Positions 1 to 64,000 of a stretch of DNA of 64,000 bases are shown here, one piece after another. Location of the stretch: assembly GCF_964204645.1 (NCBI RefSeq), contig NC_134025.1:2237001-2301000 (forward strand), written 5' to 3'. Within the stretch, counting starts at the first letter, position 1; each line of letters starts with the position of its first letter. The position numbers and the translations under genes were made by a program. The notes beneath the pieces are model-generated. The model was not told the DNA's origin. It did not search any database and was given only the letters and a program-made list of their open reading frames with translations. Source of the stretch: Tubulanus polymorphus. Taxonomy: Eukaryota > Nemertea > Palaeonemertea > Tubulaniformes > Tubulanidae.

Positions 1-608
1 CTACAGTCCTCTAAAGACAAGGCTGATCATTCCGGGTGAATTCTTTGCAAACATAACTAAACCTAAATTGCTCACTGACTAAGGGAATTTGATTGATAGA
101 ACAGGGAAACAAATTCTAATTCTGGTAAGGGACATCTTACTAGCTGACGCCTCAGTTTTTTAACTTTTGAACGTGAACTTGTCCTTTTCAGAGCTTTTAA
201 CAGTCTACACATATTGACCAGTACCTATAGAAGTGGTATATATAGATATATCTACTTTGTATTGTGAAAAACGTATCGTATAAAAACCATTACTAACCCA
301 AACCATGGCTTTTAAATTTTTTTGGGTTATTTCCTGATAAAAAGAAAGCGATTTTTGAAATAAAACGAATCCATGGAACTCTATCGATCGTGTAGTAGAT
401 GAGAGAGTGGCTGTCGATCGGGAGGACAATTTCATCTCAGTCAACATCAAGATTATTATCATCAATCCGACATTAGATTGCAGTCGAAGGAGACAGAGCA
501 ATATGCTCAGTGTGTGTATAAGTAGAATTCAATTAAGTCAGTATACATGGCCAGAAGCAAAACGTTCGCTTGTTATATACAAGAATTTGTCACCGAATCT
601 TCGAGAGT

Positions 609-633
609 ATATATATATATATATATATATATA
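609..633. repeat. (TA)n microsatellite
   Basis: About 12 uninterrupted TA dinucleotides lie downstream of the last recognised LAMP-like exon. A run of 13 G follows at 752-764. No gene signal was seen in 1-930 otherwise. Confidence 0.9.
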
Positions 634-936
634 CCATTACGTCAACGAGATCACGTATAGGTTTTACCCCACAATATACCATATCAGCCCAGTGATATTA
701 CGTCGGTGGTTGACGATTCAATTTCATGTATCATATTAGGTTCACGTATGTGGGGGGGGGGGGGTAAAACTATACTCTCCGCGCATTCATTATCTCAAGC
801 AAACGAGAAACGCAGAAACCAAACAAAAAGTTTGATCTCCAGTTTCCGTGATTCCTTGCGTCGTGTTGTTGGGCTTTTGATGTCGTCCTTGGAGAATCAG
901 CGCGCGAGAGTCGTGTCATGATCTAAACTAACTTAC

Positions 937-3900
937 CGTTTTTTCTTGCTCTAATTTGAAATCTATTCGTAAGGCGAAATCGGTATTCTTTTGACGCCAT
1001 GTAATTTGTAAGAATGGTCTGGTAAGATTGCGAACTGTACTGGCGCACGATCCAACCGCTGTGGCATAGTTCGGCAGAGTCAGAGTTGTGAGTTTCGTCA
1101 CGACCTATCGTGCAATTTAATGAAACCGTAAATTAGCAACTAAAGTAGCATTTTCAGGACGAACTTTCGGAGTTTTATTTTTACCTTATCGTTTTCTTTA
1201 GCTTGATATTTGATATCGAAACTGGCTTTCATTGTCGCTCTCAGACAAACTCGACCGCCCTGTGTAAGAGCGAATACGGGTACACCAACCGGAGATATTG
1301 TCGTTATTTGAGCTGCAGAAAAAGATGTATACATATTATTATTAATCAGTATTTCAGCGGTTAGAAGAGAAGGCGGTCAATTTGAGAGAATCTTCTCGAA
1401 TAACTGCCGTAGAGACTGGGGGATAGACAGGGAACTTGTAAGATAAGGAAGAGGATAGGAAGTAAATCCGTTTCGCAGCTGACGCGCCTCACATCAGCCG
1501 AACACCGATCGATCTAAGCACAACTCATCCGTTTCTACGTGTGCGATATTTCAAACTGTAAATATCTGTTTATCTGGCGATTCACTTCATCGTCCTCCCT
1601 CACACACATATATATTCATATAGATTTTTACGCCAGAGAATAGTGATGAAAATGTCGATAATTCGCCTGTATAATTTTCGATCGTTTTGTTATTTTGTGT
1701 TCAGCTGAAATTCACACATAATCCGATAAATAACCGCAGAGACAACATCGAACGAGCGAGAAATAAAGCAGACATTGAACGAATCGCAGAATAAAAGCGA
1801 TCAGATGCAAAAACAACATAACATTAGCAAGCACAGAAACGAAAAGCAGGATGATAACAGAAACAGGAGAGGTTTTTACAAATTTTACCCGGTTTTATTG
1901 GTTCCGTTGTGTTAGTAGCATTTACACCAGGTTTAATACCGTCCAATTCGGTAACTTTACCTAGATATATAATTGATAATATTATGATTATATTCTGTAA
2001 ACGGTTATTATTGTTATTAAGTGTTTGTAATGTGATTACCAGCGGCAACAGGTTCCCAACTATTTCTTTCTAACCAACAAGTAGAAATCAAAAATGTTTG
2101 CATATATCGGAATCATTTGGATATGTCAAAATATTTGGATATATCAGAAATATTTAGATATAGGTTGTAAAACTAGCCTATATACAACCTTGTCCCAAAT
2201 AGAATACAATGTATATGATATGATATGATATAACGAACAGATTTTCAGGAGGTTCCACTGTTTTAAGTATTTTGAATATAGGACTGGAGAGTAGTACGGA
2301 AGCGATAAGGGGCCTCGAGATGTCGCGTTCCAACTCGACAAGTCGCCATATTTATGTCGATATATCGCGATATATCGCGTCAAGTCGACATGAATATGTC
2401 GTCATATCGTGACGTTTTCACGACAAATTTCGCTTTTTTGCCCATTTTCCACGGGAAAAGCCGTCATTTGAAGACACGTCTAAATGTAAGACGAGGACGC
2501 CAGTGATATGACGACTGAGTTTCAAGTCGTCATGAATATGTCGACTTGTCGCGAGGAAAGTGGTCGAGAAAACGAAATATGTCGTCAAAACGTCACGATA
2601 TATCGACATATTCGTGTCGACTTGACGCGATATAACGCGATATGTCGACATAAATATGGCGACTTGTCGAGTTGGAACGCGACATCTCGAGGCCCCTTAT
2701 CGCTTCCGTAGAGTAGGTTTTATTCACGCATGATCACGTGAATTCTCATTCGATGGCTAAACTTTTAATACTCGAACGTTCGATTTATTGAATTAAAATT
2801 TGATTCCGTGGCCCAATATTCCGTATGAGCCGAGAATGATAATCTATTTTCGGGTAGGATATTTGTATCGATGATTGACGCAGTTCGCGAAACGAATGAC
2901 TAGAAAAACAAATCTAATTCCAGGGATCCGTAAACCTGCATCGATTATCCGTATAAACCATTGATCTCTCAGCGCTCACATATAACTCATTAACTCTTGA
3001 GTTCACACTTCCCGGTTGCGATCGCAGCACGCCGCGCACAGTTGATGATAGAAAGCAAATTAAGCTCTTATTTGTCGCGTATTAGTTCGAGTTGATCTCA
3101 TCGGAAATACGATCAATCCATCAAATAAATAACGAACACGCGAGCGAGATATTCACCCGAGTTTCATTCGCTCGAATAAACCGACAACCTGCTGTTAATC
3201 ACTAACCACCGCTTCGAAACTGATACAACAGCACTGTCATTTTATAATCGTTTAGAATCAGTATCTAAAGCTTGCTAATTAGGAGTCTTTACTCGCTCGA
3301 TGGAACCCCACAATCATAAGACCAAACGGGTTGTTTCTAACGTTTCGGATAGAATACTTCTCTACCCATCAAGCGAAACGATTGATAAAATGAGTTCGTT
3401 TTTCTTATGACCTTCTAAACTTATTTGATAGCTACAGGTATTAAACATTGAAAGTATGGTTTAGTAAAAACCCAGGCTTAGGAAAGCTTTTGACTTGGTC
3501 TCGCTGAATTGCATTTGTTACACGATGATTCGATTTGTGAATTAATCAGACAAATTGTATACAAAATGACTCGATATTGTAATATTTCAGTGACGCGCAG
3601 CTCAATTCATCATATTTATACCATAGAATTCCCATCTAGAACCGAATAATTAATGAACACAGGCCATTTATGACATGGCGAGCGGACAGAAATGGCGTTT
3701 ATATATAACTGTACCCGATGGGATAATTTGTAAATCAATTTACAATATTAGATGGAACTTCTCCCGCAGAGCTAACCCCTTACACTGGATAGTAGATACT
3801 GTAAAATATGATACAATTTGTGAATATCCCCGCATCAAAAGAATTTATATAAGTGTCATCTGTAAAAATCAATTCGGAAAGATTGTCCATTAACGGTGCA

Positions 3901-6859
3901 AGAAATCTGAAACGACTTACATCCGGTTTCCATGGAGATTATAAACTGAGGTAAAATAGTTTAGCGTTGAGTGAGAGATTGACGAACAGCTTGTGAAAAA
4001 CTGGCCGTGAAAAACTGATGATCTAATTTCTGTCTGAATATTGTCAGATGTGATGAACCGATTTGATTCATAGAATTACCCTGAATATGTCGCACGTATT
4101 TTCTAGTTATCACCGCTTTCAAAGACTTTGAAAGACTTCAAATCATTCTCTCAAATATTGCCTGAGATTCTCTATTGATACGAAGGGTTCTACTGTATAT
4201 CCTTCGAGGGTTCTTCAGCTTGTCTCCCAGGAAAAAATCTTAAAGGTTAGTGAAAGAACTTATTTGTAGGGTTCTTGAAGAAATCCCGTGAAAGGCTCTT
4301 TGAAAAACCATTCTATCCAGAGTTCTTTGGGAGAACCCTTTGCAATATTCTCAGGTTCTTCGCGATGATAATTCATTTTTATATACCCGTTCTTGTTCCA
4401 TTTAGTTTCAAGTTTTAGGCGTCCCGCATATTTTGGGGGTGGTGACGGTGGAATATGATTCGGTGTATACACTTGAATTAATGCGTATGTATGAACAATC
4501 ATTCTAAATATTGTCACATATACATATATATATTACATATATATATTCATGTAATAGAGAAGACTTTGAAGTATCCTCAGAACAGACACGGATAGCGAGA
4601 TTGTAAATCGATGCTATATTTTGCTTGCGGCATGTAGTCGACTATCTTAACAACGCTTGCACCTATCTTCAACGGTTCTTCGATTTATTCTATTGTATGC
4701 TCATCTCTCGGCCTTTAAATATTTCAGAATTGACAAGAAGTTTTCCAACGTGCGAACGAATGGTATAGCAATCTTTGTCGTGCGATGACCGTTCGCGATT
4801 TGGGATGGGACAAGTCGTATTATCCCAATCAATTAGACTCATCGTCAATAATCGTCAAGAGGAGGTTGAATCAAGGGTCAGCAAATGATTACATTTTATA
4901 TTTATCGGCTTCAATCTAACGAACAGGTTCCAGTAATGGTCGAGCTACAGATCCACTTCGAATGTAGTTTTTGTAGTCATGAAATCAAAAGGAATATACA
5001 GAGTACGATGTGTTGTTGTTGTATCGACTTGCTTGCCAAAGACTGTTCAGTTTTGGTGAAGTAGTTATGCTTCATGAGAATCAGACAGCTGTATCAATGA
5101 GACATAATTCATTGTACTGTTTCATCTCTTATGCTCATATAATTCACGCCGCGTTCATCCAACTAGTTCCAAATCTCTAAACAAATCAACAACTGCGAAA
5201 TGATAACAGATTTTCTGTAGGCGAAATATTTGCGATTTTGAGACCTCCAAATATATAAGAAAAGGCACGCATAACAATATATATAAAATCCAGTCGTATT
5301 TGAGCTTGAAATTGAAATCAAATCCATTGTTTTGTTTATCTTGCTTCGCGTCGTTCGGATCTTGTTTGCAAAGACAATCCTATATTGGTTTGATCAATTC
5401 AAACCTAATGACGGGACGTGTTGCCTGCGCACTGAAAACAGTAAGCGAGACTGGGAACCTACTTGGATATGACTCATCGCAAAAATGCCCCAAAACGATC
5501 GAAAACAAAATTGAAAACCTTGACCCAGTTGCACAGTCGTGGCTTGAGTCCAAAAGTGTTCTTAAATCTTAAGACTGGTCTTAAATTGTTAGATTAGCTA
5601 TAGAACTAAGTTGGTCTTATGCGACTTATGCAACCAGCCCTATGGTCTCAGCTAAGTTGAGCTCGAAACTAATTTGATATTTTTTTCAGAATGGCGATAC
5701 AATCGATCTTACAGACCGGTAATGATGGCGAAGCTGATCGAATAATCCACGACATACATCATTAATCAGATTGATCGTTAATCAAAGCTTAGAAACAAAT
5801 TATAGACCTTTATTAGTTGACCATGGTTTATAGGATCATCACGGAATATATATGCAGAATCTGCAGGGTCGATCAAACAATCAATTTCGTAACTGACATT
5901 ATTTGTCTATTCGGGTCATTAGATGGCGAACAAGCTTCCATTTATTAATGAGATGTCGATTTTCATTGGAAAAAGACCAATCCCTAACAGAGAACATTAC
6001 TTTATATCGTCGTTACTGCTCTATTGTCACAAAATGCGAATGATATATGCCGTTTCAATCGAGCTATTCGGCACCTTTTCAATATATATCGAGGAATTGA
6101 AAGCTGAATGAATAATTGAAATATGGGATAGACTATCGGACTGGATATCGAGCGATCTGCTAACCGATATATAAATTTTATAGTAGTTTCGTTTATACGG
6201 ATATTCGATGAATAGTTTGTGAATGTAATTTCTACAAAATTCCTTTTATCTTTAACATAAATCTTTCAGCATATGCTTTCAGCACTTTCAGCATATCGAA
6301 AATTATCAACTTGTCAATATGTGCACCACTGACACTGATGGCATCACTTCCGTTAGTCCCAGTTATCGGTTACTGGACTATTGTGACCTTGATTTAAACA
6401 TGAACCTTTCGTAATTCATGATTTCATCAATTTCCGCATGTTTTGCATTTTCTAAATCAGTTTCAATTTGTTAAAAGTTAGGCATTTCTCATTTCTATCA
6501 ATGTGAGCTCAATAATCTAGTTTTTGTTACATTATTCTAACGCCAATTTAGACTGAAGATATTCCTGGAAAAAAAGAATATACTCAAGCTCTCTTTCAAA
6601 AACAAACTTTTATCAAAATTGAGTAACTTCGTCTGGTTGAAACAAGAATCTCATTCCAAATCATTTGAACGTAATATCTCTTTTCCCTCAAAAACACTAC
6701 TGCTGCATATACAAATATCATGGCAACAAATTGAGAACGGAGATGAATTTTTGCAAAATGAAATCGTTAATGTTTTGATATATACAATTGAAATAAAAAA
6801 CTTAACTTACCCAGGAAAATGATAAAGGAAACAAGGATAGAGCGAACGGAAGCCTCCAT
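937..6859 (-). CDS. LAMP-like lysosome-associated membrane glycoprotein, 5' part (partial gene)
   Basis: Four exons in order: 6859-6811 (ATG), 1960-1889, 1312-1185 and 1104-937. All have GT-AG borders and compatible phases (1, 1, 0, 0). The first exon encodes an N-terminal signal peptide (MEASVRSILVSFIIFLG). The second encodes a short Thr/Asn-rich stretch with N-A-T and N-T-T glycosylation sequons. The third and fourth resemble the LAMP luminal domain: a 'GRVCLRA' start followed by a beta-strand 'SFDIKY', then 'GSCAS', an N-L-T sequon and an 'ITW' strand. The two cysteines fit the first LAMP disulfide. Family proteins are lysosomal or endosomal type I membrane glycoproteins. The rest of the luminal domain, the transmembrane helix and the tail should lie left of the window or were not found. 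Intron 1 is about 4.9 kb and carries a MITE. The family call is by resemblance; an additional small exon inside intron 1 is possible. Confidence 0.6.
2297..2708. mobile_element. 412-bp foldback MITE with about 140-bp inverted arms
   Basis: The element starts CGGAAGCGATAAGGGGCC and ends with its exact reverse complement. The two arms (about 2297-2435 and 2570-2708) match along roughly 140 bp with fewer than ten mismatches. A TA dinucleotide lies on each side (2295-2296 and 2709-2710), as expected for a TA target duplication of Tc1/mariner-type MITEs. It has no coding capacity; open frames in it are by-products of the palindrome. It sits in intron 1 of the LAMP-like gene. Confidence 0.85.
2711..6810. 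other. Long intron 1 of the LAMP-like gene
   Basis: This AT-rich stretch has no exon that I can support on either strand. It holds one copy of a GGGCC-ended MITE (5522-5640) and short direct repeats of a GGTTCTT motif around 4195-4340. The open frames in it (for example 5300-5572 and 5923-6111) show no family resemblance or splice context. Confidence 0.5.
5522..5640. mobile_element. MITE with GGGCC ends, copy 1
   Basis: It starts with a GACCCAGTTGCACAGTCGTGG-type terminus and ends with the inverted form (CTTATGCAACCAGCCC). The internal text is rich in ACTTAAG/CTTAAG-like motifs shared with the copies at 9963-10094 and 17452-17575. It has no coding capacity. Confidence 0.6.
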
Positions 6860-8232
6860 CGTAGCGTCTCTGTAGCTACCATCAGCCTGACGCTATGCCG
6901 CCAATTGACGTTACAGTTCTCAACGCACATGAAACCACGTGATGTTCTCATTAAATCTACATACGGTACTTAGATATGTCGATAAGGGAGAAATACAGTT
7001 TGAGGAATTGATTTTCCTTTCAGCTCTCAACAAAACTTAATCACAACGACTCCGGAAAATGTGTGACGTATTTTGTTTTACGTGAGCTGAACATGAACGT
7101 ACGTACGTGTATTAAATGGTAGTAGTATCGATATCAATAATCAACCTCAGTAATGATAACCTTTTTTAAATCATAGAATATTCATATATCCGTATAAATG
7201 AATCTATCACACGCAGTTTAGGACAATACAGAATTTCATTTCGAATATTTTCAAAGACAAGCGACGAACGCGTATAGCAAATGCGGCGACAGCTCTGAAC
7301 TAAAAAAAACTCAAATATTAAACTGACGCTTCACTTTGTTTTATTTATATCATTTCGATGGAAATATATTGAATTTGTGTCATTTACTTTCTGAGAGCTG
7401 CTTTAATTCATTTGTATCTAAAAGCGAACAAATCACTTATTCATCTAACATTCTCATATTTCTAATATCTACTCTAGGTATAATTTATATCTCCCGTTTA
7501 TCCGTTAATTTTATGAAAATTCTATATGAAAAAATCATTTCAGGCCCATACACTATATCTATGGTAAGTAGTCTTATAATGATAACATGCTGGGTACAAT
7601 GTGAGAAAAAGAGTATCATTTGTTTACTGGGTCCCCGCACTTCATAGCTGCGTTAACCGTAAATTAGTTTAAAAGGAAAATCCAGCTGAATGAGTGTTAA
7701 CTGTTAATCACGGCGATCATCACGAGCGTTTTTGAGAATTCGTAATTCGAGTCTCGGTGGATGTACTCGCTTGCCACATGCGCTACTCGATGGCGAAGAA
7801 ACGACTGTAGAACACACGCATTTTAGACTCCTTACTTGCGCACGTTTCACGCCCTCGATTCCATCATCTTTAACCACGACTAAGAAATCAGCGTCCTGAT
7901 TTAGATTTATGGTTAGAACAGATTAAAGAAAATGGAATAAGAGTTCACTGAGTGGGTAACGTACGTCACGGACGGACACAGACACACAAAGTCATTTAAC
8001 TTGGAACTATATAAGCCTTTAGAAACTTAATTAAGTATTTATAAATGCTTATTACGTGTAAAGGATGACTTGAAATGAAAAAGGTGCACAACATCCGAAT
8101 GACATTCATTTGAATATTCTACTTTGTTGTCTATGCGTCATGGCCTTTCATTTCCGGGTTTTTCTATATTTGATATGACGTCACTAAAACTATTGCACCA
8201 TTGAGTGTAAAATTATAGTTGTATTATAGTTG
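6860..8232. other. Intergenic space between two divergent genes
   Basis: This spacer separates the LAMP-like start codon (minus strand) from the TATA box of the hydroxylase gene (plus strand). It must contain both promoters. The sequence is AT-rich with no convincing ORF; the 103-codon frame at 7336-7647 has no recognisable domain. Confidence 0.5.
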
Positions 8233-8241
8233 TATAAATAG
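8233..8241 (+). promoter_or_regulatory. TATA box of the 2OG-oxygenase gene
   Basis: TATAAATAG lies about 70 bp before the first in-frame ATG (8309). This would place a start site near 8262, so the 5' UTR would be short. The match to the consensus is close, but its use is inferred. Confidence 0.55.
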
Positions 8242-8308
8242 AACTCGCGACCCGACATAACTTAACCGTGTTCTGGCGTTGAGCCGAGGACCTCAATTTC
8301 AGGAAAAC

Positions 8309-9925
8309 ATGGATACGTCGCCGATTCAACCAGAAATGCAAGCCTCCTCAAAACAAGAGATTCCTTTGTTGGAAATAGATGATTTACCACCAGCAGTGGT
8401 TGACGTATCCAGGAGAAATATACTCGATTTCGGGGATGAAGGATTTTTACTCGATAGCGTTTTGTCAAACGCAGAATGTGATCATTTCATCGAAAAAGGA
8501 AAACTTATAGGGTTTGATAAGATACCAGGAATGAAGGATGAACACAGGAGTAGTTTGAGGTCAGTATTGAGTTATTCGTTTAAAAAACTGGATAATAAAA
8601 CCATCTATTTGTTTGAATGTTGTTCATCTTGCTTAACGTCATTTGGATCTTGGTATCCCAATACTTAATCACTGGATTACTTACAACAGCTTTTTGCACG
8701 TCAACCTTGATATTAGATCTATGACCCCATTGTGGAAAACCTACAAAAACAACTTGAAAATCGTTTCGTTGTCTTTTTATATCTCGTGTGGTATTTGATC
8801 TATTTCTAGAGTAATGTTCCGATCACCGGGTCTCGCTAAGTTATTGTGGGATAGAATAAAGCACGAGGTGAAAGATATCGAAATAAACGGTGATCCGGCG
8901 CTTCAACACGTGTTCGGTCCGCTAAAAATAATGCGAGGAAAATGGACACCGGTTGGTTTAAATGAGGTAGACCCTTTGATCACTTTGATCACGTGATTAC
9001 GTGTATAATGTCTTGATCGGTCATGATTATCGTAAATCGTAGCGATTGATTAATTATCCTATACAAGAAAATGAATCATTTTTTGTATCACTATCCGATC
9101 TGCTTTTGAATTCATAGTTTTTAAAGTGATGTTTAAAATTCTCACTGTTTATTCTAGCAATTTCGCGTGTGTAGTTATGATACAGGTGGCCATTTTGCAC
9201 CACATTTCGACGGCGTATTTGTTGAGAACACCAGACGAAGATCTCTGATGACCCTGATGCTTTATCTGAACAGCGATTTCGAAGGTGGATCCACAAACTT
9301 CATGAACTCCGAAGTACAAGATCTACACAAGGTAACTACAGAAACGTTTTATAAAAATCTGGATATTTTGCGACGCCTTTCATCGTCATTTTGATGAACA
9401 TACAGAGATGAATGATTCATTTCAGAATTGTTTAAGCGGGAAATATTGCGGCAATGAGCGAAATGTTCTCATCCGTATTAAACCAGAAACAGGAATGGCT
9501 ACTGTATTCAATCACCATAGACTACATGAAGGGGAACAATTAAAGCAAGTAGATTCTGAAGTTGAGATTAATATATCGAAAAATGCTAGATTTTCGTGAA
9601 CTTTATTTTCTACCTAACAAGGAGCGGTGAAAAATACATTTTAAGAACGGATATCATGTTCCAAAAAGAACAAGGCGAGGAAGTGGTCGATGAAGCGTAC
9701 GAAAAAGCGATGAAACTCATTTCAATGGCGGAACAACTCGAGGTAAAGTAGAGTTCTCGAATGGTTTGTCTTCGATGGTCGGTATCTGAACTGACGTTAT
9801 CGAAACTGTTTTTTTTTTTTTATTCCTCGAAGGCCGATGGTGAAGTGATGGAAGCTGCCGAGATGTACCGAAAAGCCTTCAAGATACACGCAGACACAGA
9901 ACAATATTATAATCATAACCATTGA
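8309..9925 (+). CDS. Fe(II)/2-oxoglutarate-dependent dioxygenase, prolyl 4-hydroxylase type
   Basis: Six exons (8309-8559, 8810-8966, 9158-9331, 9426-9544, 9622-9742, 9833-9925) give 304 codons plus stop with consistent phases. The protein has a P4Hc-type double-stranded beta-helix. Iron ligands are H152 and D154 in the motif HFAPHFDG, with distal H228 in HRLHEGEQL; K238 in SGEKYILRTDIMF is placed to bind 2-oxoglutarate. No N-terminal signal peptide is seen, unlike collagen P4H, so a cytosolic or nuclear role is likelier. The C-terminal 60 residues are helical and TPR-like (EAYEKAMKLISMAEQLE and AAEMYRKAFKIH). Intron 4 uses a GC donor (AAA|GCAAGT); only this splice gives the expected LKSGEKY reading. 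The ATG at 8309 follows a good TATA box. An AATAAA lies at 10247. The substrate is unknown. Confidence 0.85.
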
Positions 9926-9962
9926 CGACGCGACCGAACATATAGCAGGAATCAGGTCACCC

Positions 9963-10094
9963 AGGGGCCGGTTGCGTAGTCATGGCTTAGACTTAACACC
10001 AGTCTATAAGACCAACTTGGTTCTATAACCAGTCGAACAACTTAAGATTTAAGACCACTTTTCTACTTAAGTCATGACTGTGCAACTGGCCCCT
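9963..10094. mobile_element. MITE with GGGCC ends, copy 2
   Basis: Inverted ends AGGGGCCGGTTGCG and CTGTGCAACTGGCCCCT enclose a palindromic interior with repeated AAGACC/GGTCTT and CTTAAG motifs. It is 38 bp downstream of the hydroxylase stop codon, so it lies in the 3' UTR of that gene if the AATAAA at 10247 is used. Confidence 0.75.
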
Positions 10095-10246
10095 GATTAC
10101 AATCAGTCGCTGCGCTGAGGTCGGCGCGATCATCGCTACTGCATTATTTATTCGAGCGATTGACGGCTCCATCCTCCATCCTCCAGAAAAATAGTTTCGC
10201 CCGCAAAACTGATCTAATCATCAACTTGTCTTCTTCATATAAGTGC

Positions 10247-10252
10247 AATAAA
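10247..10252 (+). terminator. Poly(A) signal of the 2OG-oxygenase gene
   Basis: This is the first good AATAAA after the stop codon, 322 bp downstream. Its use is inferred. Confidence 0.45.
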
Positions 10253-13003
10253 TTCCAACAAAAACAAAATAACACGACAGAATTCGTTATCTTAGGTCTT
10301 TTTATTGTTCTTTAATAATGTACACATTGTAAAATATATTGTGCCAGATTGACAGGTTTACTGGCGATTAGAGGGGACTCAGTTAAAAATCGTCATTATT
10401 ACTAGACCCTTTATAAATACGGTTTTATGTATACATTATATATTTATATATTTACTAGTTACAACATATATTGTAAATCTCTGCACTTCAAGTTCAATCG
10501 GACATCAGCTAAATGAGAAATTAGCTCGAATGGAATTTTGAGATTTTTTTATTTTGAAAAAAAAATGAAAATGATATTCCTAATAAAACTAGGAAAACAA
10601 ATTTAACTCAGGAAAATTTCAATGTAGTTCATCCTGATTTCCTGATAATCAATGACATTTCCGATAAAGCACCACTTTCCCCATCTCTGACCCCATGGTT
10701 ATATATTTCATTTTTGAGACCTTTCGATGAAATGCAACGTCCTTACAAAACACTATGTTTTTTCCCTTTGTAAAAACAAACAAAAATTGAATCCTAATAA
10801 AATATTTCAAGAATTACTTGATAAATAAATTTCTGACAATTCCAATTATTTCGTTTTATCATATAACAAATTTTAACCACTGATTGGAAAAATCAAACTC
10901 CATGAATTACGACAAAAATCGTTTTAGAATTTTACGAAGAATAATCTAAAATATCCCAATGATGACGAATTCATTCATAGAATGATCAGAAAAACTACTA
11001 AAATGAAAATAAATTACATCAAAATTATTGTGCAAAATAATCTTTTTTTTCAAAATCAGTTTTTCTAAATATTTCAGCCTAAATTTACTATTCACAAACT
11101 ATAAATAACTGTTGAATACAAGCTGACATCCTTCACAACTTACTTTCAAAATATACAAAAGCATCCTTAAAAGTTTGGACACAAACGCACACACTTATAA
11201 ATAATTTATATATATTTTTATACACACGTAATTTAGCGAATAATTCAGAATTCATCACTAGTTTTTCCTATTTCTGTAGAAATAATGAATTTCATTGCAT
11301 AAAATCCTAATTTGACACAAAAAGACAATTAATTTCTTCAAGAGAAGAATTTGATAAAAGAACATTTCAGGGTTTGTAGCAGTCAGCACTTTTTCCCGAC
11401 AAAATCTATAAGCGAGTTCCCGGCATTTTTCAAAATCAATGATTGAGCCAATGTATTTGTAATCAGATTCAAAAATTCATTTCGAACAAAATAATCACTT
11501 AATACTTTGAATAAGTTGTATCGGGAAAGACACAAAAGTGTGTAATAAAATTTGCTGCAATGACATTGTATCCCAAAGGTACTTTTCGGCACTCTCAGGA
11601 TTTTAGCCGATAAGTAAGCGCTAATCATTGCCTATCCTAGATTTTTCCGAAAGAAGCACTTTTTAGACTTTGTCAAAACTGACTACAAACCGTGATATAG
11701 CATTGAAATGTGGCTCTTCTTTTAAACGACACATTTTAAACTGGTGAAGGTATTTTTTAAGTATCTAGAGCTCGAACCGGAAGTAATAATGATCCGGAAG
11801 TGAGATTCTGCTGGAATTGACACAATACATTTCATTTCAGGAGGATTTTTTTACGATAAAAAAGAATCTGAAGACAAAATCTGTACGAAATCACGAATAG
11901 TCGGAGCACGCTGTATTCCAATCACTCAGCAGTACTGATATTTATATTTCAGCTTCTTATTTACAACATTTTTGGAAAGAATCGGGACCCAGTTCCTTGC
12001 AGTAGTGAGATTTGACTAACGAGTCAACTCACTGAAAATGCACTTAACTCACAACTGAGGAACTTGATCGTGGCGTTTAAAATTGAGAATACCGGTAATC
12101 ACTACCGCGTTTACTATAACTGATGAAATGATGAAGACTTTAACACTCAGGATTCGTTACGATCTGAACCTTTATCGTCCGTAATTAAAATTCAACTTAA
12201 AATTTGACTAGTTTATTGGTTCCTTCCGCTACCACTGGGTAGCAGCACTTGTCTTACACCGTACTGACTTATCATTAATTTACATGTTTGTATTATATAC
12301 ACAGCTCTCAACGAGACATTTCTTTTTTAACTTTTGTGGCAGTTTATAAACTCATTTATTACAGTTTGGTTTTGCAATCTAGATGTATATGATGTGAGGA
12401 AGATGACAGTACACGCGCAACGTCAGGAACTTCAGTCAATATTTAGGCAGGTTTCGTTTGATCTGATTCTGGGATTCTCTGTCGCGTGCATTTCGACCTG
12501 AATATCCTCTACCCATAGCATAATCTGTAAACCTGTTAGAAGCGACCGGTAGAGGATTTGTAATTAACCAGAATACGTTCAATCAAAACCTGCCTTATTG
12601 TTTGCGGAACTACATTAGAATTTACCCGCACTGACCAACGAGTGACTGTAAGATTCCAATCGTCAAACTCTCTCCCCCAAACAGAGACTGGCAGGAATTT
12701 CTACAGGATTGATGGAAATATCATATCAATTTTTCAGTTGTTAAGACGTCAGCAAAATGCACTAGCGCACGAGCGAGCGAGCGGGTGCTACTGTAGAATT
12801 GAGCACATTTACCTCGCACAACAATGATCTTCATCATAGGCACTTAACAAATCTATAACTATATCCCTGTATGAGAAACACAGGTCGAGCTACAATCATC
12901 CAAACATTCTTAACTTGAGACTTATGGGTTGCACATTTCGACCCATTTCCACACAATTGCACGCATAGTTCTAGTTCAGTTACTCGGTATAAACCAGCGT
13001 TTA
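10253..13003 (-). other. Probable long FBXO11 3' UTR and downstream sequence
   Basis: This AT-rich 2.7-kb stretch has no coding signal on either strand. Several minus-strand AATAAA motifs (TTTATT on the plus strand, for example near 10300 and 12352) could end the FBXO11 transcript. If the distal one is used, FBXO11 and the hydroxylase gene end tail-to-tail near 10.25-10.30 kb. No repeat was recognised in this stretch. Confidence 0.4.
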
Positions 13004-22822
<9,819 letters not shown>

Positions 22823-22930
22823 ATTTGCAGCTGTAAACGTAAATATTTGGGGGTTTAGTGTTGAATTTAATATGATAATTCCATCAGAAAACAGCCATAT
22901 TGCCTTCCTACTCAGACTCGTTCTCATTCG

Positions 22931-22982
22931 ACCAATCAACGCTGAACTAATTTCCGCCGAGCCAATCAGAACACCGGAAATC
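22931..22982. promoter_or_regulatory. Bidirectional promoter elements between FBXO11 and EFCAB11
   Basis: The two start codons are head-to-head, 292 bp apart. The spacer carries two CCAAT boxes (ACCAATCA at 22931, GCCAATCAGA at 22961) and an ETS-like CACCGGAAAT at 22972. This combination is common in compact divergent housekeeping promoters. Use is inferred from position and motif only. Confidence 0.5.
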
Positions 22983-23114
22983 GGGGAATCCTGTGGAATC
23001 CCGTCGGGGAATCCGTACGGAATTCCAAAATGGCGTCGTGAATCGTAAACAATGATAAATTGTGCAAATTTTTTCTTAACACTGCTTCTTTTCGGTTGAA
23101 TGTCATCATTCGAA

Positions 23115-24101
23115 ATGTCAAACTGTATCGAACAAAGGCGCAATGAATCGATTAAAACTCAAGATCATTCACAATTATCTAAACTTTCTCGTGTAAGTTT
23201 CAATTAGACGATAAAGATACATGTTGGGGACAGGTAGTCTGGGCATAAACCGCTTATAGTCTTAGTTACTTACTGCTTTACTCAATTTGATGATTGTTTT
23301 TGTAGGTATTCCACGAACTGTGTCATAAAAACACTAGTTTGCTCCATCCTGAAGACTTGAAAGTTGCCATCATTATTCTATTTGGTTATAAACCTTCTAA
23401 GGTAGGACATTTATAGCTAGTCTGACGTAGTGACTAGAAGAACAAGTAAGCGTAATAAAACTGTTTTTATTTCCCTAACAGTATGAGTTAAATGAATTGA
23501 TAAATGGTACCCAGAAGAGATACGGTCAACAACAAATCGGTAAAGATTTCGACTTCTCTGCATTCTAATGTTGAAAAGGTTGACAGTTTAACTGTTGGTT
23601 TGTTGTTATTTTAGGGATGCCACTTGAACACTTCATCGATGTGATGAGTATTAAATTAAAAGCAATCGATTCAGATGATGAAATTCGACAAACTTTCTTA
23701 GCGTTTGATTATCAATGTAAGTACAGTAGTTCACTTAAACTTCTGAGTACCACCAGACCAACCTCAAAATATCATTGATAATGTGTTTTTTCTTATAGGT
23801 CGAGGATTTCTAACCATGGATGATTTTAAGAAGGCGTCTAGTTTTATTGCTCCACACTTATCTTTACATACACTGGAAACTGCATTTAGGTTTGTATCAA
23901 TAACTTGTTATCTCAGCTTCAAACCCTGCATCAAAGGGAAAATTCATTCTTACCGTAATTCATTAGTAAGAAATAAAGAAATGTCTTCTAATTGATTCTG
24001 GGATCTCATTTTCATTTTCTTATTACAGGGAAGTAGATCGCGATGGTGATGGAAGAATCAGTTTTAAAGATTTTGAATACATGATGAAGTATGATAGCTG
24101 A
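23115..24101 (+). CDS. EFCAB11: EFCAB11: EF-hand calcium-binding domain protein 11
   Basis: Six exons (23115-23192, 23306-23401, 23482-23539, 23615-23716, 23799-23889, 24029-24101) give 165 codons plus stop, all phase-consistent. Length is close to vertebrate EFCAB11. The block LFGYKPSKYELNELI matches the family hallmark LFGYKPSK. The fold is calmodulin-like with four EF-hand positions; only the last loop (DRDGDGRISFKD) has the full set of calcium ligands. Loop 3 (FDYQCRGFLTMDDF) is degenerate, so one strong calcium site is expected. The start at 23115 was chosen over the ATG at 23143, because the latter leaves the frame before the donor CGT|GTAAGT. AATAAA motifs follow at 24183 and 24237. 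The cellular role of this family is poorly known. Confidence 0.93.
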
Positions 24102-24182
24102 AAATATTTATGGTTTATTCCTGATAGCGGGTTCCTATCTCAATAATAATCTGTGTTTTCCTGATAGCTGGTCTGTCTCGGT

Positions 24183-24242
24183 AATAAACATTATGTTATA
24201 TATATATCAGCCTAGTTTGTTTCCTTTCTCTTGCCCAATAAA
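24183..24242 (+). terminator. EFCAB11 poly(A) signals
   Basis: Two AATAAA motifs (24183-24188 and 24237-24242) lie 82 and 136 bp after the stop codon. Either could serve. Confidence 0.5.
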
Positions 24243-24315
24243 ACAGGGGTCAATCAGTGAAACTTTGATCTTGGCTACTAGAAATGTTCACGTTCAAGAT
24301 GGTTAGTGTCTCGGG

Positions 24316-24433
24316 ACTAATTAGTCAGTAACCTGTCTGTGGTTTCGTTTCACGATCGGATATTTCACAAACCACAGGGTATCAGCCCATCTGATTATAA
24401 AAAGCTTACCACCAACGATTAGCTAACTAACTA
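24316..24433. mobile_element. Short interspersed repeat, copy A
   Basis: The stretch with GTAACCTGTCTGTGGTTTCG, AAACCACAGGG and AAAAGCTTACCACCAACGAT recurs in reverse complement at 33889-33990 inside TRMT5 intron 2, and partly at 48235-48272. It is a small noncoding dispersed element, probably a MITE. Confidence 0.6.
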
Positions 24434-24594
24434 GGGAATAATATGATCCTCCAGGCTGATAATATGATCCTTAACTTGAAAAAAATGGTATACTGACTGT
24501 AGCACTTCATTGAGCTGTATGAGAGATGTGTGTGAATATCATCCGAGTTACGTGTGTCGACATGACTGTGTATCTATTTGGCAAAGTCGTTTTA

Positions 24595-24685
24595 GACTGA
24601 TGAAGGGTAGTAGTAACCTACCGAAATATTTCTAATAAACTTTTTAGACATTTTATCATTTGTTGTGGGATTTTACTATTCACGT
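24595..24685 (+). repeat. Retroelement-tail-like repeat with CTGATGA...GAAA block
   Basis: CTGATGA is followed by a GGTAG/CTACC stem, then GAAATATTTCTAATAAAC and TTGTGGGATTTTTAC. The same order of blocks occurs at 14640-14860, and the end block at 63240-63295. Between this and 25034 I see no gene. Confidence 0.4.
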
Positions 24686-25597
24686 TTTAACTTCTTTTTT
24701 TCGATGAAAAATGGCAACTGGGCCAAGAGCCGGACTCGGACCCTCTTCAACCCCTCGATCTGCCCCTGCATAAGTCAAACTAGATGTGGTCAAAACTGAC
24801 AGAAGAAAATATCTTGATGAGTGAGATGAATATAGAGATTTGCATTAGAAATCAATTTTTTTGAGGACTGCCCAACAGCGAAGTCTCAAAAGCGATAGAG
24901 AACGGCAACCAGTCTACTGTAGAGCTGACACCTGCACTGGCACGTGAGGTTGTTGCCACCACCCAGCTTCCAGGTGGTGCTCTGGTATATTATTTACATC
25001 ATGCCGATTTATTGAGTCGTTGAGTGGGGTCTGTCTGCAGAGTGCGCAGGGGGCCGCTGCGGCCCCCTGCGCTCAATGGGTGCGCAGGGGGCCGGGTATT
25101 GTAAAGTGAGAACTGGTATGTGATGCTAGACGAAACGATGATTTTTTAGCAATAATGCAGAAATTTATTTTAACTCGCTTTTTTAAATAGAAAAACAATT
25201 AAGCTGATTTAATTTTGATTTTTGAGCTAGAACTTTTATATATGCTTAATCATGTAATTCAAAATCGTAGATATAGGATTGATATTGTTACTATGAAAAT
25301 TAAGGTCAATCGCGCCGGGGGCCGTCCTCTACGTACATAACTCGGTTTTTTAAACTCCTGAATTTCCCATTCACCATGTCGTCGTTTTTCAACAGCAAAA
25401 AATAGTCGTCAAAAATAAGATGAAAGCTGAGAAAATGCGAGTTTCACTGTTCATTTATTTATTTGACATACATATTCGATTGACACTTAAACATCATAAG
25501 TATCAGAGGCGGCTGGATAATTGGTAATACATGTAAATTGAAGCTTACGTATCTTGTTGTACTGGATTTTATAGATCGCTTGATTTTATAGATCACA

Positions 25598-25820
25598 GAC
25601 TTAATAAAATATTTATACACATGGATATTATAGATCGCTTGATTTCTAATCTCGATATCTTTAATTTGTATCATAATACTTTCGATAATTGGCGATAACA
25701 TGATAATGATAATACATACATTTCTCTGACTTAATAAAATATTTATACATATGGATATTATAGATCGCTTGATTTCCGATTTCAATATTCTTAATCTGTA
25801 CCGTAATATTTTCGAAATAG
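25598..25820. repeat. Direct duplication, about 90-bp unit, 130-bp period
   Basis: Two copies starting GACTTAATAAAATATTTATA (25598 and 25728) continue through ATGGATATTATAGATCGCTT to a TTCGA end, with scattered differences. They lie in the left part of the composite element. Confidence 0.75.
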
Positions 25821-25962
25821 ATTATATACGTCAACTAACGACTTTGCTTCAGTCCGTCGGCATATTGCGTCACTGTTTTCATAAGGTAGTCCATTGTAAA
25901 TGCTAACGATGTAGACGAGAGCTTCCTTGTGTAAAACGTCATTCGAATAATAACTGGATAAG
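25791..25962 (-). CDS. Exon-like ORF inside the composite element, unknown family
   Basis: A good acceptor (CATTTCAG) at 25963 opens a 57-codon frame to a TAA, beginning LSSYYSNDVLHKEALVY and ending NLFRKYYGTD. The composition looks protein-like, with balanced charged and aromatic residues, rather than like repeat noise. I do not recognise the family. It could be the last exon of a captured gene or a transposase remnant. No upstream exon was found before the satellite array begins at about 25.99 kb. Confidence 0.25.
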
Positions 25963-25989
25963 CTGAAATGAATCATCAGGAAATTAAAT

Positions 25990-26640
25990 TTAACCCTAAC
26001 CCTGCGCACCTATCTAGCAGAAGACAAGTATAACTATTTACGCTATTAAAACGCGGCCCCCTGCGCGCATATCTAGCAGAAGACAAGTAAAACTATTTAC
26101 ACTATTAAAACGCGGCCCCCTGCGCACCTATCTAGCAGAAGACAAGTAAAACTATTTACACTACTAAAACGCGGCCCCCTGCGCGCATATCTAGCAGAAG
26201 ACAAGTAAAACTATTTACACTATTAAAACGCGGCCCCCTGCGCACCTATCTAGCAGAAGACAAGTAAAACTATTAAAACTTTTAAAACGCGGCCCCCTGC
26301 GCACCTATCCAGCAGAAGACAAGTAAAACTATTTACACTATTAAAACGCGGCCCCCTGCGCACCTATCCAGTAGAAGAAGTAAAACTTAGTAAAACTATT
26401 AGTTCAGAATCAAATAGAAATATAGCGGCCCCCTGCGCACCTATCTAGCAGAAGACAAGTAAAACTATTTACACTATTAAAACGCGGCCCCCTGCGCACT
26501 TATCCAGCAGCAGACAAGTAAAACTATTTACACTATTAAAACGCGGCCCCCTGCGCACCTATCCAGCAGAAGACAAGTAAAACTATTAAAACTTTTAAAA
26601 CGCGGCCCCCTGCGCACCTATCCAGCAGAAGACAAGTAAA
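25990..26640. repeat. Left satellite array, 59-bp unit, about 11 copies
   Basis: Units begin around the core GGCCCCCTGCGC, followed by CACCTATCCAGCAGAAGACA and an A/T-rich half (AGTAAAACTATT...). One unit is disrupted at 26380-26425 by AGAATCAAATAGAAATATAG, a string that recurs at 31930-31950. The array edge starts with TAACCCTAACCCT, a short telomere-like string. Confidence 0.95.
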
Positions 26641-26643
26641 AAT

Positions 26644-28587
26644 ATGATCAAGTACATTAAAATGTGTTATGTTGACCCTAAATCGTTGATAAAAAGTAAT
26701 GGATTTTTAACAGTCCCTTTTTCCCTCGAACGGGGAGTTAGACAGGGATGCCCGATGAGCGCGTTGCTATACGTCATCATCGCTGAAACTTTATCAATAA
26801 AAATCAGGCGTAACGATGAGATTAAAGGAATTAAGTTGCCTGATGGCAGCATTTGTAAAACGAAACAGTTTGCTGATGACAATACCTTAACTTTAACCAG
26901 CACCAAATCAATTGAGGAATTATTCAATGTTTTATCTGATTTCGGAAAAGCTTCCGGTGCTAAAGTGAACCGCCAAAAAACGGAATGTTTATGGATAGGC
27001 GCCTCCAAAAATAGAACTGATACACCTTACAATCTTAAATGGTCGAACAAACATATAAAAATATACGGCATGTATTTTGGACATGATGACATAGCTAAGT
27101 TGAACTGGGAACGAAAAGTCAGCACAGTATCGAACATATTAAATCAATGGCGTCAGACAAAACTATCCTACAAAGGAAAACGCGTAGTCATAAATTCATT
27201 TATTCTTCCTATATTATGGTATATATCAGAGATATATCCAATACCTAATACCTACATGGAAAGGATTCAGAACCAAATTAATAATTTTCTTTGGTCATAT
27301 GGAAAACACCATGTTAGGGCAGAGGTTATTTATAAACCTTTACGACAGGGTGGCCTAGCAATTAACAATATAAACTGTAGGATAATAGCCCAGAGAGTGC
27401 GAACAATTCTATCTGAAATAAGGAAAGAAACGAAATGGAGACCTTTGCTCAATTTCTATCTCGAAAAAATACTCGGACCTGGCTGGTCATTACATTCCTT
27501 GATCAACGTAAATTTCGTAAATAAAGTAACTAATAACTTGTATTATAAAAACCTACTATCTGCATGGAAATATGTGATAACTCTTACCGAACCACAATTA
27601 TCAAAGCACGATATAAAAAACAATTTATTATTCAATAACCCTTCAATAACTTTTAACGGCAAAACTTTAAACTACCCAGAGTATTCAGAAATAGGACTAA
27701 CAAATGTCAAAAATTTATTCGATGAATACGGAAATTACTTGGAACTAGAAAATTTTACACCAATTCTCGAAAACGCTAGAAAACATAAAAGGATATACGA
27801 GGCGATTCCCAGAGAATGGCGCGTCATCCTTGGTGACGAAAGCTTAGCCGACACTAAAAAATCAGCTTTTACGGTAAAATTCCACAATAAACAAAGACTT
27901 TTCATTAGTTTAACAATGAGGGAGTTATATAGTTTCATTATACATAAGAAATTCGGGCACATTGTCCCGATAGGACGAAGGAAAATCGAAGATTTCCTCA
28001 ATGCAAACGATATCGACTGGGCCCAAATTTGGGAAGATAGCTATCACCCGATTATAGACAAAAAATTGAGCGATATGCAATGGCGTTTCCTACATGATTC
28101 GTTAGCAACAGCAAACAAACTAGTAACATGGCAAGTTTCAAATGATCCAACCTGTAAGGTATGCGGTCGAGCGGCCACAAATAGACATGTAATAATTGAA
28201 TGCCCGGCAGCAATTGAACTTTTTTCTCGATTCCAAACTATAATTGACCAAATAGCGGAACAGCCAACTAACTTAGATAAACGAGTAATATATTTCGGCT
28301 TGCCTAGACAGATAATTAGAAATTCAAAAAATAGACATATATGTAATTATGTAATAACAGTTCTAAAATGGACACTGTACAAAAATCACCGTAAATCATG
28401 TGACGGGGAACAGCAAATAGATCTAAAAAACTATGCTAGGAATTATATTGTAAATAGATTAAAACAAGAGATTGCACACAAAAAGAACATACATTTGTGG
28501 ACCCAAAATGAATCCCTAATTAAAATAACTGAAATGGAATTGGTAATAAATGAAATACTACTCGATACAATTTATGATATACTGTAA
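26644..28587 (+). CDS. LINE reverse transcriptase, C-terminal part (Tx1/L1-like)
   Basis: An intact 647-codon frame encodes the second half of a non-LTR reverse transcriptase. Visible parts are the RT block RGVRQGCPMSALLY (residues 30-43), the catalytic box FADD (76-79, instead of the usual YADD), the following GxKVNxxKTE block, and a C-terminal cysteine-histidine knuckle C-K-V-C...H...C near residue 500. The endonuclease and the first RT blocks are missing because the copy is 5' truncated. The ATG at 26644 is therefore an internal methionine. The absence of stops or frameshifts suggests a recent insertion. Assignment to the Tx1/L1 group rests on the C-terminal layout and is tentative. Confidence 0.85.
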   Translation: MIKYIKMCYVDPKSLIKSNGFLTVPFSLERGVRQGCPMSALLYVIIAETLSIKIRRNDEIKGIKLPDGSICKTKQFADDNTLTLTSTKSIEELFNVLSDFGKASGAKVNRQKTECLWIGASKNRTDTPYNLKWSNKHIKIYGMYFGHDDIAKLNWERKVSTVSNILNQWRQTKLSYKGKRVVINSFILPILWYISEIYPIPNTYMERIQNQINNFLWSYGKHHVRAEVIYKPLRQGGLAINNINCRIIAQRVRTILSEIRKETKWRPLLNFYLEKILGPGWSLHSLINVNFVNKVTNNLYYKNLLSAWKYVITLTEPQLSKHDIKNNLLFNNPSITFNGKTLNYPEYSEIGLTNVKNLFDEYGNYLELENFTPILENARKHKRIYEAIPREWRVILGDESLADTKKSAFTVKFHNKQRLFISLTMRELYSFIIHKKFGHIVPIGRRKIEDFLNANDIDWAQIWEDSYHPIIDKKLSDMQWRFLHDSLATANKLVTWQVSNDPTCKVCGRAATNRHVIIECPAAIELFSRFQTIIDQIAEQPTNLDKRVIYFGLPRQIIRNSKNRHICNYVITVLKWTLYKNHRKSCDGEQQIDLKNYARNYIVNRLKQEIAHKKNIHLWTQNESLIKITEMELVINEILLDTIYDIL

Positions 28588-28671
28588 GCTTTGTATACTA
28601 TGTACTACGTATATTATTAAATACTATGTATAGTATGTTTGTGTATTTTCCGACATGAATAATGTATTATT

Positions 28672-28713
28672 GATATATATATATATGTATATATATGTAT
28701 ATATATATATGTG

Positions 28714-28758
<45 letters not shown>

Positions 28759-28822
28759 GTATGTATATATATATATATATATGTGTATATGTATGTATAT
28801 ATATATATATATATGTATATAG
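28672..28822. repeat. TA/TGTA microsatellite in the LINE 3' region
   Basis: About 150 bp of alternating TA with TGTA interruptions follows the RT stop codon by 85 bp. Many tandem open frames here are artefacts of the repeat. Confidence 0.95.
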
Positions 28823-29267
28823 ACTTGTTAATTCTGTAAATGTGTATATATTGAAGAATGATAGACTATTTGATAACGATGTCTAGTATGTAAATAGGAT
28901 TCTGTACCGATAACTGTATATAATTTTTCAAAATTTTAAGAAAAAAAACAAAAGCAATATAAAAAAAAGATAAAAAATACTGAAAAAAAGGAAAAAAATG
29001 TTAAAAAAGAACGAAAATTTTTTATATCCTATTTGGAAAGAGTAGAACAACCTAAAATGAAAAGAGATAACAGTTATTTAAGAACTTTCCCTCTCGGTCG
29101 TAAGGTGTTCTTACACCTAATACACGGAGCTAGAGGTGATTTTTTTTCTTTTTAAACTGCATATTCTCGCTACAATCATGTAACAATTATTCAGTCCCCC
29201 ACATGACTCCAGTGGGTGCGATGTAGATGTAATGGAGCTTTCCATTAGATAATAAAGTAAGATATAA

Positions 29268-29300
<33 letters not shown>

Positions 29301-29305
<5 letters not shown>

Positions 29306-31697
29306 ACTATTAAAACTTTTAAAACGCGGCCCCCTGCGCACCAATCCAGCAGAAGACAAGTAAAACTATTAAAACTTTTAAAACGCGGCCCCCTGCGCAC
29401 CAATCCAGCAGAAGACAAGTAAAACTATTTACACTATTAAAACGCGGCCCCCTGCGCACTTATCCAGCAGCAGACAAGTAAAACTATTTACACTATTAAA
29501 ACGCGGCCCCCTGCGCACCTATCCAGCAGAAGACAAGTAAAACTATTAAAACTTTTAAAACGCGGCCCCCTGCGCACCTATCCAGCAGAAGACAAGTAAA
29601 ACTATGGTAAAACTATTAAACCGCGGCCCCCTGCGCACCAATCCAGCAGAAGACAAGTAAAACTATTAAAACTTTTAAAACGCGGCCCCCTGCGCACCTA
29701 TCCAGCAGAAGACAAGTAAAACTATTAAAACTTTTAAAACGCGGCCCCCTGCGCACCCATCCAGCAGAAGACAAGTAAAACTATTAAAACTATTAAACCG
29801 CGGCCCCCTGCGCACCTATCCAGCAGAAGACAAGTAAAACTATTAAAACTTTTAAAACGCGGCCCCCTGCGCACCTATCCAGCAGAAGACAAGTAAAACT
29901 ATTAAAACTTTTAAAACGCGGCCCCCTGCGCACCCATCCAGCAGAAGACAAGTAAAACTATTAAAACTTTTAAAACGCGGCCCCCTGCGCACCTATCCAG
30001 CAGAAGACAAGTAAAACTATTAAAACTTTTAAAACGCGGCCCCCTGCGCACCCATCCAGCAGAAGACAAGTAAAACTATTAAAACTATTAAACCGCGGCC
30101 CCCTGCGCACCTATCCAGCAGAAGACAAGTAAAACTATTAAAACTTTTAAAACGCGGCCCCCTGCGCACCAATCCAGCAGAAGACAAGTAAAACTATTAA
30201 AACTTTTAAAACGCGGCCCCCTGCGCACCTATCCAGCAGAAGACAAGTAAAACTATTAAAACTTTTAAAACGCGGCCCCCTGCGCACCTATCCAGCAGAA
30301 GACAAGTAAAACTATTAAAACTTTTAAAACGCGGCCCCCTGCGCACCAATCCAGCAGAAGACAAGTAAAACTATTTACACTATTAAAACGCGGCCCCCTG
30401 CGCACTTATCCAGCAGCAGACAAGTAAAACTATTTACACTATTAAAACGCGGCCCCCTGCGCACCTATCCAGCAGAAGACAAGTAAAACTATTAAAACTT
30501 TTAAAACGCGGCCCCCTGCGCACCTATCCAGCAGAAGACAAGTAAAACTATTAAAACTTTTAAAACGCGGCCCCCTGCGCACATATCCAGCAGTAGACAA
30601 GTAAAACTATGGTAAAACTATTAAACCGCGGCCCCCTGCGCACCAATCCAGCAGAAGACAAGTAAAACTATTAAAACTTTTAAAACGCGGCCCCCTGCGC
30701 ACCTATCCAGCAGAAGACAAGTAAAACTATTAAAACTTTTAAAACGCGGCCCCCTGCGCACCCATCCAGCAGAAGACAAGTAAAACTATTAAAACTATTA
30801 AACCGCGGCCCCCTGCGCACCTATCCAGCAGAAGACAAGTAAAACTATTAAAACTTTTAAAACGCGGCCCCCTGCGCACCCATCCAGCAGAAGACAAGTA
30901 AAACTATTTACACTATTAAACCGCGGCCCCCTGCGCACCTATCCAGCAGAAGACAAGTAAAACTATTAAAACTTTTAAAACGCGGCCCCCTGCGCACCCA
31001 TCCAGCAGAAGACAAGTAAAACTATTTACACTATTAAACCGCGGCCCCCTGCGCACCTATCCAGCAGAAGACAAGTAAAACTATTAAAACTTTTAAAACG
31101 CGGCCCCCTGCGCACTTATCCAGCAGAAGACAAGTAAAACTTAGTAAAACTATTAAACCGCGGCCCCTTGCGCACATATCCAGCAGAAGACAAGTAAAAT
31201 TTAGTAAAACTATTAAACCGCGGCCCCTTGCGCACATATCCAGCAGTAGACAAGTAAAACTTAGTAAAACTATTAAACCGCGGCCCCTTGCGCACATATC
31301 CAGCAGTAGACAAGTAAAACTTAGTAAAACTATTAAACCGCGGCCCCCTGCGCACCTATCCAGCAGAAGACAAGTAAAACTTAGTAAAACTATTAAACCG
31401 CGGCCCCTTGCGCACATATCCAGCAGTAGACAAGTAAAACTTAGTAAAACTATTAAACCGCGGCCCCCTGCGCACCTATCCAGCAGAAGACAAGTAAAAC
31501 TTAGTAAAACTATTAAACCGCGGCCCCCTGCGCACCTATCCAGCAGAAGACAAGTAAAACTTAGTAAAACTATTAAACCGCGGCCCCCTGCGCACCTATC
31601 CAGCAGAAGACAAGTAAAACTTAGTAAAACTATTAAACCGCGGCCCCCTGCGCACCTATCCAGCAGAAGACAAGTAAAACTTAGTAAAACTATTAAA
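29301..31697. repeat. Right satellite array, 59- then 60-bp units, about 40 copies
   Basis: The unit is the same as in the left array. From 29301 to about 31130 the period is 59 bp, with the variant halves TATTAAAACTTTTAAAAC and TATTTACACTATTAAAAC. From about 31140 to 31697 the period is exactly 60 bp, with AACTTAGTAAAACTATTAAA. Variant blocks recur at a distance of 946 bp (29455 and 30401), which is a higher-order repeat of 16 units. Long minus-strand frames of repeated peptides here are not genes. Confidence 0.97.
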
Positions 31698-32113
31698 CCA
31701 TGTCATTTTCCATCATCGTACTGAAACTTCGCAATTCTTTATCTAAGAAACTAACGTCACATGGAATTAGGGGTACAAACTAGGGTTAATACACTGTTAC
31801 ACAGTATAAAACAAAGAGATTAATTAAGCTGTGATTAAGATGTGATGCACACTAATATACAGCATGAAGACAGTTACAAACTTAACAAATCTTAATGATG
31901 AGAGCAAACTAGGGCGTAATACAATAGTTAAGAATCAAATAGAAATATAGCGGGGCAATTAATCAACAACTTAACAATGAAACAGTAGATCAAAAAGTAA
32001 ATTATGTACCGTATCAAGTAGGTTTAACAGAAATGCAAAGTAATCTATTAGAAACAAGCTTTTTGAAAAACCCTTGGAGTCAATAACGCAGTTTTATATT
32101 TTATGCTCCATGT

Positions 32114-32175
<62 letters not shown>
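32114..32175. repeat. (CAG)n trinucleotide repeat, about 20 copies
   Basis: Pure CAG/CTG repeats run through 32175, followed by AGATAGATAAAAATTC. The same AGATAGATAAAAATTC string recurs after a second short CAG run at 32213-32226. CAG is already present in each satellite unit (CCAGCAG), a possible seed for the expansion. Confidence 0.95.
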
Positions 32176-32176
<1 letters not shown>

Positions 32177-32545
32177 TAGATAAAAATTCACGCGGCCCCC
32201 TGCGCGCCTCTCCAGCAGCAGCAGCAGATAGATAAAAATTCGTAGATTCGGCGGAGTATTTTGATAAATAATATATACTCTGTATACTGTTCTTAGTGTA
32301 CCATTTTATGCGCATCTCGATGGTAAAATCATAAACTGGTTGATGGTGGTTATGCATTTGATTTATTGGTAGAAGTAGGAGTAGTTTCATATCGCATACT
32401 ACTATGTATATGTATTGCCGTTTCGTAAATAATATCGTGTGGTTTTCACTTTATTAAAGCGGCCCCCTGCGCGCGGCCTCCTGCGCACGGCCCCGTGCGC
32501 ACTCTGCAGTTTGATATGACTCGAGAGGAGTCTTTGTAATGTGAG

Positions 32546-35214
32546 ATGCTCAAACTAAGATTTGCACATATTTACAGACGTTTTCGACAAGCAATTTTAG
32601 ACACATATAGAAATAAAGTCCATCATGCTGATGTTTTAGTTCAGAGCGACTGCCCAACATTTTATACAGTCAAAACCACATCACAAAATTCATCTGTCTC
32701 CAAAAAATTGATACCGGTATCAAGATTTGAAGATGGCAGGATATCTATATCCATCAGTACTTTAAAAAAGATATCTCTTACCCCTCATTTGAGTAATTTT
32801 GTCTTGAAAACTATCATGGAACTAAAACCACCAGAAAATGTGCGCGGAATGAAGATTTTGGATAGATCCGCTTTCGATCAGACTATTGTTGTTCCCGCTC
32901 TGAAAGTTCCAGTCAATAATGTCGGCGCTGTGGTTAAATATATGAAAAAATCTGTATTGAAAATTGTTCGAGTGAAACCTGTCGTGGAGATCAGCGGGGA
33001 AAACCAGGATCGTAAAACTCATAAGATCATTCTCCTCGATCCTGGAAAGCATTCACATTTTGATAGTTTCAGCGACGAAATGAAAAATACGCTGGAGAAA
33101 TCAGGCGTAACTGGCAGCTCATTCGATACCTTTAAAATCAATCTGACCTACGACAACTGGACAATCGCTGAAATTCTGAAAGCTATTTTAACATCTGATG
33201 CGGAAAGCGTTGCAGGATTCAGTACAATAGGACATATTGCTCATTTAAATCTGAAAGATGCTCATCTCGAATTCAAGAACATAATCGGTAAGAAAATGTT
33301 TTAAAAAGTGATTACAGTGTCTGTAAATGAGGACTGTGTTAAGTGAGTATTCACTAGGTGGCGACAGTGCATTGCAACAATTTCAGATTCAACTGAAATC
33401 TCAAAATTCTCAGATAAGTCATTACATGAATCGTGAATCCTTTAGATCACCAGTGAATCAGTGATTAGAGTTAATAAAAGACATGATTTAGATAATTTTG
33501 ATGATGGGGGCTTAAGATATTAATGAAAATGAATTTAAAATGAACTCAATTTTCATTGAGTTGTCCTACTGTTCTGCACACGACTTGGTGAGATAACTTG
33601 TGCACAGCTCGGAGTCCTTACTGATATCACTCAAAAATCATGAAATGAATGTCTTTCTGTTTTTCAGGTGAAATTATACTGGACAAATTGCACAGTATCA
33701 AAACTGTGGTGAATAAAACAAAAACCATTGATAACACGTATAGGAACTTTCAAATGGAATTACTGGCTGGTGATGATAATATGTTCGCCAGTACAAAGGA
33801 AAACGGTTGCCATTATGAATTTGACTTTTCTAAAGTTTACTGGAATCCAAGACTGGGTAAGAACGAAATAATAAGGGTTTTGTATTTATTAGTTAGTTAC
33901 CTAATCGTTGGTGGTAAGCTTTTTATAATCGGATGAGTGGTTTGTGAAAATATCCGATTGTGAAACTAAACCACAGACAGGTTACTCACTATGTATTTAT
34001 ATGACAGAATCGTGCCATTTTTGGCATGAAATTGTCGATCGCTTGAAGTTTAGGAGGTCTTACAGAAGGTGGGTACAATATGGCCAAGTCTTAAATCACT
34101 GATGTGGGCAGTATATAAAGGATTGACTGTACCAAGCAGGTGTTATGAGACTTCCATAAGACCTTCATAACTTTCATAAGAATCAATTTGATATTGATTT
34201 TATGTATATTCATAGGAACCGAACATCAGAGAGTTATAGATCAGTTATCAGCGAGTGACGTAGTCTACGATGTATTCGCCGGTGTCGGTCCATTCGCGAT
34301 TCCGGCCGCTAAAAAACTCTGCGAAGTTTACGCGAATGATCTGAATCCGGAATCGTTTAAATGGCTCAAACATAACGTTGAAAAGAAGAATAAGATCAAA
34401 GTGCCGATTCACGTCTATAATCAGGATGGAAGAGAATTCATACGAAGTGTCGCTAAAACGAGTATAGTTAAATATTCAGAATCCGATGAACTGCATTCGA
34501 ACTCTAGGTTCTGTTTTCTAATGAATTTGCCAGCACTGGCGATCGAGTTTTTAGACGCGTTTGTTGGATTGTTCGCCGATAATGCACTGTGCGCGAATAA
34601 GATACATATTCAAGTGCATTGTTACGGATTTACAAAAGCCGACAATGCTGAAGATGATATTAAAACTCGTATTGAAACAGTGTTAATGCGCCGACTGCCA
34701 GATTCCGATACGACTGTTCGTTTTGTCCGCAATGTGGCACCGAGTAAAGATATGATGTGTTGTAGCTTTAAGATGCCTGTGGAAGTTTTACTCGGATTGA
34801 ATCAAACAAATACTGCTGGTAAGAAAATGAACCCACAAATCTATTTTACTGTTATTACAGATCATAGAAACAAAAATTCCCTAATATTTCCCAACCATAG
34901 AAAAAAAATTTCCCGATACTTAAGATATTCTCAGTTTGGTGCAGTTTCTTCTTGCGAGGTTCCTTGTGCCACCTGTCTCTGGCGAGAAATACAAGACTGA
35001 CTGGTAGACTGAACAAAACCCACAGTTATTGTTAATAATTTAACAATTTATTCTGACAGTTGTCTGTTAAATCATCAATTTTGGGTTTTGTTCATTAAAA
35101 ACAGATTTTAGGATTGAGACAACTGTAAGACAATTTCTTCATTATTTCTTTTTAGCCAATTATACCTCAGAGGATGAGCCCGTTATGAAGAAAGCAAAGG
35201 TGTCCGATTTCTAA
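32546..35214 (+). CDS. TRMT5: TRMT5: tRNA (guanine-37-N1)-methyltransferase
   Basis: Four exons (32546-33287, 33668-33856, 34216-34818, 35156-35214) give 530 codons plus stop, phase-consistent. The enzyme (Trm5/TYW2 class) transfers a methyl group from S-adenosylmethionine to G37 of tRNA, next to the anticodon, in mitochondria and cytosol. Visible hallmarks are PPENVRGMKILDRSAFD near residue 95, the GFSTIGHIAHLNL block, NTYRNFQMELL, FDFSKVYWNPRL, the SAM-binding DVFAGVGPFAIPAA, YANDLNPES, the MNLPA catalytic motif and RNVAPSKDM. The N-terminus (MLKLRFAHIYRRFRQ) is arginine-rich without acids, like a mitochondrial presequence, which supports the start at 32546. That ATG lies only 36 bp beyond the end of the composite element. 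An AATAAA follows at 35249. Confidence 0.96.
33889..33990. mobile_element. Short interspersed repeat, copy B
   Basis: This is the reverse-complement copy of the element at 24316-24433, placed in TRMT5 intron 2. It shares TCGTTGGTGGTAAGCTTTTT and CCACAGACAGGTTAC. Confidence 0.65.
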
Positions 35215-35248
35215 ATTTGATATTACGTGTGTAGGGATATTACATCTG

Positions 35249-35383
35249 AATAAAGTTTTACGTATTCCATTTTATTCTTGCTCGTGTCTTCGTTATGAAA
35301 ATCGCAGCTCTTGATTTTACATAACAGATTCCAAAGATCCACAATCAGTAATTACGCATAATTTAATCAAATAAGACTTTATT
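35249..35383. terminator. Tail-to-tail poly(A) signals of TRMT5 and MNAT1
   Basis: A plus-strand AATAAA lies at 35249-35254, 35 bp after the TRMT5 stop. A minus-strand AATAAA lies at 35383-35378, about 250 bp after the MNAT1 stop. The two transcripts would end about 100 bp apart or slightly overlap. Confidence 0.6.
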
Positions 35384-35632
35384 CAATAGATTAAAGTTTA
35401 TATATAAATGCAACATTTTATCACAACATGTCCTCCAACAGCAGACAACTGGTGCATTGACAACTGGGATTTACAATTTGTAGTACACTAAACTCCCGTG
35501 GAGTTGCCTTTGATTATCGCGCGTTCAGGACAATATATTACATTTGTTAGAGATAAGAGAATTTATCGGTCCCGTCAGATCTGAGACAAGGAGGAGCAGT
35601 CTACTGCATAACATTCTAAATGAAATCCCACA

Positions 35633-37488
35633 TCAAGATATGTCCATATTATCAGCAAATTCACTGTTATTACCAGAACTACTGCAACCACTCGGAGCTG
35701 GTGATGGATTCGATAGATCACAGTTAAAAAATAAACCACAAAGAGCTTCTTGTAAAGCGCGATGACAAGCCGATTTCATTTGGAATCCGCCTGCTTTGTA
35801 TATTTGAATAGTTTCTTCTTTCGCGCTCATCGCAGTCGAATATCTACAATTGAAAGTCATTAACGATAGTAAAGACAAGTGATTTTCAATGTTGAGAAGA
35901 ATTGAATAAGAAACTGAAAGAAACCGACCCCTTGTCGTCCATATCGTCCAGTGATGGAAGAACGGGTCCACAGTTTTCCAGTAATTGCGGTTCGTAAGAA
36001 TATAGAGGAATCACTCCCGGTTTTGGAATCGGTTTGAAAATATTACTTTGACCCTGTAAATAGATGATACAATATTTCAGTTGAGCAACATAGTTATGAC
36101 TCGGTGTAAATGTGAGAGAATTTAAAAGCGTACCACTTTGATCCCGGTACTGAATTCAGTATGAACAGGTATGGAATCTTTACTGTCGATAGCTGCTGCT
36201 TTATGCGTCGCTAAAATACTCTCAGCCGGCAAATCTGAGAACATCTACAAAAGAACAAATTTCTAGCAGATTCTATAAAGATTTCAAAAAGATTCGTATT
36301 TACATCAATAGTGTGTAAAACAGCATTATTACTGTCAAAACCCGCTTTATTTTGATCATCTGGGACTGATTAAATTAATCCAGTTTTTGAGAAATCCAAA
36401 GTAGACATCATACTGTACGTGCATTCATTCATGTATAGGTGGACCATAAGAAAAAATCCCCAAAAAAACATCAAAATCCGGATAACACTGCTCTGTATTA
36501 AGCAGGTTTGACTGGGCATTTATATTGCTCATAATATCAAACTAAAGCAGAATTCAACAAATTAATTGTTTATAAAATAAAATTCTTATAATATCATATT
36601 TAAGTGCATAAGGTCAATTACCAATTCATCAATCAATGCTTCTTTTTTCATTTTCTTATTTTTCAATAATCGTTCCTCTTCCAGTATTTGTAACCTTCGA
36701 TTTTGACTCGTCAATTTTTCTTGTTCGATCAATGAATCGAGATATTCTTCATCTTTACTCTACAGAATACAAACACAATATCAAAATATGTTCAACTCTT
36801 CACAGCGACATACTTCACTCGCCGGGGAAATACTCACTATCTTCACTTTGTTTTTCTTGATAAAATCTCGGTTTTCTTTCTTGTATTGTTCTATTCTTTG
36901 TTTAGTTTCATCAATGTCGATTCCATTCGCCAAATTGAAAACTGAAAATTCACCGCTAATAATTATGAAATAAGATATGGAAATGTTCACCAAGAATATC
37001 AAAATCAATCGGAAATCTTTTATTACCGATTGTTTCAATTTCCTCTAAATAATCGTTATATTCACGTAAACTGTTGAAATCTTCTTCCTTCTTGTTATAA
37101 CTGAAATGAAATCAAACTCTATTAAAGCGAAAACTTTCCACAAGATTGCGCGCTATCAAATACTTACTCTTTCAATATTCTCTTTCTGATATCGACTTCT
37201 TTTTCAACGTAGGCATCTTCAAACAGTTGAAGTCTAAAATTTGTCCTCCTGAGTGGAACATTACACTGAGGACACGCCCCGGAACCTCTTACAAATAATA
37301 GTTCCACACAATTCTCACACCTTATAATAATAAAACGTAAAACTATTATCTCTGGTTCATTTTTGTATCTAGTAATTGAGTGAAACGTAGTTTACTTACA
37401 AAGAATGTCCGCATACGTTCACCATCAATTTCAAATTAGGATTGCGATATTTGGTTGTTTTGCAGCGAGGACAAGATTGATCTTCCAT
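35633..37488 (-). CDS. MNAT1: MNAT1 (MAT1): CDK-activating kinase assembly factor
   Basis: Eight exons (37488-37400, 37320-37168, 37100-37027, 36941-36838, 36759-36622, 36244-36134, 36053-35929, 35843-35633) give 334 codons plus stop. MAT1 joins CDK7 and cyclin H into the CDK-activating kinase and links it to TFIIH. The N-terminal RING finger is intact: [28 protein letters not shown] and CPQC. A long coiled coil follows ([20 protein letters not shown] and later), then the FSTGIKV motif and the C-terminal [15 protein letters not shown] motif that contacts CDK7-cyclin H. The protein ends with an extra Ser/Pro/Asn-rich tail of about 25 residues absent from vertebrate MAT1. The donor of exon 7 is weak (AAGGG|GTCGGT), but it is the only one giving the expected phase. 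Confidence 0.95.
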
Positions 37489-37983
37489 GTTGACGTCTCG
37501 TCTAGTAGAGGTAGAATCTGTCATCGTGTAAGAAGGATAGATATTAAAACTTCAGGCCACAAGCCTGTTAAAATTGGACACCCAGCATATGAAAATGAAC
37601 TGATGAAAAAGGGCTTTTTGACGGATCTATCAACATTTACTTTTCTTGCGACCACTCACCTTTGGGCAATTAAACTTCAGAAAATACTTCAAAGTTTCTC
37701 GAGTCGCAGAAAATCCATGGGCGCAGCCATGTTGAATGTAGGTGGCAGCAGCGAACGGTTTATTTTTCGGCGGTCAGATTTCGGGCTGCGACACGAAATA
37801 CGAATACGAATTTGTCCCAATAGATAATTGGAAATGCTGGACACCGTCCATGTCACAAGAGACGATCAGGATGATGTTTGATGTAAATTTTTATGTTCCA
37901 CACATGTTTCTCGCCCACTACGGAATCACTGAGTGTCCTGAATCAGTTATCAGTAATTACTTTTGTTAAGATATCAACATTTT

Positions 37984-38161
37984 ACCGTACGGTGCTGTCT
38001 CTACGCTCATCGTTAGCGGGATTTTTATACACTAACGTTAGTCAACTCTGGCAAGCTAAGGTCACGGAGTATAACTGGACAGCACGTCGATTGCCAGAGT
38101 TGACTTTAGTTAGTGTATGAAAATCCCGCTAACGATGAGCATAGCGGCAGCACTGTACGGT
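37984..38161. mobile_element. 178-bp palindromic MITE
   Basis: Arms of about 70 bp (37984-38055 and 38090-38161) are inverted copies with a few changes. They start ACCGTACGGTGCTG and share CTCATCGTTAGCGGGATTTT and AGTCAACTCTGGCAA. The spacer is about 35 bp. It has no coding capacity. Confidence 0.85.
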
Positions 38162-38608
38162 CTGGACACCCCTGTACATCCTTTATTCAACATCAGGACA
38201 ACTCTGAATCAGTATCAGTAATTACTGGGTTTGAACCCAGGACACCCCTGTACATCCTCTATTCAGCATTAGGACCACTCTGAACCAGTATCATTTATTA
38301 CTGTGTTCGAACCTGGGACACCCCTGTTCATCCTTTATCCATCACGACCACTCTGAATCACAGCAATTGATGGGTTTGGACCCGGGATACCCCTGTACAT
38401 CATCTATTCAGCATCAGAACCACTCTGAATCAGTATCAGTAATTACTGGGTTTGAACCCGGGACACCCCCGTACATCCTCTATTCAGCATCAGAACCACT
38501 CTGAATCAGCATCAGTAATTATTGGATTCGAACCCGGGACACCCCTGTGCATCCTCTATTCAGCATCAGGACCACTCTGAACCAGTATCAGTAATTACTG
38601 GGTTCGAA
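38162..38608. repeat. 76-bp tandem array, six copies, with B-box-like core
   Basis: Units run GGACACCCCTGTACATCCTC, ATTCAGCATCAG, ACCACTCTGAATCAG and TAATTACTGGGTTCGAACCC. The third copy is shortened. The core GGGTTCGAACCC matches the tRNA T-arm/B box (GGTTCGANNCC). The array abuts the MITE on the left. GAGACGATCAGGA occurs just left of the MITE (37859) and just after the array (38612). Confidence 0.9.
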
Positions 38609-39304
38609 CCTTAGAGACGATCAGGAGGTCATCGGCTACATTTACCGAAAGCATGAAGAAAATAAAAACAATGATTTTTACAAGAGAAACACAAATCTCA
38701 TGTAATTAATCATGTAATGTTAACACCAAAAGAAGGATACTGGGTGCCACTTTTAAAGGCAAAGTTAACTATTCAGGACTCTGCTTCTGTATATAAAAAT
38801 CAAACCGATCATCAGTGGAAATATCAAATTAGCGGGTGGTGAAATATATATGCCGTCACAAAATATTGCCGAAGGGCACTTAAATTTTAGACCGTACGAA
38901 CAATGTATTGGGCAATACGGTCTGGATCCGCCCCTGATGGCTTTAGTGACAATCAAAAAGATTGCTAATTTCGTAATTACTTTTCGGCAGCTCAACACTC
39001 GCTTCTAACCAGTCAACAAGTGTTAGTGTGTCCGGGTTGAAGGTAAGCTGTATTGCCAATATTCGATTATCATGTTTTCCGGACATCCTCGTCTCCGCAC
39101 AATGTTGGTGGAAATATTGGTTTGAAACAAGAGGTGGATTGCAAAATAACAAAAAACCACTGACTGGTGAACTAACAAAGTTCAGACAGAGTAGCTAAAC
39201 AGATAAAGAATTTCAATCATATTTATTCTCATACAGTGTACAACAATCATACAAAATGCCAGGTTTGTGCTCGAGGAATTATAACGTAAGCTCCTCAAAC
39301 ACGT

Positions 39305-39436
39305 GGACTGTATTTCAAAAACAGTCCAACCATGGATGTATAAACTATAAACTAGAGTTTATACATCCATGGTCCAACCATAGACTCTAAAACAGAAACG
39401 TCTATGGCCTACAACCATGGACTCTCGAGTCCATGG
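39305..39436. repeat. Four successive hairpins
   Basis: There are four inverted repeats in 132 bp: GGACTGT/ACAGTCC (39305-39327), a perfect 17-bp arm pair starting CCATGGATGTA (39330-39372), CCATAGAC/GTCTATGG (39378-39407) and CCATGGACTC/GAGTCCATGG (39415-39436). All but the first have CCAT at the edge. The wider stretch 38609-41390 is otherwise AT-rich with no supported gene; part may be the 3' UTR of the minus-strand gene ending at 41391. Confidence 0.8.
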
Positions 39437-41249
39437 CTCCCCGCACTAAAACCAGAGATAAACCTGGCCAAATACTCTGGAAAGCGTAGGATTAAGTAAT
39501 CAATCTGATTTACATTTCTACATTTTATTTTCACATATCATATTATTAACTTTTAGCTTATTTTCTCAAATTTTAATAGTAATTTTATTTCTATTACTAT
39601 GAATGAAATTGTAATAACTCTAAACCACAAAAGTAACATGTAAAGTATTTCGAAGTTTTAATATACAATACATCTCCACTACTACTGATTTTATACAATT
39701 TGCATCAATAGGAAAATAACAAAAATACACAAAGAATTATAAACTTTTATCCATAAAACACAGAAAATTGGACTAGTCTGAAAGTCTAAGATTATGAATT
39801 TGACAATTCATGAGGTCAATATAACCGACACTTTGTTATATTTCATGAAGTATGAATCTACCGTGTCAACTTTTCAAATGACATTTAATTATCAAGAAAA
39901 AGCTCAACTAGAATCGATACGACCTTAATTCAGCGTTTGAAGAACAATTGACATAAACATTTCGTTTTTGATTTTTAACAGTCTTTGATTTAATTTTCAA
40001 TAACATTATTTTAAAAGATAACTACAGTTTTGCCACCTTTGCCTTGTCTTTAAGAGATTTTCAGACATGATCAAATTGGTTATTTTCTCAAATGTTACAT
40101 TTAATGCAAAGTATTTTGGAGGCATTCTCTTCTATGCATTCAGCAAGATAAATCGAGTATATAAATATTGTTCAACTGTCAATTTTAACACAGCTAGGTC
40201 AATTACTACATGTAATAACTTATTGCTTAGATATCTACAATTAAGTTAGATTCAATAATTTTTTGAGGTGCTTCTCGTGCAGATATTTCAGGTTTATAGT
40301 TATTTGTTTTGTTTATTACAATAACTGAGTTGATAGAATGCTAAAAACAACAACAGAAAAGATATCTGGTTTTCGCTATACTTAGGGAAGGTTGTTCGAT
40401 AAAACCATTACAATAAAAGAAGTTCAAACAGCTATAAACAATGTTAAAACGTTCAAAATTAGTCCTAGCTATAACTTTAGCTTTACCTATCAAATGTAAA
40501 TAATGGTCTCCTTTTAGATAAAGCTTTTGCTTTCAAATACGTAGCATCGAACAGATTGATGGAGGCTCAAAGTTAAAACTCCATGTGAAAATCGACATAT
40601 ATGATTCATTTCTCAAATTGGTTACACGGGCCTTCGAAAATATCAATGCCGTCAGATTAGTACATCTACAATTCTGCAAATACTTATTATTTGTACATAG
40701 AACGTAATGTTCTATGTTTCCTAACCATGTGATATCTACAGGGCAAAGCCACTGTGTTGACTCTGTTTAACTATGGTAAGCACAATAAAACTTACAACAT
40801 CATGTTGAAACTATATCTCAGTTTAGGCGTTAACTCAACAGACCTACGACTCAAAACTAGGCGCTCGACGCGACCATTTACTCCTAGTGACTAACCAACT
40901 CGACTTATCTATCAACCTAAGATCAAAGACCAATATCGTGAATTAATGGAGCTCAGCTTTTATTAGACCCTAAGAAGGATATTTCTGTCACATTGCAAAA
41001 CACATGACACATCTTTTTACAAACTCATTATAAAATAGATTTCTCTATATTGAAATATTCTAACGTAGAGTTCCTTTCTCAGGCCAAAGGAACCTAATTA
41101 TCTCACTAATTATCTAACTATTTTCAATATTCGACTCAACAACTATTTTCATACTCCATTCCACGCAATCAGGTAAATTTTTTAAACTATGTTACCTATC
41201 AGACTGGTCTGAAAAAGGGTGATATTAGTAAAAAAATCAATACTTTACT

Positions 41250-41405
41250 ACAGAGGTCTTTGCCGCTGCTTGATCTCAGTGTTCATGAGATAAACCATTG
41301 TCTTTGCTGCTTCGGTGTTTATCCTGAATCAGATTTTATAAGATAATCCATTGTCTTTGCTGCGCGAATCAGTGTTTATAAGATACACTATCATCTCTGC
41401 TGCTC
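41250..41405. repeat. Short degenerate tandem repeat, about 60-bp period
   Basis: Three partial copies of a unit with ATTGTCTTTGCTGC and GTGTTTAT(A/C) motifs lie directly downstream of the stop codon of the minus-strand exon at 41391. Confidence 0.5.
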
Positions 41406-41588
41406 CTGATAAAATGTTTTATAGAAATCAACCACCGATTGTAGAAGATTCCATTGTTGAGTGATTAATCCGTCGCTGGCTCCTGAACTTCTCATCTGGG
41501 TTTCTACAGTTTTCATCAGCAAATGGGTCAATGGGTATTTGTCTACTTGTGTCTTCTTCAGGCCATTATTTCCGGGATGTAGTTTGAC
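41391..41588 (-). CDS. Terminal coding exon of an unidentified conserved-looking gene
   Basis: A strong acceptor (CTTTGTTTCAG) precedes a frame of about 64 codons that starts KLHPGNNGLKKTQVDKYPLT and ends VVDFYKTFYQEQQR followed by TGA. The composition and the helix-like amphipathic pattern (HLLMKTVETQMRSSGASDG, QQWNLLQSVVDFYKTF) look like a genuine conserved C-terminus. I could not name the family. Upstream exons should lie at higher coordinates on the minus strand, but the next 5 kb are repeats. The membrane-helix ORF at 47171-47560 on the same strand could be its first exon, but nothing proves the link. Confidence 0.45.
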   Translation of the reverse strand, partial: VKLHPGNNGLKKTQVDKYPLTHLLMKTVETQMRSSGASDGLITQQWNLLQSVVDFYKTFYQEQQR

Positions 41589-42239
41589 TGAAACAAAGTG
41601 AAGAAAGCAAAACATTTTAGAGAGATTTATCATAACTTACATGTCATTTCAAATTACAAGCCACCGTGTTTTTCACTTAGTTAATATAGTTATTTCCAAA
41701 ACCAGAATTAGGTTCATTGACGTCAATTGCCGATTTAAACCCCAATAAATAATTGCAGTAGTAGGACTAGTTCATTAATGTTTAAGCTTGGAGTAATCAT
41801 TTGAAAAATTTATTACTCCAAGGTGCAAGACTAGTAAAGATAAAAGTTCTAAGATCATCCATGTGGACAGGTAAATAGATTTCGATGATAATCACTTATC
41901 AAATGATATTCATATGAGGCCTGAAATTTCTATATACCGGTAATTTCCATCTAATGAGTTTGATTCTTCTGTGGGTTGTTCAAATCCGTAGATTTCAGAT
42001 GAGTAGTTGATTTTAAGCTGGTCTCTTTCTTATAGTTGAAACTTAGCTGCAATGAGTAAATAAATATATCCTGTAATCACAACATTTAGAAATCATCGTA
42101 ATAACTCCATGTATATCAAGTTACCTTTTATGATTGCTGGTTTCATCATCGACGAGGATCTCCTAAGTCGGTTGATTTCTGTGCACTGTTTTCTCTAATT
42201 GGCAGATTTTTGATGAGTTGTTGACCTCAAGCTCTCGTT

Positions 42240-42310
42240 TGACTTTTCGAGTTGGTGTCCCTTACAAACCACACCTGGCGGGAGCGATACGGCGGTTTTT
42301 TTCAAAATCG
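42240..42310. repeat. Dispersed repeat with a CGGGAGCGA(A/T)AC block
   Basis: CCCTTACAAACCACACCTGG followed by CGGGAGCGATAC is echoed at 51390-51425 (CCCTTACAGACCCACC...CGGGAGCGAAAC) and 58125-58155 (CGCCACCCCTTCCGGGAACG). In the first and third places a GAA(A/T)CGGCAAGC string follows further on (43095, 58228). This is an interspersed element of unknown class. Confidence 0.5.
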
Positions 42311-42419
42311 GAAATCGAAGTACAGATATAGTTGCGTGATCGGCGGTCGTTTTTACAGATCTTTTTTTTTTAAGTCCAAGAACATAATTGGTAATTCGGT
42401 TCTGGTTCATTCAAACAAT

Positions 42420-42960
42420 CTTTTATTCTGCCTAATTCTGATTTTGGAAATAACTATATTGTTGAAGATAATTTTACAATATTTGGTCTTTTTTTAATGT
42501 AACTAGTCCGAAAGTTTACAATGTTTAATAATTTTGTCTAACTTCAATTTTTTTGGTCGTTTTCACCGTTTAAATAGTCGAAGCACATATTAAGTGACTG
42601 ATTGGGGTTTACTTTTTTCTGCCTAATTTAATACATCGAGATTTTGGAAATAACTATATATTACAATATTTGGTTTTGTTTTCATGTAACTAGTCCGAAA
42701 GTTTACAAGGTTGAATAATTTTATCTATTTTTTTCTGCCTAATTTAATACATCGAGATTCAGGAAATAACTATATTTTACAATATTTGGTCTTTTTTTCA
42801 TGTAACTAGTCCGAAAGTTTACAAGGTTGAATAATTTTATCTATTTTTTTTCTGCCTAATTTAATACATCGAGACTTTGGAAATAACTATATTTTACAAT
42901 ATTTGGTCTTTTTTTCATGTAACTAGTCCGAAAGTTTACAAGGTGGGAGAATTTTGTCTA
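42420..42960. repeat. Tandem array of about 115-bp units, about four copies
   Basis: Each copy has TTTTTTCTGCCTAATTTAATA, CATCGAGATT, GGAAATAACTATATTTTACA, ATATTTGGTCTTT and CATGTAACTAGTCCGAAAGT. The last three copies are nearly identical; the first is diverged. Confidence 0.85.
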
Positions 42961-43249
42961 ACTTTAATTTTTTTGTCATTTTCACCGTTTAAATTTGTCT
43001 AATTTTTTAAAGTTTATTGTAGTTTTTCTCGAGTATGTCTGAAATCGAAGTACATAATTGGGAAATTCGATTCTGGTTCATTCAAACTATCTTCCAATCA
43101 GTCTGAAACGGCAAGCTGAAGAAAAGAGCAGAACCTTTTGAGCAGAAAATCCTTTGGAATATCACTGATCATAATTATCATGTCAATTCATATATAAGAT
43201 CAGCAACGTGGATCGATACGTAGATTTTAATAATAGTCTTAAATGATAT

Positions 43250-46100
43250 TCATGAAATTCAACTCATATAGTAATTCATCTATATTCTAAATATCTAAGC
43301 AATGGTTGATTATTATAGTTTAACAACAATTCAACTAAAGCATCTATAGTCATCTCTAGGAATACCAGAGTTACAACAAATTTAGTAATGCATAATCAAT
43401 CTTATCAAATCGTTTTTGAACTGTTTTCTCTTCTATCTTCTTGAAATTCTTGATGTGTCTTTTATTGAAACCCAGGCCCATCATACAGTGCAAACCTGCT
43501 AGTAATATTGGCCTATATATATTTCGATTGTCAGCTAAACCATGTTCGTATTATCAAATTTACTTCATCGTCAGTTAATACACTTAAGAGATGTTTTCTA
43601 CCCACAGATGGCGACATCTGTACCCAGTGAATGGTATTCTAATCCATTTCATTAATTCTAAATATTGCTCCTAATATATACAATGATTTTGTAATTATGA
43701 TAATATAACTAACTGAAGAGTGAGTGCGCTGCCAGCATTGAGCACACTGATCCTATAAGTAACATGGTTCTACAGATTTAAGAAACCTCGAATCATTCCC
43801 ACAACTCGACAAATCCAGAATTCTGCAAAGCCTTAAAGATTCAATAAATCCCACGCACAAGAGACAGAGTTAAAACATACCCAGTATTCTTTATATATCA
43901 ACCAATATTGAATTATACTTATCAACCCCTATGGTTTAGATTTGAGCACTTTTACCTTATATGAAGATGCTGAATTAGATACCTAATCTATAAGTTAATT
44001 GATAATGTCCTAGCTATAATTGAAATTGTCTCGGACAATATTTTTTTATATGGGGCTAAAAATTTCTACACGAGAAGAATCTCAGATCCGGTACGAATTT
44101 GAATTAATCACTATTTGAACTGCTAATTTTGCATCAGAGCTTTTGATACCTAGCTTAACTAACCCAGAATCCCCCAAAACCTAACTGATTCAACAGATCC
44201 CACACACACATGTGGCCCAGTTAGACGCAGATGACATTGCGCGATACAGTCGTCTCATCCACTGTGCAATTTTGAATAAGTTTCAGTTATATTCATTACA
44301 TTGAATTAATTTTAATTATATTCTAGGTATCTAAGCGAACCATCAATTAGTAATCATACTAGCTATATTTTAATTGTCAGTTGAACAATATTTATATGGA
44401 GCCTGAAAATCTAAGTGAGTAGAATTTCAGATGTGGTGAATTCGTCACTATTTGAATTCATCAGAAATTAAAGATAAAAAAGCATATTTTTAGTGGTAAA
44501 TTAGAAATTCCCTTAGCCGAATGGCTATTTAATCTTTATTTCCCTTATATAGTACACTGTGTATAAGGACCGAAAGACCTTGTTATGACTGGACCTCCCT
44601 GGTGCGGTGCGAGTCATGATGCTAGAAAATAGTTTGAAGGAGGGGGGTTAGTAAAAGAGAGCTATTAGCAAGAGGAATAAGACCTAAGTTTAGGATATCC
44701 TGTCAGAATAAGGCTCTCAATCTGACATACACAGTGAAATTGAAATATTCTCCCTTCCAAATTCAGGAATGTATTTGTGCACTTACAGATTTGTTTTATC
44801 TCCCTTCGATCGGAAGTAAATCAGCGTGAAATGATTTTGGCAATATGTATCAAAACTAATACAGCTGTATGAAGACACAATACTTAGATACAGATAAATA
44901 AATGTGCTTTAAATGTACATGGACCTGAATTAAAAACTATTTCAAATAACATATTGAATTTACCTTAATCATAGATATCTTATAGTAATACATTAATGAG
45001 TTATTCACCTTTGATTCTTATTGTCAGTTAAGCAATATCTATTATGCGTAACTTGACACACAGTATGGCTTTTAGATGAATCAGTTAAGTTTTGGTAAAT
45101 TTTGGCAATATTGAAGACCAAGACCAGTCGCCGTAAGCACAGCAGTTGGAGATGTAAATACTGATCAGTCGATGAGACTGATTCAGATGGGCTCATACAT
45201 ATATCAGCTATATTTAAATTTTCAGTTTAACAACATTTATATTATGGACCTGTATTACATATAAATAGTTTTTGATCTTACATGAAATATTAAATTCAAC
45301 TTAATTGTGGATATCTAAGCCATTGGTTAATGAGCAATTTGTCCTAGCTATACATACATGATAATTTTCAGTTAAATAATAATCATAGCGCAAAACAAGG
45401 CACAAGTATGGCTCTGTGGAATGTTTTGAACCAATTAAAGCTTTGCTTGATTCTAGATTTATCAAAGTGGTGAGACCTAATCAAGGTTTCTGAAAAACCC
45501 GCAGTCCATAGATTTCCCCATGTATATATATTACACCAGATCTTGATAGAGCCCTAGACACTATTTTATACATCTTTCCCCCAGAAATTCATTAACGCAA
45601 TGGGTAAAGCAGCATATAATATATACTGTAAAGTGCCTGAATGATTATAAATGTATCAATATACTATTTGTAAAAAAAACTATTAACTGACGATAAATTT
45701 GATTGATATATATCTTTACAAGTAAAGCCAGCCTAAATGTATACGGGGCCCTAAAATATCTACACCAGAAGAGTTTCTCGTCAAACATTATAAGATATTG
45801 AATGATTGCTAATATCTAAGCGATTGGTTAATTAGTAAATTGTCTTATCTATATCTTGATTGTCAGTTAAACAATAGTCATATGAGGCCTGAAATATCTA
45901 CGGTACATTCAGAAAATTTCATAAGATATTGAATTTACCTTAATTGTACATACTTAAAAAATCTTTTAATCAATAACTGACCAATCTACATTTTAATTAT
46001 CAGACCAAAGAATATTCAAGGGACCTCACTCAATCGTTTCGCCTTGTAAATATTCAAGCAATCATTGCCCTTGCTATATTTCAATTTACTTTTAACAATA
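43250..46100. repeat. Long degenerate repeat field
   Basis: The same phrases recur with drift at irregular spacing: ATATCTAAGC(A/G)ATTGGTTAAT, CTAGCTATA(A/T)TT, ATTGTCAGTTAAACAATA, and TATGAGGCCTGAAATATCTA (for example 43280, 43990, 44330, 45200, 45310, 45820, 45940, 46050). This looks like an old expanded repeat, probably filling an intron. No exon is supported. Confidence 0.55.
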
Positions 46101-46569
46101 TACCGGCCATAGAGCTTCAATAAAGTAGTGCGGAGATGGTGAGCTTGACCAGCGTCTGTATCCTCACCAGTGCCTATGCATTCTACCCCAGATATGAAAA
46201 ATCAACTTAGCTTTATGTATGTATGCATTCCTTTTGCCATGCAGGATGAGACTGCCAGGTTCGGTTGCGGCAGGACTTTCGGTGTTTGGTTCATTCAACG
46301 TGGAGTCTTTTGTGGGCACTTCTGGTGGGCAGATTTTAAATGGGCCTTTCTGGATTAACCTGAAATGAGTAAAAGAACGATATTCTGTAGTTACACAATC
46401 CTTTCTGTATCATACATCGTAATTTACATGTGTATCAACTTAACTTTCAATATTGCTGAGTTCAGTGTTCTTTTTTCGCCATCTTCTGTAGTCGCCTTCA
46501 GCATCTTCTTCTTCATCTTGGGAGTCATGAAATGAAAAAAAAGAGAAGAGCGATGAAAACCTGGTACGG

Positions 46570-46725
46570 AACAAAACTAATGTTCGAAAGCTTTACAGCT
46601 CTCCGTTGCCGGTCACATGCCCAAAACACCAGACAAAGAGCCAGCCAGGAATATACTGCCCCCTACACGCCCTCACACAGAACGCGAAAACCAGGATGAC
46701 GACGCCTCACATTCCCCATCTAACT
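46570..46725 (+). pseudogene. LINE 3' tail fragment, plus-strand copy
   Basis: The stretch is about 75-80% similar to the reverse complement of 47195-47350. Translated, it shares NVRK and KTRMTTPHIPHL with the partner copy (KTRMTRPHCPHL). It is broken by frame changes. Confidence 0.5.
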
Positions 46726-46827
46726 GCAGGATGTACTGGGCGACGTCAGTAACTGACACACCTGTAAAATTGCACGAAACACAAATAGCGCAGTACAACC
46801 AGCTTGACCGGGTTGAGATTCAGGATC

Positions 46828-47115
46828 TCAACTAGCACCCAAAAGCGTGACAAGAGACTTCATCCACTGACCGAGGTTGTCACAAGGACACAATGAAACT
46901 AGCACTCACAAGCCGACGAGAGACTTCATCCACTGACCGGGGTTATCACAAGGACACAATGAAAACTAGCACTCAAACTAGAAATCAAAGAGCGTGACAG
47001 CAGAATCATCCCTCAGCCGACTCAGAATACCAGAAACAAAGAGCGTGACAGTAGAATCATCCCTCATCCGGGCGGTCACAAGGACACAATGAATGCTAGT
47101 AGCGTGACAATCCAG
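46828..47115. repeat. Minisatellite of about 65-80-bp units
   Basis: Blocks AACTAGCAC(C/T)CA, GAGACTTCATCCACTGACCG, GGTTATCACAAGGACACAATG and AGCGTGACAG(C/T)AGAATCATC recur three to four times. The array is enclosed by the two inverted LINE tails. Confidence 0.8.
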
Positions 47116-47170
47116 TATAACCGCTCCATTTGTATCCCGTGCAATGCCGCAGATATGCCCGTCATTGACA

Positions 47171-47560
47171 TCACTCAGCACACTTTGTAGATAGGTGGGG
47201 GCAGTGAGGCCTCGTCATCCTGGTTTTCATGTTCCGTATGAGGGCGAATAGAGGGCAGAATTTCCTGACCGACTCTTTGTCTGACATCCTCGACACGTGA
47301 CCGGCGAAGGAGAGCTGACGCTTTCGGACATTAGTTTTGTTCCAGCAAACGTTGAAATTCGACAGAGAAATCGGCCCTGAAAAATAAAACGGGTTAATTG
47401 CTGAAAAATAGAACGGATTAATTAACACGGAACAGTACAGGACAGCACAGAGACAAACAGTAACACATAAAACATAAAGACGTCGTTCCTCAGGAAGCAG
47501 GAACAGGAGCAGGAGCGGGAGCGCAGCGAAAATCGCCAGGAGGAGAATCCACGGTAGCAT
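47171..47560 (-). CDS. ORF: hydrophobic N-terminus running into a LINE tail fragment
   Basis: From the ATG at 47560 the frame encodes two hydrophobic helices (residues about 2-22, starting LPWILLLAIFAAL, and 28-43, YVLCVTVCLCAVLYC), with a charged loop PEERR between. A peptide INPFYFS then occurs twice in a row, and the rest resembles a LINE C-terminus (RKRQLSFAGHVSRMSDKE). The duplication at DNA level is of a splice-acceptor-like string (TTTTATTTTTCAG), so the real exon may end before it. It could be the first exon of a membrane protein gene with a LINE fragment in the intron. I do not recognise the helices. Confidence 0.3.
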   Translation of the reverse strand: MLPWILLLAIFAALPLLLLFLLPEERRLYVLCVTVCLCAVLYCSVLINPFYFSAINPFYFSGPISLSNFNVCWNKTNVRKRQLSFAGHVSRMSDKESVRKFCPLFALIRNMKTRMTRPHCPHLSTKCAE

Positions 47561-47609
47561 GTTCACAGTGTGAGTAAGCTGAGGTGAATGGTCTATGCTT
47601 GTGCACACC

Positions 47610-50600
47610 GTGGTCAGTCGGTGACGTATTCAATAGCGCGTGTCAGAATGATATCAACAACTCTGAAAACCCGCAATTGTGTCTTTATTGTTGAATGGAT
47701 TTACATTATGAGGTTCCACCGCCGGGGTGAATACGCGCCAGTAGTCAGCTGAACAATATAGTGGAGGAACTTTAATAAGGCCATGAAATAAATTACTTGA
47801 TTCCCAACAGCTACTTCCGAATTTATAAGCATCCGCCTGTTTTTTTTGTCCTTAAATTCTAGAATGATTTATAAATTATACCGACCGATAGCACTTCCAG
47901 TTCAGATTCACACCAACACAGGTCTTCCTATCATAGAAACCGCGTAAACATTTACTAATGAAATTAGTTTATTAGTCACGGACAATTCATGCACCCCGAG
48001 ATAACTACCTCACATGCACGAGGAAAGCGGTCTATTTGAGTCATTGGGGGAAAACCCACTAATATCATGCATTCACGATTATTCATCATTCATACTGTTA
48101 TCACAGAATCCCGTCAATAGACAGATTTTCATTAAAAAAAACTCCTCGATTCAATTGAGGGGAGATATATGAGGCATTTTTAATTTAGTTGGAGCTGACG
48201 GAAAAGGACAGGACGCGTTGCTGGTGCCGCGGTGAAATTATCCGATTGTAAAATTAAACTACGAACAGGTAACTGGTCCTGGACCTTGGTCAAATTTTAT
48301 CCTACCAAGCCTTATCCTTCGTCCAATATTTCAATCACCGAAATTCAGCAGCCAAGTTCACCTGCGGCATGACACCCACACCGGTACGCGCCTGGCGCGA
48401 TACCAGCATTAGTCAGCAAAATGTTCTCATAAAAATGTACTGTATAAATAGTAACATACTTTTTAAATGTACTATTTATAGACGTTTATTCAATGTCACA
48501 CGAGTGTAAGTGTTATGTGCCTGACGGGTGTACGCCAGTTTCAGGTGTAAATACTACCCAAAAATCGTCGCAATACTTCCCAGGTGCATCGAAAATCAAT
48601 CTCCCAAACATGAATTACAAATAGAAAATGTTTATAAATAGAAACAGCTTCCAAAACCTATGTAAATAAAGTGCATATAACTGACAAATGTCACAGATCG
48701 AAAATAGGAACCTTTTCGTTTGTCATCGGGTTATATTTAGTAACGTAAATACGATTTAAACCAATGAAATCCTATTTCTGTTGAATAAAAATAGACAGTA
48801 GTTATTAATAGTTATAGATATACACGAAAATAAACTCGATCGATTGGGAATTTTTATTTGATGCCCTATTTCAACTGATCGTGTGTTTATAAAATATCAT
48901 TTAAATGTCTAGGGTCAATTCGATCGAACGACAGCTATCTTTGACGTCCGCGGAATCAATATATGAACTGTGGTGAATTGCGGGAACGAGTGAACTCCAG
49001 TCAGTTAAACCTGCTACATTAGGCAGGCCTACCCGAAAAACTATCATCATCGAGAACTATGAAAACTCTGACAGATGACAAACGGGACCCAGCGCCTTGA
49101 TGTTCATGAACAGCCCGCTGCACTGGCCCCGTAATCACATCTTGCAAATTACTTTCGTGACTTGTTACATCATCATCTGCATACAATACGAAATTGAATA
49201 AACTGCACCACTAGAAACTAACTGCTCTACGTCTAGGTAAAACTGTTGAATAATTTCTCGATTTTTAGATGTTTTGATTTTGAGTTTGTATCTGTTAATT
49301 TGAGAACCGAGCCTTGGATCAGCGATTTCTTTGCTTGATTTCACAGTTTTATCAAAGACACATTTCCCGTCACTCCTCTGTAGAAGAATTCTTAGATCAT
49401 GTTCGATTTAAATAAAGCCGCTTTTGCTGGTGATAGATCTTCCTTCATCCGAAATATCTACTTTGATCTTGATTTTCTGTTCCGGGAAATGTGTGTTTCT
49501 TAAACGTCGTAGTAAATTCCGAACTCGTGAACGTAAATTCTCAGAATGTTCATAACAACGTTCACAAAAAAGTGAAAAACTATGATAGTAATAGTAATAT
49601 TAGTATCAAGTAGTAATTTAAATTCTATAGCAGCCTTTTTACTGTGATATAATGATCAACGGCGCTTTCCATTAAATTGATTTTATTACCCCCAGCCTAT
49701 AACTCTAACCATTTGTCTGTCATTTCTGCCTGGAGAGAAGTAACATCCGAGCAGCTGCTAGGCGCTCAAGAGTCATATATCAGACCAGGTACCCATTTAC
49801 TTCTGGGTGAAGAGAGTACAATATGTTTTTGTAATAAATCCCACCTCTAAAATATACTGCTTCATTGCCGTATCATCACTAGATTTATACAATTTAATAT
49901 GAAGGAAGTGAAAAAACAAAACAAAAAGTTAATAGATATAACAATGGCAAGTGACACATACTTCCCGACAAATATTCTTGAAAAAGAAAGAAAGAAAGTG
50001 ATTTCCATTAATACACAAAATCCTAATGATCTTCGAACATCAAGAATGAATCAGTTTTCAAACATGGGTTTTTCTAAATATCTGAATTCGCTTGCGTGTT
50101 GCCAATGAGATATACGGGTGTTGTAGGCTATGTTTCTGTTGTGTTAGAAAAATGGGGATAACGTAAAAAGAACGTGAAATTCGTCGCCAACTGCGTTAAG
50201 ATTCATTCATTTCTTATCTCGAGCCAGGGAAAATACAGGATACAGAAATTCTTCAATGAGTCACCACAATAACATCATCATTGAAAATAAAATAAATGAA
50301 ATTGATACAATACAAGGTGGGTCAGAAATTTCGGAGAAATGTGTCATTCGTACTATTTCCGACTTCTTTTTAAAAAAATACTAAGCTTAATCCTATGAAT
50401 ATATTTACTTTTCTATGCTATTTAAACATTTCTCAGAAGGTGGTCTGGATTTGATGACGTCAATGATGACATCACATGTCGTAGCTTTTTGATTGTCATA
50501 CAGGCACTTTGTAACCTTTACAACAGAAGCTCCTGCGAGCTGTATTGGATTTCATAAAAGAAATCAATACTGAAGATGAAAAACGCACTCAACTTTGTGC

Positions 50601-53600
50601 ATCATCACCATCATAAACCGTTGCCTGGGAAACAGATATACAACGCCCATCGTCACCAGGATACCACATAATGACATCATGTTCTAGACCTATTTTTAGT
50701 AACGGAATGTGGGATTTCTAAGGCCAGGTATTTCCTAGTTTTTCTCGAAATAGAATTGCAGGAATCGCATTGTAAGTTAACACCCCATTAACTAAAATGG
50801 ACAAAAGTGATAGATTTTCTGGAAATATCAACGTTCATCTACAAACATGGGCATATTGCACCGCAACTCCTGGAAAATACCAAATGTTCGTTGTTATGTG
50901 AGGAGACAATCAGTCAGGTGCTTTCTCATCCTTCACAAATTTCGTGGAAGCAGCTTAATTACTAGTTCGGTGTATTTTACTATGATATTGTCGAATTCAG
51001 TAATATTTCTCCAGGGCACGAACGGAGTTTTCGGTTGATGATTATGTTCTAGTCTAAATAGCTGTCTCATTCCTGTTTATCTATCATGTGTGATCTTAAC
51101 ATGTCGTTAAATGAAAAGATGATGCACTTGATTGATACCTAATATGCGAAATAATGATAAACGGGAAACTTTGTCTAAAACATAATTCGTTCTGGCAGTA
51201 AAGAGAAAACGGGAGACGAAATAAAGACTATAAATTCACATTTTGGTCACCACCATCGACGACTAGTTACCACATCACCTAACATGTCGACTTTCCAGCA
51301 CTTGAGACTAGATTTTGTGATCTTATCATATGGATTGTCCCCGTTATTTATTTGGCTGGTAAATTTTGTTTGATTTTTTCGATTGAGTGTCCCTTACAGA
51401 CCCACCACACCGGCCGGGAGCGAAACAAGGGGTGTAGTTGTTAGCACGCTCGACTTGAGCGCCGGTGGTTCCTTGAATTTCAAAGTGGTTTTGATGGGGT
51501 ATGGGGTTAGGTAGAAAATCTTTTCCCGTTACTTACGTATGATTAGTTTATGAGTTGAAAATGCCTTCGCAGCTCTGATCCTATTTTCATGTTCATCAAA
51601 AAATCAGTTCAAAGTAACGAACCGTTTTTGTATAATGGTAATATGGTGCATTGAATAATTACGCAAGATTGGATTTTGGCAGTAGACGGTTCATACTTGC
51701 TTAATCGTCTAGTCTGTGAAATGCATTCTTTCTAGTTAAAAATCGAATCTTGAATCTTTCTTGCAACGCGTTAAACTCCAAATGGAACCCGGTACTTCAT
51801 TAGTGTATGTATAACCGCGTTCACACTTCGTTATTAAGAACGTCCTAAATTCAGCCCGTTCCAATTTAGAATGGACCAAACGTTCACACTAGCGAAAAGC
51901 CAGTTCGTTCTATTTTAAAACGGACGAATATAGACCGACCAGGTTTGTACTAAATTTTAGATCATTCGTCTAAGTGGATAGAAACTTTGCCTTTATTGCC
52001 TGTTAATCACATCGTTGTGTCTTGCTGGACTAGCTGTAACAGATCTGAAATGATCGCGAACATACGGCTTGGTCCGTTCAGGGCCAAATTAGAATGGACC
52101 ATAGATGCTAAAAGGAAGTCCTCGTTTTAGAATCAATGAACGGTCTAGACAGCGATAGTGCGAAAATCGTGAAATGATTTCGTATGGTGTAACTTATTTT
52201 TGAAATATGGTGTGATGGCATTCACTGTACTTTTAGATAATAAGTTGTCTATTAGTGGATTTCATGTTGTCTATTAGTATCATCTGATTCACTAATTTCG
52301 TCATCATATACATTCGTTTTTTCCGTTAAACGATGCTTATTGTAGGTTATTATCAGTTTCTAAACGAAGATTTAGAACGATGACTCAAATGTAAGTTAAA
52401 TTTTTACCATCAGGAAATGTCATGCCTAAATTCAGCGACGAATGAATATCGCAAAGTATTTTTAGCGTACTTGGAAATTTTGAAATCCACGTCGTTCGTG
52501 TAAGCCGGGCGCGATTGATGCGGAATCTACGTCATAATCCGGCGTTCGTCGGGTTTTGTTGCGAGAAAATCTAAGCAGGTATGAAGACGGAGGGAGCAAC
52601 ATGAATCTTCCCAAGGCAAAATATGACGCTTTTATCAAAGAAGCTCCTGCCGGGAAAATATAGCTCATCACCTAGGTAACAAACTTGCGTCTTAGATCGA
52701 CCGTGAAATCATCTCGAAGAAGAGTATTCCAGTTTATTGTCTCTTAATTGCCCTTTTTGATCATCCTTACTTCCCGTGAAAAAAAATCAACAGATAATCA
52801 TCATTGTGAAATCCTTGATTCGGTCAAACACGACAACATGTTTAACCTGTAAACCATTAACTAGATGAGTAAGTGAATCTATTTGTACATTGTGTTATCA
52901 ATTGTTTTGTGTGTTTATACAGATTCGTTATATTGCAATCTAGATAATGGGGAGAAGTGATCCGCAAAATTGGGAAGCTGATGATTAAGTTTCTCCATGT
53001 GGTTCCCTCACACTGTTCCGACTTTTCAGATCCTAAAATGGACGATTACGGCGTATAGATAAATTCACCCTCATGAAAATGACGCAAGGAATGACGATGC
53101 ACCACCTCGAAATATTCAATATCTCCATCGAGCGATAGGTGCAGTAGATGCAGCAGTAGATGCAGCAGTAAATGCAGATGCAGATTATGTTCGTGCGTCA
53201 GTTGATAATCGATGACACACACACACACACAGACAGCGAAAGAGATAGACGTCGTGAAACGAAACCCTTTGATAAAAAAAAAATAACCTCCAGCAAAAGA
53301 AATCAATAGGCAAACATAGTAAAATGTACAGGCAAACAATTTAATATGAAAATAATCTGAAAGAACGACATGATTTTCAATATGCAAAATACATCATCAA
53401 TTTAACAATATTCATTTACGTATATTCAATGTTTATAGAAATACAACTTTTGAAAATTCATAATAATTAAGAAAACATTTTTCAATTATATTTATATTGA
53501 AAGAAATAAAAGCACCGGTGAAATATTCATTAAACATCATTTAACAATGATCAATCACAATATATACATATCACTCGAGTATTTAACATCAAAATATATT

Positions 53601-53749
53601 CACAAAACAAAACAACAATTTCAACTGTAATATTACCTATAGCTATCTATACTCTATTGTTTTGTGCTTTCGCAAATAAATGGACACAAAGTCTTCGATT
53701 GTAAAGCACCGGTACACGAGATAGTGTTTTTGGTTTTAAATAGTCTTTT
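47610..53749. other. Gene-poor interval upstream of the minisatellite cluster
   Basis: About 6 kb without a supported exon. It holds a partial copy of the short interspersed repeat (48235-48272), a CGGGAGCGAAAC-type repeat (51390-51425), a MITE-like repeat (51811-52150), CAGTAGATG triplet repeats (53145-53185) and a CA run (53213-53230). The last part, below 53750, is probably the FoxG 3' UTR. Confidence 0.5.
51811..52150. mobile_element. MITE-like repeat with GTTCACAC / GAACGGACC motifs, copy 1
   Basis: CCGCGTTCACACTTCGTTAT, AGAATGGACCAAACGTTCACAC, TTTTAAAACGGACG and GGTCCGTTCAGGG blocks are shared with 57180-57345 and 63846-63935. Ends are uncertain. Confidence 0.45.
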
Positions 53750-54856
53750 TCACATGATCGGTTGGAACGCTTCGTCCGAGCTGTACATGGGCAGTCCTGC
53801 TGTTTCGTACGGCGTCTGTACCTTATGCATCATCTGGTTCGAATAAAAGTTCATGGCATTTGTGTTCATGACTGTGTTGCATTCGTACGGATAGTAATAA
53901 GGAGTCGTAGTGTCCGAGTACATTGACCATACCGATGTAGCGTCTGATGGTGATGGCGGAGGCGTACCATCGATAGTACCGACTAATCGATCGACTGAAA
54001 AATCCGATCTTGGCACGCAAGGATAGGCTGGAAAAACGGTTCCATTTGTGTACGGAACTTGAGGTTGATAAGGCTGAGTGAATACAGAATACGTTGAATT
54101 GGTCATAGGTGCTGAGTTGAAAGTTGCCTGTTGGTGCTGATGATAGGTCGTATCGAATCCAGAGTCAATTATAGGCTGCCTAAATTTCCTCGCGATGCTA
54201 GATTTACGTCGCAATTTACCGGTAGCTCCGCCGATAAAAACATCTTCAGCGCATCGGTCAAGCATCCAATAGTTACCTTTACCCGGATCATCGTAACGTC
54301 GAGGAACCTTCACGAAACATTTATTCAAGCTCAGATTATGACGGATGGAATTTTGCCAACCTTGTTTCTTATCCCGATAGTACGGAAAGTTTTTCACTAT
54401 GTATTCGTAAATTCCGTTCAACGTGAGTTTCTTTTCCGGTGAAGTACGAATCGCCATCATTATCATCGCGTTATAACTGAACGGTGGTTTCTGGTCTTTC
54501 TGCTGCGGCGGCTGCTGCTGCTGCTGTTGTTGGCTGGGTTTCTCCGCCGCTGACGGAGCAGCGCTACTTTCACGAACAACGTTGATCGCCGAATCTCGCG
54601 ATTCATCGTCGGTGATCACTGCCGAATCCATGCTCCCCGATCGAGCGCACAAAAATGAATTTTCCTTATTCGAATCTAATATCGGTACTGCTCCGCTAGT
54701 ATTTATTGCAATGTCATTGATCTGAACGACAGTTCTTGTAGTTTCAAGTTCTGCAAATTGTTGTTGATGTTCGTTCGCTGTATCGTTAAATCCGTGCATC
54801 TGATGAACAATGTTTTCACTGACTGACGACTGAGGCGATTTCATTATTCTAACCAT
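53750..54856 (-). CDS. FOXG1: FoxG-type forkhead transcription factor (intronless)
   Basis: A single exon encodes 368 aa. The forkhead domain is at about residues 122-217: [69 protein letters not shown], and the FoxG/Slp signature [15 protein letters not shown]. FoxG proteins bind DNA, mostly as repressors, and pattern the anterior nervous system. The N-terminal region is acidic, with a short polyQ run (residues about 109-119). The C-terminal region is Pro/Tyr-rich and has FSVDRLVG, which resembles an eh1 co-repressor motif. Divergence within the domain (RCAED in place of PSSDD) suggests a fast-evolving orthologue or paralogue. The ATG at 54854-54856 was chosen; an in-frame ATG follows four codons later. 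A single exon is usual for FoxG. Confidence 0.93.
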
Positions 54857-54987
54857 CTTCAATCAGAAGTACTCCTCTCTATACACGTAGTTTTACGTCG
54901 GGTGTTTCCGTACGATACGAACGAATGAAGTTACGAACATGTATTGACGTTTAAAGCAACAGCCATCGTAGAATAAATCCAACAGAC

Positions 54988-55012
54988 GACACAACGGCAG
55001 CCAATCAGAGCC
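54988..55012 (-). promoter_or_regulatory. CCAAT-box region upstream of FoxG
   Basis: Read on the minus strand, the string TCTGATTGGCTGCC lies about 135-150 bp before the FoxG ATG. This is an inverted CCAAT box at typical promoter distance. No TATA box was recognised. Confidence 0.3.
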
Positions 55013-57179
55013 CGACTGACAATCGTTTCCCGAGAACCGCCTACCTTCGTTCTAAAATAGTTACTGTGAGGAAAAGAATCAATGCAGAAATACGAGAAAT
55101 TTATATTTACCATCAAACCGAGGATTTCATATTTTTGGAAAATTCCAGGATAACTACAATTACGATAAGCCTTCCGCGTTGCCGTTCATTCAGAAACTTC
55201 TTTTTAATTGCGGCAAATTTTCTCGGGCAGATTATCAAAATTTCTAAGATGGCAATATTTCAGCAGAATTCAATCTAAACCTGTATCGTTTCGGATGAAT
55301 AAGTTTTGATTGATACTCGAGACAGCGCTCGTGTCTTTACCGAACAAACAACTCTGATACACAGAACTGTTTGGTCTAGAGCGATTAAAAACCATCGCAA
55401 AATATTTCTTGTTATATCATGTAGAAATGACGAACACCTACTCACATTGCAATAATGCTGGACTTTCATTAAAACATATGATACTTTGTTCCGAAACATT
55501 TTGAAAACAAAAACAGGACTTCGTTTCGAAATGCTCTTTTGGTGGGAAGATATTACAGTGTTGCAGACACTACCAAAAGTTCATGTACCATCATGTGATG
55601 AGTAACATTTTCAAATGTATTCCAAATGCCTTTGGTCGCAGTTAAAGTTCGAGGTGGTTTAAATACGGGGATCAAACGTCTGATATTTTAATCTCGATAT
55701 TGTCAACACGTTGCTTGCTTGGGGCATCATTTCGGATTCGTTCACCTGATTGTCAACTGTACAGAAAAGAACTGAATATCGAACGAAGGTGTCGGTTGGC
55801 ATGGTTGATATGAAATTAAGCTCCTTAGTTGTTTTTCGAGGTGAAACAGTATTCGTTGAACTGTTTGGGTGCTCAGATGAAGTATTCGTTCATGTTTGTC
55901 TGAGTTCGGTGCGCTGAACGATAGGCCTACTAGATTTTCCTACGCGCATCTCGAGCAGGAGTGGCGTCATCAGACGTTATCGACTATCATCCTCGTGTAG
56001 AGACAGTTCGAGTGGAGATAGTCTCCAAACTCATCATGTTGATGTCTAGGAGTTAGACTACTAAGGTCGAAAATGTTGATATTTTCTTATTCACAACCTA
56101 AAGCTGTGGGGAATTAGATCATTTTCAAAGGCTGGGACGACATGTTTTTGTTTATCTCCGAGCTATAGCGACTATGAGGCTAGACTTCGGTTTTCTTTTC
56201 TTCGTTAATCTTCCGACATTTCTAATCTATACGTTCATCTAATAGTAATCCTCACATTCATCATTTGCCTTCTTGCATCAATAGGAAATACACAATAAAC
56301 AGATTTATCAAACGGCTTCCCTAATGGCTGTCCATTGCCATATACAAGTACAGACTATGTTTACCCTTATTTTTGTCCATGTGACCGAGAAATGACGCCC
56401 GAAGATGTGACACATTAACGCTTGAGTACATACATTCCACGAACTGGATTCTTTTTTATGGATATGTGATCTACCCATACGATGTCAAGAAGGGCTATAT
56501 CGATTAAAAAAATGCTTACTAAAGCCATCGTGTGGAACTTTTTGTTATATGTGTTAAATTTGGTATAAACGTTCTATAAATAACCAATCGGTATCGAACC
56601 GATGATAAGTGACGTCACCAATGCGTTAGATGTCATCAACTAATGTTACGTATATTTTTACTCATAGTGATCTGGTACAGGTTATTGCTCGTAGCGTCAA
56701 CAAATAAAATGTTAAGAAAGAAAATCTATATTCTATTTTTCTATATCTACGGTTGACTCAGAAGATTGTTGCCTTTCGCTATTTTGAATTTTTTTGCGTC
56801 TGTCGTTTTGTGAAAAGAATTTTGCAAACGAATATTTACGATAATTACGAACAACAAAAGTTGCCATTACATTCAACTATTCAATTTCAGAATAAATCAT
56901 TTCTCCGTGTGTGAATAGAAATTTCGCTTTTTAATTGCCAGTCCCAGTATTGCGTCTAGTTCGACCAGTGATAACAGAGGGTTGGGAAAGCCAAAAGTTT
57001 AGTGCGGAACCAAAACCAAATAGCTCTTGATTCTGAGGTATCTCAGCATCTCTTAGTAGTAAATTGACTAGTAGTGCGTCTAGCCGGACCAGTGGTAACA
57101 GATGATTTAAAGATGTAGGGGAACGACAGCATTAATTTGGTCCATTTCAGGTTTGGGCTAGAGTAATCAGACCGATTAG

Positions 57180-57345
57180 TTCAAGCTCCCGGTCAAATAA
57201 GAACGGGCTTAGCAGCTTCACACGTACAGAAACGGAACGGACGAATTTAGAACGGCTTCTCGCTTGTGTGAACACCTGGTCCGTTCTAAATTGAAACGAA
57301 CTCATTTAAGAACGCTCTAAATAACGAAGGGTGGAAGCGGCTATT
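57180..57345. mobile_element. MITE-like repeat, copy 2
   Basis: This holds GGAACGGACGAATTTAGAAC, GTGTGAACACCTGGTCCGTT and a right end AATAACGAAGGGTGGAAGCG that is the inverted form of the left end of copy 1 at 51813. Confidence 0.5.
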
Positions 57346-60131
57346 CACGTCAGTCTGATCTGTGAATATCTATCCCAGTATATTAGCAGTAACAGCATCT
57401 AAATGAGTAACTGCTTTAAACAGACTCAATACTCAGCTTTTCATCGACTGACGTCATCCAACTTAGTTGACAACTACCTCGGCACCGCCATCTGAATACA
57501 AATCATTTGTCGCTTCAATATGAGTTACTGCTGCCATCTAACTTGACATCATTGACCGCGTTTTGGTCGGCATTTACTGTCATAAGTTTCACAGTCGTTT
57601 CTTTAGTCGCGATTAAAACACTTCGCTATCTGAGCGACCATTCTGCCAACGAAACTTCTAGATATACCTTGATCGCTCGCTCGTCTGCTAGGTGTGTCCC
57701 TCCAACTCACTTACTAATTAATAGTTTCTAATTCAATAGAGAATGTTGTGCGAAATTGTCGGTTACGTGTCAAGCTACCCAGAATAATTATAGATAAATG
57801 AAACAACTTAACTGATACTTAGAAAATATGATGAATCATTAATATTTGTTGTTTTACGAATTATCAATATTCGGGGGTGGTGTAGTGATGGGTATTCAGG
57901 AGAAATTACACTATGATTATCGACCGTTCATCCATATGATAAAGTTAATGTAGTATGTTCGATTTTTCGCGTGCTTATCGACACATCTTACACCAACAAG
58001 TCTTCCTTAAACATGTATGCATAGACCACTGAATTTTTCATTTTGAAATAGGGCTGATTTTCCCTTTTATCTATTTGATTGACTGATTGATCTGATTTGA
58101 TTGGATGCTTATTCAGTATCCCATACTAACACGCCACCCCTTCCGGGAACGAAACAGTTTGATTTTGAAATTTCGGTCGGGATTTTTTGTTCACAGCATA
58201 GTTAGTTTGGGATTTTCGTTTCATCCATCCAGCCTGAATCGGCAAGCGATAGACCTATCTTTCAGCCGGGGATGTTGTTAAAGCGTTGGTTTATGGAGTT
58301 CGATACATTCGAACAAATGGATATTTTTTATCGTTTTCTGAGCACCAATTTTCGCAGTTGCCACAGATCGGCACCTGGCTCATTAATCAATTATATTACA
58401 GTTACAGTAATCATTAGGCAAATAAGTCTTAAGACGGAGAAAATTTGTTAGCGAGGTACAATGAGACAGGAATTAAAAATGTCATCAATTTAGCGCTAAT
58501 ATGACAGCTTTGAACTTGTAATTAAGTCCGTTGATGATGTTATTAGTTTTCTGATATAGCGCCATCTGAAATTCGGTATTAATAACGCAATAATAAATGA
58601 TGTTTACTGTAATAGTTGAGGACGGTTTTAGTAGTAATCACAAAAACAGCTGTACGAAACACTGCACAAATTCTGTCTCAATATTTTTCAAATTGTCGCC
58701 GAATGATATGAATTTAACGACCGATTTTATCGCAATAGCCTCGTCAAATATTCATAAAATCTAAACATTTCGTAGGATTATAGTTGATTATTCAAATAGT
58801 GAACGTTTGTGTAAAGCTTGTGAAAAAACAGGAAAGCACCGATATGAATAGATATAAATGATGCCGTAGGGTGGGATGTCCATTTCAATCTAATCTTATC
58901 TTTTATGGGGTTCGAGAACAATAATATCATCTGAAAATCGAAAAGGTTACAGAACCCGTATATGTCACGTTCAGAACGTGTGAGGAAGAAACGAACCGGT
59001 CATATTCAAATTATAATGGACGGTTATTTCTAAGTTACAAATCGTGCTACAAGTTCCAGTTACAGAGATGAACGTACATGTATTGTTTATAACGGCTATA
59101 AATCAAGTTTTATTACTGAATTTCTCAGTTTATAACAATGAGTTTGCATTAAAACGAGGCTCTTTTGTCGCAGACGATTTCCACACGGGAGCCATAAATA
59201 CGAATCGATGTCGCAGGTTCCCGGATGTTCGCAACGGAAATGTTAGCAAATTACACTTGAAACGGGCAGGAAATTTTCAAACACCGATTCTATTTATCTA
59301 ATGAAACCGATATAATTGGCGACAAGAGAAATATATGGTGGCACTGATTAGGGCTATAATTTTGGGTATTTGACAGTCGTTATGGAAAAGGTTAACGTTC
59401 AAATTGAAAAGTTGAGACGACATTAAAATGAACAGTCGAAATCGAGTGCTACTGATTGTTAGCTGTTATCTTTTATTCCACGCTAGATTATTTCCGATTT
59501 TGCAATAAACGCGAAATGAAATTATTTCCACAATCATGTGTAGGACAGAAAAAGTAAAACTTTCAATTTCTTTAATCCAGGAAACTTTTTTGAGGTACAA
59601 GACAGGTACTGCCAGATTTCTGTTGAATTTTTCCAGATGTGTCGCTTTTTTCTCGACATCGCCGCCATCGCCAGTAAGAGGACGACAACATCGGATCGAA
59701 ATAGCCGCAGGCGTGTGTGCGTCCTTTGAAGGCAAACATGATTGCGAATTACAGAAAATATTTTCTTGTGGAATACCTTAGAACCCTGATAATGACAAGC
59801 TGTTTGCGTACATCTAACAAACACAAAGTACACTATTAGACTCGATTTACTTGATTTAGCTAATTTTCCTTCCGCTAATTTTATCTTTCTCGGCCATTGG
59901 GTAGGTGCAAAATACAAATGAAAGCGAATCTTGTTGGTCACAGTGTGTCATTTTTTACTGTTAATGATGCACGAATCTCGTAGTAGCTTCGTTATCAACG
60001 GGCTTTGATTAACGACAATTTACTTTGTAACAGTACGCTAACACACACACACACGCTCAGCCATACTATAGGTCTACAAAAAAAATCCCTTAGTGCTTAT
60101 AAGAACGTAATTAACTCTATACAGCGAAAAC

Positions 60132-60275
60132 CCCACAATAAGATGAAACAACTAGGGGATAATCTGACGTTTTGACTCGAGTCTATAAGCCATTTCCAAA
60201 ATCAGATTTTGCAAATGGTTCATAGATTTCAGTCGAAACGGCAGATTCTTACCTAGTTTTTTCATCTTATTGTGG
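60132..60275. repeat. 144-bp foldback repeat
   Basis: The left arm starts CCACAATAAGATGAAACAAC and continues through GACGTTTTGACTCGAGTCTA. The right arm is its inverted copy (GTTTTTTCATCTTATTGTGG at the end) with about ten changes. Arms are about 65 bp with a short centre. Confidence 0.8.
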
Positions 60276-61819
60276 ATTTTTGTAAGTTTATTGATATCAT
60301 TCACTTGTCAATGGAAACTATGATTTACTATGTACTTTTTTGTAAGTTGCATTTTACTCTCGTAAAAAATCAATGCAGTATAGATGTATGTACGTATTAA
60401 ACGTGGGCTGTTTTTCATCTGCAATATTTTATTCTTTAGATGCGATGAAGATGAAAACATAACCAAACAGACTATTTCCAGATTCCTATCGATTGTTGGT
60501 GGTGCTATTTTCTAAAAACCGCTTTTTGTTTATTTATCTGATGTGGTGTTTATTGTTGATAAATATAGTTTTGTGTTTCTAAATCGAGTCGAAATAACAT
60601 TCACTTTTGTCTTCATAAAAATCGCGCCATCGCTGCCGGCTGTTTTAAGTATATAGACATGTTCTGATTTGTTTTAAGGCGTGATAATGGACTCTGTCTA
60701 CTGAATATGTCGTTCAACTATTTTTACGTATCTCTTTATTGTTATTGGACAAAGTCGAAATCAAGTTATATCTATCATCAATTATACTGAAAATAAAACC
60801 TACTTTAATGATTACAACGCAATTATAGATATTTATTTTCTTTTAGTGCAACCTTCTTTTAGAAGCAAATACATACCTAGACACCTCACCTATAGACACC
60901 TGGTGACATTCCGATAATGATAATCTAGAGAATTGTTTCTGTTCGAAAGGTAAAATCTTGCACAATCTGGCGATGCGTAAATCTTACATCATACTTCGAA
61001 TTCGAATGAGACGTGCTGTTATTAAATCAATCGTTTTCATCGACTTTTTTTGCTACCGAGCATTTATTCTATTATTAGTCTAACTTTGTAAAAACCATTC
61101 CGATTTACTGTACTTTTTGCATTGTGTAATGTACATGTATATATAACTTAAATGGAACAATAAACAGAAACTGGAACTAATAGGGTTGCGTAAGGACCAA
61201 ATATATCATCGTAACTGCACCAAACTTCAACCTCCTTTTTTCTAAAAGCAACGTTTTCACGTGTATCATTGTCGAAAGCACGGAATCAATCAATTCGAAG
61301 TAACCCGAACTGAATATTATCCGTTAATAAAACTAGAGACTTACCCATATGATTCTAAATCGATGTTTTTTTGTCGAATGAAATGCTTTGATGATAACTT
61401 TGTTGTCACGCAACTTTACGCGATCTTTAAGATACATGTTTTGAAATAGATCGGATGAAAGGAAACTTTGCGACTGCGCGTATCGAGTTACCGTCTCGTA
61501 TTCTCATTTCTTTTTCTTTTTGTGTCGTCGTCCGCATCTGATAAACTCAATAATATACGCAAACAATAGCCGGCTATCAGAACTCAAAATGATTCTTTTT
61601 GATTTAAATGCGACTGAATCAGACAATACAAGACGCGGGTTTGGCCTCTGATGTCTGTCGGTATAAAGAATGCAGAGTTTAATTGGAGATCAGTCTGATA
61701 ATCAACATTAAAGCCTTGACTTATCATCATCAGGTGCTAATGTAGGCTATATACATAAAATATACGTATTTCCCATTGTTTTCTCGAACCAAAAATACAT
61801 CGAGCACTTTACGAGTTTC

Positions 61820-62200
61820 GACCAGCAGCAGCAGCAGCAGTTCTCCGGTTTATTGAAGATCCCGCGGCGCGTGCGTCGTGCGGCCAAAAACAATCTAGAC
61901 GAAACGGTGATTAAGCGACCAATAGGTCACCGTGAAGCAGCTCATCAGTACCCGATCAACACACTTCACTGAATGGTCGGTATTGTTTTTTAGCTGCTGG
62001 GATCCCCTCGAATTCGACGACGTAGCCTCTGGTGACTGCATATCGGCATTAGACACCGGACAAAAGACTTGACGCGATGCTGAAAGTCCACTCGTTAGCT
62101 AATTTCACCACTAATCAACGCCCGACAAGCGCAACCGGGACACGTCTTTATCTTCGAGAAGTTTTTACCCGCGAGCGAATCCTGGAAGAATGACCGTCCA
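61820..62200. other. GC-richer island with CAG run
   Basis: Composition shifts to higher GC than the surroundings. It has a (CAG)6 run, CGCGGCGCGTGCGTCGTGCG and a CCAAT-type GACCAATAGGTC palindrome. It may be a promoter or first exon of a gene beyond the right edge, or an enhancer. No coding frame is supported. Confidence 0.3.
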
Positions 62201-62224
62201 TCCTCAATCTATACATCGAATTAG

Positions 62225-62572
62225 TTTACCAGCGACCACACGAGGGTTTTCAACCCGGGCCAAATAATTTGACCCGTGCTAAAATTTGGGCCCGGCGTTT
62301 TTGGTTGAGCCGAATGGGTCTGTATCTGTTTGGCACTGGCCAAATATTTGGTCCTATCGAAAACGCGGGCCAGGCCCGAATATTTAGCACGGCCGTATTA
62401 TTCTTGGGATAACTGGTTCTGGAAATGACTCAACTCGTTTGCTATAGCAGCATTTTAATAGTATTTTAGTAAAGAGTGAGTGATTTACGTGTGAACGCGC
62501 TTTCTAGTTAAGCGCGGGCCAAATTTGACTGTAGTCTGATCTGGGCCAGTTTTATCGTGTGAACACCTCTCG
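62225..62572. mobile_element. MITE-like element with GGGCC(A) blocks
   Basis: The left end CACACGAGGGTTTTCAACCC and the right end GCCAGTTTTATCGTGTGAAC are imperfect inverted copies. The interior repeats GGGCCAAAT/ATTTGGCCC-type blocks. Confidence 0.5.
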
Positions 62573-63845
62573 ACGCGTCTTGTATCGATAGTGTGATGAT
62601 AACTATTAATTTCGGAAACGGAAATGACTCCAATATCGATTTAAATGATTCGCGTATAAAATGATATGAGTTTTTCAGTTTTTCTAATTCGATTTATTCG
62701 ATTTTATCACATTCACCAATTTTCTATTCATTCATAAAAATCTCATATTCCTTGTGTGTCGTCTATTCTATTGTTAGATTTTATGGTCAACGGGTGGTTC
62801 GATGTTCCAAGCGCAGGTGCCTTTCCGTTTTTCCGTCTTAGATTCGGTAAAGTCCGGTGTCCGCTGTGTAGAAGGAAATGATGTTCTCATTTGGGAGCTT
62901 GTTAGTAATCGCGAGCGGAAGTGTGAATTATTTAAGACTCGTGACCTCGTCTAACTGTCCACGCGCTATTTCATGTTATTCGCGTCGCTTTTGTTACGGT
63001 GATTTTCACGTCAAGAAATACAAGACATATTCGATTTCTCGTCACTGATAGAACAAAATGATAGATGATGACATTGATAAAAGAATTAGCCGCTTGTTGT
63101 CCGCTATTTCAGAGATTCGATCTCGTATTGTCAATAGAATCTATGAGATTAAAACTAAGTTGAAAGTTGAAAAGAAAAAACGAATCCCACATTCGCAAAT
63201 TGACTAAAAAACCAAAAGGTTCATCAGAATGTATATTTCTATTTTTTAATAAATTTTTTAGTTCAGAAACAATCTGTGGGATTTTTACGATTTATTACTG
63301 CATCACAGATGGTGATTTCAAGTGATTCCTACTTTTAAAGTATTTTTTCATAAGCGAAAAATATACGGAAAATATCTATTCTGCTGATTGCGATATTGAG
63401 TGACCTTCTATATATAAGATATTTGATGTAGCCGCGAGGTTAAGATCCAATGATGAAATTTGACTCAAAAATTGGTCGGAACTGATGTTACTGTAATAAA
63501 GTTTCGATTGTGTTTGAACTGAATTAAACTACCATCAAAAGCGGCCGCATACTGTGATGTAACTGTAGATCATATTGTAATCGACTGTTAAAGACATGCG
63601 ATTAAAGACGGTGTTTTTTTACAAAGTGAACAATATCCATCGCCTAAACTGTAGACTGTCAATGTCTCTCACACGTGTTAGTGGTCTTTTGAAGATAATC
63701 ATAATTACAACGTGAATACAATGTCTTTGATTAATTGAAATGCTGTGCAGCCTGAAAATTACTAAGCTGAAAAAACGAGGAAATCTTCGAAAAATGAAAT
63801 ACACGAAAGGAAATGCAAGAACGTGGCGATGAAGCAGTCGTCCCA

Positions 63846-63935
63846 CTTTAGAACAGACTTTTCACTAGTGCGAACGCTTGGTCCGTTCTAAATTCATCTA
63901 ATCTTAGAACGGTCGTATGAACGTGGCTTACAGTC
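63846..63935. mobile_element. MITE-like repeat, copy 3 (partial)
   Basis: CACTAGTGCGAACGCTTGG, TCCGTTCTAAATTCATC and AGAACGGTCGTATGAACGTG match the motifs of copies 1 and 2. No gene is seen from here to the window end. Confidence 0.45.
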
Positions 63936-64000
63936 GATTAAGATGAATCGACTTGGATTGTCGAAGAGTCTTCTCATGTTTTTAGCAGTTTCTCTCAACT

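Follow-up and report, generated by a model that had tools for sequence, protein, structure and literature searches.

A non-autonomous DNA transposon family of Tubulanus polymorphus that carries its own satellite array

In Xenopus, Tx1D/Tx1L combines a DNA element bounded by inverted ends with tandem repeats in its interior and a LINE nested in it. Tetris of Drosophila virilis is without apparent coding capacity, and its repeats, which have a 37-bp stretch in common with the outer end, became a satellite (PMC4079207). Galileo, a member of the P superfamily in Drosophila, carries tandem repeats that have expanded or contracted from copy to copy, and some of its copies have non-matching flanks (PMC3573991). 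Merlin elements make duplications of 8–9 bp, and some families are reported to have tandem repeats and inverted repeats that are very imperfect (PMC8101967), and the Helentrons of oysters contain satellite-like arrays dispersed inside non-autonomous elements (PMC7492417). The principle that a satellite may derive from transposon ends has already been described in Drosophila.

Here, we analysed a window of 64,000 nucleotides (the whole stretch of DNA examined; contig NC_134025.1, positions 2,237,001 to 2,301,000) and identified a family that is a non-autonomous cut-and-paste DNA transposon carrying its own satellite. This family looks new, with a general layout already known from other animals; the first-pass annotation, which knew of no described family with this layout, had gone too far, as the tandem repeats of Tetris and Galileo are likewise related to the element ends. 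Tx1D/Tx1L resembles the present element in having a nested LINE and tandem repeats between inverted ends. As in Tetris, the element has no apparent coding capacity, its tandem repeats are related to its ends, the unit number varies and a coding partner has not been found either. Tetris differs in its inverted repeats, which are long (up to 1735 bp) and hold the arrays, in its AT-rich units of 220 bp and in arrays that also lie outside the element (PMC4079207), whereas the present family has short ends and an internal array of 59–60 bp units in one orientation, found only inside the element. Long inverted repeats containing arrays, as in foldback-type elements, are not present. Galileo is similar in that its tandem repeats vary among copies, but differs in 7-bp duplications, in tandem repeats within long inverted repeats and in a known transposase (PMC3573991). 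Merlin is similar in its 8-bp duplication and dissimilar in its ends, which begin with GG rather than GA. The oyster Helentron carriers are of the rolling-circle type, which, unlike the family described here, is not known to make an 8-bp duplication.

Borders, copies and target duplications

The element in the window spans 25022..32522 (7501 bp, no strand assigned) and is one of eight two-ended copies of 1.5–7.5 kb each, located on seven contigs of the 268 Mb assembly. Likeness among the copies extends as far as these bases and does not continue into the flanks. The borders 25022–32522 were set by the target duplications together with the points where the copies cease to be alike, and the interval annotated before, 25035..32509, was too short by 13 bp on each side. 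The outer sequence of the window copy is GAGTGGGGTCTGT followed by CTGCAGAGTGCGCA on the left, and TGCGCACTCTGCAG followed by TTTGATATGACTC on the right. The genome contains the 14-mer CTGCAGAGTGCGCA at 18 sites, against 0 for the reversed control. Eight inverted pairs with a spacing of 1.5–7.5 kb account for 16 of these sites, and the other two are single right ends. The inverted ends noted in the first-pass annotation were thereby confirmed, and a genome-wide pattern of ends occurring independently of each other, for which we also tested, was not seen.

The left terminal inverted repeat (25022..25057, + strand) consists of GAGTGGGGTCTGT and CTGCAGAGTGCGCAGGGGGCCGC, and the right one (32488..32522, − strand) reads, as the reverse complement, GAGTCATATCAAACTGCAGAGTGCGCACGGGGCCG; 27 of the 40 outer bases match between the two ends of the window copy. 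The left end contains a 29-bp palindrome, read directly, of two facing core motifs (25044..25072, no strand assigned; 14-bp arms, 1-base loop) and an extra core motif oriented as the terminal one (25082..25094, − strand), while three tandem 14-bp core motifs lie in the right end (32460..32501, + strand). The first 99 bases folded better than 200 of 200 shuffles (z = −4.55); the folds of two satellite units (z = 0.10) and of the right end (z = −1.15, with 24 of 200 shuffles folding equally well) were ordinary. The hairpin annotated near the left end is present as a palindrome but is not the preferred structure: in the best fold the palindrome stays unclosed and its second arm pairs instead with the core motif that follows (to 25094). 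A 46-bp piece at 32304..32349 (+ strand), also found at ten other genome places among those listed, may, judged by eye, be the 3′ end of a different LINE.

Over the left 146 bp, the 28 copy pairs showed 0–3 mismatches, with one 1-base indel (in L053). The last 330 bp showed 0–5 mismatches, indels aside, over the 21 pairs without L054; the 27–44 mismatches between L054 and the other copies reflect the absence of part of this stretch from L054, the last 163 bp of which match the window copy at 99.4%. With eight near-identical copies, the family is apparently recent. The open reading frames of at least 90 aa in the window copy are those of the LINE and short frames, none of them transposase-like by eye.

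Exact 8-bp target duplications were detected in five of the eight copies (L049 and L051–L054), and 7 of 8 bases match in L050. Displaced duplications, recognised after the fact, were found in L048 (8 of 8 bases, displaced by 4 bp on one side) and in the window copy (7 of 8 bases, displaced by 5 bp on one side). In the latter, as identified by eye, the left duplication GAGTCGTT (25014..25021, + strand) corresponds to the right duplication GAGTCTTT (32528..32535, + strand), which is separated from the right end by the 5-bp filler GAGAG (32523..32527, + strand). The flanks of the eight copies (1.2–1.5 kb per side) have nothing but dispersed repeats in common, and no flank match abuts the element at a corresponding position in two copies. 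The target duplications in these unrelated flanks show that the copies were inserted. The analysis covers one assembly, and therefore no empty site was seen. A 12-base match, GACTGCCCAACA, flanks the window copy on either side.

The satellite array, its origin and the nested LINE

The array of the window copy consists of block A, with mostly 59-bp units (26000..26641, alternatively delimited as 26000–26645, + strand), and block B, with about 40 units of 59–60 bp (29299..31697, + strand). The whole genome was searched with a 41-base satellite piece, allowing up to 3 mismatches, and all 263 matches were located inside the eight two-ended copies, at 5–70 matched units per copy; the 49 in the window copy agree with the "about 50" units counted earlier. 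A satellite without the ends at most loci was therefore not what we found, and the proposal of an array within a DNA transposon is supported by this confinement, by the two-ended copies and by their 8-bp target duplications. The units have a single orientation throughout, between the short inverted ends. The 12-mer GGCCCCCTGCGC, previously reported as common to ends and units, occurs 287 times in the genome (control, 4), with 280 occurrences in the eight elements, 1 in a right-end stub and 6 elsewhere.

The core of the unit is the 14-bp motif repeated at the element ends. Our first figure for core conservation was biased, the units having been chosen by their core. When units were anchored on the non-core half (n = 274), 228 had an exact core, 35 had one mismatch and 11 were others. 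CAGCAG-AGACAAGTAAAACT is also constant in the unit, with differences at a few positions common to unit types, and other parts of the unit vary about as little as the core, which does not clearly surpass them in constancy. Unit order is common to copies at the array ends and different inside; L048 and L054 both start with RLYZIG.EF. The array starts at 177 in L048, L049 and L054, compared with 819–1079 in the other five. Array start and order common to copies indicate that the arrays descend with the copies.

Near the right end, the stretch 32114..32260 (+ strand) contains (AGC)n together with one progenitor-like unit, whose core, identical to that of the satellite, lies at 32193; this unit is present in four copies in L048. 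Outside the common core its likeness to the satellite unit is weak, with 12 of 1000 shuffles scoring as high. As the unit core is the end motif, expansion of a repeat close to the end may have produced the array, and an end-proximal unit with the same 14-bp motif seems to be the source of the satellite.

Between blocks A and B lies a nested, 5′-truncated LINE of ~2.66 kb (26642..29298, + strand) with an RVT_1 and zf-RVT reading frame (26644–28587) and a poly-A tail, flanked by AAGTAAAA at 26634–26641 and 29299–29306 (by eye; ambiguous with the poly-A). Whereas in Xenopus the LINE of Tx1D/Tx1L targets the DNA element, none of eight other sampled copies of the present LINE lies in satellite, and targeting of the satellite by this LINE was rejected. 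Behind other copies of the LINE, snRNA sequence (U1, U4, U5) follows at three of the eight sampled junctions by the Rfam cut-off, at two more just under it and at one by eye.

Superfamily and search for a coding partner

The first-pass annotation had proposed looking for an autonomous partner with the same ends, and none was found by three end-pattern searches of the genome. The both-ends pattern (26 bases, 2 mismatches) gave 29 hits against 18 for the control, 21 of them family and stubs and 8 left over; the left-end pattern (16 bases, 1 mismatch) gave 10 against 2, with 8 family and 2 left over; and a more permissive end pattern of 21 bases gave 36 against 7, with 16 family and 20 left over. 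Of the leftover hits, 2 of 8, 2 of 2 and 4 of 20, respectively, were inspected, and the others had no inverted pair within 20 kb in the hit lists. L062 and L063 (26-base and 21-base patterns) were rejected, their reading frames resembling host genes; in L064 and L065 (16-base pattern) further end features were not seen by eye. Two 21-base hits were also rejected, L080 being without a recognisable element end and L081 having Gypsy-like frames by eye.

The 8-bp duplication by itself is compatible with several superfamilies. It is the length made by hAT elements, the ends of which begin with YARNG, commonly CAG, whereas both ends here have G as the first base. The P element likewise duplicates 8 bp, and the present length falls within the 7–8 bp of the P superfamily. 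KDZ (Zisupton) elements also duplicate 8 bp; they gave 20 genome matches, with no 21-base-pattern end within 20 kb of any (lists compared by eye). The same length fits the 8–9 bp of Merlin, but Merlin ends start with GG (PMC8101967) and those of this family begin with GA. DDE_Tnp_IS1595 gave 43 genome matches, and at the six Merlin loci examined these ends were not found at up to 4 mismatches, unconvincing hits apart; the one examined Merlin copy with clear termini (L078) starts with GGCGCTATTGCAC. The superfamily is not Merlin and, by their usual criteria, is neither Helitron nor Polinton.

Alternative origins, mechanism and significance

The overall evidence is very probably best explained by a non-autonomous cut-and-paste family with end-derived satellite cargo and a transposase from another element. 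The array could instead have spread alone, through extrachromosomal circles, unequal exchange or segmental duplication, with the ends incidental. The variation in array length (5 to 70 matched units) fits such a spread, which is nonetheless highly improbable in view of the location of every unit match between both ends, the presence of 8-bp duplications and flanks that share only dispersed repeats. A Helitron/Helentron-type satellite carrier, as in oysters, would account for a palindrome near one end and an internal tandem array, but inverted termini and 8-bp target duplications make it scarcely credible; Helitrons are not known to duplicate their target. Polinton/Maverick elements are abundant in this genome, and derivation from them by deletion was considered because a 255-bp right-end piece (L055) adjoins several Polinton-like frames in a row. 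In L058, moreover, another such row begins 1.3 kb from an 81%-identical end, with its DNA polymerase B frame at 2.5 kb. Such proximity is expected by chance, given 1486 first-look candidates for the Polinton ATPase against a handful of these ends. Polintons duplicate 6 bp rather than 8 bp, and no convincing second end was found in 19 kb of L058 and L059, where one 13-base left-end hit with 3 mismatches was judged to be chance. This derivation is thus very unlikely, and Polinton was rejected as the coding partner.

Under the cut-and-paste explanation, a transposase from another element would recognise the ends GAGT....T....CTGCAGAGTGCGCASGGGGCCG and the further 14-bp motifs just inside, and the element would be cut out and inserted at 8-bp staggered cuts with the satellite riding along as cargo. 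Array length would shift by gain or loss of whole units, probably through unequal exchange or gap repair after excision, and the right-end-only stubs may reflect one-ended or aborted excision followed by loss of the remainder.

The core motif is most likely a transposase binding site, to which expanded arrays would add sites, a role also proposed for Galileo and Tetris, although we place this at only about an even chance. Secondary transposase binding sites are said to lie in the tandem repeats of at least one Galileo (PMC3573991). A substantial but lesser possibility is that the transposon is correctly described while a DNA-binding protein of the host recognises the core, or slippage alone produced the array, with no role in transposition; this alternative is compatible with the main explanation except for the binding step. 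It is favoured by constancy of the other half of the unit as well, and by CAGGGGGC, which the core presumably has in common with the animal CTCF motif, but the CC of that motif is absent, and each end of the element, the place of transposase binding, carries repeats of this very 14-mer. Rather unlikely, in our view, is a more elaborate scenario in which the end motif, turned into a one-orientation internal satellite of 5–70 copies, would either titrate the enzyme away or win it in competition with a coding partner, that partner being rare or lost, the carriers young and the single right ends miscuts at a wrong core.

The family offers a clean setting for the birth of a satellite in a transposon, being small and apparently young, with a progenitor-like unit still next to its right end and, in this assembly, a satellite confined to its copies. 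It allows us to ask whether extra copies of the end motif help or hinder transposition.

Copies and borders of the transposon family

A search of the assembly (267.8 Mb, 77 contigs) with the 14-mer of the element ends gave 18 matches, 16 of which formed eight inverted pairs, and the reversed control gave none. The end sequence recurs genome-wide near its inverted copy, which the first-pass annotation had proposed to look for. The sequence comparison covered every one of the eight pairs together with its flanks. In the alignment, the likeness extended past the first-reported ends by 13 bp, with GAGTGGGGTCTGT at the left border and TTTGATATGACTC at the right; the inverted-ended element itself was real, but the ends originally proposed as its borders fell 13 bp short on each side. 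With these 13 bp included, the eight elements measure 7501, 5246, 1656, 5904, 2925, 3163, 5654 and 1537 bp, and the copy in the window occupies 25022–32522, its end falling 23 bp short of a reading frame with a match to the TYW2 N-terminal domain.

Duplications of 8 bp immediately outside the ends were exact in five of the eight copies, carried one mismatch in one and were displaced in two. Both displaced duplications were found by eye: that of copy L048 (ACTCATTC) is shifted by 4 extra bases on the left, and that of the window copy (GAGTCGTT/GAGTCTTT) by 5 extra bases on the right. The flanks (1.2–1.5 kb per side) had only dispersed repeats in common, the largest of which (approximately 400 bp) was located in the right flanks of copies L049 and L052, at unequal distances from the border. 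The element is a transposon, and the suggested DNA transposon family exists as eight inverted pairs with 8-bp duplications. The outer 146 bp showed 0–3 differences across the 28 copy pairs, and the last 330 bp showed 0–5 differences, indels not counted, across the 21 pairs without copy L054; we infer that the copies are young.

Isolated right ends were also detected, namely, right-end-only stubs at L055 (255 bp), L056 (40–41 bp, around 1488–1528), L060 (35 bp) and L061 (47 bp, 85%), a right-end-only relative at L058 (117 bp, 81%) and a relative at L057 (79%) without the last 42 bp. The L056 stub has a perfect 8-bp GTCATTTT on either side, identical to the 8-mer flanking copy L051, whether by chance or not, and its inner break lies at a GCGCAC palindrome. 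No left-end-only copy was found among the 10 genome matches to the 16-base left end (one mismatch), of which eight were the elements and two had no further likeness.

End structure, core motif and internal satellite

Read inward, both termini open with GAGT....T....CTGCAGAG and continue with TGCGCASGGGGCCG. Three tandem 14-mers make up part of the right end (32460–32501), and the left end carries one 14-mer as half of a palindrome, then one more. The left end folds strongly, with its core motifs pairing with each other, though not in the form of the hairpin first reported. Unusual folding was sought in the right end and the satellite, and none was found.

The 41-base piece of the satellite unit (up to 3 mismatches) gave 263 genome matches, all within the eight elements (49, 17, 5, 70, 28, 21, 54 and 19 per element), in agreement with the earlier proposal that the array travels with the element. 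The 12-mer gave 287 matches (control, 4), including 280 in the eight elements and one in a stub. Among 251 satellite units of 50–70 bp, 67 were distinct. Because unit order at the array ends is common to some copies while the array interiors differ, and a shortened left part is common to three copies, the arrays appear to have descended along with the elements, with later gain and loss of units. Four of the five long-left copies (L047, L050, L052 and L053) have their first satellite unit joined directly to TAACCCTAACCC (window 25990–26010), which resembles two telomere repeats.

The satellite units contain the motif of the ends too, oriented as in the right end. A single stretch that resembles a unit and shares its core adjoins the right end beside an AGC run, and L048 has four such stretches by its right end, with longer AGC runs. 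Since the likeness of this stretch to the satellite unit outside the core is modest (12 of 1000 shuffles scored as high), seeding of the satellite by an end-proximal unit is plausible, not proven. Core constancy was measured on units anchored by their other half (n=274): the exact 13-base core was present in 228, one change in 35 and a different sequence in 11. The other half of the unit is likewise constant at most positions, so constancy fails to single out the core. That the core recurs at both ends speaks more strongly for it as the putative transposase site, and the binding-site idea is a reasonable hypothesis.

Coding partner and neighbouring repeats

The autonomous partner with the same ends, for which a genome check had been proposed, was not found with three end patterns; no additional matches to these faced each other as an inverted pair at a distance of up to 20 kb (match lists compared by eye, leftover matches partly inspected). 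Merlin transposase gave 43 genome matches, and six loci were inspected and rejected as partners, their ends not being shared with the element. The one of these six loci with clear termini starts GGCGCTATTGCAC; an end rule for Merlin elements is given in the available portion of PMC8101967. KDZ gave 20 matches. Polinton ATPase gave 1486 first-look candidates genome-wide, of which 150 were scored. Two stubs lie near Polinton genes, as expected from the great abundance of these genes.

The Polinton/Maverick load is very high: the 150 scored A32-type ATPase candidates are 96–100% identical, many without an internal stop, and by eye seemingly lie mostly in inner parts of large contigs. At the Polinton-like locus L059, a 655-aa polymerase B frame seems, by eye, to contain an intein-like insert. 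A separate 31-bp tandem array of approximately 2.1 kb (L055, 2169–4273) adjoins Polinton-like frames, and two further tandem arrays in the window (38164–38610 and 42613–42960) have periods of 76 and 116 bp. Copy L048 contains, by eye, a nested insertion of approximately 2 kb with long inverted halves (element positions about 1700–3870), possibly another non-coding transposon.

The LINE nested in the window copy (26642–29298) encodes RVT_1 and zf-RVT, with LINE-1 ORF2 among its best solved relatives. Eight junctions of other copies (L066–L073) were selected from the best matches to the LINE, and snRNA sequence, called by the Rfam cut-off, followed the 3′ end in some: U1 in L066, U4 in L070 and U5 in L069. 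U5 fell just under the cut-off in L068 and L073, perhaps a single event because their flanks resemble each other. L067 showed a U1-like start by eye only, with no Rfam report at E 0.5, and no snRNA sequence followed the LINE in L071 or L072. For transposons that target snRNAs, the accessible text of PMC4640811 (2015) names only U2, U1 and U6, and none of the literature matches listed concerned a LINE with U1, U4 and U5 as its targets. If this LINE does prefer several snRNA genes, that would be new.

Precedents for a satellite-carrying element

The closest precedents found, judged from the sections available, are Tetris (PMC4079207) and Galileo (PMC3573991). Both carry tandem repeats related to their ends, in variable unit number, proposed as additional transposase sites. 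As far as searched, that is, in open PubMed Central papers, with Repbase entries outside this scope, the family in T. polymorphus is apparently new and of a kind already known.
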